From an uncultured Verrucomicrobiota bacterium (lineage in GTDB: Bacteria > Verrucomicrobiota > Verrucomicrobiia > Limisphaerales > CAIQOK01), in contig CAIQOK010000040.1 in assembly GCA_903873415.1 (NCBI GenBank), forward strand, positions 1-53,183: a stretch of DNA of 53,183 nucleotides, written 5' to 3'. Each line of letters starts with the position of its first letter. Position 1 is the first letter of the stretch. Position numbers and translations under genes: made by a program. Shown in pieces: positions 1-53,183 of the stretch. Below the pieces are notes generated by a model. The model worked only from the letters and a program-made list of their open reading frames with translations, ran no database searches and had not been told where the DNA came from.

Positions 1-144
1 CTCGCGTTTGGAGGATAAACTCATGGTCGTGTTTCCGGTAACCATGAATAGGAGTCAACGTATCGGCGGACTCCCCGTCCACCTCCCAGCCCCGGTAACA
101 TTTAGTTTGAGTCAACTCGGGGATTTGCCGCTCGTTTTGCGGGC

Positions 145-173
145 TTGACGGTCTTCCTCCTCCTCTTAATTAT
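145..173 (+). promoter_or_regulatory. putative sigma70-type promoter of rpoD
   Basis: TTGACG at 145-150 is followed after exactly 17 bases by AATTAT at 168-173. This matches the -35/-10 pattern (5/6 and 4/6). Initiation near 180 would give a leader of about 34 bases before the ATG at 214. It also argues against the more upstream in-frame starts at 145 (a TTG that is itself the -35 box) and 178. Seen by eye only; no transcript data. Confidence 0.45.
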
Positions 174-213
174 CTCCATGACGAATGGGTTGTTTGGAAA
201 TGGTTCATTTCGT

Positions 214-2028
214 ATGGCGAAAACAAAGATTGTGGATTCCGGTTCAAAGGGGGGAAACGGCTTGGGATCATTGGCATCCGACGCTGTGTTGGCTGAGGGG
301 TTCAGAGGGGGGCGTCCCCGTGGGAAGCGCGCACTCCGATCCGTCCCGGCTCCTGTCTCGTTCGCTGCGAATTCTCCTTCGGCAGTTTGGAGTTCCGAGA
401 AGAGAGGCAACCGGCTGATTAGCGAGGTGGTCAAGGAACTGATTCTGTTGGCGCATGAGCAGGGGCATGTGACAGCCGACGACATCACGGAGGCGCTGGC
501 TGAGGCGAGTGCCGGTGCGGAGGGTTTGAAGGAGGTGCATAGCCAACTCCAACAGCTTGAGGTGGAAATTGTGGATTCGGGCGATCCGGGAGGGGGGGCA
601 TTGGAGGATCCGGTTGTTGACCGGGACCGGCTCGACATTCTCGACGACCCGGTGAAGATGTATCTCAAGCAAATGGGGCAGGTGCCGCTGCTGACCCGGG
701 AACAAGAGGTGGAGGTGTCCAAGCGAATTGAGACGGCGCAGGAGGAGGTGAAGCGAATTGTGCGCCGTTTGGGTTTCGCCGCTAAGGAACATCTCGCATT
801 GGCGGAAAGATTACTCTCCGATCCCCCTCGCGAAAGGTTTGATCGGGTCGTGTTGGATCAAAAGCTTGAAGACCGTTCCGGCCACCTGAGGCTTTTGGGG
901 CGATTGGTTGCGCAGGTTCGTGAAATGGACCGGGCGGTGGATGCCGCATATCTGGAGTGGGCGGGCGGTGCGGGCGGCCATGAGGCGGCGGAGTTGATGT
1001 CCCGGTTTCATGCGGCCGACCTCAAATTGCAGGGCTCTTTCGAGCGGTTCGCACTGAAACCGAAAATCATCGAGGAAATCGCGGTTGTGGCGGAGAATAT
1101 CCACGACAAGATCCAGTCCAGCCTGCGCAATGTGGAGGTCCTGAAAAGCCAGCCCGATTCCCTGGGGCGTCAGACCCTTCTTGATGCTGAGGAGATCAAG
1201 CTCCGGTCGTTGGAACAATTCGTGCGGATGCCCCGGGGGGATTATCTGGATGCTTTCAGCCGCTTGAAGCAGTTCACCGCGCAAGCCCATGCGGCCAAAA
1301 CCGAAATGGTCGAGGCCAACTTGCGCTTGGTCATCTCCATCGCCAAGAAACACACCAACCGGGGCCTTTCCTTTCTGGATCTGGTGCAGGAGGGCAATCT
1401 GGGATTGATGAAGGCCGTGGAGAAGTTCGAATACCGGCGCGGCTATAAATTCTCAACCTATTCCACCTGGTGGATTCGTCAGTCCATCACCCGCGCTCTG
1501 GCCGATCAGGCCCGGACCATCCGGATCCCGGTGCACATGATCGAAGTCATCAACAAGTTGATGCGCGTTCAAAAGCGTTTGCAACAGGATTACGGTCGGG
1601 AACCCACGCCGGAGGAGATTGCCGAGCAGATTCAGCTTCCGGTGGCCCGGGTGCGGGCCATTCTCAAAATGGCTCAGCAGCCCATCTCACTTCAAGCTCC
1701 CGTGGGGGACGGGGAGGATGCCAACGTCGGGGATTTCATCGAGGACCGGTCGGTGGAGAGTCCCTTTGATTTGGTCGGGTTCAGTCTTTTGAAGGACAAG
1801 CTTGGAGGGGTTCTGGCCAGTCTGAATGAACGCGAGCGGATGGTTTTGGAACTGCGCTTCGGGTTGGGGGAAGGCGGGGGGCGCACGCTTGAGGAGGTGG
1901 GCCGGCATTTCAGGGTGACCCGCGAGCGGATTCGGCAGATTGAGGCCAAGGCGCTGCGGAAGATGCGCCATCCCAGCCGCTTGCGACATTTACACGGGTT
2001 TCTAACGGCTGAAAAAAATGCGGAATAG
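214..2028 (+). CDS. rpoD: RNA polymerase primary sigma factor (RpoD/SigA type)
   Basis: Primary sigma-70 factor that directs core RNA polymerase to housekeeping promoters. An N-terminal basic stretch is followed by a region 1.1-like segment ([20 protein letters not shown]), region 1.2 ([20 protein letters not shown]), a long non-conserved insert, and region 2 with [30 protein letters not shown] and the promoter-melting segment [11 protein letters not shown]. Region 3 and a region 4 helix-turn-helix ([20 protein letters not shown]) follow. The 604-residue length and the presence of region 1.1 and the insert separate it from shorter stress sigma factors. The ATG at 214 was chosen because earlier in-frame starts lie inside or before the likely promoter. 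The gene stands alone, with 314 bases before the next one. The family assignment is certain. Confidence 0.96.
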
Positions 2029-2342
2029 CCGCAGGCCCGGGAGGGGGGCGAAAGGCGGAAAACCGGCGGCCGGCGGAGAAGAAAGAAGCGGCAAGTGATC
2101 GACCGGCTTAAAATCAAATCCGCGGTCATGTGGTTTTGGTCGTCTGAAAGACAGGGGCTATGCGGGGTTTCTCGCGGGCTGCGGGTTGGCCGGTTGTCTG
2201 ACTGCGATGTATCGGCGCGGTGAGTGTTCCAAGAAAATCCAGGGTTGCTTGCGGACGGTTGGGTGAGTCCATAAAGGTTGGCCTTTTCGTCAGTCCGAGG
2301 CTGACAGGCCAATGGGATTTGATAAGCTGGGGCCGCCGTATA
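2029..2342 (+). other. rpoD-rdgB intergenic region
   Basis: No credible gene is seen here. An open frame continuous with rdgB runs back to a GTG at 2220 but shows no family similarity upstream of the conserved pyrophosphatase start. The stretch holds a strong hairpin at 2278-2312 and an exact TATAAT at 2339-2344 with no good -35 partner. Confidence 0.6.
2278..2312 (+). promoter_or_regulatory. hairpin in the rdgB leader
   Basis: TTGGCCT (2278-2284) pairs perfectly with AGGCCAA (2306-2312). Nested inside, GTCAG (2289-2293) pairs with CTGAC (2301-2305) across a 7-base loop, leaving a one-sided TTTC bulge. No T-run follows, so it is not an obvious intrinsic terminator for rpoD. It could be a structured leader or a transcript-end stabiliser. 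Confidence 0.4.
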
Positions 2343-3032
2343 ATGAATGCGATGCCGCCCATGCCCACAGTTGTCCTTGCCACCCGCAATGCCCACAAGG
2401 TGCTTGAAATCCGCGCATTGCTCGGTCAGGCGTCGAGCTGCCTGACACTCAACGATTTTTCGGAGGCGCCTGATGTGGTGGAGGATGCCGGCAGCTTTGC
2501 TGGGAATGCGACCAAGAAAGCCGTTGAGCTGGCTTGGTGGTTGGCCTGTTTGCCGAAAACGGAAGGGGCTGGGCGCTCTTTGCTGGTTCTGGCCGATGAT
2601 TCCGGTTTGGAGGTCGATGCGTTGAATGGTGCGCCAGGGGTCTTTTCCGCCCGGTTTTCCGCCCCAGACGGGAGTGGAAACGCTCCGGATGCAGACAACA
2701 ACGCGAAGCTGCTTCGGCTGCTTCAGGGCGTTCCTTCCGCCAGCCGGACGGCGCGGTTCCGTTGCGTGATTGCGCTGACGCGGGTTCCGGATTTTTTTGG
2801 TGGTGCGGCCGGGAAGCGGATGGGTGATTTGCAGGCGGTGACCCGTGTTTTTGAAGGGGTTTGTGAGGGGCGGATTGAGGCGGCGGCCCGGGGGCAAGGC
2901 GGGTTTGGCTACGATCCGCTCTTTGTTCCGGACGGTTTTGAGCAGTGCTTTGCCGAGCTGGGCGGGGAGGTGAAGAACCGGATCAGCCACCGCGCCCGGG
3001 CTTTGGAAAAACTCCGTGTGGCAGGGGTTTGA
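2343..3032 (+). CDS. rdgB: XTP/dITP diphosphatase (RdgB/HAM1 family)
   Basis: Predicted non-canonical purine NTP pyrophosphatase. It hydrolyses dITP, XTP and similar to the monophosphate plus PPi, keeping deaminated purines out of DNA and RNA; cytosolic. The N-terminal signature VVLATRNAHKVLEIRALL, the central LADDSGLEVDALNGAPGVFSAR motif and the C-terminal GFGYDPLFVPDG and SHRARAL motifs are all family landmarks in the right order. Three in-frame ATGs (2343, 2352, 2361) compete. The last one aligns best with usual RdgB N-termini, and an exact TATAAT at 2339-2344 overlaps the first. The product is slightly longer (223-229 residues) than the usual roughly 200 because of short insertions. The family call is certain; the start is not. 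Confidence 0.93.
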   Translation: MNAMPPMPTVVLATRNAHKVLEIRALLGQASSCLTLNDFSEAPDVVEDAGSFAGNATKKAVELAWWLACLPKTEGAGRSLLVLADDSGLEVDALNGAPGVFSARFSAPDGSGNAPDADNNAKLLRLLQGVPSASRTARFRCVIALTRVPDFFGGAAGKRMGDLQAVTRVFEGVCEGRIEAAARGQGGFGYDPLFVPDGFEQCFAELGGEVKNRISHRARALEKLRVAGV

Positions 3033-3109
3033 TTTTGCGCTGCCTCTTCGGCTATCCGCCTTCCGGGTCTGGATGAGGTTGGCTTTTCGGGTTTGGCATG
3101 GCTTTGCGT

Positions 3110-3138
3110 TTGACCTCGGGGATCCGCCCGAATACTAT
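3110..3138 (+). promoter_or_regulatory. putative promoter of the leuA leader
   Basis: TTGACC (3110-3115), a 17-base spacer, then TACTAT (3133-3138). Initiation would fall near 3145, only about three bases before the leader-peptide ATG at 3148. The leader peptide may therefore be translated from a leaderless or nearly leaderless transcript. Pattern match only. Confidence 0.45.
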
Positions 3139-3147
3139 GGAACCGCG

Positions 3148-3210
3148 ATGAGCGATTTGAACCTTCTGCTTAAGTGGATGCTAACGGGCAGCATGGCGGT
3201 GGGGTTCTGA
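3148..3210 (+). CDS. leuL: leucine-rich leader peptide of leuA (attenuation)
   Basis: A 20-codon frame, MSDLNLLLKWMLTGSMAVGF, lies between rdgB and leuA. Five of its 20 codons are leucine (TTG at 3157, CTT 3163, CTG 3166, CTT 3169, CTA 3181), three of them consecutive. It is followed 16 bases downstream by a strong intrinsic terminator, and then by leuA. This is the layout of an amino-acid-biosynthesis leader peptide. Ribosome stalling at the leucine codons would signal leucine-tRNA shortage. The peptide itself probably has no other function. The symbol is used by analogy with known leuA leaders. Confidence 0.7.
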   Translation: MSDLNLLLKWMLTGSMAVGF

Positions 3211-3239
3211 TGCGTTGTTGTTTTTCAAACCCACTGCCG
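3159..3239 (+). promoter_or_regulatory. antiterminator / alternative hairpins of the leuA attenuator
   Basis: Three segments compete. Segment 1, GAACCTT (3159-3165, within the leucine codons), can pair with GGGGTTC (3201-3207; two G-T pairs). Segment 2, GGCGGTGGG (3195-3203), can pair with CCCACTGCC (3230-3238; one G-T pair), which is the 5' arm of the terminator. Segment 2 resembles the terminator 3' arm (GGCGGTGGG at 3244-3252), as expected for an antiterminator. A ribosome stalled at the leucine codons would cover segment 1 and free segment 2. A ribosome reaching the stop at 3208 would cover segment 2 and let the terminator form. Confidence 0.65.
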
Positions 3240-3259
3240 AAGCGGCGGTGGGTTTTTTT
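3227..3259 (+). terminator. intrinsic terminator (attenuator) before leuA
   Basis: AAACCCACTGCCG (3227-3239) pairs with CGGCGGTGGGTTT (3243-3255) through 13 base pairs including one G-T, with an AAG loop and a run of seven T at 3253-3259. It lies between the leader peptide and leuA, so it most likely controls read-through into leuA. Ending the rdgB transcript could be an additional role. Confidence 0.85.
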
Positions 3260-3304
3260 GTTTGCCCGGCCGTCGCGGGTTAATTAAGTAAAAGGCCAAG
3301 ACTC

Positions 3305-4966
3305 ATGCTCAAAGATCCGTCACAGAAATACCGGCCGTTTCCGCCGGTCTCGTTGCCCGACCGGCAGTGGCCCGAGCGCATTCTCAGCGCCGCGCCTCGC
3401 TGGTGTAGCGTGGACCTGCGCGATGGCAACCAGGCTCTGGCCGTGCCGATGAACGTGTCGCAGAAACTCGAGCTTTTCCAGACTCTAGTTAAAATCGGGT
3501 TCAAGGAGATCGAGGTGGGCTTCCCATCGGCGTCCAACACGGAGTTTGCCTTCAACCGCCGGCTCGTTGAGGAGGGGCGCGTTCCGGAGGACGTCTGGCT
3601 CCAGGTGCTGGTGCAGGCGCGGGAAGATTTGATCGAACGCACCTTTGATTCCTTGGTTGGGGCCAAGCGGGCGATCATCCATATGTACAACTCCACCTCC
3701 CCGGCCCAGCGCCGCGTGGTCTTCGGCAAGTCGAAGGAGGAGATCAAGGCCATTGCGGTGCATGGGGCAAAGCTGATCCGGGACCGTTTGCCCCGGTTGC
3801 AGGGGACCGAGGTCCAGCTCGAGTATTCGCCGGAGAGTTTTTCGGCGACCGAGGTGGGGTTTGCCAAGGAGATTTCCGAGGCGGTGATGGAGGTGTGGCA
3901 GCCGACGGCGGAGCGGAAGATGATTTTGAACCTGCCCGACACGGTGGAAGTGGCGACGCCCAATGTGTATGCCGACCAGATAGAATGGATGTGCCGGAAC
4001 ATTAAGAACCGGGAGGCTTTGATCCTGAGTCTGCACACGCACAACGACCGTTCGACAGGGGTGGCGGCGACTGAGCTGGGGCTGCTTGCCGGGGCCGATC
4101 GAGTGGAGGGGACGCTTTTTGGCAACGGCGAGCGGACGGGGAATCTGGATCTTGTGACGCTGGCCCTGAACCTCTACATGCAGGGGGTGAGTCCGCAACT
4201 GGAGCTGGGAAATCTCAACGCCATCCGCGAGGTGTATGAGCGTTGCACCGGGATGAGTGTGCCGCCGCGCCAGCCGTATGCCGGGGAATTGGTGTTCAGC
4301 GCCTTCAGCGGCTCGCATCAGGACGCCATCAAGAAGGGGTTGGCGGAATGGTCTCGGGGACAGCGCACGCATTGGGACGTGCCGTATCTGACGATCGACC
4401 CAGCGGACATCGGGAGGGAATATCGCGAAGTGATCCGGGTCAATTCCCAGTCGGGCAAGGGCGGGGTGGCGTATTTGCTGGAGAGCGAGTTTGGCATTGA
4501 GCTGCCCAAGGACATGCAGCGGGAGTTTGGGCCCATTGCCAACGATGCCGTGGACCGCTTGGGCCGCGAAGTCAGCGGGGCGGAGTTGAAGGCTATGTTC
4601 TGGGGCGAGTATGTTGAGCGTTCGGCACCCTGGCGTTTGGAGTCGTTTGAGGCGGAGAGCAAGAATGGCATGGTCCGGTGTCACGCGGTGCTGTTGCAGG
4701 ACGGGCAGCCGCTGGCTCTGGCCGGAGAGGGCAACGGGCCGTTGGCGGCGCTGGTGCATGGGTTTGGACAGTGCGGAGTGCCCCGCTTTGAGATTGCAAA
4801 TTACAGCCAGCATTCATTGGGATCCGGGGAGGCCGCCGCGGCCATCGCCTATATCCAGTTGAAATGGTCCGGGGGCCGGACCCTGTGGGGGGCCGGGGTG
4901 GATACAAACATTGAGCTGGCGTCCGTGCGTGCCGTGCTGAGCGCCTTGAACCGCAGCTGCGTTTGA
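3305..4966 (+). CDS. leuA: 2-isopropylmalate synthase (long, actinobacterial-type LeuA)
   Basis: First committed enzyme of leucine synthesis: acetyl-CoA plus 2-oxoisovalerate gives 2-isopropylmalate. The N-terminal half is a DRE-TIM barrel with SVDLRDGNQAL (residues about 34-44, metal and substrate site) and the second metal motif LHTHNDRSTGVAATELGL, followed by GTLFGNGERTGN. The C-terminal part corresponds to the linker and the leucine-binding regulatory domain (CHAVLLQDGQPLALAGEGNG). The 553 residues and the FPPVSLPDRQWPE N-terminus match the long LeuA type known from actinobacteria. AAAGG sits nine bases before the ATG. The gene is preceded by a leucine-leader attenuator, so feedback inhibition and attenuation probably both act. 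Confidence 0.95.
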   Translation: MLKDPSQKYRPFPPVSLPDRQWPERILSAAPRWCSVDLRDGNQALAVPMNVSQKLELFQTLVKIGFKEIEVGFPSASNTEFAFNRRLVEEGRVPEDVWLQVLVQAREDLIERTFDSLVGAKRAIIHMYNSTSPAQRRVVFGKSKEEIKAIAVHGAKLIRDRLPRLQGTEVQLEYSPESFSATEVGFAKEISEAVMEVWQPTAERKMILNLPDTVEVATPNVYADQIEWMCRNIKNREALILSLHTHNDRSTGVAATELGLLAGADRVEGTLFGNGERTGNLDLVTLALNLYMQGVSPQLELGNLNAIREVYERCTGMSVPPRQPYAGELVFSAFSGSHQDAIKKGLAEWSRGQRTHWDVPYLTIDPADIGREYREVIRVNSQSGKGGVAYLLESEFGIELPKDMQREFGPIANDAVDRLGREVSGAELKAMFWGEYVERSAPWRLESFEAESKNGMVRCHAVLLQDGQPLALAGEGNGPLAALVHGFGQCGVPRFEIANYSQHSLGSGEAAAAIAYIQLKWSGGRTLWGAGVDTNIELASVRAVLSALNRSCV

Positions 4967-5008
4967 ACTTTTCATCGGACCCGGATCCGGATTAAGGTTG
5001 ATTCGATT

Positions 5009-5845
5009 ATGAAAAGATATGGAGTCTGTTTTTTCCTCACGTTGGCGCTGGTTTGGCCCGGGCCGATTCGCTCCCAACCTGCCGTGTCTCCCGCCGCGGT
5101 GCCGGCTCCCGCCGCCAAGGGGCTGGATGGTGTGATCTGCTGGGACGCCTCCAGCAAGCGCGTCACCGTCAATGCCGGAACACCCGAGGCTCATTACGTT
5201 TTCAATCTCACCAACATCTCCAGCGCCAATGTGGTCATCAACAGCGCTGTGGGATCGTGCGGTTGCACGGTGGCCCGATTGCCCGTCCAGCCTTGGACTC
5301 TGGGGCCCGGTTCCAACGGCCAGATCAATGTCACCATGAACCTTGCGGGCAAGTCCGGCACGGTCCCCAAGATTGTCACGGTCAGCACCGATCGTGGGAA
5401 CACCCAGCTCTCAGTCACGACGACGATTGTGCCCGCGTCGGAGGCGCCCGGAGCGGCGGCGGGCATGGACCGCTCTTCCAACCAGAAACTGGCGCTTGCC
5501 GACCGGCAGGCGGTTTTCAAGGGCGATTGCGCCCGCTGCCATGTTCTGCCCACCGTGGGAAAGATGGGGGCTGAACTCTATCAAGCGGCCTGTGGCATCT
5601 GTCACGAGGCGGAGAACCGGGCTTCCATGGTTCCCAATTTGCACGCCCTCAACAAGCCGACCGACTCGGAGTATTGGAGGAACTGGATTGCGCAGGGCAA
5701 ACCCGGCAGCCTCATGCCTGCTTTCAGCATGGCCCAGGGCGGGGTTTTGACCGACGATCAAATCGGTTCGCTGGCGACTTATCTTTCGGCTGCCATTCCG
5801 TCGCGGCCCGCCGTGCCAGCGTTTAGACTTCCCTCGCAGCATTGA
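5009..5845 (+). CDS. exported DUF1573 - cytochrome c fusion protein
   Basis: A signal peptide (about 1-22) and a proline/alanine linker precede a DUF1573-type beta domain (about 45-142) with its characteristic SCGCT motif at 83-87. A linker then leads to a class I-like cytochrome c region with two haem motifs only 21 residues apart, CARCH (174-178) and CGICH (195-199). SLMPAF supplies a likely axial methionine at 236. A C-terminal helix, LTDDQIGSLATYLS, is typical of cytochrome c. It probably acts in the periplasm as an electron carrier. Whether the first CxxCH binds its own haem is unclear given the short spacing. It begins 42 bases after leuA in the same direction, with no terminator seen between them. 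The exact partner is unknown. Confidence 0.8.
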   Translation: MKRYGVCFFLTLALVWPGPIRSQPAVSPAAVPAPAAKGLDGVICWDASSKRVTVNAGTPEAHYVFNLTNISSANVVINSAVGSCGCTVARLPVQPWTLGPGSNGQINVTMNLAGKSGTVPKIVTVSTDRGNTQLSVTTTIVPASEAPGAAAGMDRSSNQKLALADRQAVFKGDCARCHVLPTVGKMGAELYQAACGICHEAENRASMVPNLHALNKPTDSEYWRNWIAQGKPGSLMPAFSMAQGGVLTDDQIGSLATYLSAAIPSRPAVPAFRLPSQH

Positions 5846-5902
5846 TCCTTCCGGCACCCGGCGGGATGTTTGTTGTGTTCGTTCGCCCGGCAGCCCCAAA
5901 TC

Positions 5903-6763
5903 ATGACCGCCCGTCTTCAGGTCCGTTCGCAGCGCCAAGCGATGGACTGGAGTCTGGCGCTGGTCAGTCAGGGCATTGAGACCACGATTGAATTTTCGGC
6001 TGAAGCCGGTTGGGGGTTGCTCCTCCACGAAGAGGAATATGACCGGGCCGTGGCTGTGGTGCGGCTGTATCGGAGTGAGAATCTTAGGCGTCCCTGGCAC
6101 CGCCGGATCGGTTCCCCCGGCTTTTTTTTCGACTGGGGTGCTCTGGCTTGGGTGCTGGTTCTGGCGGTTTTTTTCCAACTCAGCGAGAGCAGTCCGGACT
6201 TGCGCAGTGCCGGGGTGATGGATTCCGTCAAGGCTTCGCACGGGCAATGGTGGCGGATGTTCACGGCTATTTATCTCCATGCGGATCTGGGGCATCTGGC
6301 CGCCAATGCGAGTCTGGGTCTTATTTTTCTGGGGTTGGCCATGGGCCGGTATGGGACCGGGGTTGGCTTGCTGGCCTCGCTTCTGACCGGAGCGGGGGGC
6401 AACGCCTTGGCTTGGTTTACAGATCAGGCCCATCGCAGTCTGGGGGCATCGGGCGTGGTGATGGGGGCCTTGGGACTTCTAACGGCCCCGCCGCTCTTTG
6501 GATGGCGGCGCGATCCGCGTTGGCGGCAGCATTTGCTGGGGGGATTTGCCGTGGGTGGGATGTTGTTTGTATTGCTGGGGTTGAGCCCCGGATCGGATGT
6601 GGTGGCGCATTTCGGGGGCTTTGTGACCGGGCTTTTTCTGGGGGGGATGCTTTTGCTGGAGCCGCGGTGGGCCGGCCGGGGCGTGGTGAGTTTTCTGGCA
6701 GGATCCGTTTTTTGTCTGCTGACTTTGTTGACCTGGTGGTTGGCGTTGCGGGCAGGATTATAG
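5903..6763 (+). CDS. rhomboid-family intramembrane serine protease with N-terminal DUF2007-like domain
   Basis: Predicted membrane protease that cleaves transmembrane substrates. Residues about 1-60 form a small cytosolic alpha/beta domain resembling the DUF2007 'signal transducing' fold (SLALVSQGIET...GWGLLLHEEEYDRA). The rhomboid domain follows, with WWRMFTAIYLHADLGHLAAN (H131, N135), the catalytic GASG serine (S183) and the histidine in VAHFGGF (H236). About six or seven hydrophobic segments are visible. The ATG at 5903 is preferred to the TTG at 5870 because similarity begins just after it. Substrates are unknown. It ends 264 bases before secA. The serine and histidine of the dyad are both present, so it should be active. 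Confidence 0.88.
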   Translation: MTARLQVRSQRQAMDWSLALVSQGIETTIEFSAEAGWGLLLHEEEYDRAVAVVRLYRSENLRRPWHRRIGSPGFFFDWGALAWVLVLAVFFQLSESSPDLRSAGVMDSVKASHGQWWRMFTAIYLHADLGHLAANASLGLIFLGLAMGRYGTGVGLLASLLTGAGGNALAWFTDQAHRSLGASGVVMGALGLLTAPPLFGWRRDPRWRQHLLGGFAVGGMLFVLLGLSPGSDVVAHFGGFVTGLFLGGMLLLEPRWAGRGVVSFLAGSVFCLLTLLTWWLALRAGL

Positions 6764-6976
6764 CCAGCAGGGTCGCTGTGCTGCCCCAGAGGAGCGGCCC
6801 GCAAAAGAGCGGTTCAAGGACTGGTGGGGCGTCCAAAATCTATACCTATTGAATTTGCGGCAAGGGCTTTTAATTTCACGGAGGACTTTGTCAATGCAAG
6901 GGCTTTATTTGGAGTGGATGCTTTGGGAGCGGCCGGGCTGATGGGTTTAATCCGCGGGGCGGGCGGCTTAAAAACT

Positions 6977-7005
6977 TTGACGCATCGTCCGCGGTTTCCT
7001 ACCTT
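6977..7005 (+). promoter_or_regulatory. possible promoter of secA
   Basis: TTGACG (6977-6982), a 17-base spacer, then TACCTT (7000-7005). The -35 is good and the -10 weak. It would start a transcript near 7012, just upstream of the ATG at 7028. Confidence 0.3.
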
Positions 7006-7027
7006 TAGGGGCTTTTCAAAAGCGAAC

Positions 7028-10000
7028 ATGATTGGCTTTATTTTTAAGAAGATCATCGGCTCAAAGAATGAGCGCGAGTTGAAGCAACTCCGGCCGCTGG
7101 TGGGCCGGATCAATGCCTTGGAGAAGGAGTTGCAGGCGCTGCCGGACGAGGCTTTGCGCGGCAAGACCGCCGCGTGGAAGGCGGAGCTGTGCCAGATTGC
7201 CGATAACGATCAGCTCGCGAAACGTCTGGGTGAGATTTTGCCGGAGGCCTTTGCGGTGGTCAAGAACACCTGCCGCCGCCTCTGCGGCCGGGATGTCCCG
7301 GTGCGCGGGCATTTTCTCAGGTGGGAAATGGTGCCCTTTGACGTGCAGCTCATCGGCGGCATGGGGTTGCACAAGGGCAAGATTGCGGAAATGGCCACCG
7401 GCGAAGGCAAAACGCTCGTCGGCACGCTCCCGGTTTTCCTCAACGCCTTGACAGGGCGCGGCGTTCATGTGGTGACGGTGAACGATTATCTGGCCGCCCG
7501 CGACAGCGAATGGATGGGCGCCGTCTACCAGTTTCTGGGCCTGACGGTTGGTTGCATTCTCCATGACCAGTCCCCGGATGTGCGCCGGCAGCAATACGCC
7601 TGCGACATCACCTACGGCACCAATGCGGAATTCGGCTTTGACTACCTGCGCGACAACGGGATGGCCCAGAAGCGCGAGCATCAGGTGCAGCGCGGTCATT
7701 ATTTCGCCATCGTCGATGAGGTGGACTCCATCCTGATTGACGAGGCCCGCACGCCGCTGATCATCAGCGGTCCTGCGGTGGTTACGTATGACGAGCAATA
7801 CGGCGCTTTCAAGCCTCAGGTCGAGTCTCTTTTCCACGCCCAGGAGCGGTTGTGCCAGCGGTTTCTGAATGAGGCCGTGGAGCTGATCAAGAAGCTGCAT
7901 CCCGCCGACGGATCCAATCCCAAGGACCGCGAGGCGTTGGAGAAGGAAATCGGCCTGCTGCTCTTCCGGGTGAAAACGGGCACTCCGCGCTCGGATGCGC
8001 TGATGAAAGTGCTGGAGAATCCGGAGAATCTCCGTTTGATGAACGCGGCGGAATTGCAGCTGCATGCGGACCAGAAAAAGGTGGAGCTCTACGCCGAGAA
8101 GGAACAGTTGCTCTTTGCGATCGAGGAGAAGAGCAATGAAGCCGATCTGAGCGAGCGCGGGCGCAATTTTCTCAGCCCCAAGGATCCGGACGCCTTCATG
8201 TTGCCGGACCTGACGACGGCGCTGCACGAGATTGACACTGGAGCCGAGACCGATGCCCGCAAGCGTCTGGAAGCCAAGACCAAACTCCAGCAGGAGTTCG
8301 AGGCCAAAGCCCAGCGCATCCATGCCATTTCTCAGCTCCTCAAAGCCTACTGCCTCTATCAGCGTGATGTTCAATATGTTGTTCAGGACAACAAGGTCAT
8401 CATCGTCGATGAGAACACCGGTCGTTTGATGGCGGGCCGGCGCTGGAGCGACGGGTTGCATCAGGCTGTCGAGGCCAAGGAAGGGGTCGCCATTGAGCGG
8501 GAGACCCAGACGCTGGCCACGATCACGATCCAGAATTATTTCCGCCTGTATTCCAAGCTGGCGGGCATGACCGGCACCGCGGAGACCGAGGCGCAGGAGT
8601 TTTTTGACATTTACAAGCTGGGGGTGCTAGTCATTCCAACCAACCGGCCGATCGGGCGCAAGGACGCCAACGACTCGGTCTACAAGACTCGGCGCGAGAA
8701 ATACGCCGCGGTGCTCAACGAGATCAAGACCGTGCATGCCCAGGGCCGGCCCATCCTGGTGGGCACCATTTCAGTGGAGGTGAGCGAGCAATTGTCGCGG
8801 ATGTTGAAGCGGGAGGGGATTGTCCATGCGGTGCTCAACGCGAAGTTTCACGAGCAGGAGGCGGAGATTGTGGCCCGGGCGGGGCAGCGCGGGGCGGTGA
8901 CCATTGCCACCAACATGGCGGGTCGCGGCACCGACATCAAACTCGGCTCGGGGGTTTCAGATTTGGGCGGCCTGCACGTGCTGGCCACCGAGCGGCATGA
9001 ATCCCGGCGCATTGACCGTCAGCTGCGGGGGCGCTGCGCGCGTCAGGGCGATCCGGGCTCGTCGCATTTTTTCATCTCGCTTGAGGACGATTTGATGCGG
9101 CTCTTTGGTTCCGACCGGATTGTCAAATACATGGAGAAAATGGGGTTGGAGGAGAATCAGGAGTTGGAGCACCCGTTGTTGAACCGCTCCATCCAGACCG
9201 CCCAGAAGCGGGTTGAACAGCATAATTTCCAGATCCGCAAACGCACTCTGGAATATGATGATGTGATGAACAAGCAGCGCGAGGTCATTTACGGCTTCCG
9301 CAATGAGATCATCCAGACCACGGACGTGCGCGACCGGCTCATGGACATCATGGAGGATGTGGTTCTCCAGAAGGTGGTTGAGAACACAACCTTGGACTAT
9401 AACCCGAAAGAGTGGAATGTTCGGGCCTTGGCCGACTGGGCCAATCTCAACTTCCCGCTTGGAGTTCCCGAGACCGAAATCATCAAGGCCGCCGAATCCG
9501 GCACTGAATCCCCCGTGCCCGGATCGGTTTACAGCGACCTGAGCGCATCCCAGTTTTCGGTGTGCAATTTTGTTTCCGATAGCGTGCGCAAGGCCTATGA
9601 GCTGAAGGTGAGTTTCGAAAACGCAGAGGCGCTTAAGGAGGTGGAGCGCTACACCATCCTGAGTGCGATCGACCGTTTGTGGCAGGAGCATCTTTACGAG
9701 ATGGACAGCTTGCGCTATAGCATCGGGCTGCGCGGGTACGGTCAGCGGGATCCGCTCATCGAATACAAGGCCGAGGCGTTCAAGATGTTCGACACCCTGA
9801 TGGTGAACATCAAGACGGAGATCTGTCATAATATTTTCCGCAGTGCTTCAAGCCTGATGGCGTTTGAAAACTTTCTCCGGAACATGCCCCAGCAGACCCT
9901 TCATCAGACGGCCAGCGCTTTCACCGAACCCACGGTCGACACCGCCGCCACCGAAAACCAGCCCCGGCCCAGTGACATGGTGAGCCAGGCCGCCGCCGCG

Positions 10001-10102
10001 GTGGAAAAGGCCCGACCGGTCCGGATGGGGCCCAAGGTGGGCCGTAACGATCCTTGCTCCTGCGGCAGCGGCAAGAAATACAAGCAGTGCTGCGGCAAGT
10101 AG
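7028..10102 (+). CDS. secA: preprotein translocase ATPase SecA
   Basis: Motor ATPase that drives unfolded preproteins through SecYEG. It starts with the usual lipid-binding amphipathic helix (MIGFIFKKIIGSKNEREL). Walker A is ATGEGKT at 123-129, followed by VTVNDYLAARD and a Walker B/DEAD-type IVDEVDSILIDEARTPLIISG. There is a long insertion before the preprotein cross-linking domain, then MTGTAETEA, MAGRGTDIKLG in the second nucleotide-binding domain and the helical scaffold. The C-terminus is a zinc-binding SEC-C motif, CSCGSGKKYKQCC. At 1024 residues it is longer than the E. coli protein (901), mostly through the insertion between about 260 and 420. The frame stays open 68 codons upstream to 6824, but SecA similarity begins at the ATG at 7028. 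Confidence 0.97.
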   Translation: MIGFIFKKIIGSKNERELKQLRPLVGRINALEKELQALPDEALRGKTAAWKAELCQIADNDQLAKRLGEILPEAFAVVKNTCRRLCGRDVPVRGHFLRWEMVPFDVQLIGGMGLHKGKIAEMATGEGKTLVGTLPVFLNALTGRGVHVVTVNDYLAARDSEWMGAVYQFLGLTVGCILHDQSPDVRRQQYACDITYGTNAEFGFDYLRDNGMAQKREHQVQRGHYFAIVDEVDSILIDEARTPLIISGPAVVTYDEQYGAFKPQVESLFHAQERLCQRFLNEAVELIKKLHPADGSNPKDREALEKEIGLLLFRVKTGTPRSDALMKVLENPENLRLMNAAELQLHADQKKVELYAEKEQLLFAIEEKSNEADLSERGRNFLSPKDPDAFMLPDLTTALHEIDTGAETDARKRLEAKTKLQQEFEAKAQRIHAISQLLKAYCLYQRDVQYVVQDNKVIIVDENTGRLMAGRRWSDGLHQAVEAKEGVAIERETQTLATITIQNYFRLYSKLAGMTGTAETEAQEFFDIYKLGVLVIPTNRPIGRKDANDSVYKTRREKYAAVLNEIKTVHAQGRPILVGTISVEVSEQLSRMLKREGIVHAVLNAKFHEQEAEIVARAGQRGAVTIATNMAGRGTDIKLGSGVSDLGGLHVLATERHESRRIDRQLRGRCARQGDPGSSHFFISLEDDLMRLFGSDRIVKYMEKMGLEENQELEHPLLNRSIQTAQKRVEQHNFQIRKRTLEYDDVMNKQREVIYGFRNEIIQTTDVRDRLMDIMEDVVLQKVVENTTLDYNPKEWNVRALADWANLNFPLGVPETEIIKAAESGTESPVPGSVYSDLSASQFSVCNFVSDSVRKAYELKVSFENAEALKEVERYTILSAIDRLWQEHLYEMDSLRYSIGLRGYGQRDPLIEYKAEAFKMFDTLMVNIKTEICHNIFRSASSLMAFENFLRNMPQQTLHQTASAFTEPTVDTAATENQPRPSDMVSQAAAAVEKARPVRMGPKVGRNDPCSCGSGKKYKQCCGK

Positions 10103-10575
10103 GGCATCTCGAGCCTCAGCCCGTCAGGGGCCCTTCATTCTTTCCCGCTCGGCTGGGAAGCAACGAGGGCTTTCACCCCGTCCCCATGTTTTTGATCTTC
10201 ATGGGTGTAGGCCTGGTCAACGTTGAAGCGGCCTGAGCGCCGCGCTCTAAGGGTTTAAGCGAAGGCCGGTTTTTGTCAGTCAAGAAAAGGCTGGAATAGA
10301 ACGGGACAACTAGTTCACTTAAAATCTCATCCTTCCCTTCACCCGTCAGGTGAACCGAAACCAGCAATGCAAAAGTGCTCGTTGCCCCCAATTTTATTCA
10401 GTCATCCCCCCCTTGACCATCATTTCAATTGCGGAGATTAGGCGCATGGATCTGAAACGAATCAGCCCAAGGAGAGCCTGAAAATGGCCGGCCGGGTCCC
10501 ATGCGACAGGCGGCCTTAGCCCGGGTCGGTCGGGCCTGTTGCTGCCGGCGAGGGGGGCTGAGGCATGGAGGGCGG
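10103..10575. other. intergenic region between convergent secA and the methyltransferase gene
   Basis: The 3' ends of two convergent genes flank this 473-base stretch. I see small hairpins at 10235-10247 (GAGCG/CGCTC) and 10338-10354 (TTCACC/GGTGAA), neither followed by a convincing T-run. No open frame with recognisable family features and no tRNA-like or SRP-like core is visible. Confidence 0.5.
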
Positions 10576-11673
10576 CTATCTGGACTGAACCAGCGTTCGG
10601 AAAGCCCGGCCCAGATGCTGCGGATGTGTGAGAGTCTGAAACTGGCGCGTATGGCGGGGCGTCCATTCGCCGAAGGCCGCCGGTTTCCTCCAGATTTTCT
10701 CGGCAATCTGCGTGAGGAATTGCGATTGGGTTATGAGCGCCTCTGTTTTCAAGCCGGCGGATTCCCCGGCCTTTTGGAGGGCTGTGAAATTGACTTGGGC
10801 GGTCAGATCCTGTTCGCCGGGACATGCCAGCAAGGGGTCGCCGATCTGATGCCGACGGTAGGAGCGGAGGGTGCCGTGGCGGCGTTGGGGTGTGAAAAAA
10901 TCCGCCGCTTCCAATCCATAATCGAAGGTGAGCAATTTTCCGGCGGGCAGGCATTGGGCCGCCTGACTCCACCAGGCCTCTGCGGCGGGGCAGATTTCCG
11001 TGGTGAAATCATCGGGCAACACTTCAAGCAGTCCGGGTTCAAGCAAGAACGGGCTTGATTCCAGATGCGGAAGTTTTGCCCAGACAAAAGACTCCTTTTC
11101 CAGCGCCACGCCCCATTCAAACCACTGCTGTTTTCTCGAATCCCACCCGAGTCGTCGGACCGGGAACGCATCCAGAAGTTCGTTGCTGAACATCAGGGTG
11201 TGGGCGTTAGGGGGGGGGCTTTGGGTGGTGGCGGAAGGGAGGTGGGTGTGCCAGTGGACCTGAGGTGCGAACCGGGCCAGGGTTTCCTGCTGCCAGAGCC
11301 GCCGGCGCGGGGATGGCTCAATGACATGGTATTGCAGGCGGGCGTAAAGGTGGGGGCGGCGGAGCTCCAGCCAGGAGAGGATATCGAGGGCCAGTTTGCC
11401 GTCATGCGCTCCGGCCTCAACGAGGTGGATGTTCAAGAGCGGAGCGAGGGATGAATCCTCCAGCCAATGGGCGAACTGGAAAGCCAGCAAACCGCCGAAC
11501 AATTCGCCCACGCTAACGCTGGTGAAAAAGTCGCCTTCGCGCCCCACCGTCCGCTTTTCCGCCTCGTAATATCCATAATCAGGACAATAGAGGGCCAGTT
11601 CCATGAAGCGGCTGAAGGGCAGTAGGCCCTTTTGAGCCAGTTCCTGCGCGATGATTTCATTCAGGGCCTTCAA
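10576..11673 (-). CDS. SAM-dependent methyltransferase, MidA/NDUFAF7 (DUF185) family
   Basis: A class I methyltransferase of the family that includes NDUFAF7, which dimethylates an arginine of respiratory complex I in mitochondria. The N-terminal FSRFMELALYCPDYGYYE and GDFFTSVSVGELFG motifs, the SAM-binding loop HLVEAGAHDGKLALDIL, YHVIEPSPRRR and FSNELLDAFPVRR are all family hallmarks. The reading frame opens with TTG, since no ATG lies upstream in frame. The start lies 53 bases from the divergent pilT gene, so the two promoters share a short region. The bacterial substrate is not established. No complex I genes are in this window, so a role in complex I assembly is only an analogy. Confidence 0.88.
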   Translation of the reverse strand: MKALNEIIAQELAQKGLLPFSRFMELALYCPDYGYYEAEKRTVGREGDFFTSVSVGELFGGLLAFQFAHWLEDSSLAPLLNIHLVEAGAHDGKLALDILSWLELRRPHLYARLQYHVIEPSPRRRLWQQETLARFAPQVHWHTHLPSATTQSPPPNAHTLMFSNELLDAFPVRRLGWDSRKQQWFEWGVALEKESFVWAKLPHLESSPFLLEPGLLEVLPDDFTTEICPAAEAWWSQAAQCLPAGKLLTFDYGLEAADFFTPQRRHGTLRSYRRHQIGDPLLACPGEQDLTAQVNFTALQKAGESAGLKTEALITQSQFLTQIAEKIWRKPAAFGEWTPRHTRQFQTLTHPQHLGRAFRTLVQSR

Positions 11674-11726
11674 ATGCTTTAAAGTGGTTCGGTTTTAGCT
11701 ATGACTATGAAAGCTGACAGCTACTT

Positions 11727-12818
11727 ATGGCAAAGATTGACGCGTTTTTCAATTTGATGTTTGAGCAGAAGGCCTCCGACGTACACCTCTCGGCAGGCAA
11801 CTCGCCCATGTTGCGCATCAACGGCGAACTGCACCGGGTGGATTTTCCACCGCTGGAGAGCGACACGCTTAAGGCGATGCTCTACGAGATCGCCCCGGAG
11901 TATAAGATCAAAATTTTCGAGGAAACGGGGGATGTGGATTTCGGGTATGAGATTCCCAATGTCTCGCGGTTCCGGGCCAATTTTTTCAACCAGAAAAACG
12001 GCGTCGGCGCCGTGTTCCGGCAGATTCCCAGCCGGGTCTTGTCCTTCGAGGATTTTGAGAAGTCCGACGCGCCGCTGCCGCCAGTGCTTAAAAAGTTCGC
12101 CATGCTCAACCGCGGTCTGGTCGTGGTCACCGGGCCGACCGGTTCGGGCAAGTCGACGACCTTGGCGGCGATGGTGGATTACGCCAACAAGAACCGGCGC
12201 GACCACATCTTGACCTTGGAGGATCCGATTGAGTTTGTGCATGAGGGCAAGAACTGTTTGGTCAACCACCGGGAAGTGGGGGTGCATACCAAAACCTTCG
12301 CCGCCGGGTTGCGCGGGGCCCTGCGCGAGGATCCGGACATCATCATGGTGGGCGAGTTGCGGGATTTGGAAACGATCGAGCTGGCGCTGGTGGCCGCGAG
12401 CACCGGGCATCTGGTGTTCGGCACGCTCCACACCCCCAGTGCGGCCAAGACGGTCGACCGGATGATTGACGTTTTCCCCGCGGACCAGCAAAACAAAATC
12501 CGGGCCACGCTTTCCGAGGCGCTTAAGGGGGTGGTGGCGCAAAATCTCTTCAAGCGCATCGACAAGAAGGGCCGCGTGGCGGCTTTGGAAATATTGGTGT
12601 TCACCACCGCCATCGCCAACTTGGTCCGCGAGGGCAAGACCCATCAGATCCCCGGCATGATCCAGGTGGGCAAGAAACTGGGCAATCAGCCGCTGGACGA
12701 CGCGATCTTGGAGCACCTGCGGATGAAGCGCATCTCGGCGGAGGAAGCCTACGAAAAGGCCGTGGACAAGCGGAAATTCCGCGGGTTTCTGTCCAGTCCG
12801 CCCGATGACGAGGAATGA
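11727..12818 (+). CDS. pilT: type IV pilus retraction ATPase PilT
   Basis: Hexameric secretion ATPase that powers pilus retraction and twitching motility at the inner membrane. The N-terminal PAS-like domain contains KASDVHLSAGNSPMLRINGEL. Then come Walker A GPTGSGKS (136-143), the Asp box TLEDPIEF (163-170), Walker B IIMVGELRD (205-213) and the His box TGHLVFGTLHT (226-236). The C-terminal region AIANLVREGKTHQIPGMIQ is the PilT-type AIRNLIRE-like motif that separates retraction from assembly ATPases. At 363 residues it is normal for PilT. It ends three bases before the next, paralogous ATPase, so the two are probably co-translated. Confidence 0.94.
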   Translation: MAKIDAFFNLMFEQKASDVHLSAGNSPMLRINGELHRVDFPPLESDTLKAMLYEIAPEYKIKIFEETGDVDFGYEIPNVSRFRANFFNQKNGVGAVFRQIPSRVLSFEDFEKSDAPLPPVLKKFAMLNRGLVVVTGPTGSGKSTTLAAMVDYANKNRRDHILTLEDPIEFVHEGKNCLVNHREVGVHTKTFAAGLRGALREDPDIIMVGELRDLETIELALVAASTGHLVFGTLHTPSAAKTVDRMIDVFPADQQNKIRATLSEALKGVVAQNLFKRIDKKGRVAALEILVFTTAIANLVREGKTHQIPGMIQVGKKLGNQPLDDAILEHLRMKRISAEEAYEKAVDKRKFRGFLSSPPDDEE

Positions 12819-12821
12819 GTT

Positions 12822-14024
12822 ATGCGCCTGCCTGAACTGGACAATATTCTGACCGCCATGCTGGACTCGCAGTCGGAGGTTTCCGATCTGCTCTTCACCG
12901 TGGACAAGCCGCTGCAGGTGGAATCCTTCGGCGAACTCAAGTCCGTGGCCTTTGAGCCCCCCATCGGGAAGCTCACCCCCTTTCAGACGGAGATGATCGC
13001 GCTGAATCTCATCGGCGAGAACCAGTGGCATATCGAGGATTTGTTGCGGCACGGGTCCTGTGACGCCGCCTACACGTTGGTGGACCGGGCGCGGTTCCGG
13101 ATCAATATATTTGCGCAGCGGGGCAGCTATTCGATTGTCTGCCGGCAGCTCAACACCCGGATCCCCACGCTGGAGTCGCTGGGATTCCCCGAAGTGATCC
13201 AGCAGTTGCCGCGGGAAAAGACGGGATTGATGCTGGTGACTGGGGCGACCGGTTCGGGTAAATCCACCACGCTTGCAGCCGTGCTCAACGAGATCAACCG
13301 CACCCGGCCGGTGCATGTCATCACCTTGGAGGATCCGGTGGAATTCGTGCATCCGCATTATCAGGCCACGTTCAATCAGCGGGAATTGGGGACTGATTTC
13401 GACAGTTTTGCCAACGGCCTGCGCGCCGCGTTGAGGCAGGCACCCAAGGTGATTCTGGTGGGCGAGATGCGCGACCGGGACACGGTGAAGATTGCGCTTA
13501 GCGCCGCCGAGACGGGGCATCTGGTGTTGAGCACGCTGCACACCATTGATGCCGGGCAGACCATCAACCGCATTCTGGGCATGTTTCAGACGGAGGAGCA
13601 GGAGCAGATCCGGGCCAGGCTGGCCGACACCTTGCGCTGGGTCGTGAGCCAGCGACTGGTTCCGCGCGTGGGCGGCGGCCGCTTTCCCCTGCTCGAAATC
13701 ATGGGATCCAATCTTCGCACCCAGGAAACCGTGCGTTTGGGAGAGAGCGAGGGGAAGAGTTTTTACGAGATTATCGAGGCCAGCCAGGCTTTTGGATGGC
13801 GCAACTTCGACAACTCCGCGCTCGAGGCCTTTGAGCAAGGCCACATCTCCGAGGAGTCCGCCTTGCTGTATTGCACTAAGCGCGGATCAGTCACCCGCGG
13901 GATTGACAACATCAAGAAAGGCCGGGGGGAAAGCACCACGCCGATCGGCTACCTGCGCATGCAGCCCGTGCAGGGGCGCAAGTCCTCCGAGGCCTCGGAA
14001 CCTATCAAGCTCACTCTGAAATAA
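12822..14024 (+). CDS. PilT/PilU-like pilus ATPase paralogue
   Basis: Second PilT-family ATPase in tandem with the first. Walker A GATGSGKST (141-149), Asp box TLEDPVEF, Walker B ILVGEMRD and the His box TGHLVLSTLHT are intact. The N-terminal domain is more divergent: the usual SDVHL is replaced by SEVSDLLFTVDKP. The AIRNLIRE-like C-terminal motif is not recognisable, and a charged tail of about 40 residues extends beyond the ATPase core. This resembles PilU, which assists PilT without fully replacing it, but orthology is inferred only. A GAGGAA sequence inside the end of pilT serves as its ribosome site, pointing to coupled translation. Confidence 0.85.
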   Translation: MRLPELDNILTAMLDSQSEVSDLLFTVDKPLQVESFGELKSVAFEPPIGKLTPFQTEMIALNLIGENQWHIEDLLRHGSCDAAYTLVDRARFRINIFAQRGSYSIVCRQLNTRIPTLESLGFPEVIQQLPREKTGLMLVTGATGSGKSTTLAAVLNEINRTRPVHVITLEDPVEFVHPHYQATFNQRELGTDFDSFANGLRAALRQAPKVILVGEMRDRDTVKIALSAAETGHLVLSTLHTIDAGQTINRILGMFQTEEQEQIRARLADTLRWVVSQRLVPRVGGGRFPLLEIMGSNLRTQETVRLGESEGKSFYEIIEASQAFGWRNFDNSALEAFEQGHISEESALLYCTKRGSVTRGIDNIKKGRGESTTPIGYLRMQPVQGRKSSEASEPIKLTLK

Positions 14025-14027
14025 CCC

Positions 14028-14501
14028 ATGTCTGACAAATTTGAATTCATCAGTGCCAAGGACAAGCCGGCCTTGCTCGCCTTCTCATCCCCGGATTGGC
14101 TCGAGGCCGCGCGCAGCGCTCTGGTCGAGCTGGGATACAAGGTTCATACCGCCGCCACGCACGGAGATTTTCTGGTCCGCTTCAGTCAGGCACGGTATCA
14201 GGTCGTGATTGTGGAGGAATTGTTTGCGGCCGATCACATCAGCGGAAACCTCACGCTCAACTCTCTGCAGGGGATGCCCATGGGTCAGCGACGGCATGCC
14301 ACGGTGATTTTGATCGGGGATTCCTTTCAAACATTCACTCCGCTGCAGGCGTTTCAACAGAGTGTTCATGCGGTCATCAGCAGTTCCGAGTTTTTTCTGC
14401 TCAAGCAGCTCATCGAAAAGGCCGTTGCGGACAACACCCTCTTCCTCCAAAGCTACCGTGACACCCAGGCGCGGATTTACGCCGGGGGGCGCGGCGAGTA
14501 A
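14028..14501 (+). CDS. degenerate receiver-like protein in the pilT operon
   Basis: A 157-residue protein starting three bases after the second ATPase gene, hence part of the same operon. It has the alternating strand-helix pattern of a response-regulator receiver: a first strand ALLAFS, a third strand QVVIVEELF (58-66) where the phosphorylated aspartate should lie, and a fourth strand RHATVILIGD. The phospho-acceptor position holds glutamates (VEE, 62-64) instead of aspartate. No output domain follows. It is therefore best described as a pseudo-receiver, perhaps a protein-interaction module for the PilT motors. Function is not established, and remote fold similarity is my reading only. Confidence 0.6.
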   Translation: MSDKFEFISAKDKPALLAFSSPDWLEAARSALVELGYKVHTAATHGDFLVRFSQARYQVVIVEELFAADHISGNLTLNSLQGMPMGQRRHATVILIGDSFQTFTPLQAFQQSVHAVISSSEFFLLKQLIEKAVADNTLFLQSYRDTQARIYAGGRGE

Positions 14502-14559
14502 CGCCGCCCCGCGCGGCTTTCCGCGTGAGTTTCCGCGCCGCGTCCCTTAGCCTTGTCCC

Positions 14560-15303
14560 ATGAGCCGTGTGGATCAAGCGCTGGTGGACCGCGGATTGTG
14601 CGAGAGCCGGGAAAAGGCCAAGCGCGCGGTCATGGCCGGATTGGTCAAGATCAACAACCGCCCCGCCCTCAAGCCCAGCGATCCGGTCCGCGCCGCCGAT
14701 GAGCTCCAGATGGAGGCCGGAGAGAAATTTGTCAGCCGAGGCGGGCATAAGCTGGAGCATGCCCTGGCCCACTTCCAACTCGAAATCCAAGGACTGGTCG
14801 CCGTGGATCTGGGGGCGTCAACGGGCGGGTTTACCGATTGTCTGCTTCAGCGCGGCGCGGCCAGAGTTTATGCGGTCGATGTTGGACAGGGGCAGTTGGC
14901 CTGGAAACTGCGCTGTGATCCTCGCGTGGTGGTGATGGAGAAGACCAACGCCCGAAACCTTACCCTCTGCTCATTTCCCAATCCGCTCCTACCGGTTGAT
15001 CTGGCGGTTATAGATTGTTCCTTCATTTCGTTGACCAAAATTCTGCCCGCCGCCGTTGCTTTGTTGCGGCCCTTGGGTATGATCGTGGCGCTGATCAAAC
15101 CGCAGTTCGAGGCCGGCAAAGCCGAGGTGGACAAGGGCGCCGGTGTGATCACCGACCCGCTCATCCATAAGCGGGTGCTGGGCGAGTTGGAACGATTTGT
15201 CGGGTTGCTCCCGCCATTGCGATGGTGCGGGGTGACCGCCTCGCCCCTGCTGGGCCCGGCCGGGAACCGGGAATTTCTGGTGTTGATTGAAAAAACTTGC
15301 TGA
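14560..15303 (+). CDS. tlyA: TlyA-family rRNA 2'-O-methyltransferase (hemolysin A-like)
   Basis: Predicted ribosomal RNA cytidine-2'-O-methyltransferase. The N-terminal S4 RNA-binding domain (about 3-62: RVDQALVDRGLCESREKAKR...AGLVKINNR) is followed by the linker KFVSRGGHKLEHAL. The Rossmann methyltransferase domain has the SAM loop VDLGASTGGFTDCLLQRGA and IDCSFISLTKILP. TlyA was named for haemolysis, but the biochemically supported role is 16S/23S rRNA modification linked to capreomycin sensitivity. Its last 17 bases overlap the start of nadK, indicating coupled expression. Length (247) is typical. Confidence 0.92.
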   Translation: MSRVDQALVDRGLCESREKAKRAVMAGLVKINNRPALKPSDPVRAADELQMEAGEKFVSRGGHKLEHALAHFQLEIQGLVAVDLGASTGGFTDCLLQRGAARVYAVDVGQGQLAWKLRCDPRVVVMEKTNARNLTLCSFPNPLLPVDLAVIDCSFISLTKILPAAVALLRPLGMIVALIKPQFEAGKAEVDKGAGVITDPLIHKRVLGELERFVGLLPPLRWCGVTASPLLGPAGNREFLVLIEKTC

Positions 15304-16171
15304 CAGAATACGGCGGATCGGGCTGATCGGGAATTTTGAAAAGGCATCCTGCGCTGCCGCGATCGGCAAGGCGGCCCGCCTGATCCGGGCTGCCGGGCGT
15401 GAGGTTTTTTGCGATCCGGAAACGGCCCGGCTGGCGCGCTTGCGCGGCGTGGCTTGTTCCGATGCCTCGACCCTGGCGCACACCGTCGATTTACTGTTGA
15501 TTTTCGGCGGGGATGGCACCCTGTTGCGCGTGGCGCGCAGCCTGGCCGGGTCGCCCACCCCGATGCTGGGCATCAATATCGGCGGCCTGGGTTTTCTCAC
15601 TGCGGTGTCTTCGGGCGATCTGGCCCGTGCCCTGAGGCACATCTGGGCCGGTGAATTCAAGTTTGAATCCCGCGCCCTGATCGAGGCCCGGGCCGAGTGC
15701 TCTTCCGGGAACTTTCGCCAGAGCGCTTTCAACGATCTGGTCATCAGCCGCGGCAGCGCGTCGCGCCTCATCGAGCTGCATGTCAGTGTTAACGGGGACC
15801 CTCTTACAAGCTACCGCTGCGACGGTCTGATTGTCAGTTCGCCAACGGGGTCGACGGCTTATTCCCTGGCTGCGGGCGGGGCGTTGGTGTATCCGACCGC
15901 CGAGGTGTTTCAACTCACGCCGGTCTGCCCCCACACCCTGTCCAACCGCTCCTTGATCCTGCCCTTGAGTGCCGCCATCTGTGTGAAGGTGGTCAACCCC
16001 GCGCCGGCCACCCTGCTCAGTGCGGATGGCGATGTGGTGACCGAGTTGGCGGCAGGGGACGAGGTCACGGTCCGACGGAGTCGGCGCACGGTGCGTTTGA
16101 TGCATTTACAGGAGACCTCTTTTTTTGAATCGCTGCGGGTCAAACTGCACTGGCGTGGTGCTAATCTTTGA
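15287..16171 (+). CDS. nadK: NAD kinase
   Basis: ATP-dependent phosphorylation of NAD+ to NADP+. The motifs RIGLIGN, LLLIFGGDGTLLRVAR (catalytic GGDGT), GINIGGLGFLT, YRCDGLIVSSPTGSTAYSLAAGG and LSADGDVV are in the expected order. The start is TTG at 15287, inside the end of tlyA, because no ATG precedes the conserved N-terminus and the length (294) then fits the family. The tlyA-nadK order is a familiar bacterial neighbourhood. Translation is probably coupled to tlyA termination at 15301-15303. Confidence 0.94.
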   Translation: MKKLADRIRRIGLIGNFEKASCAAAIGKAARLIRAAGREVFCDPETARLARLRGVACSDASTLAHTVDLLLIFGGDGTLLRVARSLAGSPTPMLGINIGGLGFLTAVSSGDLARALRHIWAGEFKFESRALIEARAECSSGNFRQSAFNDLVISRGSASRLIELHVSVNGDPLTSYRCDGLIVSSPTGSTAYSLAAGGALVYPTAEVFQLTPVCPHTLSNRSLILPLSAAICVKVVNPAPATLLSADGDVVTELAAGDEVTVRRSRRTVRLMHLQETSFFESLRVKLHWRGANL

Positions 16172-16248
16172 GATGCCCTCCACTCAAAAAGCAACGGGCC
16201 GCGGAGCGGAGGTGAATTATAGCCGCCGGTTTCCAACTTGATTTAATC

Positions 16249-17298
16249 ATGGCAAATGTTCGTTTGAAAGACATCGCAGCGCGGGCCGGGGTTTCCATGA
16301 TGACCGTCTCCAAGGCGTTGCGGGGCCAGCCGGATGTGTCGGCCGCCACCCGGGCGCGGCTCAAGGACCTTGCGCAACAGATGGGTTACACGCCCGATTC
16401 CACCGCCCAAGGATTGCGCAATCGCAGCACAAATCTGCTCGGATTGGTCATCTCGTCCTCGACGGATCCGAGTTTTGCGCGGTTGCTCCTGGCGCTGGAG
16501 GAGAGGGTCTACGAATTGGGCTGGGATCTGGTTCTGATGCACACCTTGAACAAGGTGGAACGGGAGGAGGCGTGTTTGCGACGGTTGCTTGCGCGCCGCG
16601 TGGAAGGCGTTTTTATTGTCCCGGTGTATCGGATGGACCCGGTTTCCCGCATTTATCAAGAGCTGGAGGAGCGTGCTATTCCGACCCTGCTCTTGGGGCA
16701 TCCGGCCCCGTTTTGCCCCCGGTTCCCGGGGGTGGCCGTGGACGATCTGCCAGCCAGTCAGGCCGCCACCCGACACCTGCTCGATCTGGGGCATCGGCGT
16801 ATCGCCTATCTGGCCGGACCGCTGGCGGCTCCCTGGGCTCAAGCCCGCTTTGAGGGCCACCGCCGGGCCATGAGTCTGGCTGGGCTGGAGGTGGACGAAA
16901 AACTGGTGTTTCAGGCGGGCAGCACCATTGAGGATGGGGTTAGGACCGCCCTGCAGATGTTCAATGAGGGATCTGACGCCACCGCCGTCGTGGCAGCCAA
17001 TGATCTGGTCGCCATAGGATTTTCCGATACCTGTCTCAATCAGGGACTTAAGATCCCCGGGGATCTTTCTGTCATCGGTTTTGGCAATGTGCTGGCCAGC
17101 GAATATTTTCGCGTCCCGCTGACCACGGTGCGCCAGCCCAAGTACCGGCTTGGATTGGCGGCGGTCGAGATGATGATGCAGTTGCTCCAGCGGGAGCGGG
17201 TGGAATCCAAGCGTCTGCCGGCCGAACTGGTTATCCGCGCCAGCAGCGGGGTCCCGGCGTCGGTTCCGGTTCTGAGCAGGCAACCCCAAGAGATTTAA
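16249..17298 (+). CDS. LacI-family transcriptional regulator
   Basis: DNA-binding regulator. The N-terminal helix-turn-helix RLKDIAARAGVSMMTVSKAL (5-24) and hinge helix STAQGLRNR are typical. The periplasmic-binding-protein-like effector domain begins NLLGLVISSSTDPSFARLL and includes VFIVPVYR, PTLLLGHPA and AVVAANDLVAIGF. The effector is likely a sugar or sugar derivative, as for most of the family. The gene is solitary: the downstream flavoprotein starts about 400 bases later and the upstream gene is nadK, so its targets cannot be read from context. Possible targets are the glycan genes further along the window, which is speculation. Confidence 0.93.
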   Translation: MANVRLKDIAARAGVSMMTVSKALRGQPDVSAATRARLKDLAQQMGYTPDSTAQGLRNRSTNLLGLVISSSTDPSFARLLLALEERVYELGWDLVLMHTLNKVEREEACLRRLLARRVEGVFIVPVYRMDPVSRIYQELEERAIPTLLLGHPAPFCPRFPGVAVDDLPASQAATRHLLDLGHRRIAYLAGPLAAPWAQARFEGHRRAMSLAGLEVDEKLVFQAGSTIEDGVRTALQMFNEGSDATAVVAANDLVAIGFSDTCLNQGLKIPGDLSVIGFGNVLASEYFRVPLTTVRQPKYRLGLAAVEMMMQLLQRERVESKRLPAELVIRASSGVPASVPVLSRQPQEI

Positions 17299-17696
17299 GC
17301 CAAAAATCCGGATCGGAGTCGCTCCCCCTGCGTGAGGAGTCGCTGCATGCACCTTGGCATTGGCGGCCTGGGTGTCTCCTTGGCGGGTTGGGTCTTGATC
17401 GATCGGGGTGATATGTTTTCCTGCCAAGTGGATCATGATGAGGCGGAGCGCTGACATGACTGGAGGAAGCGATTTCAAAATGAATGAGCGAATCGGAATG
17501 GTGCCCCGTGCGGCTCGTGTGGAATTGGAGTCACTGTCAGTGGAACCCGGCAGTCCGTAGTATGGTTACCTTCGAGGTCTCGCACGAATTTCATTCCGTT
17601 CCGTTTCATAAAACATCCGCGGATACAATCCCGTTTTCAGGCTCGGATCAGGTGCTTGAGCTTGCCTCAGTCGCTCCATTCGGATTTGATGGGCGT
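17299..17696 (+). other. intergenic region upstream of the halogenase-like flavoprotein
   Basis: 398 bases. The flavoprotein frame is open back to 17484, but the upstream part shows no similarity to flavoproteins. A TACAAT at 17624-17629 could be a -10 box but lacks a clear -35. Nothing else recognisable. Confidence 0.45.
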
Positions 17697-19004
17697 ATGG
17701 CGACTGGCTGTTATGACGCGGTAATTGTCGGCGGCGGCCCGGGAGGAAGCACGGCCGCCACATATCTGGCCCGGGCGGGTAAACGCGTTCTCGTGCTGGA
17801 GAAGGAGCACTTCCCGCGCTTTCACATAGGGGAATCCCTCCTTCCTTACAATCAGCGGATTTTCAAGGAAATGGGGGTCTTGCCCGAGCTGGAGGCGGCC
17901 GGGTTTGCCAAGAAGTTCGGGGCTCAATTTCATCTGGGCAATGCCAGCAAGGCATTGAAACTGGTATTCAGCAACGGCTGTTATACCCGCGAAGCGATGG
18001 CCTTTCAGGTGGAGCGGGCCAAGTTCGACCAAATCCTTCTGCAACATGCCCGCAAGTCAGGTGCCGAAGTGCGCGAGGGCTGGACGGTTACCAGATTCAG
18101 CCGTGAAACCGACGGTGTCGCCGTCACAGCCCGGGACGAAGCGGGAAACACGGAGACATTCAAGGGCGCCTTCCTCATTGATGCCAGCGGAAGGGCCAAC
18201 CTGACCGGAAATCAGGAGAACCTCCGCGTGGGGCATCCCCGGCTGAAAAAACTGGCGCTCTTTGGCCACTTCGAGGGGGTCGGGCTTGATTCGGGCCCGA
18301 CGGCCACCGACATCATCATCGTACGGTTGCCGGACAAATGGTTCTGGCTCATCCCGCTCTCCTCCACCCGGACCAGTGTCGGGTGCGTGATGGATCAGGC
18401 TGATTTTTCAAAAGCGGGGCTGACACCTGCCGAGATGTTTCGAAGCTGCTGGCAGTCCAGCACGGAACTGCGGTCGCGCTTGGGGATGGCTACCGCGCTG
18501 ATGCCCATCCAGACCACCGGTGATTTTTCCTACCACAACCGGCGTCTGGTGGGTCCGCGCTTGCTGCGGGTGGGCGATGCCGCCGGGTTCATGGATCCGA
18601 TTTTTTCTGCCGGGGTCTATCTGGCCATGGATTCCGGGCGATTGGCGGCCGTGGCGGTGGGCAAATCGCTCAAGGCGGGGGATGATGGCAGGCGCCGGCT
18701 GGCACGTTATGAACGGCGGGTGTTTGCGGCAATGGGACTGTATTGGGAAATGGTGGAGGCTTTTTACACCCAACCATTTATGGACATCTTCATGCAGCCC
18801 CGGCCGAAGTTCAAGGTTCCGGACGCGATCGTCGCGCTGCTGGCAGGGGAGTTGGAGGGTGGTTGGAAGTTGACCTGGCGGCGGCGGCTTTTCTTTCTCT
18901 TCGTTAAGGCCCAGAGCCGATGGCCGTTGGTGCCCCGGCTTTGGCCGGGCGAAGGGAGGGTTCTTAATCCAAAGGCGGCCGCATCCCCGGCCGTGGCGAA
19001 ATAG
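17697..19004 (+). CDS. halogenase-like FAD-dependent oxidoreductase
   Basis: A 435-residue flavoprotein of the tryptophan-halogenase/geranylgeranyl-reductase superfamily. The dinucleotide site YDAVIVGGGPGGSTAATYLA (6-25) is followed by HFPRFHIGESLLP (38-50), FAKKFGAQF (70-78; candidate active-site lysine), FLIDASGRA and WFWLIPL (215-221). The last fits the WxWxIP fingerprint of flavin-dependent halogenases. GDAAGFMDPIFSAGVYLA is the second FAD motif. The start at 17697 was chosen because similarity begins right after it. No flavin reductase, PKS or NRPS gene is nearby to name a substrate. An ordinary dehydrogenase or monooxygenase role in pigment or isoprenoid metabolism remains possible. Superfamily certain, halogenation unproven. 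Confidence 0.82.
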   Translation: MATGCYDAVIVGGGPGGSTAATYLARAGKRVLVLEKEHFPRFHIGESLLPYNQRIFKEMGVLPELEAAGFAKKFGAQFHLGNASKALKLVFSNGCYTREAMAFQVERAKFDQILLQHARKSGAEVREGWTVTRFSRETDGVAVTARDEAGNTETFKGAFLIDASGRANLTGNQENLRVGHPRLKKLALFGHFEGVGLDSGPTATDIIIVRLPDKWFWLIPLSSTRTSVGCVMDQADFSKAGLTPAEMFRSCWQSSTELRSRLGMATALMPIQTTGDFSYHNRRLVGPRLLRVGDAAGFMDPIFSAGVYLAMDSGRLAAVAVGKSLKAGDDGRRRLARYERRVFAAMGLYWEMVEAFYTQPFMDIFMQPRPKFKVPDAIVALLAGELEGGWKLTWRRRLFFLFVKAQSRWPLVPRLWPGEGRVLNPKAAASPAVAK

Positions 19005-19013
19005 TGCGAAATC

Positions 19014-19793
19014 CTACGTAAAGGCTTCAGCCGTTGAGCCTTGTGTATCGACCAGCAGTTCGTGGTTTGCGATCGACATGCAATAGATCGCCGCTGTTTC
19101 AACCCGCAATACCAAGGGCCCGAGCGTGATCGGCAACGCCCCCCCCGACAAAATGGACTGCACCTCGGCCGGGCTCAGATCGCCTTCGGGCCCGATCCAT
19201 ACGCCGATGGAGGCGGGTTGGCGCAGGTGCCGGTGGCGGAAGGCGTCGAAATATTCCCGGGCAGGCCGGCTGCCGGGATGGAGAGAGGCGATGAGCGGCA
19301 AATCGAAGGTCTCGTTCCGGGCGAGAAACCGGGCCGGGGTTTGCGGCTCGCAAATTTCCGGGAGCCACGCCGCCCCGCATTGCTTGATGGCTTCGATGGC
19401 AACCATCCGCCACTTGGCTGTTTTTACCGCCGCGTTTTCCTCGTCCAGACGCGTGGTGACCCGTTCGCTCAGGATTGGCACGATCCGGTGGACGCCCAGC
19501 TCGGTGGCTTTCTGGATAATATCCTCGAAGATTTTCCCCTTGGGCAGCGCCTGAAGGAGCGTGATCCGGCAGGGCGGGGGGGGGAGTTTTTTTTCCTCTT
19601 TGACCAGTAAGCGAACTGAACCGCGCGTGCAGTTTTGCACCTCGCAGATCCGTGTTCCACCAGCGCCGTCCAGCAGGGTGAGCATCTGGCCCTTCTGCAG
19701 GCGGAGCACCTGGACGGCGTGATGCGCTTCGCGTCCCGTCAAGGCGGGGGACGGGTTTGGAGTCTGGGTTGGAGGGAGGAAAAAACGGTGCAT
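19014..19793 (-). CDS. rsmE: 16S rRNA (uracil-1498-N3)-methyltransferase RsmE
   Basis: SPOUT-fold methyltransferase for U1498 of 16S rRNA. It starts MHRFFLP and carries HHAVQVLRLQKGQ, the PUA-like N-terminal domain, ITLLQALPKGKIFEDIIQKATELGV, IEAIKQCGAAWLPEI and the C-terminal knot motifs IGPEGDLSPAEV and ITLGPLVLRVETAAI. Length (259) is normal. It lies 65 bases downstream of dnaJ in the same direction, so grpE-dnaJ-rsmE form a likely heat-shock/ribosome-maturation operon. Next to dnaJ is a common place for rsmE in bacteria. It is convergent with the flavoprotein gene, with only nine bases between the stops. Confidence 0.94.
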   Translation of the reverse strand: MHRFFLPPTQTPNPSPALTGREAHHAVQVLRLQKGQMLTLLDGAGGTRICEVQNCTRGSVRLLVKEEKKLPPPPCRITLLQALPKGKIFEDIIQKATELGVHRIVPILSERVTTRLDEENAAVKTAKWRMVAIEAIKQCGAAWLPEICEPQTPARFLARNETFDLPLIASLHPGSRPAREYFDAFRHRHLRQPASIGVWIGPEGDLSPAEVQSILSGGALPITLGPLVLRVETAAIYCMSIANHELLVDTQGSTAEAFT

Positions 19794-19858
19794 TTACAAG
19801 GGCCGGCTGTGGTGGGTGGGTGGCCGGAGTATAATCCGGTTCCGGGAATCGCGGGCTG

Positions 19859-21004
19859 TCACTTGAAAAAGTTTTTTGCCTTCTCGAAAAAACCTTGGCG
19901 CAGCGGGCTTTCTTTCCCGTTGCACAGGGCGGCAAACTCTTCGAGCTTTGCCTTTTGAGGTCCGGTGAGATGGGAAGGGACCTCGACGAGGACGCGGACG
20001 TGAAGATCGCCCTGGCCGTGGCCTTGCACGTTTTTTATCCCGCGTCCCTTGATGCGGAACATGGTGCCGGGCTGGGTGCCTGGGGGAAGTTTGATATTGG
20101 CTTTGCCCTGGAGTGTGGGGATTTCGATCTCCGCTCCTAGGGAGGCCTGAACGAAGCCGACGGGAACCTCGCAAAGAAGGTCGTCGCCGTCGCGCTGGAA
20201 AATCTCATGGGCCTTGACGTGGAGAACCACATAGAGATCGCCATGAGGTCCGCCGCGCATGCCGGCGGAGCCGTTGCCCGAGGAGCGCAAGCGGGAACCA
20301 GTGTCCACACCGGCGGGGATGCGGAGCTTGATTTTGGAGGGTTGATCACGTCGTCCGCTGCCTCGGCAATCGCGGCAGGGTTTTTCCACAACCCGGCCTG
20401 CGCCCTGGCAGTGGGGGCAGGTTTGCTGGATGCTGAAAATGCCCCGGGAGCTTAGCACCTGGCCGCGGCCGCCGCAGGTCGTGCAGTTCTTGATCTTGGA
20501 TCCGGCTTCCACGCCCGATCCAGTGCAGGTTTTACAGCTTTCGGGTTTGGTGACAGAGACTTCCCTTTCGCAGCCGTTGGCCGCCTCTTCAAAGCTGATT
20601 TCCAGATCGTATCGGAGATCGTCGCCCCGCTGGGGTTGGGAGGGATCGGAGCGGCCGCCGCCGAACATTTCCTCGAAAACATTGCCGCCTCCGCCGCCAC
20701 CGAAGACTTCGCGGAAGATATCGAAGGGGTCGTGGAACCCGCCCGCCCGGCCCGATCCGGCCCCGGCTGCCGAGCGTCGGTCTGCTCCGGCGTGGCCATA
20801 GTGGTCGTAATTGGCGCGTTTCTGGGCGTCGCTAAGGACCTCGTAGGCTTCGCCCAGTTCCTTGAAGCTTTCTTCGGCCGCCTTGTCGCCAGGGTTCTTG
20901 TCCGGGTGAAATTTCACCGCCAGCTTCCGGTAGGCCTTTTTAACCTCGTCCGTCCCGGCGTCGCGTGCGACGCCCAGCACCTCGTAGTAATCCCGCTTCG
21001 CCAT
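19859..21004 (-). CDS. dnaJ: chaperone DnaJ
   Basis: Type I Hsp40 co-chaperone that delivers substrates to DnaK and stimulates its ATPase. The J domain contains [15 protein letters not shown] with the essential HPD, followed by a glycine/phenylalanine-rich stretch. Four CxxCxGxG zinc repeats are present ([32 protein letters not shown]), then two beta-sandwich substrate domains. Length (381) is typical. It lies 75 bases downstream of grpE. dnaK is not in the window. No CIRCE element was found in front of the operon. Confidence 0.97.
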
Positions 21005-21079
21005 GAAATTCAGTGGTATTGGTTCGGTCTGTTTGGATAAGGAGCCGATCGCGGGTGGACTCGCTCCACCCGGATCAAA

Positions 21080-21655
21080 TTATTCGGCTGCGTCTGCCGG
21101 GGGCTTGGCGACAACGACCGTGGCGGGGCGCAAAAGGCGGTCGCGGAATTTATAGCCCTTGCGCAGCTGCTGGAGCACGTGGCCCTCGGGAATATCCGCG
21201 CTTTCCTGCTGGGAAACCGCCTCATGGATGTTGGGGTCGAAGGGCTGGCCTGCGGCGCTGATCTCTTCCAGTCCCGATTCGGCCAAGGCGCGCTGGAGCT
21301 GTTGGCTGATCATTTCCACGCCGGTGCGCAGGGACTGGGTGGTGTCGGTGGCGCTGTTCTGGGTTGCGAGCAAGGCCATGTCGAAATTGTCGAGCACCGG
21401 GATGAGTTTTTGGAGCAGGGCTTCATTGGCGAAGCGCAGGGCGTCCTGTTTCTCGCGGGCGGCGCGTTTTTTAAAGTTGTCAAAATCCGCCGTCGCCCGG
21501 AGGAGTCGGTCCCAATTCTCATCTGCTTTTCCGGCGCGGGACTTGAGCTCCGCTAATTCCTCGGCGTTGGGCATTGTCTGGGGGCTTGGTTGCAGGGCCT
21601 CGGGCGATTCTGCATTCTCAGCTTTGCTGGTTTGCGGTTCGGATTGATTGTTCAT
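21080..21655 (-). CDS. grpE: nucleotide exchange factor GrpE
   Basis: Releases ADP from DnaK. An acidic, low-complexity N-terminus is followed by a long coiled-coil helix (ELAELKSRAGKADENWDRLLRATADFDNFKKRAAREK) and the C-terminal beta domain (FDPNIHEAVSQQ...VLQQLRKGYKFRDRLLRPATVVVA), which carries the family signature. The ATG at 21655 is preferred over a frame opening at 21685 because the extra ten residues are not GrpE-like. It is first in the grpE-dnaJ-rsmE set. 191 residues is a normal length. Confidence 0.95.
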   Translation of the reverse strand: MNNQSEPQTSKAENAESPEALQPSPQTMPNAEELAELKSRAGKADENWDRLLRATADFDNFKKRAAREKQDALRFANEALLQKLIPVLDNFDMALLATQNSATDTTQSLRTGVEMISQQLQRALAESGLEEISAAGQPFDPNIHEAVSQQESADIPEGHVLQQLRKGYKFRDRLLRPATVVVAKPPADAAE

Positions 21656-21742
21656 CGAAAAAAAATTCAGATTGGGCCATTTCAAAACACGGAAAGCTTA
21701 ACGCAAACCGTGCGTCGGGGCAACCGTGCTTACTTCCCGGGT

Positions 21743-24700
21743 TTAGGGGTGAACGCCCAAAGTCTTGTAGCCTGGGAGCCCCCGCAGTGAGGTGAACCGA
21801 TCGTCCTTGTCCGCATCGGCTTTGAGGTCGCGCGCGCCCGTTTTCTTGGGTTGGCGGTTGTTGAGCTGGATGGACTGGGCCAGGGACCGGAGTGCGTTGG
21901 AGGGCTGGTTGAGCATGGACTGGGCTGCAGCCAGATCGTACCAAGCCTCGGGCTGTCCGGGTTTAATGGCGACGAGTTTTTCGAGGGCGCTCAAGAGCTT
22001 GGGCATTTGTCCGGCCTGGGCAAAGGCTTGGGCGACGGCATAAACCTGATTGGTGTTGGGGGCGGGTTGGGTGAGCACCTGGTCGAGTTTCTGGGTCAGG
22101 TTGAGTTGGAGATAGGCTTGGGCAACGGCAAAGACCGCGCTCATAGGGGCCTCGGGGTTGTCATAGATCTGGTCCAGAAGTTTGAGGGCGCGGTCGTTTT
22201 GCTGGAGTTGGATGTAGCGGCCCGCCAGGTCCAAGGTCTTCTGGAAATTGGTGGGGTTGGCTTTGACTTCGTTTTCGAGTTGCGGAAGCGGATCCTGAAT
22301 CTGGGCGGTCGGGGCGGGCTGCTTCTTGTAATTCCGGAGGCGCTCGTTCAAATCGATAATCTGGCCGTTGTAGGGATCGAGTTTGCGGCAGGTTTCCGAC
22401 ACAAGCAGGGCGTCCTCCAAGCGACCGGTGGCGGCGAGAAGGTTGATGTAGCGGAACACGGCTTCGGGGCTGTAAGGGCAGAAGGCGAAGGCCTGACGGA
22501 AGGCGAAGTCGGCTTCGCGGAGCATGCGCTGGCGTTCGGCGTCGGTCTTGGGCAGATACTGGGGCGGGGTTGGGCTGCCGCTGGCCAAACCTAGGCGCCA
22601 AGCGTAAATGCCGGCGATGGAGCTGCGCAGCTTGGAGAAGGCCTTTTGGGCCTGTTCGTCCCGGATGAATTTGCGGTCGCCCTTGAACCCGCTGAAGTTT
22701 TTCTGCAGATACACCTTCTCGATGAAATCCACGATCTGCTTCACCGAGGTGTCGTAGGTGATCCAGTTGCCGATAAGCCGTTCGGAATATTGGGACCAGA
22801 ATTCATGGTCCCGCCGGCAGATCTCGTCGCTTAGTTCCGGCAGGGGTTTGCGGTTGATCTTCATGATCACGCTGAAAGGAGTCAGATGCGGATACATCCA
22901 GTCCAAAGGAAAACTCTCCTCAACGAAGAACTCGTTGGTGGGGTTCTGGTCGAACATGACCTTGGTCAAAAGGCCGTTGATGGACATGACGGCAATCTGG
23001 CCGGAGACCTGCACCCGGCTATCGATAATCTTCACATCTTCGCCGGGCTTGATCAGGCGTGCTTCGTTGGGGAATTGCTGGTCGTGCTGGGCGCGCTCCT
23101 GTGCATCCTTGATGTATTCCTGAAAGCAGCGCTGGGAATCCTCATTGGAGGCGATATACATCTCCTTGGGCGGGTAGACGCCTTCCTTGCGCCGGCGGGC
23201 TTCGATCCGGGCACCCAGTTCGGTGAAGGGGCGGTCGAGGAGTTTTCCGGCCAGGCGGGCGACGAAGTTGGTCTCGTAATTTTCCTCCCGCTCCCGCGCC
23301 GGGCGGAGCAGTTCCTGGAAGAAGGGCGGGTCTTTCTGGAGGCTGCGGTTGTAATGGGCCCGGATGTACTGCAGATAGGTCCCATCGGCCAGCGCGTTTT
23401 GAGTGATGATGTAGACATCGCGGCGGTCGAAATGTTGATCTTGCTGGGGCTGGCAGTTGTGCGGGATGAAGCTCTCGCAAAAGATCATGTAGGTGGGGCA
23501 GAAGCGACCCGGATCCGTGCCGCCGTAGAGGATGGCATCGCGGGTCATCTCGGGATAAACCAGGTTGCCCTTGGCGCCCTTCATTGCCAGCTCGCGCTGC
23601 TTGGCGTCGTAGCTGAAGCTCCCGTCTTGGGCGACGAAGGGCGGGGTGAACATGTCATGTCCGAACCAATAGCCGAACCAGTGGTTGCGCTGTTCGCTCG
23701 TGCCCCAGTGACCCATGAGCGAGGAGAGCGGCAGGAGGGCGAAGAGGCCCAGCGAGATAGCCAGCGGGGCGCGGTTGCGGTAGGCGGCCAAAGCGCCGAG
23801 GAATGCAACTGCCACGCCAAAAACCAGTAGTCCGGCCAGCACCGGCAGGCTGTATTGGCCGGGAGCAAATGCCCGCGGCACGGACTGGCAGAGTTGCGAG
23901 AAACTCAGGCTGTCCTCGTTGACCAGAAAGATGAGGGCTGCCGAGACGGCGACGCACAGCAGGGCGGCGGCGCCATAAATGAAGCCTAGGCTGCGGTCCA
24001 CCTGCGGTTTCCCGAATTCAGGAGGGGCGGAGGCTTGAATGAGTTTGCGTCCGGCTAGGGCGGCCAGCACGAAAGCCCCCGTTAAAAACAGAAAGAGAAG
24101 GATAACGGTTTTGGGTGCCAGCAATCCCCGGCCGCCGTAGAAAATTTGACTGACCCCGTTGTAAAGAGCCAGCAGGGCAGGAAGCAGGGCGACGGCCCCC
24201 AGAGTCAGGCCCATTATCCGGAATCGCTTGTAGTTTACCGCCATGTAGGCAGTGGTCAGCGCCAGACCATAGCCGATCATGATGGCTATCACCCCGTGCG
24301 AGGAGGTGAAGAACACCCGGATCAGGTCGGCGGACTGCCGCTCGGGCGAGGGGTTCATGAGAATGATCAGCAAGACGCCGATGCAGGCGTAAATGCCCAC
24401 CAAGCCGGCGATCCAGGTGCGCTCCCTTTTCTGCATCTTGAAGAAGAAAAGCAGGGGAACCAGCGCCACAAAGACGCACAGCCAATTGTATTCATGGGCC
24501 ACGTCGCCCACCAGCATTCCCAACTGGGTGATGAAGTGCATCGGATCTCCCAGGACATCGGAGGGGTTGGCTTTTTCGTATTGCCCGCGGCTCAGGGCGT
24601 GGAAGAAGCCTTCCACGGTGCGGGGATAACCCCATTGCATCGGCGGATTGGTCATGCCGGCCAGGGGTTCGTAGAAGTAGAATCCGACTCCGATCACATA

Positions 24701-25642
24701 CAGGACCAGTGCAATGACTCCCGTCGACCATTCGGTCATGAGTTTGCCGGTGCGGGCCGTCAGGATGACGCAACCCACAATCGAACCGATGCCGATGAGG
24801 TGGAAGAGGCCGGCCACGATGGAGTTGTCCAGGCTGCCCATGAGCTGAGGCACCCACTGTTGGCTCTTGGCCACGATCATCATGATATAAATCAAGCCGT
24901 TGAGGCACAGGGCGTCCCGGCCCAGTTTGGGTTGGGCGTAAATGACGACGACTTCGATGCCCATGGCCGCCACGAGAAGGGTTTGATGGATGGTGGCGCA
25001 AATGCCGAAGAAGAAAGCCGCGCAGAAGAGGTAGCGGCGCTGGTCGGGGGCGTAGATCCAGCGCATGAGGCACAGGAGCACGATCATCACCCAAGGCACG
25101 CCGAAGAGCGAGATGCGGTTGATGGCCACCGATTCGCTCCAGATCACCCCGCCAAAACCCAGCAGCAGGCCGGCTGTGGCACCCGAGACCATGCAAATGC
25201 TGTTTTCCCACTTGCCAGTCAGTCCCTTTAATTCCTCGATTCCCTCCATCAGAAGGCTGCTGCCGCGGGAGACCATGAAGGCGACCAAGCCGCAGGCCAG
25301 GGCGGCGGCAGCCGATTCGCCCACCTCGACGCGCCAAGCCACATTTCCAAAGGGCAGGATTTGGGTCCAAAACCAGGAGTAAATGGCCCAAAACGGATAG
25401 CCGGGAGGATGCGGGATGCCAGCGTAGAAGGAGCCGGTGCATAGCTCGCCTGAATCCTCCAAAGTCACTTCCGGGGCCAAGGTGAAAAGATAAACCAGCC
25501 AAACCGCACCGAAAGTAAAGGCCAGAGTCAACCAGTCAATCTTGCGAAACAGGGCTGGCAGCTTGATGGGGTGCGCCGGTTCGGAAGGGCTGCCGGGTTT
25601 GGATGCGGCTGGTTTGGCGGATTTTGTGGTCTGTTTATCCAT
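21743..25642 (-). CDS. large GT117 (DUF2723) membrane protein with C-terminal TPR-like region
   Basis: A 1299-residue polytopic membrane protein. The N-terminal region has LAPEVTLEDSGELCTGSFYAGIPHPPGYP, the signature of DUF2723 (glycosyltransferase family 117; protein O-mannosyltransferase-like). Its acidic residue pair lies in the first external loop. More than ten hydrophobic segments are visible in the first 650 residues or so. A soluble middle region follows. From about residue 1050 helical repeats resemble tetratricopeptide repeats (AFCPYSPEAVFRYINLLAATGRLEDALLV..., DLAGRYIQLQQNDRALKLL...). It probably glycosylates lipid-linked or protein substrates at the outer face of the inner membrane. 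It stands between grpE and feoB in the same direction but with intergenic gaps, so it is probably its own unit. Confidence 0.85.
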   Translation of the reverse strand: MDKQTTKSAKPAASKPGSPSEPAHPIKLPALFRKIDWLTLAFTFGAVWLVYLFTLAPEVTLEDSGELCTGSFYAGIPHPPGYPFWAIYSWFWTQILPFGNVAWRVEVGESAAAALACGLVAFMVSRGSSLLMEGIEELKGLTGKWENSICMVSGATAGLLLGFGGVIWSESVAINRISLFGVPWVMIVLLCLMRWIYAPDQRRYLFCAAFFFGICATIHQTLLVAAMGIEVVVIYAQPKLGRDALCLNGLIYIMMIVAKSQQWVPQLMGSLDNSIVAGLFHLIGIGSIVGCVILTARTGKLMTEWSTGVIALVLYVIGVGFYFYEPLAGMTNPPMQWGYPRTVEGFFHALSRGQYEKANPSDVLGDPMHFITQLGMLVGDVAHEYNWLCVFVALVPLLFFFKMQKRERTWIAGLVGIYACIGVLLIILMNPSPERQSADLIRVFFTSSHGVIAIMIGYGLALTTAYMAVNYKRFRIMGLTLGAVALLPALLALYNGVSQIFYGGRGLLAPKTVILLFLFLTGAFVLAALAGRKLIQASAPPEFGKPQVDRSLGFIYGAAALLCVAVSAALIFLVNEDSLSFSQLCQSVPRAFAPGQYSLPVLAGLLVFGVAVAFLGALAAYRNRAPLAISLGLFALLPLSSLMGHWGTSEQRNHWFGYWFGHDMFTPPFVAQDGSFSYDAKQRELAMKGAKGNLVYPEMTRDAILYGGTDPGRFCPTYMIFCESFIPHNCQPQQDQHFDRRDVYIITQNALADGTYLQYIRAHYNRSLQKDPPFFQELLRPAREREENYETNFVARLAGKLLDRPFTELGARIEARRRKEGVYPPKEMYIASNEDSQRCFQEYIKDAQERAQHDQQFPNEARLIKPGEDVKIIDSRVQVSGQIAVMSINGLLTKVMFDQNPTNEFFVEESFPLDWMYPHLTPFSVIMKINRKPLPELSDEICRRDHEFWSQYSERLIGNWITYDTSVKQIVDFIEKVYLQKNFSGFKGDRKFIRDEQAQKAFSKLRSSIAGIYAWRLGLASGSPTPPQYLPKTDAERQRMLREADFAFRQAFAFCPYSPEAVFRYINLLAATGRLEDALLVSETCRKLDPYNGQIIDLNERLRNYKKQPAPTAQIQDPLPQLENEVKANPTNFQKTLDLAGRYIQLQQNDRALKLLDQIYDNPEAPMSAVFAVAQAYLQLNLTQKLDQVLTQPAPNTNQVYAVAQAFAQAGQMPKLLSALEKLVAIKPGQPEAWYDLAAAQSMLNQPSNALRSLAQSIQLNNRQPKKTGARDLKADADKDDRFTSLRGLPGYKTLGVHP

Positions 25643-25823
25643 TTTAAATTAATCGGTTGCTGCTTTTAACGGAATAAAGGCCCTAGAGTGAAATGTAACG
25701 CCCGTGTTTTGTCCATTCAAAACTGCGCTCAAAACCCTTGCAGGAACTATGCGAGTCTCCGACAACAAACCCTCCGACTCGGCCCGGAACTACAAAGACG
25801 CAAACCCCTTTCCGCTGCGACGC

Positions 25824-28229
25824 CTATCCCCACCCCAAGGCTTTGCCCAGATGAAACGTGGCCAATGCCAGCCCCCAAGCCAGCAATCCCATGTAAAACC
25901 ATTGGAAGAGGGGCCATTTCCAAGAGTTGGTTTCCCGCCGGACAATGGCGACGGTGCTCACACATTGCAGGGCGAAAACATAAAACACCATCAGCGTCAG
26001 ACCGGTCAGTGGGGTGTAAACCTTGGTTCCGTCGGGCCGGGTCTGAGTCTGCAGGGTCTGGGCCAGGCCGTTGAGGCCTTCTGAAGAGGACTCATGGCTT
26101 CCCACGTTGTAGACCGTGGACATGGTGCTCACAAAAACCTCGCGCGCCGCAAATGAGGAGATGATGCCAATGCCCATCTTCCAATCAAAGCCCAGCGGCG
26201 CAATGATCGGTTCGATGGCCCGGCCGGCCATGCCCGCAAAGCTGTGGCGGAGTTTTTCCCCCGCCTCTATCCTGTCGAGGTTCTGAAACTCTTCAAAACC
26301 GCGGACTTGGACTTCTGTGAGAGCCTTGCCCAAGGCGATATTCGTCGATCCGGCCGGAAGAAGGATTCTGAAACCCTCCGGCAGGCCGGTCGCCCGGTTG
26401 GGAGCCTGCAGGACAGAGCTTCGCAACTCCCCGGCCTTTTGCCGCAACTCATCGGCCCTGGAAATTTCCGGGAAAATGACTCTGGTCAGCCCGATGCGTT
26501 GGGCCTGAAACTCCTTCACCGCTTCCGTGCTCTTCGGGTAGGTGGCCAGGAACCAGAGCAGGATGTTGATGCCTAAAATCACGGTGCCAGCCCGGCCCAG
26601 AAAGAGCCGGGACCGATCCCACATATGCCGGATCACGGCGCGCAGCAGGGGCCGCTTGTAAGGGGGTAACTCCATGATAAGCATGGGGGTCTCGCCCTTG
26701 AGCAGGGTTTTCTTGAAAATCCACGCCATGATGAGTGCTGCGAAAATTCCCAGCAGATACATGGCCAGCATCGTGACTGCCGCCAGCTTGAGAACGCCCA
26801 AAACCATCACGTCCGGAATACAGGCCGCAATGAGCAGTGTGTAGACCGGCAACCGGGCCGAGCAGCTCATCAGCGGGGCGACCAGAATGGTCACCAGCCG
26901 GTCTTTGGGCGTCTCGATGGTGCGGGTGGCCATGATGCCGGGAATGGCGCAGGCAAAGGAACTGAGCATTGGGATGAAGCTTTTGCCGTGCAAGCCCACC
27001 CGGCTCATCAGTCGGTCCATCAAAAAGGCTGCTCGCGCCATGTAGCCCGTGTCCTCTAGAAAACCGATGAAAAGGAAAAGCAGCAGGATCTGAGGCAGGA
27101 ACACCACCACCGCTCCAACCCCGGCGATCACTCCATCGACCAGCAGGCTGTTGAGTTCGCCCGGGGGGATCAGGCCGCCGACCAGGGCGCCAAACCAGTC
27201 CACGCCGCCCTGAAGGGCCCGCATGGGCAGCTTGGCAAAGGTGAAGATGCTCTGAAACATCAGAGTCATGATCGTCACAAAAATCACCGTCCCCCACACC
27301 TTGTGGGTGATCACACCGTCCAAGTGGTCGCTGAAGCTGGGGCCCGGGGGTGCCAGTTCGGTGGTGACGGACTGTTGGATTTCGGCGATGCGGGCATAGC
27401 GCCACTCGATGGGTGCCCCCCGCCAGTCGACGCCTTGGGCTTCCAGCCGGGCGCGGGCGGTCTGGACGGCTTTTTGGATTTCCGCTGGGTAATGCGCGCC
27501 GCTGGAGGCCACGGCTTTCTCGTTGCTCAGGATGAGCAGGGCCTCGGCGGTGGCCTGAAGGCGGCGTTCGCTGAACGTTTGAGTCAACAGGTCCGCCAAC
27601 TTGGTGGCTTCAATCCGGAAGGGGCCCGGCAATTGGCAGAACAAGCGCGGAGAAGGCCGCTTTTCATTGTTGTTTCCGGCTGCGGCCAGAAGTTTGGTCC
27701 TCAATTCGGCCAACCCCGTGCCGACGCTGGCCACCACTGGAATCACCGGCACCCCCAGCAGTGTGGACAGGGTTGTAGGGTCGATCTGCTGGCCGTTGGA
27801 CTCGGCCACATCCACCATGTTGAGGGCAAGAATCGTCGGGTGCCCCAGTTCAATGACTTGGGTGGCGTAGTAAAGGTTGCGCTGGAGATTCGATGCGTCT
27901 GTCACCACGACGATGAGGTCCGGGGCGGGCAGATCCGGCAACCGGTTGAGCAGGACGTCGCGCGAGACCTGCTCGTCAAGGGATTGTGGACTCAGGCTGT
28001 AGGTGCCCGGCAGGTCTAACACTCGGATATCCGCCCCGGCTGGGGCGCCCAGCAATTTGCCTTCCTTCCGTTCCACCGTGACGCCGGCATAGTTTCCCAC
28101 CTTGGCACGAAGTCCGGTCAGCGCGTTGAAAAGGGTGGTTTTGCCGCAGTTGGGATTTCCGGTCAGGACGATGCAGGTGGAGGGGGTTCTTTCTCCTGCG
28201 GAATTCTGCGAGGCTGTGACAGGAATCAT
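25824..28229 (-). CDS. feoB: ferrous iron transporter FeoB
   Basis: Fe(II) uptake permease with a cytosolic GTPase head. G1 GNPNCGKT is at 24-31, the G2 region holds the threonine in GVTVERKEG, G3 DLPG is at 72-75 and G4 NMVD at 137-140. The membrane part has the conserved FLPQILLLFLFIGFLEDTGYMARAAF, GLHGKSFIPMLSSFACAIPGIMATR, PLMSCSARLPVYTLLIAA and GFDWKMGIGIISSFAAREVFVSTM segments, including the gate-type cysteines. 801 residues is typical. Two small FeoA genes precede it on the same strand, 133 bases upstream. No Fur-box-like sequence was recognised by eye. Confidence 0.97.
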   Translation of the reverse strand: MIPVTASQNSAGERTPSTCIVLTGNPNCGKTTLFNALTGLRAKVGNYAGVTVERKEGKLLGAPAGADIRVLDLPGTYSLSPQSLDEQVSRDVLLNRLPDLPAPDLIVVVTDASNLQRNLYYATQVIELGHPTILALNMVDVAESNGQQIDPTTLSTLLGVPVIPVVASVGTGLAELRTKLLAAAGNNNEKRPSPRLFCQLPGPFRIEATKLADLLTQTFSERRLQATAEALLILSNEKAVASSGAHYPAEIQKAVQTARARLEAQGVDWRGAPIEWRYARIAEIQQSVTTELAPPGPSFSDHLDGVITHKVWGTVIFVTIMTLMFQSIFTFAKLPMRALQGGVDWFGALVGGLIPPGELNSLLVDGVIAGVGAVVVFLPQILLLFLFIGFLEDTGYMARAAFLMDRLMSRVGLHGKSFIPMLSSFACAIPGIMATRTIETPKDRLVTILVAPLMSCSARLPVYTLLIAACIPDVMVLGVLKLAAVTMLAMYLLGIFAALIMAWIFKKTLLKGETPMLIMELPPYKRPLLRAVIRHMWDRSRLFLGRAGTVILGINILLWFLATYPKSTEAVKEFQAQRIGLTRVIFPEISRADELRQKAGELRSSVLQAPNRATGLPEGFRILLPAGSTNIALGKALTEVQVRGFEEFQNLDRIEAGEKLRHSFAGMAGRAIEPIIAPLGFDWKMGIGIISSFAAREVFVSTMSTVYNVGSHESSSEGLNGLAQTLQTQTRPDGTKVYTPLTGLTLMVFYVFALQCVSTVAIVRRETNSWKWPLFQWFYMGLLAWGLALATFHLGKALGWG

Positions 28230-28362
28230 GGTCCTTCAATGGCTTGCCCCTGTCCCATGGCCGGTGAACAGAAGTGTTTGCGGAGGGGGGGGCGATCCCA
28301 GCCACTGTGGTGGGGGGGGCGCGTTGCTTTGGCGGGGGATCTCATTGCAAAGCCCGGGGTGG

Positions 28363-28605
28363 TCAGGGAGTCGGGGTGACCAGAATCTGCTCCGCCTCCT
28401 GTTTTCGGAGGGTGAGATTGTAGCCGCGGACTTTGATTTCCAAGGGGTCGCCCAAGGGGGCGTAGCGGACGAGTTGGATGCGGCTGCCGGTCAGCAGGCC
28501 CATTTCCATCAGGCGCTGGCGCGAGGTGGTAGGCAGTTTGATCTCCACCACTGTCGCGGAGGCACCCACGGCCAAGGACGTGAGGGGTTGAAGGACTTCA
28601 GCCAT
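28363..28605 (-). CDS. feoA: FeoA domain protein (SH3-like)
   Basis: An 80-residue single-domain FeoA protein with the SH3-like beta-barrel pattern: PLTSLAVGASATVVEI, RQRLMEMGLLTGSRIQLVR and PLEIKVRGYNLTLRKQEAEQI. FeoA binds and modulates FeoB during ferrous iron uptake. The start at 28605 (MAEVLQ) gives the usual FeoA length; the open frame further upstream overlaps the other feoA in a different frame. It lies four bases after the stop of the cysteine-rich FeoA and 133 bases before feoB, so feoA-feoA-feoB are probably one operon. Confidence 0.92.
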   Translation of the reverse strand: MAEVLQPLTSLAVGASATVVEIKLPTTSRQRLMEMGLLTGSRIQLVRYAPLGDPLEIKVRGYNLTLRKQEAEQILVTPTP

Positions 28606-28609
28606 GGGC

Positions 28610-28906
28610 TCAGGCCGCTTGGGTCTGCTTGGAAACCGGGGCGACAAGGATGGCGTCGGCCAGTTGTTTGCTGATGCCCAAGCGGGCATTGCAAACCTGA
28701 CAGATGAAATTGAAATTGTGGCTCACAAGCTTGATCTTCTGCTCTTCGCCCAGGCCCATTTCCCTCAGGCGATCACGCATCGCCGGTTCGGCCAGCAACT
28801 TTTTGATGCAAACAACGGTGCCGGCCTTGATCTGGCTTAGCGGACAAACGTTCGAGTCGGCACATTCGCCGGCCAGAATTCCACAGGGTTCTGATTGTTT
28901 GCTCAC
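28610..28906 (-). CDS. cysteine-rich FeoA-like protein
   Basis: First gene of the likely feo operon; 98 residues. The FeoA core is clear (PLSQIKAGTVVCIKKL, MRDRLREMGLGEEQKIKLV, CNARLGISKQLADAILV). Unlike ordinary FeoA it carries six cysteines: C8, C15 and C21 in an N-terminal extension, C33 in the core, and a C69-x2-C72 pair. This suggests a metal or iron-sulphur site and possibly an iron- or redox-sensing role. I chose the GTG at 28906 because no ATG lies upstream in frame. GAGG precedes it, but only three bases away, so the start is uncertain and the cysteine extension depends on it. C33 and the CxxC pair are inside the core in any case. Confidence 0.8.
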   Translation of the reverse strand: MSKQSEPCGILAGECADSNVCPLSQIKAGTVVCIKKLLAEPAMRDRLREMGLGEEQKIKLVSHNFNFICQVCNARLGISKQLADAILVAPVSKQTQAA

Positions 28907-29414
28907 TGGCCTCAACGCTAAGCGAACCGTCCCGCGGTGGCAAGGCGGCGTTTGCTCATAACGCGCACTCCGGCGGCCGGGTCTGTCTCTGTTCTCCGGG
29001 TGTGAAAGCTGACGAGTTGATTTGAATCGGTCTTCATGGTTACCGCAGAAGCGACCGGTTTGCGGATCGGGCGCGTCAAAAGCAGAGGTTGCCGGGAGCA
29101 GCGGTGCCATCGGCGAGCGACCGTGTTTTCTCGGTTCCGTAATTTAATGATTCGTTTGCGAAACCGGCGGCTTCCGGGATTGCTTGTTCTAATGAATCTG
29201 AGACTCCTCATGCCGGCTGCCCCAAGGCAAAGGACGTTTCGCAAACAATCCGTGCCGCTCCTGCAGCGCTTGTATGGTTCACTCACCTGGAGGCTGGCTG
29301 AAATTCCGGATCGGAGGAAGGGGTTGCGACCGTTGCTGTTTCCCTTCTTTTTGCGATCCCGCCCGGTGGAATTTTCTGCGTGCTATCGGGAGGAAAAGTA
29401 ATTTAACTGGGCTT
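28907..29414. other. divergent intergenic region, feo operon / CvpA-like gene
   Basis: 508 bases between the start of the feo operon (-) and the CvpA-like gene (+). No gene is seen. It contains a pair of 11-base inverted repeats, GTTTGCGAAAC and GTTTCGCAAAC, at 29154-29164 and 29236-29246. The plus strand stays open in the CvpA frame back to 29274, but without family similarity. Confidence 0.5.
29154..29246. repeat. pair of near-palindromic 11-mers in inverted orientation
   Basis: GTTTGCGAAAC (29154-29164) and GTTTCGCAAAC (29236-29246) are exact reverse complements of each other, 71 bases apart, and each is itself nearly palindromic. They could be paired regulator sites in the divergent region or arms of a long-range hairpin. 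Confidence 0.35.
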
Positions 29415-30629
29415 ATGACAATCTGGATTTTGGCTTTGTTGCTGCTCGCGTCCGTGGCAGCTATGGGCTATCGGCAGGGAGCGGTCCGCGTGGCTTTTTC
29501 ACTGGGAGGCATTCTGATGGGGTCCATTCTGGCGTTGCCACTGGCCCGCCTGATCAAACCGCTGGTGTCGATTTGCGGGGTGCAGAGCCCGGTGCTTTTG
29601 TGGCTGCTGCCTCCATGTGTTGTTTTTCTCCTAGTGCTGACGGTTTTCAAGGCGGGCGGATTCATGGTGCATCAGAAGGTGGAGGTGTTTCAAAAATACC
29701 ACAACGGAGAGCTCAGGCTCGCCCTTTGGGAGCGCTTGAGCCGGCGTCTGGGATTATGTCTGGGACTGCTCAACGGCAGTATCTATCTTGTTCTGCTGTC
29801 ACTTCTGGTATTTCTGCTGAGTTATTGGACTTATCAGATTTCCGCGGGCGAGGCGGAGTCCAAAGGGGTTCGCCTGCTCAACCGCTTAGGGGCCGACTTG
29901 CAAGCCAGCGGATTGAACCGGGTGGCCCGGGCCGTGGACCGCACGCCGGGGGCGGTGTATGACGCGGCGGATGCGATTGGTTTGATCTATCACAACGATT
30001 TGCTGGAGGCGCGATTGGCCCGATATCCCGCCTTTCTGGGACTGGGGGAGAGGGCCGAGTTCAAGGACATTGCCGGGGACGCGCAATTTGCCGAGCTGCG
30101 GCAGAAGCAGGTCCCGCTTTTCGAATTGCTCGATCACCCCAAGACGCAGGCCATCCTCAACAATCCAGACGTGTTCAAACTGGTCTGTGACACGGTTGCT
30201 GCGAATCTGGCGGACCTGACGAATTATTTGCAGACGGGCAAGTCGGCGAAATACGACGCGGAGCCGGTTTTGGGCCGATGGGATTTCGACGTGAGCGGGG
30301 CGATCCTGCTGTTGCGCAAAAACAATCCGAAAATCTCATCGCAAGAGATGCAGCGGTATCGGAATTGGGTCGGGCAAAGTTTTGCCAAGGCGACGTTGCT
30401 GGCCACGACAGAGAATCAGGTTTTTCTCAAGGACTTCCCAAATCTGAAGGGCGGTTCAGGTGCTTCGGGCTGGCGAAATCTACACGGGGAATGGAAGAAC
30501 ACGGATGGGAACTACACATTTTCTTATAATGACGAGGGCAAAAGCCAGGAAGTGTCAGCCACGGTGCAGGGGGACCGGTTGAGCGTCATTACGCCTCTTT
30601 TAACCCTGGTGTTTCAGCGGGAAGACTAG
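29415..30629 (+). CDS. CvpA-family membrane protein with extra C-terminal domain
   Basis: A 404-residue protein whose first 150 or so residues resemble the CvpA/colicin V production family: MTIWILALLLLASVAAMGYRQGAVRVAFSLGGILMG, then further hydrophobic segments PVLLWLLPPCVVFLLVLTVF and GLLNGSIYLVLLSLLVFLLSY. A long soluble region follows, with helices (about 170-330). The last 50 residues read as beta strands (LHGEWKNTDGNYTFSYNDEG...VQGDRLSVI...LVFQRED), like a small lipocalin-type or calycin-like sheet. CvpA itself is about 160 residues, so more than half of this protein is lineage-specific. Function unknown; envelope-associated by inference. The start at 29415 follows GGAGGAAAAG at 29389-29398, a plausible but slightly distant ribosome site. 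Confidence 0.7.
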   Translation: MTIWILALLLLASVAAMGYRQGAVRVAFSLGGILMGSILALPLARLIKPLVSICGVQSPVLLWLLPPCVVFLLVLTVFKAGGFMVHQKVEVFQKYHNGELRLALWERLSRRLGLCLGLLNGSIYLVLLSLLVFLLSYWTYQISAGEAESKGVRLLNRLGADLQASGLNRVARAVDRTPGAVYDAADAIGLIYHNDLLEARLARYPAFLGLGERAEFKDIAGDAQFAELRQKQVPLFELLDHPKTQAILNNPDVFKLVCDTVAANLADLTNYLQTGKSAKYDAEPVLGRWDFDVSGAILLLRKNNPKISSQEMQRYRNWVGQSFAKATLLATTENQVFLKDFPNLKGGSGASGWRNLHGEWKNTDGNYTFSYNDEGKSQEVSATVQGDRLSVITPLLTLVFQRED

Positions 30630-30700
30630 TCCGCAATCTTTTCGGGCGGCTATCCCCACATGACTCGGTGTCGAGGGAAACCGTAATCCTGGCTTGGGAA

Positions 30701-31906
30701 TCATTCCGCGCCGTCCACCATCTGGCAGACCATTGGAGTGATCCTGATATTCCGGGCTTTTTCGTAGGCCTGCTGCATGTGGGTGATGAAGTCGGCTGCC
30801 TGATGGTGGCGGACGAGATTGATGGTGGCACCGCCGAATCCGCCACCGGTGAGCCGGGCTCCGAGGCAGCCGGGGTGCTGGCGGGCAAGTTCCACGAGCA
30901 AGTCCAGTTCCGTAGTGCTGTTGCGGAGCAGGTCGCGCGAACTTTCGTGGCTCTGAAACATGAAGTGCCCAAACTGCTCGTGGTCGTTTTCCCTCAGTGC
31001 CCGCGCGCCAGCCACCACCCGGGCGATTTCGCCGGTGACATGCCGGGCGCATTGATATTCCCGTAGTGTCAGGTGGTCGCGCCGGGCCTCAAGGTCGGGT
31101 ATTGCAACGGAGCGCAGGGTTTTGACGCCGAGTTTGTTGGCGGCGGATTCACAGCTGGCGCGCAGTTCATTGTATTCTCCACCCACCAGCTCGTGACGGA
31201 CACCGGAGTTGCAAACGATGATCGCCTCCCCCGGCATCGGCGCGTGCTCGATTGTGAGCGAGCGGCAGTCGATGTCGATGACACTCCAAGCCATGCCAAA
31301 AAGGGAGGAGATCTGGTCGAGGATGCCGCATTGCACGCCGACGAATTGGTTCTCGGCGGCCTGGCAGAGTTTGGCGATTTCCAAGCGTTCCTCGGGGCTT
31401 GGAGGGGGCAGTGCGCCGCGTTGGTTGCGGACCGGGGCGGTGGTCAGGCCGCCCGGCGTGAGCCGGTAGGGAAAGAGTTTTCGCACCACCAGCGCGGTGG
31501 CCACCTCGAGTGCGGCGCTGCTGCTCATGCCCGCACCCATGGGGATGGTGCCGTGGATGGCGGCGTTGAAACCGGTGAAATGGACGCCGCGCCTGTGGAG
31601 TTGAGCCAAGGTGCCTTTGACGTAGTCGGCCCATGGTGCTGCCGGGTTTTTTTTGAATTCGTCGGCCGGAAAGACTTCCGAATCGGCGAAGAGCGAGGAA
31701 ACCAGCTCGATTTTCCCGTCTGTCCGGGGCTGGGCTGCCACGGTGATAAAGCGGTCGACGGCCAAGGCCATGACCAGACCGGCATTGTAATCTGTATGGT
31801 TGCCGAGCAATTCCAGCCGGCCCGGCGCACGCACTGTGTGCAGGGCGGTGTGGTGAAAATGTTTTTTATAGAGAGCTTGTGCCTCGTGAAAATCGTGTGG
31901 TGACAT
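30701..31906 (-). CDS. galK: galactokinase-like GHMP sugar kinase
   Basis: GHMP kinase predicted to phosphorylate galactose at C1 (Leloir pathway). The sugar-binding signature is APGRLELLGNHTDYNAG (27-43). The ATP-binding glycine/serine loop PMGAGMSSSAALEVA, the catalytic-aspartate region QCGILDQISSLFG and the C-terminal GARLTGGGFGGATI motif are intact. The usual galactokinase signature is GxHTDY with glutamate before the histidine; here it is asparagine (N36). The glutamate contacts the sugar 6-hydroxyl in characterised enzymes. I start at the ATG at 31906 rather than the upstream TTG at 31948 because the N-terminus then aligns with GalK. No other gal genes are nearby. Confidence 0.88.
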   Translation of the reverse strand: MSPHDFHEAQALYKKHFHHTALHTVRAPGRLELLGNHTDYNAGLVMALAVDRFITVAAQPRTDGKIELVSSLFADSEVFPADEFKKNPAAPWADYVKGTLAQLHRRGVHFTGFNAAIHGTIPMGAGMSSSAALEVATALVVRKLFPYRLTPGGLTTAPVRNQRGALPPPSPEERLEIAKLCQAAENQFVGVQCGILDQISSLFGMAWSVIDIDCRSLTIEHAPMPGEAIIVCNSGVRHELVGGEYNELRASCESAANKLGVKTLRSVAIPDLEARRDHLTLREYQCARHVTGEIARVVAGARALRENDHEQFGHFMFQSHESSRDLLRNSTTELDLLVELARQHPGCLGARLTGGGFGGATINLVRHHQAADFITHMQQAYEKARNIRITPMVCQMVDGAE

Positions 31907-32268
31907 GGATGGGATCTGGTTGGATGAAAGGGGGGGCTGGTATTTCAAACATTCTTAAAGCTGTTGGCCGGCAGAAAACCCTGCTGCGTCAGTCCTCCGG
32001 CGTCGTGAGTGGTCAAGGTCACTGGCTTTGTTCAAGCGGATCTCGATGTTTGTATGACTGACTTTGATTTCGGAAGGAGGGCTGGTGCGGAATTGATTGC
32101 GGCGGGGGTGAGTGTTGCCATGAGCCAGAATGGTCATAGGCCCAAGCTATCGTCACGCGGAAAATGGCAAAAAAGACCCCATCTGATTGAATATCAAAGA
32201 GGCTTTGGGGGCGGGCAGGTCCGGGTGAGAAATTGCCGTTTTGGTTTTCGGCATGGCTTGAATGGCGG
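31907..32268 (-). other. intergenic region upstream of galK
   Basis: About 360 bases without a recognisable gene. The galK frame is open to a TTG at 31948. A short direct repeat, GGTCA-A-GGTCA, is visible around 32015-32025. No clear promoter was identified. Confidence 0.4.
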
Positions 32269-32757
32269 TTAGAACCATTCCTTACGGCCTTGCACGTAGA
32301 GCCGCACGAAGTCCTCGTCGGATTTGGTCAGGTAGATGATTCCTTCAATCAAGCCGATGACATGCATGACGCCGATGGTGGGCCAGAGCATTCCGCAGGT
32401 GGCAAATCCTGCCAGAAAGCTGCCCAAGGACAGGGCCAGCATGAGCAGTCCGGTGCCGGTGTAGCCGAGGATGAATTTATGGACCCCGAACCCGCCAAGC
32501 AGGATTCCGCAAATGCCGGCGGGGATTTTATTCGAGGCGCGGGAGGGGAGGGTGGGCTGGATTTCCGCGAGCGGTGGCGGAGTGAGCGGTGGCGGCGGGG
32601 AAAACTCTGGAAATAACATCAGTGGTTTCCAGTCCGTGGCGCCATCCGGTTGGAGTAGGGTTTGGGCGTCGACCCGCTTTTCGGCCATCCAGTGGCGGAT
32701 TTGGTCGGCGCTGGCCGGGCCGTAAGGGCGTCCGTCTGCTCCGATGAGTTTATACAT
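32269..32757 (-). CDS. GYF_2 - TM2 domain membrane protein
   Basis: A 162-residue protein with an N-terminal GYF_2 domain (about 1-50: MYKLIGADGRPYGPASADQIRHW...DWKPL), which binds proline-rich peptides in other contexts. A proline-rich linker (SPPPPLTPPPLAEIQPTLP) may itself be a GYF ligand. A TM2 domain follows, with two membrane helices (KIPAGICGILLGGFGVHKFILGY...LIEGIIYL). The ATG at 32757 coincides with the start of the GYF_2 fold. Two more membrane proteins lie just upstream on the same strand, one of them also with GYF_2, so the three probably form an operon. Function unknown. Confidence 0.82.
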   Translation of the reverse strand: MYKLIGADGRPYGPASADQIRHWMAEKRVDAQTLLQPDGATDWKPLMLFPEFSPPPPLTPPPLAEIQPTLPSRASNKIPAGICGILLGGFGVHKFILGYTGTGLLMLALSLGSFLAGFATCGMLWPTIGVMHVIGLIEGIIYLTKSDEDFVRLYVQGRKEWF

Positions 32758-32784
32758 AGTGCGGGTTTCCAAGGGGTGGAGATT

Positions 32785-33117
32785 TCATTTTTGGGCTGGG
32801 TTTTGAGGTTGTTCGACGATCCGGGGAGGCACCGGTGTCATTGCGTTTGTGTTTTCTGCTTCGCGCAGCAGGCTCAGGCTGGAAGGCAGTGCCCATAGCC
32901 AGGCAGTCAGAAATATCCCCAGTCCTGTCAGCCCGATCCAGCCCTGGGGGCGCGCCGGCACTTCCAAGGTGATCTGGTTGTAAGCCTGTGTCAGGGTCAG
33001 GACGAACCAGGCCAGAACCAAGGCGAATCCGACAAGAGAGAGCGTCAGTTGTCCCAAGCCGTTCAGCAGGCGTCCGGCCATCAAGGTGCCCAAGCCGGGG
33101 GTGGCGAACTGGTTCAT
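32785..33117 (-). CDS. small membrane protein of the GYF_2 cluster
   Basis: A 110-residue protein with two strong hydrophobic segments (LTLSLVGFALVLAWFVLTLT and WIGLTGLGIFLTAWLWALPSSLSLL). Its NQFATPGLGTLMAGRLLNGLGQ N-terminus recalls the repeating pattern of TM2-like domains. The frame is open to 33186, overlapping the upstream gene by 41 bases. The internal ATG at 33117 avoids the overlap and starts at the conserved-looking NQFATPGLG. It lies between two GYF_2 proteins with 27- and 28-base gaps, so co-transcription is likely. No function can be assigned. Confidence 0.65.
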   Translation of the reverse strand: MNQFATPGLGTLMAGRLLNGLGQLTLSLVGFALVLAWFVLTLTQAYNQITLEVPARPQGWIGLTGLGIFLTAWLWALPSSLSLLREAENTNAMTPVPPRIVEQPQNPAQK

Positions 33118-33145
33118 CAGAAAACAGTTCCTTGCCGCCGCCCGG

Positions 33146-34114
33146 TCAAGTGTTCGCGGGGGTTTTTGGCGAGAAGATGGATTCATAGGCGCACATCAGG
33201 GTCGCAATTCCCAAGGGAATGGTGAACAGGAGCCCGACGCAGCAGGCCAGAACGCCGACAATATTGATCAATCCCAGCACCATGACCAGTCCGAAGACCG
33301 ACCACCAGTGTTTGGAGACCATTTTCCAGCTCGTCTGCATGGCGGGCCAGAAGGCCAGTTTTTTATCCATGATCAAGGGCAGGGTGAAAATCCAGTTGAC
33401 CTGCAACAATACCAGGGGGATCAGACACACGGCCCCAACCAGAATCACCGGGATAAAGTTTTTCGGCCCTAGAGCCTGATGATGCAAGGTTGCGGGCAGC
33501 AGGGTGAATCCGGCCGTGATCAGTGCCGGGATCAGGCATAAGCCGGCGAGCAGGCCTGGCACGATGCGGCCAAGAATAAGCTGGCCGAAGGCGTGGCGAA
33601 AACCCGCGAAAACATCCCCCACAGAGGCGGGTTTGCGGCGCAACGCCTGAAGGTTGAGGTGAAACAAACCGCCTTCCAGCGGCCCCACCACGATCAGGTT
33701 GACGAGGGAAAACACCGGCCCGACAAACGGGATCGCCCCCAAGCCGGCAATCACGCATTCAATGGCCAGATAGATCAAGCCCGCCGAAAAGAGCAGGCCG
33801 AACTGTTCCTTTAGGACATCGACCCCACGGCTCACGCACCCTCCGATGTCAAGGGAGTAATCGGAATCCAAAAGTGTCTCCAGCGAGGGGCCGGTGGGAG
33901 CACCGGTCGGAAAAGCGGGGGGGATGTTCAGCTTCGGTTCCATCCCTAAGGCGCTGGCAAATTCGCTAAAAGCCCCCAAGGGTTGCCATTCTGTGGCGCC
34001 GGCGGGGCAAGCCCGCGTCTGAGCATTGACCCTGCCCTCAGTGATCCAGAAGTGGATCTGGTCGCCGGTGACCGGGCCGTACTCGTTGCCGTCTGCGCCG
34101 ATGATTTTATACAT
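33146..34114 (-). CDS. GYF_2 domain protein with polytopic membrane region
   Basis: A 322-residue protein: GYF_2 domain at 1-50 (MYKIIGADGNEYGPVTGDQIHFW...EWQPLGAF), a linker with a proline run, then about six hydrophobic segments (GLLFSAGLIYLAIECVIAGLGAIPFVGPVFSL, LVNLIVVGPLEGGLF, VPGLLAGLCLIPALITAG, ILVGAVCLIPLVLLQ and the last GLVMVLGLINIVGVLACCVGLLFTIPLG). The membrane part resembles DUF975/glycerophosphodiester-phosphodiesterase-type membrane domains. The open frame runs on to 34396, but the GYF_2 fold begins at the ATG at 34114. First gene of the GYF_2 cluster. Function unknown; a membrane-organising or stress role is conjecture. Confidence 0.8.
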   Translation of the reverse strand: MYKIIGADGNEYGPVTGDQIHFWITEGRVNAQTRACPAGATEWQPLGAFSEFASALGMEPKLNIPPAFPTGAPTGPSLETLLDSDYSLDIGGCVSRGVDVLKEQFGLLFSAGLIYLAIECVIAGLGAIPFVGPVFSLVNLIVVGPLEGGLFHLNLQALRRKPASVGDVFAGFRHAFGQLILGRIVPGLLAGLCLIPALITAGFTLLPATLHHQALGPKNFIPVILVGAVCLIPLVLLQVNWIFTLPLIMDKKLAFWPAMQTSWKMVSKHWWSVFGLVMVLGLINIVGVLACCVGLLFTIPLGIATLMCAYESIFSPKTPANT

Positions 34115-34524
34115 GGTGATGACGTTTAGATTTTTGACTGTAGGCGATTGCCGGGGCAAAGCAAGCTTGCGCGGTGTTGGGTGGCGGCTAGTTTTTCTGT
34201 GCCGGGCAAAACAAAGGGTTTCAACTTCCGGCTGCAAGGCGGGTTTGTTCTGCGCCGTCTTCACCGGATCGCCAATGGGATTGACCCGGCTCCGGGAGGG
34301 ATTGCGACCGCACTTTGAGTCCAAGACCTCAGAGGAGATCCGAAGATTGGGCGAAGAATTGCCGGCTGAGAATGCCCCGGTATTTTCGATCGCCAACTGG
34401 ATCCTTCAGGCACGAATATTCACAAGTCTTTTATTATAATATGTTTGGGGTTTAGTTTGATGGAAATGACCTTGGGAAATCAATGGCGCAACCGTGCGGA
34501 TAAAATCCGGGCGGCGCGGAAACC
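34115..34524. other. intergenic region upstream of the GYF_2 cluster
   Basis: No recognisable gene. An AT-rich patch at 34415-34445 contains TATAAT (34435-34440) and TTCACA (34419-34424), but they are only 10 bases apart, too close to be a standard promoter pair. Confidence 0.45.
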
Positions 34525-34779
34525 ATGACGGCAGGGGCAAGTCGGCGGGAGTGTGTTTGCGGACACGGCTTGGACGAACTCTCTGAGCGGTTTTTCGTCC
34601 GCATAGGGATCGCTATTGCTCACGTCAGCGAGGAGGAGAGGGTTTTGGGCTTCCGGCTGGGCGCTGTGTGGCAAGTGGCGGCGTTGACTCGGCGGTTGGA
34701 AGCGGCGGCACAAATCAACGTCCATGGCGACGCGCCGCTTGACCGGTCCGGTCTGGTTGTTACATTGACGCGCAACTGA
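34525..34779 (+). CDS. possible small protein upstream of the SurA-like gene
   Basis: An 84-codon frame whose TGA stop directly abuts the ATG of the next gene (34777-34782), an arrangement often seen in coupled genes. The sequence (for example GIAIAHVSEEERVLGFRLGAVW and AAAQINVHGDAPLDRS) shows no family I know. It lacks a clear ribosome site, and a comparable frame exists on the other strand. It may be a real short gene or a chance frame in the leader. Confidence 0.3.
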   Translation: MTAGASRRECVCGHGLDELSERFFVRIGIAIAHVSEEERVLGFRLGAVWQVAALTRRLEAAAQINVHGDAPLDRSGLVVTLTRN

Positions 34780-35742
34780 ATGAAACATCCCAGCGCGATC
34801 TTGGTGGCAGCGGTTTTGGCCGGCGTCCAACTGGCGGCCCGGGCGGAGATTGCCGACGGCATCACGGCCATCGCCCATGATTCGGTCATCACCTATCAAC
34901 AGGTGGAGAATTTATCGCTGCCGTTCGTGGAGGAATTGAAGCGGCAATACCGGGACCAGCCGGCGGTGTTCGACAAGAAGAGGGATGTCGCTGTGCAGGA
35001 TGCCATGGAGCGGTTGGTGGAAAACCAGGTCATCCTCCACGATTTCGAAAGTTCCGGGCTGTATAATCTGCCCCAGAGCATCATTGAGCAGCGTTTGCAG
35101 GAAACCATCCGCACCCGATACAACAACGACCGGGTGGCTTTCACCAAAACACTCCAAGCCGAGGGCAAGACGCTCGAGCAGTACCGCCGCGAATTCCGCG
35201 AGGATTTCATCATCACCGAAATGCGCTATGTGCGCAGCGAGAGCGCCCGACTTATCTCCCCGCACAAGATCGAGGTTTTTTATCTGGATCATCAGGATCA
35301 ATTCAAGCAGGAGGAGCAGGTCAAGCTGAGCATGATCCTGTTGAGCAAGCCGGCTGACGAGGCCGGGCAGACCCGCAAGCTGGCCGAGGAGATTCTCCTC
35401 AAGATCAAAGGCGGTGCTGCTTTCGCCGAAATGGCTTCGGTTTACTCGCAGGGTTCTGAGCGCACCGCCGGCGGCGCCCGTGACTGGGAAGAACTCTCCA
35501 AGTTGAAGCAGGAACTCAGAGAGGCCGCTGTCAAGCTCAAGGTCGGTCAGGTCGGCGACTTGATTGAAACGTCCGGGGCCTGTTATTTGATCAAGCTGGA
35601 TGGCCGGCAACCGGCCCATGTTCGCCCGCTGGGCGATGTCCGGGTGGAAATTGAAAAAGCCCTTCTGGCCCGGGAGAACGATCGGGTGCAGAAACAGTGG
35701 CTGGATCGGCTGAAGAGAAAAACCTTCGTCCGCTATTTCTAG
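34780..35742 (+). CDS. exported SurA-like parvulin peptidyl-prolyl isomerase
   Basis: A periplasmic chaperone/isomerase of the SurA/PrsA type, probably helping outer-membrane proteins fold. A signal peptide (1-22, ending ARA) is followed by a SurA N-terminal-like helical domain (DGITAIAHDSVITYQQVE...). The pattern YNLPQSIIEQRLQETIRTRYNNDRVAF...FREDFIITEMRY is typical of that domain. A parvulin rotamase domain follows at about 175-275 (VKLSMILLSKPADE...GGAAFAEMASVYSQGSERTAGGARDWEE...). One rotamase domain is present, against two in E. coli SurA. The ATG overlaps the end of a small upstream frame. Family confident, clients unknown. Confidence 0.87.
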   Translation: MKHPSAILVAAVLAGVQLAARAEIADGITAIAHDSVITYQQVENLSLPFVEELKRQYRDQPAVFDKKRDVAVQDAMERLVENQVILHDFESSGLYNLPQSIIEQRLQETIRTRYNNDRVAFTKTLQAEGKTLEQYRREFREDFIITEMRYVRSESARLISPHKIEVFYLDHQDQFKQEEQVKLSMILLSKPADEAGQTRKLAEEILLKIKGGAAFAEMASVYSQGSERTAGGARDWEELSKLKQELREAAVKLKVGQVGDLIETSGACYLIKLDGRQPAHVRPLGDVRVEIEKALLARENDRVQKQWLDRLKRKTFVRYF

Positions 35743-35803
35743 CCCCTTTCAAATCGGGAGTCTTCAACCTGCCTTCGTTTTTTGGCCTGTGCCATTTTCC
35801 CTT

Positions 35804-35817
35804 GCCGGCATGCCGGC
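35804..35817. promoter_or_regulatory. 14-base perfect palindrome upstream of the fucosidase
   Basis: GCCGGCATGCCGGC reads identically on both strands, 48 bases before the GH95 start and 61 bases after the SurA-like stop. It may be an operator or part of a hairpin. No T-run follows. GC-rich palindromes also arise by chance in such DNA. Confidence 0.3.
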
Positions 35818-35865
35818 CTTCGATGGCGGGGCAGCAGGCAGGCTGGTTCTGCGGAAAGAGAGTTC

Positions 35866-38088
35866 ATGAGAAAAACCATACTGATGCTAGTGTTTTTGGC
35901 CGGATCCCTGGCTCCACCTCTCCGGGGTGCCGGCACCGATGCCAAGCTTTGGTATGACCAACCCGCCAAGGACTGGGCCAAGGAGGCTTTGCCCATCGGC
36001 AACGGGCGGATCGGGGCGATGATCTTTGGCGGGGCGCAGCAGGAGCAAATCCAGTTTAATGAATCGAGCCTCTGGCTCGGCGACGAGCAGGATACCGGGG
36101 CCTACCAGCCTTTTGGGGATGTGTTCATCGATCTCGACAACGATGGCGCCGCTTCGGAGCGGAATGCCGGCGCTCACGTTGCCGCGGATTATCGGCGCGA
36201 ACTGGACATTGCCCGATCCATTCATACCGTTACCTACACTCGGGGCGGGGTGCATTACCGGCGCGAGTCTTTTGCGAGTCATCCGGCCAATGTCATTGCC
36301 ATGCGTTTCACCGCCGACAAGCCGGGAGCCTACACCGGATCAGTGCGGTTGACGGACATGCACCGGGGCAGGGTGGTTGCAGAGGGCAACCGGCTCACGT
36401 CCTCAGGCTCGCTGGCCGGCTATAAGTATGAGGATCCCGGCCCGACCTATCACATTGCCCTGGATTATGAGGCGCAGTTGATTGTCCTGCATGCAGGCGG
36501 TTCCATTCAAGGCACCAACGGCCTGATCCGCCTGGACCATGTCAATGAATTCACTCTCCTGCTGTCCGCCGGCACTGATTATGTGAACGAGCATGGTCGG
36601 GGCTGGCGGGGCGAGCCTCCGCATGGCCGGGTTACGGCGCAAATAAAGGCCGCAGCCCGGAGACCGTTCCGGGTTCTGCGTGCGGATCATGTCGCCGACT
36701 ACCGGAACCTTTTCGACCGTGTCACTCTCCGTTTGGGCGGTGTTGCAAGCCCGCTGCCGACCGACCGCCGGCTTGTGAACCACGCCGCGGGCGTTGGCGA
36801 ACCCGCTCTGGAAACCTTGGTGTTTCAATACGGCCGATATTTGCTGATTTCCTCTTCGCGTGACGCCTTGCCCGCCAACCTGCAGGGGCTGTGGAACAAC
36901 TCGCTGCACCCGGCTTGGCGCTGCGATTACCACACCGATGTCAATGTTCAGATGAACTACTGGATGGCTGACCAGGCCAATCTCGGCGAATGTTTCCTGC
37001 CCTATGCGGTCTGGCTTGACTCGATTCGCCAGGTTCGTCAGGCGGAGACCAAGGCCGCCTTCCAAACCCGGGGGTGGACCATGCATGGCGAGAACGGCGT
37101 CTTCGGCGGTTCGACCTGGCAATGGGTCGAGTCGGGCAGCGCTTGGTGTATGCAGAATCTCTGGGATCATTACGCATTTACCGGCGACAAGCATTATCTG
37201 CGCACTCTGGCCTATCCGATGATGAAGGAGGTTTGCGAGTTCTGGGTGGATCGGCTAAAGCCTCTGCCGGACGGCACGCTCGTTGCTCCCAACGGATTTT
37301 CGCCCGAGCACGGGCCGCGGGAGGACGGCGTCTCGCATGATCAGCAGCTGATCTGGGATGTGTTCAACAACACCGCTCAGGCAGCCGGAGTTCTCGGGGT
37401 GGATCGGGAGTTTCGGGATATTATCAGCGCCAAGCGCGATCATTTGCTCGCTCCAAAAATCGGCAAGTGGGGGCAGCTGCAGGAATGGATGGTGGACCGT
37501 GACGATCCCCAGGATACCCACCGGCATCTCTCGCATCTTGTGGCGGTGCATCCCGGTCGCCAGATCACGCCGCTGACCACCCCGGAGTTGGCCGCCGCCG
37601 CCCGGGTCTCGCTCAATGCGCGCGGGGACGTGAGCACCGGCTGGAGCACGGCTTGGAAGATCAATCTCTGGGCCCGGTTGCACGACGGCGACCGCGCCCA
37701 CAAACTCATGGGCAATCTGCTGCGTCTGGTGGGTGGCACCAGCACCGACTACGATCACGGCGGGGGATTATATGCGAATCTTTTCGACACCCATCCTCCC
37801 TTCCAGATTGACGGCAACTTCGGTTATACGGCGGGCGTTTGTGAAATGCTGCTTCAATCCCACGCCGGTGAAATCGAGCTGCTCCCGGCTCTGCCCAGCG
37901 CCTGGCCGGATGGCAGCGTCACCGGTCTGCGCGCCCGGGGCGGATTCATTGTGGACATCGAATGGAAGGCGGGCAAGGTGACGAACTATCGACTTGTCTC
38001 CACTGGGATCCGGGAAGCGAAAGTCCGAGTCAACGGCGAACTGCGGACCATCAGTCCGGGGCGTCACCGGGCCGGGGAAAAGTCTTAA
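35866..38088 (+). CDS. GH95-family alpha-L-fucosidase, exported
   Basis: Inverting glycoside hydrolase of family 95, predicted to remove terminal alpha-1,2-linked L-fucose (or L-galactose) from glycans. A signal peptide (1-23) and N-terminal beta domain ([24 protein letters not shown]) are followed by an (alpha/alpha)6 barrel and a C-terminal beta domain. Likely catalytic elements by comparison with the family pattern are E481 in SPEHG, D649 in FQIDGNFG and the base-activating motif [11 protein letters not shown] (356-366). In the best studied enzyme that motif reads HTNIN, so the first Asn is Asp here. The histidine associated with fucose preference is kept. GGAAAGAG precedes the ATG at 35866. 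740 residues is typical. Context gives no dedicated transporter. Confidence 0.92.
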
Positions 38089-38104
38089 AAAGACAGGTTT
38101 TTTT
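38082..38104 (+). terminator. weak intrinsic terminator after the fucosidase
   Basis: GTCTT (38082-38086), loop AAA, AAGAC (38090-38094), then AGG and seven T (38098-38104). The short stem overlaps the stop codon. Confidence 0.4.
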
Positions 38105-38228
38105 ATTTCGGTGTGATTCCCGATGTGTTTGGCTTTTTCTGCGAGAGTCTTTGTGAACTGTTGGATATGGCCTTCCACGCCGGCAGCGGGTGGACAGTGT
38201 GGCGGGTGGTGGTTGGATAGAATTAAAA

Positions 38229-39038
38229 ATGAAAATGACGGTGCCAGTCGAGTATTCAGTCGTTCTGCCGTTATACAACGAGCGGGAGAATCTCGAGCCT
38301 CTGCTTGTGGAGTTGGAAGGGGCGCTCAGCGCCCTGCGACGGCCTTTTGAGGTCGTTTGTGTGGATGATGCCAGCGAGGATGGTGGGATGGATTTGCTGC
38401 GGTCACTGCAGTTCTCCCGCCCCTGGTTGCGGACGATACGGCACCGGCAGCGTTCAGGTCAGAGTGCCGCATTTCTGACGGGCTTTGGACTGGGCCGCGG
38501 CGAGGTCATCCTCACCATGGATTCGGATATGCAGCACGATCCAGCGGATATTCCGGCGCTGCTCTCGGCGCTGAACGGGGATGTGGCGGCCGTGTGCGGT
38601 GTGCGTGCGCAGCGGCATGACAACTGGCGGCGGCGGATTTCGTCGGCGATTGCCAACCGGTTTGCGCGCTGGATCACGGGGGATGAGGTGAGGGATGCGG
38701 GGTGTACTTTCCGGGTGCTTCGCCGTTCGGCTCTGGTGGAATTGCCCGCCTTCAACGGGTTGCACCGGTTTCTGCCGACCATCCTGCGGTTTCAGGGGTT
38801 GAAGGTGGTGCACCTTCAAATCAACCACCGTTCCCGCTACAAGGGAGTAGCCAAGTATGGGATCGGGAACCGGCTCTGGCGCGGCATTCTCGACTGCCTG
38901 GCCATGCGCTGGTATCGGGCCCGTTGCCTGCAGGCCAAACGCGCGCTCCCCGAAGAGTGTGCCCGGGAGCAAACACCCCAAAGCCTAGGTGGAATCACTC
39001 CCGGATCACCGCAGTCAGGTCCAGGCGTTTCAGTTTGA
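38229..39038 (+). CDS. family 2 glycosyltransferase (polyprenyl-phosphate sugar synthase type)
   Basis: A GT-A fold glycosyltransferase: YSVVLPLYNERENLEPLL, FEVVCVDDASEDGGMDLL, GRGEVILTMDSDMQHDP (DSD metal motif), then DAGCTFRVLRR and HRFLPTILRFQG. These are typical of ArnC/DPM1-like enzymes that move a sugar from a nucleotide to undecaprenyl phosphate. At 269 residues it lacks the two C-terminal membrane helices that ArnC carries. The last 44 bases overlap the end of the convergent GT39 gene. Pairing with a GT39 transferase suggests it makes that enzyme's lipid-linked donor. Donor sugar unknown. Confidence 0.88.
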   Translation: MKMTVPVEYSVVLPLYNERENLEPLLVELEGALSALRRPFEVVCVDDASEDGGMDLLRSLQFSRPWLRTIRHRQRSGQSAAFLTGFGLGRGEVILTMDSDMQHDPADIPALLSALNGDVAAVCGVRAQRHDNWRRRISSAIANRFARWITGDEVRDAGCTFRVLRRSALVELPAFNGLHRFLPTILRFQGLKVVHLQINHRSRYKGVAKYGIGNRLWRGILDCLAMRWYRARCLQAKRALPEECAREQTPQSLGGITPGSPQSGPGVSV

Positions 39039-40452
39039 CTGGGTTCCAGGTCCGGACCCGCGTGGTAAAGGTGTTGGTGGCTGCGGCGGCAAAGGCGCGG
39101 TTGGTCTGATAGAAACCGGTTGGCACCACCACCACCATCGGGCCTCCCTCGAGCAGCAGGCGCGTGGCCTGCTCCGGAGTGGCCGATTGAACAACGTTCG
39201 TCACCACAGCGCGGAACTCCCAAACCAGGCTCGGCTCGTCATAGCCGACGCTGGCGCATTTCATTTCCGGGCGCAGGCGGGGGCGTGCCGATTCAAAAAG
39301 CTGATGCGCGGCGAAGAGGGGGTTCAGGGCGGCAAATCCCGCAGTGGACAGGATCAGGGTGAGGGCAGTCATGCCGAGTGCCCATTTGTGAACGGGCAGT
39401 TCCGGGATGGCGCCGCGGCTGGATTGGCGCGCCAGCCACAGCGCCAGGCAAGGGAAAGCGGGCAGGGTGTAATGGGGAAGCTTGGTTTGAACCGCGGTGA
39501 ACACGGCGAAGAAGAGGGCGGATTGGAGCAGTAGATACCAGCCGGCGCTGTCGGCGCGGTCTGAGACCCACCACTGGCGCAGTGCCCCGGGGACTCGGAA
39601 GGCCCAAGGTAAAAAGCTTGCGAAAAAGGTGAGGCCGAAAAAGGGCAGTAGCGCCAGCGCCTGCCACCCGCTGGCACCGTGGCCCTCCAGAGCGCTTATG
39701 GACCGCGAGATAACATGCTTGCCCAGACCGATCCGGATAAATTCCCCGTGTGTCAGGATCAAAGCCGGCACTCCCCAGAGAGCCACCACCAAGAGGGTCA
39801 GCATCATGCCCAGCCCAAGAGCGGGCCCGGAAATTTTAAAATCATCGGGACGTCGCCAGCGTCCGATGAGCACGCCGGCCAGAGGCAGCCAGGCGACGGG
39901 GCCCTTGGCCAGAAAACCCAAACCCAGGCTCAAATGGAAAACGCCCCACCATAGGCGTGGGCGGCTTGCCCCCGGCCGGGTCATTTCCCAACCGCTCCAG
40001 ATGGCCAGAGTGACAAAGAAAACCATCGGCAGATCCGCCACGCTGAGCCGGCCGTGGATGAGCATTTGCACGCAGGTGGCCAGGATGAGGGCGGCTTGCC
40101 AGCCCGCCTTGGGGCCGGTCAGCCTTCGTCCCCAACCCAGAACCGCCAGTGTTGTGGCGGTGGCGAAAAGGGCGGCAGGCAGGCGCGCGGCAAAGGGGTT
40201 TTCACCGAACATCCGGAAGCTGGCCATCTGACACCAGTAGATCAGGGGCGGTTTGTCGAAACGGTACCCGCCGTTGAACCAGGGGATGACAAGGTCATGG
40301 CGCTGGAGCATTTCGCGGGAAGCCTCGGCGAAGCGGGGTTCGTCCCGATCCACCAAAGGCAGCATCCATGCGCCGCTCAGATAAAGGCTCAAGCATAACA
40401 AGGTCATGGCCCGCCAAGGCCGCAGCGCGCACTTGTCCAAGAGTTTTCGCAT
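38995..40452 (-). CDS. GT39/ArnT-like lipid-dependent glycosyltransferase
   Basis: Polytopic membrane glycosyltransferase that uses a polyprenyl-phosphate sugar, as ArnT does for lipid A. The first periplasmic loop has the catalytic acidic motif LVDRDEPRFAEASREML, then WFNGGYRFDKPPLIYW, a PMT-family hallmark. About ten to twelve hydrophobic segments follow, and a small C-terminal periplasmic domain. The ATG at 40452 (MRKLLDKCALRP) is chosen over a frame open to 40677, because the upstream extension is basic, unlike the family, and overlaps the divergent PAP2 promoter. It probably works with the adjacent GT2 and perhaps the PAP2 phosphatase in envelope glycan decoration. Acceptor unknown. Confidence 0.88.
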   Translation of the reverse strand: MRKLLDKCALRPWRAMTLLCLSLYLSGAWMLPLVDRDEPRFAEASREMLQRHDLVIPWFNGGYRFDKPPLIYWCQMASFRMFGENPFAARLPAALFATATTLAVLGWGRRLTGPKAGWQAALILATCVQMLIHGRLSVADLPMVFFVTLAIWSGWEMTRPGASRPRLWWGVFHLSLGLGFLAKGPVAWLPLAGVLIGRWRRPDDFKISGPALGLGMMLTLLVVALWGVPALILTHGEFIRIGLGKHVISRSISALEGHGASGWQALALLPFFGLTFFASFLPWAFRVPGALRQWWVSDRADSAGWYLLLQSALFFAVFTAVQTKLPHYTLPAFPCLALWLARQSSRGAIPELPVHKWALGMTALTLILSTAGFAALNPLFAAHQLFESARPRLRPEMKCASVGYDEPSLVWEFRAVVTNVVQSATPEQATRLLLEGGPMVVVVPTGFYQTNRAFAAAATNTFTTRVRTWNPVKLKRLDLTAVIRE

Positions 40453-40573
40453 CCCAGCGCAATCTAGGTTTTGAGCGCACCATTCGTCGAGCTTTGAAAA
40501 CACGGTTCGGTGACGGGAAACGGCTTGCTTTTTCTGCGTGTCAATTCCGCAGGGGTTGCCTAAGTTGGCCCTC

Positions 40574-41248
40574 GTGATTTTCAACTCCCAGCCATTCTCC
40601 AAATCGAGCCGCTTCTTTTTTGCGTTGGCCGCAGGGGCGGCTCTTTTCGGTGCTTTCCTTGTGGATGACTTTGTCACGGACGCGATCCGGATCCACAGCA
40701 GTCCGCATCTGGATCGTTTGGCCTATTGGCTTGGCAAAATAGGCGACTGGCCGCCCTTGCTGGCGGCCGGGTTGCTGATCGTGCTGGCGGCGGTGCGGCG
40801 GCGCCGTTTTGAAGCGGGACGGTTGGTGTTGCTTGTGGTTTTGGCTGGAATGCTCAGCGGCCTGAGTGCCACAGTGATTCGCAGTTTCACCGGTCGCACG
40901 CGTCCGGGGGCGCCGGCACCGCAGGGGTTTTATGGTCCGCGGCGCGAGGGGCGCTGGGTTGTGGGCAAGGCCGCGTTCAACTCTTTCCCCTCAGGCCATA
41001 CAGCCACCGTGGCAGGGTTGACGGTGGCGGCATGGATGGTCAGGCGCCGGGCCGGTCTTTCAATCGGGGTGTTTGCCTTGCTCGTGGCGTGGTCGCGCGT
41101 GGCCGGAGGACATCATCATTTTTCCGATGTCGTGGCGGCCGGCTGCTGGGCCTGTCTGGCGGCACCTTGGGGTGTCATTCGGCTTGACCCCTTTCTAAAG
41201 AGGCTCTGGGTCAACACGCCTTGGCTGGGAGGTTGCCGGCCGGGCTAA
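40574..41248 (+). CDS. PAP2-family membrane phosphatase
   Basis: Integral membrane phosphatase of the PAP2 superfamily (undecaprenyl-diphosphate or lipid A phosphatases). The three signature motifs are present: RSFTGRTRPGAP, NSFPSGHTATVAG and SRVAGGHHHFSDVVAAG, containing the catalytic histidines. About five hydrophobic helices are visible. No ATG lies upstream; GTG at 40574 or GTG at 40538 are the candidate starts, and I prefer 40574. It is divergent from the GT39 gene, which together with the GT2 suggests a lipid-carrier recycling or lipid modification role. Substrate not determinable from sequence. Confidence 0.85.
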   Translation: MIFNSQPFSKSSRFFFALAAGAALFGAFLVDDFVTDAIRIHSSPHLDRLAYWLGKIGDWPPLLAAGLLIVLAAVRRRRFEAGRLVLLVVLAGMLSGLSATVIRSFTGRTRPGAPAPQGFYGPRREGRWVVGKAAFNSFPSGHTATVAGLTVAAWMVRRRAGLSIGVFALLVAWSRVAGGHHHFSDVVAAGCWACLAAPWGVIRLDPFLKRLWVNTPWLGGCRPG

Positions 41249-41395
41249 ACCCGCATTCCAAGGCGTGCCCAAGAGTCAGGGCATTACCCTGCGGGCTGAG
41301 TCTCTTCATGGGTTGGTTTGGGGAGGCGCGCCCTCGCGATTGAGTGAGGCGCTGCGGTCCTCCCCTTTTTACCTGCGCTGTTGTTTCCTGTCGTC

Positions 41396-42298
41396 CTACG
41401 GCCGGAAACTCACCTTGTCGGCAGTGGGAAAGTCGGCGGGCACCGGCGTTGCACAATGGCCGGTTGCAACCCATTCGCAGGCACGGCAGGTCACGGTTTG
41501 GAATCCGGCGCATTGCACGCTGCCCACTTCGCCGACGTGTCCCATGAGATTAACCACCACCTTGCCCTTGCCGTAGGGCACCCACCAGACGATGGGCTCG
41601 TTCTTCCCGGTTCCGCTTCGGCCGGGCGCCGGATCGGAATAGGCCGTCAGCAGGATATGCACATTCTCCGCCGGCCCGCGCTGCCCGTGATAGAGTTCGT
41701 CGTGTTTGTGCATCCAGTGCAACGGGAGTCCCCAAGTGATGGAGTGATTGGGATCGCGGGTGGTCATCACCCAATCGTATTGGCCGCCGTGTCCCATTCC
41801 GCGGCCTTGGCCGGGTTGCTCGCGGACGATCTGGCCGTTGTCGTCGAAGTAAAGGCTGTAGCCGAAATCCTTGGGGCGCCAGAGCAGGCCCACCATCTCT
41901 TCAAATTCCTTCCAGCCGGTGAACGCGTTGTTGGAGGCATGGATCAAGACCACGCCGCCGCCCGCGGCGACATAGGCGGTGAAGGCTTTACGGATGCGTT
42001 CGGGCCATAGCTCCCCGTTGTAATTGAGCAGAACGCACCCAACTCCCGCAAAGTCAGGCTGCCAGGCGTCCCAGGCCGATGCGGGCGCGCCGCTTGCCGG
42101 AGAATTGTTCATGATCACTTCAAAATGTCCGTCCTTGACCAGCATCTGCTGGAGGATGGGCGTGGATTTCTGCCAGGCATGGTTGTTCTGGCCGGCGATA
42201 ATCATCACTTTGACGGGCGTGTCCGCGGCGGATGTCGTTGCCGGTGCCAGATTGAGCGCCGTGATGAGGGCAATGGCGAGTCGCAGGATTGATTTCAT
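41396..42298 (-). CDS. exported ThuA-like (trehalose-utilisation) domain protein
   Basis: A 300-residue secreted protein with a signal peptide (1-24, TTSAA). The ThuA-like class I glutamine-amidotransferase-like fold follows: VKVMIIAGQNNHAWQKSTPILQQML, FAGVGCVLLNYNGELWPERIRKAF, GGGVVLIHASNNAFTGW and a C-terminal EPIVWWVPYGKGKVVVNLMGHVG. ThuA proteins occur widely in glycan degradation loci and are linked to disaccharide (keto-sugar) metabolism. The biochemical role of this one is not established. It is divergent to a Gfo/Idh/MocA oxidoreductase over a 247-base region with a palindrome, so the two are probably co-regulated. The open frame to 42817 overlaps that gene and is disregarded. Confidence 0.86.
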   Translation of the reverse strand: MKSILRLAIALITALNLAPATTSAADTPVKVMIIAGQNNHAWQKSTPILQQMLVKDGHFEVIMNNSPASGAPASAWDAWQPDFAGVGCVLLNYNGELWPERIRKAFTAYVAAGGGVVLIHASNNAFTGWKEFEEMVGLLWRPKDFGYSLYFDDNGQIVREQPGQGRGMGHGGQYDWVMTTRDPNHSITWGLPLHWMHKHDELYHGQRGPAENVHILLTAYSDPAPGRSGTGKNEPIVWWVPYGKGKVVVNLMGHVGEVGSVQCAGFQTVTCRACEWVATGHCATPVPADFPTADKVSFRP

Positions 42299-42416
42299 GG
42301 AGGGTATGAGTAAGGGGCCTGTGGAACAATAAGTTGTCGCGGTATGTTTTGAGTTTCCTGCCGGAACTTTAGCCGCTGTGGCTTCGGGGTCAAGATTCAG
42401 GTCCGACGCATTTGGG

Positions 42417-42432
42417 TCGTTCAAATGAACGA
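42417..42432. promoter_or_regulatory. palindromic operator candidate in the thuA / Gfo-Idh divergent region
   Basis: TCGTTCA-AA-TGAACGA: two perfect 7-base arms around AA. It lies 119 bases before the ThuA-like start and 114 before the oxidoreductase start, near the middle of the divergent region. Likely a dimeric regulator site. The GTTC-N4-GAAC core also resembles the LexA-type site I recall for Verrucomicrobia (TGTTC-N4-GAACA), with one mismatch in each half. Confidence 0.5.
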
Positions 42433-42545
42433 TATGCAAGGATGGCCGCCTTCGAGCATTCTTATTTTCACGATCCATGTATTTAAAGGCGATCGGTCGC
42501 ACGTTTTGTGGGCTGCCGCCAGATGGTTCGGAATTTGCGGTGACG

Positions 42546-43886
42546 ATGGGAACCTCGAACATGAAACCAAGCGAATCTAACGCCGGAGTGAGCCGGCGCC
42601 GTTTTCTGGCCGCGGCCGGTGCCGCCGTGGCGCTGCCCGCCTTTGTGCCCGGCAGGGTGCTGGGACTTGGAGGCCAAGCATCCCCTTCCAAACGTATTAA
42701 CATTGGCGTGGTGGGTTGCGGCGGGCAGGGGAATGGCAACACCGACGGTTTTTTGCGTAACACCGACTGCCGGGTTGTGGCTGCGTGCGATGTGGATGCA
42801 ACGCATCTGGCCAACATGCTTCAAAAGGTCAACGGCCAATATAACAGCAAGGATTGCCGGGGTTACCGTGATTTCCGCGAACTCATGGCGCGCAAGGATA
42901 TCGACGCGGTCATGCTCGCGGTGCCCGATCATTGGCATGCCCTCATTGCCGTCGAGGCGGCCAAAGAGAAGAAGGACATTTACGGCGAGAAACCCCTGGC
43001 CCGGACCATTGTGGAACAGCAGGCCATCGTGCGGGCGGTGAAGAAAAATCGGTGCATCTGGCAGACCGGCTCCTGGCAGCGCTCGGGCGCCAATTTCCAC
43101 AAGGCCGCCGAGATCGTCCGCAACGGGTTGATCGGCAAGATCACCCGGGTGGAAGTGGGCCTGCCCAGCGGGCCGAAAAACCCGAAAGAGCAGCGAAAAG
43201 TGGATTCCACCCCGCCGCCGGCGGAACTGGATTACGACCTGTGGATCGGGCCGTCCACCATGATACCCTATGTGGGCAGCCGCATTCACAACAATTGGCG
43301 CTGGAATTACAACACCGGCGGCGGTCAGCTCCTTGACTGGATCGGGCATCACTGTGACATCGCCCACTGGGGCATGGACTGTGACAATTCGGGGCCGCTG
43401 GAGGTGTCGGGGGAGGGCGAGTTCCCGCCGGCCGATTACAACTGGAACGTCTGCACCCGGTATCGCATCGAAGCGAAATATCCCAATGCCATCACCATGA
43501 CCTTGGCCGGCGGGCACCACGATATCCGTGCCGGAACGAAATGGATCGGCACCGACGGTTGGGTGTGGGTGGACCGGGGAGGCTTTGAGTCATCAAATCC
43601 GGACTGGCGGGATTTCAAGGATCTGCCTGAGGAGATGCGCAAGGTGAAGCTCTATCGCTCGCGCGACCACATCCGCAACTTTTTGGACTGCATCAAATCG
43701 CGCCAGCCGACCATCACTCCCGCGGAGACGGCGCATCATTCTTCCATTCCGGGGCATCTGGGGCTGATTGCCATGGTGACGGGGCGCACGCTCCGTTGGG
43801 ATGCGGAGAAAGAAGTGATTCTGGATGATGCCGCGGCCAGTCAAATGCTCGGGCGTCCTTATCGTGGCCCGTGGAAGCTGGGGTGA
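42546..43886 (+). CDS. Tat-exported Gfo/Idh/MocA family oxidoreductase
   Basis: NAD(P)-dependent sugar oxidoreductase family. A twin-arginine signal (SRRRFLAAAGAAVALPAF, about residues 16-33) is followed by the Rossmann domain INIGVVGCGGQGNGNTDGFL and the conserved VMLAVPDHWHALIAVEAAKEKKDIYGEKPLA, in which EKP is the family catalytic-lysine motif. The C-terminal domain has NWRWNYNTGGGQLLDWIGHHCDIAHW, typical of the large verrucomicrobial/planctomycetal subgroup. ATG 42546 or 42561 could be used. Tat export implies folding with cofactor before export. Substrate unknown; the neighbouring ThuA-like gene suggests keto-sugar or disaccharide metabolism. Confidence 0.92.
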   Translation: MGTSNMKPSESNAGVSRRRFLAAAGAAVALPAFVPGRVLGLGGQASPSKRINIGVVGCGGQGNGNTDGFLRNTDCRVVAACDVDATHLANMLQKVNGQYNSKDCRGYRDFRELMARKDIDAVMLAVPDHWHALIAVEAAKEKKDIYGEKPLARTIVEQQAIVRAVKKNRCIWQTGSWQRSGANFHKAAEIVRNGLIGKITRVEVGLPSGPKNPKEQRKVDSTPPPAELDYDLWIGPSTMIPYVGSRIHNNWRWNYNTGGGQLLDWIGHHCDIAHWGMDCDNSGPLEVSGEGEFPPADYNWNVCTRYRIEAKYPNAITMTLAGGHHDIRAGTKWIGTDGWVWVDRGGFESSNPDWRDFKDLPEEMRKVKLYRSRDHIRNFLDCIKSRQPTITPAETAHHSSIPGHLGLIAMVTGRTLRWDAEKEVILDDAAASQMLGRPYRGPWKLG

Positions 43887-44221
43887 TTGAGGGATAGCGC
43901 GCAGCGGTTGCGCCGGGCCGGTGAGCTCCAGGGTTTCCAGCCCGGAGCACGTTGAAAGTTCTGAGGCTCGAACGGGTTGGGCGGGGAATCTTCCAGGCCC
44001 AGCCGGTTTTGCAGACTGCTCTGGACGATTTAAGCAGAGTCGCTTGGGGCAGGGACTTGGATTTGGAGGTGAAGCCTTTTACAAGGGGACCGGTTTGGTT
44101 GCTTGAGACCATGCCTTCCTGCCATCATCCCTCCGGGCCGGCAAGCCCATCACGGGCAAATGCTGGTCCCCTGTCCCTGAACTGATCCGGGTCGTCCTGG
44201 AATAAGCGGGGCAGTCCGTTG
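43887..44221. other. intergenic region between convergent oxidoreductase and cytochrome genes
   Basis: 335 bases with no recognisable gene, T-run terminator or repeat. Confidence 0.45.
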
Positions 44222-46558
44222 TTAAGGAGTATGAATCACCCGGAAGAACTGGCTTGTGTTTGTGCGCGTCACGGTCAGGTAACTCACCGTGGTTCCCGTG
44301 CCGGCTATCGCACTGCCGATGTTCTGCCAGCCCCCCATGAGGTTGGAAATGCCTTGAATCTGATAAGTCGTTCCGACCGCGGTGTCGAAGGCCACCTCGG
44401 CTGCGGTGTAGATGGCGGTGGTGTTGTTCGTGGAATTCAGGAGGTTGCGGCCGTTGATTTGGATCACGCCTGTTGGCAAGGGGGTGCCTGCGACCAGCGG
44501 ACTGAGGCCGAGGTTGTATTTAAGCCAATTGGGAATCCCATCCCCGGCCGCTGAGAAAGCGGGCGCCGCGGCGGGGGCGGTGGCCGAGCCGAAGTATTGG
44601 ATCTGCCAGGCATCGGGCAACCCGTCGTTATTGGCGTCTCCGTTCAAGTCGCCAATGGAAGCCTTGAGCAGGCCCACGGCGTAGGGGGCGTTGTGCACGC
44701 CCAGGCTGCTGTCGTTGGCTACAAACTGCCAATTGTAGCCCGCCTTGAGGAACTTAGCCGGCCAGTTGGTTTTGGTTGAGATGCTTGTTTTGACCAGCCC
44801 GTCTGCGGCATAGTTTCCGTTCGCCACATACGTCGAGTTGGGCAGCAGGGTGCTGAGCTTGTCGAGCAGGTGACTTACTTCGGTCTGGACGCCTTCAATG
44901 ACTCCGTCGCCGTTGTAGTCCGCCACCGGGTAATCAAACGAAGTCAGACTCGGTCCGTGGCATTGGATGCAGACATCCACTTTGCCCAGCTTGACCCCGG
45001 CATTGTTGGTGTAACTCATGTGGAACGTATGCCCGCCCGCCTGGCCGAAGGCCGGATCGCTCGTTGCCACCTGCTGCATGTGACAGGTGGCGCAGGTGTT
45101 GGTCAGCGCAAACCGATGCGCCGAACTGGGAATGGTTTGGCCGTAAGTCCAGCCATTGACCCCTTCGAGCATGTCGCCCTGGGGACTGTCATGCGGGCCG
45201 AAACTGGACCCGCCATTCCAAGTCGTTTGAAGCAGGGGATAGTTCACGATGCTGTTGGTCACCGAGCCATTGCGGCTTCGATGGCAGTTCATGCAGAATC
45301 CACCACTGCCGGCATTGGTTACCGAGGTGCCCTCGCCGAGCGTGATGTTGAAGCCGGTCCGCAGCTGGCGGGAATGGGAGGCGTCATGGGGATCATGGCA
45401 GGCCTGGCAGTCGATGGCGCCGTAGGCGGTGTTGGTGGCATAGACTGCGGGGTTGTCGAGGTTGTTGATGTAACCGATGAACCCGCCGGTGGCATGGCAG
45501 CGGACACAAGCGCTGCGCGTGGGCCCGGTCGGCGTCGCGCTCGTCCGGGCATGGAGAGAGGCTTTCCACTCCAAGCTTTTGGTTTGGAGCAGGGCCGAGT
45601 CATGGCACTGCGCGCAGGTGCCCTCAGCCAGGCTGACGGCGATGGCGTTGGTATTGCCCAGGATTCCCAGGCTGAACACATGCTGGCTGCCGGGGCCGTG
45701 GCAGTTTTCACACTGGACGTTGGCCAGATTGGCCAGGCTGGGGTAGTGGCTCTGCATGCCGGCCCAATTCCCATTGGTCAGCACTGCCGGAAAGGTCCAT
45801 CCCAGCTGGCTCGCCAGATCGTCAAAACCGCCGTTGACCGCCGATGAGTTGGTGTCATAGCCGAGGGTATGGCTGGGAATGGAGCTCAGGCTGTAAGAGG
45901 CCCCGGCATTGCCGTCGATGGACCGGGCGAAAACGGAGGCGTGCGCGGTGTTCGTCCACGTGCTGTAAATGTTGGGCGCCACGACGCTTCCGCTATGGCA
46001 AAATTCGCATGTCTGCACTCCCACAAATGTGGCGGCCGTAACGGTGTTGGTGAACGAGTTTGTCCCGCTGCCCACCACCGCGATGGTTCCCACCACTGTG
46101 TATTGACCCACGACATCCGGCCGCAAGAAGGACCGGCCCGCAATCTGGCCGGCGACCGTTCCAGCCGCAAAGGCCGTCAGCCCCAGCCCGTATTTGTCCG
46201 AGGGTAGATAGATATCCACAATCCCGCTCAGGGGGCTGTTGGTCAGGGCCGCCTGTGAACCCAGGGGTTTGGCGGTGAGCGTCCATGCAACGCCCACGAT
46301 GTTGGAAGGGGTGATTGCCGCGTTGACCAGGGCGTCCAGATACACCGGTTCTCCCAGCCCCACATTGTTCAGCCCGGCGGAAATTTGGACCGTGGGCATC
46401 GAGTAAAGGATGCGATCCGTCGCGGTGAAGGGGCGCAAGACCACCTTGCCGTTCAAGGCGGGTGCCGCGCCTTGGCAGGGTTGCATGGCTCCGATCAGGG
46501 CCAAGCCCGCGGCCAGAAGCCAGACGGAGAGGGTTCCTCTTGTTTCTTGTTTTTTCAT
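44222..46558 (-). CDS. secreted octahaem cytochrome c with C-terminal repeat domains
   Basis: A 778-residue exported protein. A signal peptide (about 1-30) and a beta-rich non-haem domain (about 35-180) come first. Eight CxxCH haem motifs then begin at residues 184, 283, 315, 351, 384, 422, 489 and 530 (CEFCH, CENCH, CAQCH, CVRCH, CQACH, CMNCH, CATCH, CIQCH). Between the haems lie further histidines (for example DPHDASH, AHRF, GGHTFH) that could act as distal ligands. A calcium-binding-type DLNGDANNDGLPDAWQIQYFG (637-657) and a C-terminal sheet (YQIQGISNLMGGWQNIG...FFRV, 732-774) are features of surface or secreted verrucomicrobial proteins. All eight sites are CxxCH and none is CxxCK, unlike several octahaem reductases. 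Function: electron transfer, partner unknown. The frame open to 46864 is not used; similarity starts at 46558. Confidence 0.85.
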   Translation of the reverse strand: MKKQETRGTLSVWLLAAGLALIGAMQPCQGAAPALNGKVVLRPFTATDRILYSMPTVQISAGLNNVGLGEPVYLDALVNAAITPSNIVGVAWTLTAKPLGSQAALTNSPLSGIVDIYLPSDKYGLGLTAFAAGTVAGQIAGRSFLRPDVVGQYTVVGTIAVVGSGTNSFTNTVTAATFVGVQTCEFCHSGSVVAPNIYSTWTNTAHASVFARSIDGNAGASYSLSSIPSHTLGYDTNSSAVNGGFDDLASQLGWTFPAVLTNGNWAGMQSHYPSLANLANVQCENCHGPGSQHVFSLGILGNTNAIAVSLAEGTCAQCHDSALLQTKSLEWKASLHARTSATPTGPTRSACVRCHATGGFIGYINNLDNPAVYATNTAYGAIDCQACHDPHDASHSRQLRTGFNITLGEGTSVTNAGSGGFCMNCHRSRNGSVTNSIVNYPLLQTTWNGGSSFGPHDSPQGDMLEGVNGWTYGQTIPSSAHRFALTNTCATCHMQQVATSDPAFGQAGGHTFHMSYTNNAGVKLGKVDVCIQCHGPSLTSFDYPVADYNGDGVIEGVQTEVSHLLDKLSTLLPNSTYVANGNYAADGLVKTSISTKTNWPAKFLKAGYNWQFVANDSSLGVHNAPYAVGLLKASIGDLNGDANNDGLPDAWQIQYFGSATAPAAAPAFSAAGDGIPNWLKYNLGLSPLVAGTPLPTGVIQINGRNLLNSTNNTTAIYTAAEVAFDTAVGTTYQIQGISNLMGGWQNIGSAIAGTGTTVSYLTVTRTNTSQFFRVIHTP

Positions 46559-46644
46559 GGTTGATGTGTCCTTTTGGCTTTGCGATGGAACTCCCCAGTG
46601 CGGCTTCAGCCGGACCGGGTTGGATAACGCAAGGCGGGTTCCGG

Positions 46645-46657
46645 CCGTTTGAAACGG
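46645..46657. promoter_or_regulatory. 13-base palindrome upstream of the octahaem cytochrome
   Basis: CCGTTT-G-AAACGG, 86 bases upstream of the cytochrome ATG (minus strand) in the 179-base gap after hemA. Candidate operator. No matching -35/-10 pair was identified. Confidence 0.3.
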
Positions 46658-46737
46658 TCCATTCCCCAAGGGGGCATCGGGTTGGTCGCCTTGGCCGCAG
46701 AGACTCGTCCGGTGTGTGGGTGTGGAATTCATAGGTT

Positions 46738-47820
46738 TCAGGTAGCCGGTTGCAAAAGACCCACTCCCAAGGGCATGCAGTCCGCCGACCGCCCCGTTCC
46801 CGCCGGTGCCCCGTTGATACGCGCCAGCACTTCCTTCGCATGGACGGCTACGATCTTTGCGCATTGCGCCAGTTCCTGTCCGCGGCGCCTGACATTTTCC
46901 AGGACGATGCCCTCCAGATCGTCCACATCGTAGAGGTAAACGTTGTCCACTTGCCCTACCTCCGCGGCGACATCGCGCGGGACGGCGATATCGATCAACA
47001 CCAGGGGCCGGTTGCGGCGCGAGGGCATGATTTGCGCCATGTCCTGCCGGTTTAAAACGGTGTGGGAACTGCCCGTTGAACTGACCACGATATCCGCTTC
47101 AGCCATTGCTTTGAGGCGGTCTTCAAAGCGGATGGCGCGGCCGCCAAATTCCAAGGCCAGAGATTCCGCCCGGTCAAATGAACGGTTGGAAACCAGAACG
47201 GATCCGGCGCTTTTTTTACTCAGATGCCTCAGGCAAGCTTCGCCCATTTTGCCCGCACCGATAATCATCACCGACTGCCGGGCGAGGTTTCCGCCGAATA
47301 TTTTTTGCGCCAGCTCCACAGCTACGCTGCCCACGGATGCGGCGCCCCGGCCGACCCCGGTTTTCGTGCGGATGGCCTTGGCCGTCTGAAGCCCTTTTTG
47401 AAAGACACGGTTGAGCACCCATCCCGTCAGGTTTGCCTCTTGCGCCGTCTGGTAGGCCTGCTTGATTTGACCGGTGATCTCCGTTTCCCCCAAGACAAGG
47501 GAATCCAGGCCGCCAGTCACGGCGAAGAGATGCTCGACCGCCTCTGCTCCTTCCTTCACGTAGAGGTGGGTGGAGAGATCCTGCGGTTCGCGGCCTGCGA
47601 AAAGTTCCTCGAACAACCGGTGGATGTTGACGGTTCTTCCGGTGCTTACGCCGTAAATCTCCACCCGGTTGCAGGTGGAGACCAGAACGATTTCGGAGAG
47701 GTTCCCGCTTTGTTTGAGGACGCCGCCCCGGACGCCCAATTGGGCAGCCGGCACCGCCACGCGTTCCCGCACTTCCACCGGCGCGGTTTTATTGCTCAGG
47801 CCTGCGACGAAGATTTTCAT
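46738..47820 (-). CDS. hemA: glutamyl-tRNA reductase (short form)
   Basis: First enzyme of C5-pathway tetrapyrrole synthesis: glutamyl-tRNA plus NADPH gives glutamate-1-semialdehyde. FVAGLSNKTAPVEVRER begins the catalytic domain, and the nucleophilic cysteine is C50 in STCNRVE. GGLDSLVLGETEITGQIKQAY, the NADPH domain VMIIGAGKMGEACLRHL, VLVSNRSFDRA and the later LVLIDIAVPRDV are canonical. The protein is 360 residues, shorter than the roughly 420 usual in bacteria: only the start of the C-terminal dimerisation helix remains (VRRRGQELAQCAKIVAVHAKEVLARI). Short HemA proteins are also known in chlamydiae, as I recall, so this may be a phylum feature rather than a defect. It lies next to the octahaem cytochrome. 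Confidence 0.95.
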   Translation of the reverse strand: MKIFVAGLSNKTAPVEVRERVAVPAAQLGVRGGVLKQSGNLSEIVLVSTCNRVEIYGVSTGRTVNIHRLFEELFAGREPQDLSTHLYVKEGAEAVEHLFAVTGGLDSLVLGETEITGQIKQAYQTAQEANLTGWVLNRVFQKGLQTAKAIRTKTGVGRGAASVGSVAVELAQKIFGGNLARQSVMIIGAGKMGEACLRHLSKKSAGSVLVSNRSFDRAESLALEFGGRAIRFEDRLKAMAEADIVVSSTGSSHTVLNRQDMAQIMPSRRNRPLVLIDIAVPRDVAAEVGQVDNVYLYDVDDLEGIVLENVRRRGQELAQCAKIVAVHAKEVLARINGAPAGTGRSADCMPLGVGLLQPAT

Positions 47821-48298
47821 GCGCCGTGCCGGAGTGGGTGGGCGGGATGATGCGCGGCTTGCCCTTGCTGCGCTTCTGAAACCGCGGGTGGATTTGATCC
47901 GAAGAATTTTCGGCTCGGACGCTTCATGGAGCTACTTTAGCGGCGGACCTGATCGCATCTTCGCATCGGTTGTTATTTGCTGGCCCGATTTTGCAACCAA
48001 GCCGGGGGGGCGTCTGTCTGAAGGTGGAGCGGGGGCTTGTTTTTCGCGATGGATCTTGACTGGCAGGCCGCGCCGGTTGTTCAGAAAATTGGCGGTGGTC
48101 CGCAACCCGGGCACGCGCCGCCTAAAAAACTGTCAACCCGTCTTTCTGCCGGCCCGTGTTCTGTCCGTAACGAACGCGTTCACAGCCCCCGTGCGCCTAA
48201 AAAGCACCATGCAGTCTCAAAGGAGGCGCGGAGTAATTCTTGGGTGTTCGATCCGGGTCCGTTTCTGCTCCGCGGGACGGCGCAACCCGGCCTGCTGT
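47821..48298 (-). other. intergenic region upstream of hemA
   Basis: 478 bases with no recognisable gene. GAACGCGTTC at 48172-48181 is a perfect 10-base palindrome. A TTGACA on the minus strand (48136-48131) has no clear -10 partner at the right spacing. Confidence 0.4.
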
Positions 48299-50428
48299 TT
48301 ACGGGGTGCGACCGGTGACCTCGACGTCCACGGCGCTGGCTCTTTCCAGGGGGCTCGATTCAGTCTGGTGCATCTGGCTGATCAGGTCGCGGTGGGTTGT
48401 CCACCACTGCGTCCGCCGCGCCGCAGTCCAGTCCGCAGCCTGCGGGCTGGACTCTAGGCATTCCAGCAGGTCCCGGGTCGATTGCGGGCGCCGCGCCGGA
48501 TCACGATCCAGACAGCGCATGACCAAGGCCTCCAGATGCGGGCAGAGGGGTTTGCCAATGCGAGCACCGGGCCATGTGGGGGTGCCAGTCAGGCGCAATT
48601 GCCGGATTTGGGCCAGCGTCTCCGCGTTGAACACCCGCTGGCCGGTCAGGAGAAAATAGCCCACGGCACCCAGCGAGTAGAGATCGCTGCGGGCGTCCAC
48701 CAGAGCCGGATCCTCCACCGCCTCGGGCGACATGTAGCTGGGGGTGCCGACAATGTCCGCCGCGTCTTCCATTGCCGGCGTCCCCCCGAATGTTTTCACC
48801 AACCCGAAATCCAGGACCTTGACCATGTCCGGCAGGCCGCCCCGGTCACAGACAAAGATGTTGGAAGGCTTGATATCCCGGTGCACCAATCCCAAGGCAT
48901 GGGCCTCACCGAGAGATTCGCAGATCTGTCGCAGCAGGAAAATCACACGCCCTTCCGGCTGAGGGCCATAGCGGATCACCAAGTCGGCCAGTGTCAAACC
49001 GTCCAGATACTCCATGGCATAATAGAAAATCCCCTCCGGCGTGCGGCCGTAATCATAAACCTGGATGGTGTTGGGATGAGTGAGCTGGCAGGTTAGTCGC
49101 ACCTCGCGCTCAAAGCGCTGCACTGCCGGCGCATCGGCCAGATGCGGGGGCAGGAGTTTGAGAGCCGTCTCGCGGCGCAGCAGCGCATGGTGCGCTTTGT
49201 AAACCACCCCCATCCCGCCCTCGCCGATCTTCTCCACAAGCTGGTATTGACCCAGTTTGCGGGCCTTGAGCTGGGCTTCGCTGAAGCGCCGGCTCAGCAG
49301 GACCTGGCGGTAGGAAAAGAGCAACACTCCCAGCGAGGCCAGCACCAGCAGCAGAAATAAAATCACAAACACACCCCGCAACATCCGCAGCGTGCGGTAG
49401 GCCTCGTGCGCATCGATCTTCGTGCCCACTCCGAAACCATACTTCGGCAGCCAGTTCCAAGCCCCTATCACCGGCACCCCCCGGTAATCGCGGAACGGTT
49501 CGACCGTCAGCCCCGAGCCCCCCTCCAACGCTTGCCCAATCATCCTCATCAGCGGCCGGACCCCGTTGGTGTCCATCTGATAGCCTTCGGTCAGGTCGCC
49601 GCCCGGATCGCTCAAGCGCAGGGTCAGGGCCGAGCTGGCATTGGTGCTGTTTTCCAGCAGTCCGAGCTCTTTGAGCTGCTTGTCAAAGCGGCTGCGAGAA
49701 ATCAGCACCCCCTCGGAATCGAAGGCGAAAGTCTCCCCGCTCTCTCCCGAGCGGGCCACGGAAAGCAGCCGGGTGAATTCCACGTCGGGATTGATCACCA
49801 GCACCAGCGCGCCGCAGGTGACGTTGTTGGTGTCTTTGATCGGCGTGGCCACCTGCATCACGGTTAGTTCGCGAGCCTGCCCCGGCGGCCGTCCGCCTGG
49901 GCGGCCCCGGGCCCAGCCGGGGTTTTCGACCAACTTGATTTTAAAGGGGGGGATGACGATGGCTTCCGAGGAGCTGAAGAGCTCGGCATATTTGGGCTGC
50001 AATTCCTCGGCCACCTTTTCGCCGATGCGATTGTGGCCGCTGTCCAGAACCACCACAAAGTTCGTGTTGACCAGTTGGGCCAGGCGATAGCCCAGACTGC
50101 TCAACCGCTGCTGCAGACGGTCACCGAAAATCAACTGACGGGACACGCTTGCCGCCAATGGGCGGCTTCCACCCTCCGTGTAGGAAAGGGTTAACAACTG
50201 GGATGCCAAGGTGCGTAGGCGCGGCTCCTCGGCCAGCATCGCCGCCAGACGCTTCTGATCCGCCATCCAGATCTCCAGGGATGTCACATCCGCGTCGCGG
50301 ATGCCTCGCAGATCGTTGGCCAGTTCCTGCTGCATCGCCTGACGGATTTCCCAATCCGCCCACCACCCAACGCAGGCCACCAGCAGGGCCGCCGCCAGAG
50401 GCGCCAGCCAGTTGAATTTTTTGTCCAT
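48299..50428 (-). CDS. membrane Ser/Thr protein kinase with extracytoplasmic Cache-like sensor
   Basis: A 709-residue membrane receptor kinase. TM1 is about 7-25, an extracytoplasmic sensor of roughly 320 residues (26-345) follows, TM2 is about 351-372, and a Hanks-type kinase domain spans 394-660. The sensor contains VMQVATPIKDTNNVTCGALVLVI and ETFAFDSEGVLISRSRF, typical of double-Cache sensors. All kinase residues are present: G-loop IGEGGMG (401-407), K424, catalytic HRDIKPSN with D518, DFG with D540, the activation segment GTPSYMSPEA and SDLYSLGAVGYFLLTG. The sensor-first order is opposite to the more common bacterial layout, in which the kinase precedes the TM. It has no identifiable neighbour as target. 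Confidence 0.9.
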   Translation of the reverse strand: MDKKFNWLAPLAAALLVACVGWWADWEIRQAMQQELANDLRGIRDADVTSLEIWMADQKRLAAMLAEEPRLRTLASQLLTLSYTEGGSRPLAASVSRQLIFGDRLQQRLSSLGYRLAQLVNTNFVVVLDSGHNRIGEKVAEELQPKYAELFSSSEAIVIPPFKIKLVENPGWARGRPGGRPPGQARELTVMQVATPIKDTNNVTCGALVLVINPDVEFTRLLSVARSGESGETFAFDSEGVLISRSRFDKQLKELGLLENSTNASSALTLRLSDPGGDLTEGYQMDTNGVRPLMRMIGQALEGGSGLTVEPFRDYRGVPVIGAWNWLPKYGFGVGTKIDAHEAYRTLRMLRGVFVILFLLLVLASLGVLLFSYRQVLLSRRFSEAQLKARKLGQYQLVEKIGEGGMGVVYKAHHALLRRETALKLLPPHLADAPAVQRFEREVRLTCQLTHPNTIQVYDYGRTPEGIFYYAMEYLDGLTLADLVIRYGPQPEGRVIFLLRQICESLGEAHALGLVHRDIKPSNIFVCDRGGLPDMVKVLDFGLVKTFGGTPAMEDAADIVGTPSYMSPEAVEDPALVDARSDLYSLGAVGYFLLTGQRVFNAETLAQIRQLRLTGTPTWPGARIGKPLCPHLEALVMRCLDRDPARRPQSTRDLLECLESSPQAADWTAARRTQWWTTHRDLISQMHQTESSPLERASAVDVEVTGRTP

Positions 50429-50762
50429 GGTCCGGGTGTGTTTGTTTCCAGTTTTTTGGAAGCAGGGCGCTTATGTCCGACGTGTTCCAAAAAGTTCCCC
50501 GGCAACAGACACGAAATCGCCCGACCCCGCAAGCCGGGATATGCGCGGTGCGGCGAGGCTTTTCGCATCCCTGATTGCCCCGCGATAACCAGGCTGAGCC
50601 GGGCAGGGGAGTGAGGGGGTTACAAGCGAGGTGGACTGGATTGAGCTGGTGACGCAGGGTGTTTTTCGGGTCGTTGAGCTGGAAGGCTGATGTTTTGCGT
50701 CAAAAAAATCAGGCATGGGCGGCGGCGCTTCGACCCTTGGTCCGCCGGTCCATTTCATCCGC
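50429..50762. other. intergenic region, esterase to kinase
   Basis: 334 bases with no recognisable gene or confident terminator. A short A/T-rich imperfect inverted repeat is visible around 50684-50712. Confidence 0.4.
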
Positions 50763-51479
50763 TCAACGGTGGTGCTCCAGCAGCCACGTGTAGAGTTCCG
50801 GGTTGGCGTAAGTTTCCGTCCAGCAATCATGCCCGGCTTGGGGATACTCCGTGTAGCGGATGTTCCCTCCGGCGGCTTTGACCGCCGCAACCATATCCCT
50901 GGTCCGCGCCACGGGGACCTTTGTATCCAGTGCTCCGTGAAAAGCCCAGATTGGCAGGCCGGCCAGAAGCGCTGCATCCTTGGGGTTGCCTCCCCCGCAG
51001 ATGGGGGCGGCGGCGGCAAAGCGTTCGGGGTGCTCCGCTGCGAGGGTCCAGGTGCCATAGCCGCCCATGCTTAATCCGGTGAGGTAAATCCGGTGCTTAT
51101 CCACCCGGTACTTCGACACAATCCTGTCCAGCAGGGCGTTAAGAGTGTCCGGATTCCATCCGCGTCCGCTGTTCTGAGGTGACACCACAATGAAGGGGAA
51201 ATCCGGGCGGTCCTCCACCAACTTGGCCGGTCCGTGGGTTTTCACCTTGGCCAGGTCGCTCCCCGATTCACCCGATCCATGCAGGAAGAGCATCAGGGGC
51301 CAACGATGCTTGCTCTTGGCGTAATCTCTGGGTAGGAACAGCAAATAGTCCGTCTTGGCGGTGACGGTGATGCGGGCTTCGAAGTGGTTTTCTGATTGAG
51401 CCGGGAGCGGTTCTGCGGCGCAGGCGGTTTTTATCCCCAGCAGGAGGAGGCACAGGCTTGGTATGAGGAGTGGTTTCAT
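50763..51479 (-). CDS. secreted alpha/beta-hydrolase (esterase/PHB depolymerase-like)
   Basis: A 238-residue exported hydrolase. A signal peptide (about 1-22) precedes a single alpha/beta-hydrolase domain. YLLFLPRDYAKSKHRWPLMLFLHGSGESG gives the oxyanion region, LTGLSMGGYGTW the nucleophile elbow (S137), HGALDTKVPV the acid (D185) and QAGHDCW the histidine (H217). The triad is complete. The DKHRIYLTGLSMGG pattern matches esterases and polyhydroxybutyrate-depolymerase-like or feruloyl esterase-like enzymes, so an ester bond on a polysaccharide is a plausible target. It lies 39 bases after the DUF1080 gene on the same strand, so they are probably co-transcribed. Confidence 0.87.
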   Translation of the reverse strand: MKPLLIPSLCLLLLGIKTACAAEPLPAQSENHFEARITVTAKTDYLLFLPRDYAKSKHRWPLMLFLHGSGESGSDLAKVKTHGPAKLVEDRPDFPFIVVSPQNSGRGWNPDTLNALLDRIVSKYRVDKHRIYLTGLSMGGYGTWTLAAEHPERFAAAAPICGGGNPKDAALLAGLPIWAFHGALDTKVPVARTRDMVAAVKAAGGNIRYTEYPQAGHDCWTETYANPELYTWLLEHHR

Positions 51480-51518
51480 AAGGGCGTTTTTTCCGGCCCA
51501 AGTTTTGGCCGTTTATGG

Positions 51519-52544
51519 TCAAAGGCGCTTGACCCAGATGTTGCGGTATTGAACCGGATTGCCATGGTCCTGCAAAAGCAGAGGCGCTGCGGTGCCTTCC
51601 TTGTTGTCCATGCCCCCTGGGGTGGGGTGGGGCAGTTCGAAATTGTCGTGGATCACCACGCCGTTGTGAACCACCGTCACCCGTGCGTTGGCGGTCTTCT
51701 TCCCATTCGCTCCGATTTTGGCCATGTGAAAGGTGATGTCGTAGCTTTGCCACTGGAGCGGCGGGGCGCACATGTTGACCCGTGGTTGGCAGATCTGGTA
51801 GAACCCGCCGCATTCGTTGTCCAACCCCTCCAGTCCGTAGCTGTCGAGCACCTGGCATTCATAGCGGGTCTGCAGGTAAACCCCGCTGTTGGAGCGGCCC
51901 TGCCCGGAAGCCCGAGGCATATACGCCAGGCGGAATTCCAGATGCAATTGGTGGTCGCCGAATTTCTCCTTGCTCACCGCGTCGCCACCCTTGCCCACTT
52001 CCATCGCGCCTCCGGCCAGCAGTTTCCAACCGCAGGGTTGACCGTTGCGCGTCTGCCACTGGTCCAGATTCGATCCGTCAAGGAGCACGACCGCGTCGCC
52101 CGGCGCGTGCTGCCCCACAGTGGGCGAGATTCGTTGGGTTTTGTGAAGCTCGAAACTGCCTGTCTGTCGCCCAGCCACACTGCCGCCCGCCGCCTCGCCA
52201 CCGAGCGAGCCCGTCCAGAGGGATGCTCCAAACACCACGCCTTTTGCGGTGGTCTCAACAATCTGGCTGGCGTCCAGCGGGATGTCGTCCATGAAGCGCA
52301 ATTGCCCGTTGCGAATCTGGCCGCGCAAGCGGTAGAGATACGGTCCGCGCCGGCTGAAATCAGCCACGAACCGGCCTTCGTAGCGACCGTCATCCAGCGG
52401 GATCATGTAGACCGCCACGGTCTGCTTCTGGTCGCCCAAGGTCACGCTGCCCTGCCAGTCGCCCATGTACGGGTCGGCCGGGCTTTGGGCGTTTGCGTGA
52501 ACGGCCAGCAAGCCAAGGGTTGCGAAAAGTGTTTTCAGTTTCAT
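51519..52544 (-). CDS. exported DUF1080 (3-keto-disaccharide hydrolase-type) protein
   Basis: A 341-residue protein. A signal peptide (1-20, VHANAQ) is followed by an N-terminal region of about 120 residues, and then by the DUF1080 concanavalin-like domain: VLLDGSNLDQWQTRNGQPCGWKLLAGGAMEVGKGG, HLEFRLAYMPRASGQGRSNSGVYLQTRYECQVLDSYG and RVTVVHNGVVIHDNFELPHPTPGG. DUF1080 proteins are abundant in Verrucomicrobia and some have been shown to hydrolyse 3-keto-glycosides. The N-terminal part may be a separate small beta domain. It is transcribed with the downstream esterase. Substrate unknown. Confidence 0.88.
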   Translation of the reverse strand: MKLKTLFATLGLLAVHANAQSPADPYMGDWQGSVTLGDQKQTVAVYMIPLDDGRYEGRFVADFSRRGPYLYRLRGQIRNGQLRFMDDIPLDASQIVETTAKGVVFGASLWTGSLGGEAAGGSVAGRQTGSFELHKTQRISPTVGQHAPGDAVVLLDGSNLDQWQTRNGQPCGWKLLAGGAMEVGKGGDAVSKEKFGDHQLHLEFRLAYMPRASGQGRSNSGVYLQTRYECQVLDSYGLEGLDNECGGFYQICQPRVNMCAPPLQWQSYDITFHMAKIGANGKKTANARVTVVHNGVVIHDNFELPHPTPGGMDNKEGTAAPLLLQDHGNPVQYRNIWVKRL

Positions 52545-53183
52545 AAATGGGTTTTACACCCGGAATCATAGCGCCCCGACTGCGCATTGTCACGCCCCGC
52601 TAAAACACATTTGGACGGCCAATCATCACCATGAAGAGTCGGACTAAATCGCCGGCGCTGGGCCTTTCGGCACCCATTGAGCGTCGGACTGTTTCTGTGC
52701 CATCCCGGGCCTGCTCCAAAACCCGTCCGTCCTTCGTGGGAGTAAACAGACGTCGATAGTCGCATCGGCGGCGACCGCATCGGCGCGTTATTTCAACCTG
52801 TTTGACCGGCTTCGATCCGCCCTTCGGTCTGCTTCGGGGGGCTGAGATTGCGGGGTGTTTCATGAAGTTGGTCTTCAGGCGTGGGCGTTTTTTGCGGCGC
52901 AGCGCGTCTTTTTCCAGCTGAAGCAGTGTGGGGGCCAAAGAACTCCGGCCGTCTTCCCCAGTCGGGTTTTTAAGGGCTACCCAGCGTTCACTGCAATTAA
53001 ACCTGCGTTGGCTGCAAAACAGTTGCTTCCCGAGGGCTTCCGTTAATTCTAGCGATGTCGAGTTTTTTAACTTGGCCGGTTACAGACACTAGGCCGGGGT
53101 TCGGCAGAGGCCACCGTCCGCTGATCCAGTGGAATTACGGATTGTCTGATGTGGATGAGTGCCGCGGGCAAAACGCCGGAGCA
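52545..53183. other. upstream region of the DUF1080 gene to the window end
   Basis: 639 bases. Short open frames on both strands show no family I know. No promoter pair, tRNA or repeat was identified with confidence. Confidence 0.4.

Follow-up and report, generated by a model that had tools for sequence, protein, structure and literature searches.

A probable leucine attenuator with an apparently near-leaderless leader peptide ahead of leuA in Limisphaerales

The leader that precedes leuA in a 53,183-nucleotide stretch of DNA from an uncultured Verrucomicrobiota bacterium (hereafter the window) very probably acts on this gene as a ribosome-mediated transcription attenuator sensing leucyl-tRNA, as judged from comparative sequence analysis and modelled folding. 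For the order as a whole, we consider it likely that leuA is governed by leucine and ilvB by valine through attenuators whose peptides are translated leaderlessly, that the leucine leader works for two LeuA enzymes that are only distantly related, and that leaderless initiation, mostly at GTG in the leucine leaders, is how ribosomes ordinarily enter the sensor. Such a mechanism is of the classical type, and leaderless leader peptides have precedents in Actinobacteria and Sinorhizobium; as far as we searched, the novelty appears to lie in the RNA family, in its phylum, and in a leaderless design shared across the order. Most of what has been charted of amino-acid attenuation comes from Proteobacteria, Firmicutes, and Actinobacteria. 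A leucine attenuator spread through an entire order would provide a concrete regulatory model for the large, little-studied Verrucomicrobiota and could help to annotate how leuA and ilvB are controlled in hundreds of uncultured genomes.

Architecture and folding of the leuA leader

A preliminary description of this DNA had claimed a TTGACC/TACTAT promoter with 17-base spacing, a 20-codon peptide with five leucine codons, and a 13-bp terminator with seven T ahead of leuA, and all of these were found where it had placed them (Table 1); two protein profiles supported the identity of leuA itself. Leucine accounts for 5 of the 20 leader codons in the window (TTG 3157, CTT 3163, CTG 3166, CTT 3169, and CTA 3181, by direct reading), and the intrinsic terminator ahead of leuA is a 13-pair stem (3227-3239/3243-3255) with a run of seven T. 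Between 2000 and 5200, the sole promoter-like (sigma-70-like) site was the one at 3110-3138, and the longest terminator-like stem was at 3227-3255. The upstream gene, which encodes an XTP/dITP diphosphatase, ends at 3032, about 80 bases ahead of the leader promoter. The closest named relatives of the window LeuA belong to Verrucomicrobia subdivision 3 / Limisphaerales.

Table 1. Positions of the leuA leader elements in the window, and of the ilvB leader in the same genome.
Feature	Position	Strand	Basis or remark
-35 element TTGACC	3110..3115	+	Sequence read directly; TTGAC here in 93/103 homologous leaders
-10 element TACTAT	3133..3138	+	17-base spacer to -35; TA...T kept in relatives
Predicted transcription start	3145..3145 (+/-3)	+	Placed from the promoter, 7 bases past the -10 box
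Leader peptide ORF MSDLNLLLKWMLTGSMAVGF*, ATG 3148, TGA 3208-3210	3148..3210	+	NLNLLL..ALL..AAVGF pattern kept in relatives
Segment 1, overlapping the Leu codon run; partner segment 2	3159..3170	+	Folding; 1:2 co-variation
Segment 2, last codons ahead of the stop; partner 1 or 3	3195..3207	+	Folding, co-variation
Segment 3; partner 2 (antiterminator) or 4 (terminator)	3227..3239	+	Folding, co-variation
Segment 4, 3' arm of the intrinsic terminator	3243..3255	+	Folding, co-variation
Terminator T tract, seven T	3253..3259	+	Direct reading
leuA, 2-isopropylmalate synthase, long (TIGR00970 / NF002991) type, regulated gene	3305..4966	+	Both profiles over cut-off
ilvB leader ORF	~6636-6710 of contig G000:C139		Valine-rich, leaderless-looking

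The RNA from 3145 to 3260, for which the preliminary description had proposed a folding analysis, folded with -49.1 kcal/mol (z = -4.4 against 200 shuffles), and its free fold consisted of segment 1 paired with segment 2 (3159-3165/3201-3207 plus 3166-3170/3195-3199) together with the 3:4 terminator. Constrained folding with ViennaRNA indicated that a ribosome footprint blocked at any of the leucine codons in the window shifted the predicted fold to 2:3 (3195-3203/3230-3238), while a ribosome modelled at the stop codon left 3:4 in place. The 1:2 and 2:3 pairings that had been claimed beforehand were thereby reproduced, the one by free and the other by constrained folding, and the claimed geometry of stalling-dependent attenuation was upheld in the model. 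A leucine-rich ORF, mutually exclusive pairings, a terminator, and, in the folding model, the logic of stall and stop are all found here, which would place the leader among the ribosome-mediated transcription attenuators.

In the mechanism that we propose, RNA polymerase would begin transcription at the leader peptide's start codon or a few bases upstream of it, which would oblige the ribosome to load on a leaderless or near-leaderless 5' end that carries no Shine-Dalgarno sequence. When leucine is short, the ribosome would stall in the leucine run (3157-3171, or at 3181) and cover segment 1; segment 2 would then pair with segment 3, the terminator would be blocked, and leuA would be transcribed. 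With ample leucine, the ribosome would reach the stop at 3208 and cover segment 2, and 3:4 would terminate transcription at 3253-3259. If the leader is not translated at all, 1:2 and 3:4 would both form and transcription would also stop. Because the equilibrium terminator (about -25 kcal/mol) beats the antiterminator (about -20), induction would need 2:3 to form first. Since initiation seems to take place on a leaderless GTG or ATG, these leaders would be a natural test system for the speed of leaderless initiation relative to RNA polymerase.

Conservation and co-variation in the order

We sampled 293 genomes from 118 genera of the order, which we take to be Limisphaerales from named relatives; 150 of these genomes encode long-type LeuA. 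Upstream DNA was read for about 110 long-type leuA loci, and 103 leaders were parsed automatically; the nine unparsed loci fell at an assembly gap or at contig ends, had leaders that were odd or degenerate, or, in a few cases, seemed to lack one. A covariance search in relatives had been suggested in the preliminary description, and a covariance model (R1) built from the leuA leader and run over all 293 genomes found the leader in 251 of them, in 142 of the 154 good genomes, and in 109 of the 118 genera. The same description had made its reading depend on the leucine codons and the alternative pairings being kept in relatives, and both proved to be decisively conserved. Searched across the phylum, the model gave just 5 weak matches outside the order. 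By eye, two of these (L196, L197) looked like plain terminators. The other three looked like different attenuators, ahead of ilvB-like genes (L195 in G437, L198 in G521) and ahead of leuA (L199 in G642) in other lineages of the phylum; they had terminators and short ORFs that were rich in Ile/Leu/Val or contained Leu.

The promoter is conserved. In the 103 leaders, the -35 base frequencies were T.98, T 1.0, G 1.0, A.92, and C.97, an A-rich block lay directly upstream, and the -10 box followed as TA...T at a distance of 16-18 bases. An exact TTGAC was present 27-40 bases ahead of the start codon in 93 of the 103 loci, as opposed to 0.011 expected per locus from the remainder of the same sequences, although the TTGAC and promoter-spacing statistics are somewhat inflated because start codons were selected with a score that included the promoter. 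The leader ORF had 20-26 codons, typically reading VNxNLNLLLxNALLxxAAVGF, with a mean of 6.3 leucines (28% of leader codons, compared with 10% in the leuA of the window). In the sister genome (G001), for example, the arrangement was TTGACG-16-TAAAGT-6-GTG and the peptide was VNMNLNLLLTNALLLNSAAAGF. An ATTT block downstream of the leader stop and ahead of segment 3 (columns 116-119 of alignment A1) was also kept in most leaders; it lies outside every predicted pairing and is perhaps linked to pausing.

The folding logic extended to the relatives. Modelled stalling at leucine codons in the 103 loci led to 2:3 in 99% of cases, against 44% in shuffled leaders in which the non-leucine letters had been permuted, and a ribosome modelled at the stop led to 3:4 in 100%; 3:4 survived leader shuffling too, because it is outside the shuffled part. 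The first base of the stop codon was a median of 22 bases from the terminator stem (segment 3) in these 103 leaders, and segment 3 should therefore be clear of a ribosome at the stop.

To compare native pairings with hybrids in which one segment came from another species, we ran a swap test on segment energies with 5000 permutations. Native combinations were more stable than swapped ones for 3:4 (-25.6 vs -22.5 kcal/mol), 2:3 (-21.2 vs -19.7), and 1:2 (-23.3 vs -21.8), and in each case 0 of 5000 permutations reached the native advantage. No native advantage appeared in this test for the control pairings 2:4 and 1:3, whose segments have the same ancestry but should not pair. Kinship inflates some of these statistics, which was countered by the control pairings and by a non-redundant set: among 22 leaders less than 72% alike, p was 5e-5, 1.5e-4, and 5e-5 for 3:4, 2:3, and 1:2, and 0.24 and 0.25 for the controls. 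Column by column in the MAFFT alignment A1, changes on both sides occurred in 7 of 11 pairs of 2:3 and in 6 of 12 pairs of 3:4, and in most measures the co-variation of these columns was unmatched by any of 500 shuffles.

Leader-bearing genomes exceeded long-LeuA genomes in the order by at least 101. In 17 of 20 loci fetched from genomes that lack long LeuA or carry an additional leader, phmmer indicated that the leader precedes the other LeuA type, and TIGR00973 was confirmed for the four other-type LeuA tested. One genome (G123) encodes both enzymes, each with a leader of its own (L115, L242). The leader thus stays with either of two distantly related LeuA, which is strong evidence from gene context that leucine is its signal. 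Its occurrence before two LeuA types (L231-L249) suggests that one gene replaced the other while the regulatory element was kept, or that the leader was duplicated. A second leuA-like gene in the window's genome (G000:C67) was set aside as a citramalate synthase with no visible leader. Before leuA in Opitutales/Verrucomicrobiales and Alphaproteobacteria (L012, L013, L018-L020, L043, L066, L074), another kind of short leader recurred that carries the motif CTNCGACTTA (Leu-Arg-Leu, CGA codon), and CTTCGACTT also occurs in many Limisphaerales leaders.

Start of the leader peptide and rival explanations

The start codon was GTG in 83 and ATG in 20 of the 103 leaders, and the distance from the -10 box to the start codon was 6-10 bases throughout. 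In relatives, the promoter-based prediction usually puts the start codon at +1 or +2. For the window, where this distance is 9 bases, the prediction is about three untranslated bases, just as the preliminary description had it; its message may carry these three bases rather than being strictly leaderless. Shine-Dalgarno sequences were not enriched before the leader start in the 103 leaders (SD-like matches 0.18, vs 0.20 at random places), and the SD-like score of the leuA genes themselves was 0.10. Given the short, narrow promoter-to-start distance and the lack of Shine-Dalgarno enrichment, leaderless translation of the leader peptide looks like an order-wide trait, and the case for it is much stronger in the relatives than in the window, where it is tentative.

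The same attenuator could instead have its peptide translated from a longer 5' UTR, off a promoter further upstream. The ATG of the window, some three bases past a +1 that is itself placed from the promoter alone, leaves room for this reading; nevertheless, we regard it as unlikely, as 2000-5200 contains no other promoter that we could find and the narrow promoter-to-start distance in 103 loci goes with an absence of Shine-Dalgarno enrichment. A quite unlikely addition to attenuation is that the terminated RNA or the peptide also acts in trans, like rnTrpL/peTrpL of Sinorhizobium meliloti: termination would yield a small, near-leaderless mRNA of some 115 bases, similar to rnTrpL (PMC7298713), and the AAVGF ends of the peptide are widely conserved, but these ends are explained by the RNA pairing that they encode (segments 1 and 2), and no trans target is known.

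That 3227-3259 is just the terminator of the XTP/dITP diphosphatase gene, with a leucine-rich ORF arising by chance, has a next to negligible probability. Terminators are common between genes of the same direction, and the upstream gene does end shortly before the promoter; however, leader, promoter, and segments 1 and 2 are conserved and co-vary, and the leader travels with either leuA type, and conservation with co-variation has already refuted the terminator-only reading. The leader is also strongly structured and ends in a terminator, as would a riboswitch or T-box that binds a ligand, protein, or tRNA and merely overlaps an incidental ORF. This is very improbable, since the reading frame and the leucine enrichment are conserved and segment 2 lies precisely in the stretch that a ribosome at the stop codon would cover. 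Furthermore, no Rfam 15 family, T-box included, matched the window at gathering score, nor did anything fall below E = 0.3 at a permissive threshold, and riboswitch or T-box identity was rejected on this ground.

A valine-rich counterpart and relation to known systems

By its sequence, the leader of ilvB is a second attenuator of the same design in the window's genome, rich in valine. The gene (G000:C139, L260) is preceded by TTGACC-17-TAGGAT-6-ATG with the peptide MLQKFRHLARVVVVGCDAVGACRN*, and the terminator reads AACCCACGGCT...GGTCGTGGGTTTTTT. Among 18 further ilvB loci that we examined, 17 had a Val-rich leader, and in almost every case the promoter was just as close to the start codon. 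The ilvB leader peptides commonly end in (A)VGxCR. ORF scans of 20 genomes found no Trp-rich leader before trpE and no convincing His-rich leader before hisG.

The gammaproteobacterial Leu_leader, exemplified by E. coli leuL, combines a leucine codon run, alternative hairpins, and an intrinsic terminator before leuA, and in enteric bacteria this leader carries a ribosome-binding site in a 5' UTR. Attenuation across bacteria was reportedly treated by Lopatovskaya et al. in 2010. The leader described here resembles E. coli leuL in its leucine run, alternative hairpins, and intrinsic terminator ahead of leuA, but unlike the Rfam Leu_leader, the window had no match to any Rfam family. In Streptomyces lividans, leuL1 before leuA and leuL2 before leuS are leaderless, by RNA-seq in the case of leuL1 (PMC8079986). 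Our leader is like leuL1 in being a short Leu-rich peptide before leuA; in contrast to the S. lividans leuA leader, which lacks a typical terminator, it has a classical terminator/antiterminator pair. The LEU element of Actinobacteria, a pseudoknot leuA leader (PMC1262725), has a base stem between leucine codons and the leuA SD box and usually lacks a terminator. Here, the partner of the leucine run is segment 2, within the leader itself, and there is a terminator, which sets the leader apart from the LEU element.

In Corynebacterium diphtheriae, the ilvB leader peptide is leaderless (PMC5784534), and in Sinorhizobium meliloti, the trpL transcript (rnTrpL) begins directly with the ATG that opens the leader ORF (PMC7298713). 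Transcription attenuation of a biosynthetic operon is common to trpL and the present leader; trpL differs in sensing tryptophan, in its 14-residue peptide, in belonging to Alphaproteobacteria, and in its known trans functions. Nothing relevant on attenuation in Verrucomicrobia was found in the literature, with limited coverage of subscription journals, and Verrucomicrobia go unmentioned in the main text of a 2010 terminator survey (PMC2965389).

Outside the phylum, one contig labelled Nitriliruptoraceae (L033, SKTG01000303.1), which may be mis-binned, carried a leuA leader and terminator like those of a Spirochaetaceae locus (L037). Possible leaderless leucine leaders were also seen in Oxalobacteraceae (L040, L048, L049, L053), Spirochaetes (L037, L044, L047), and Gammaproteobacteria (L060, L067, L080), where short Leu-rich ORFs before long-type leuA begin 6-8 bases past a promoter with TTGAC and a -10 box 17/18 bases apart.
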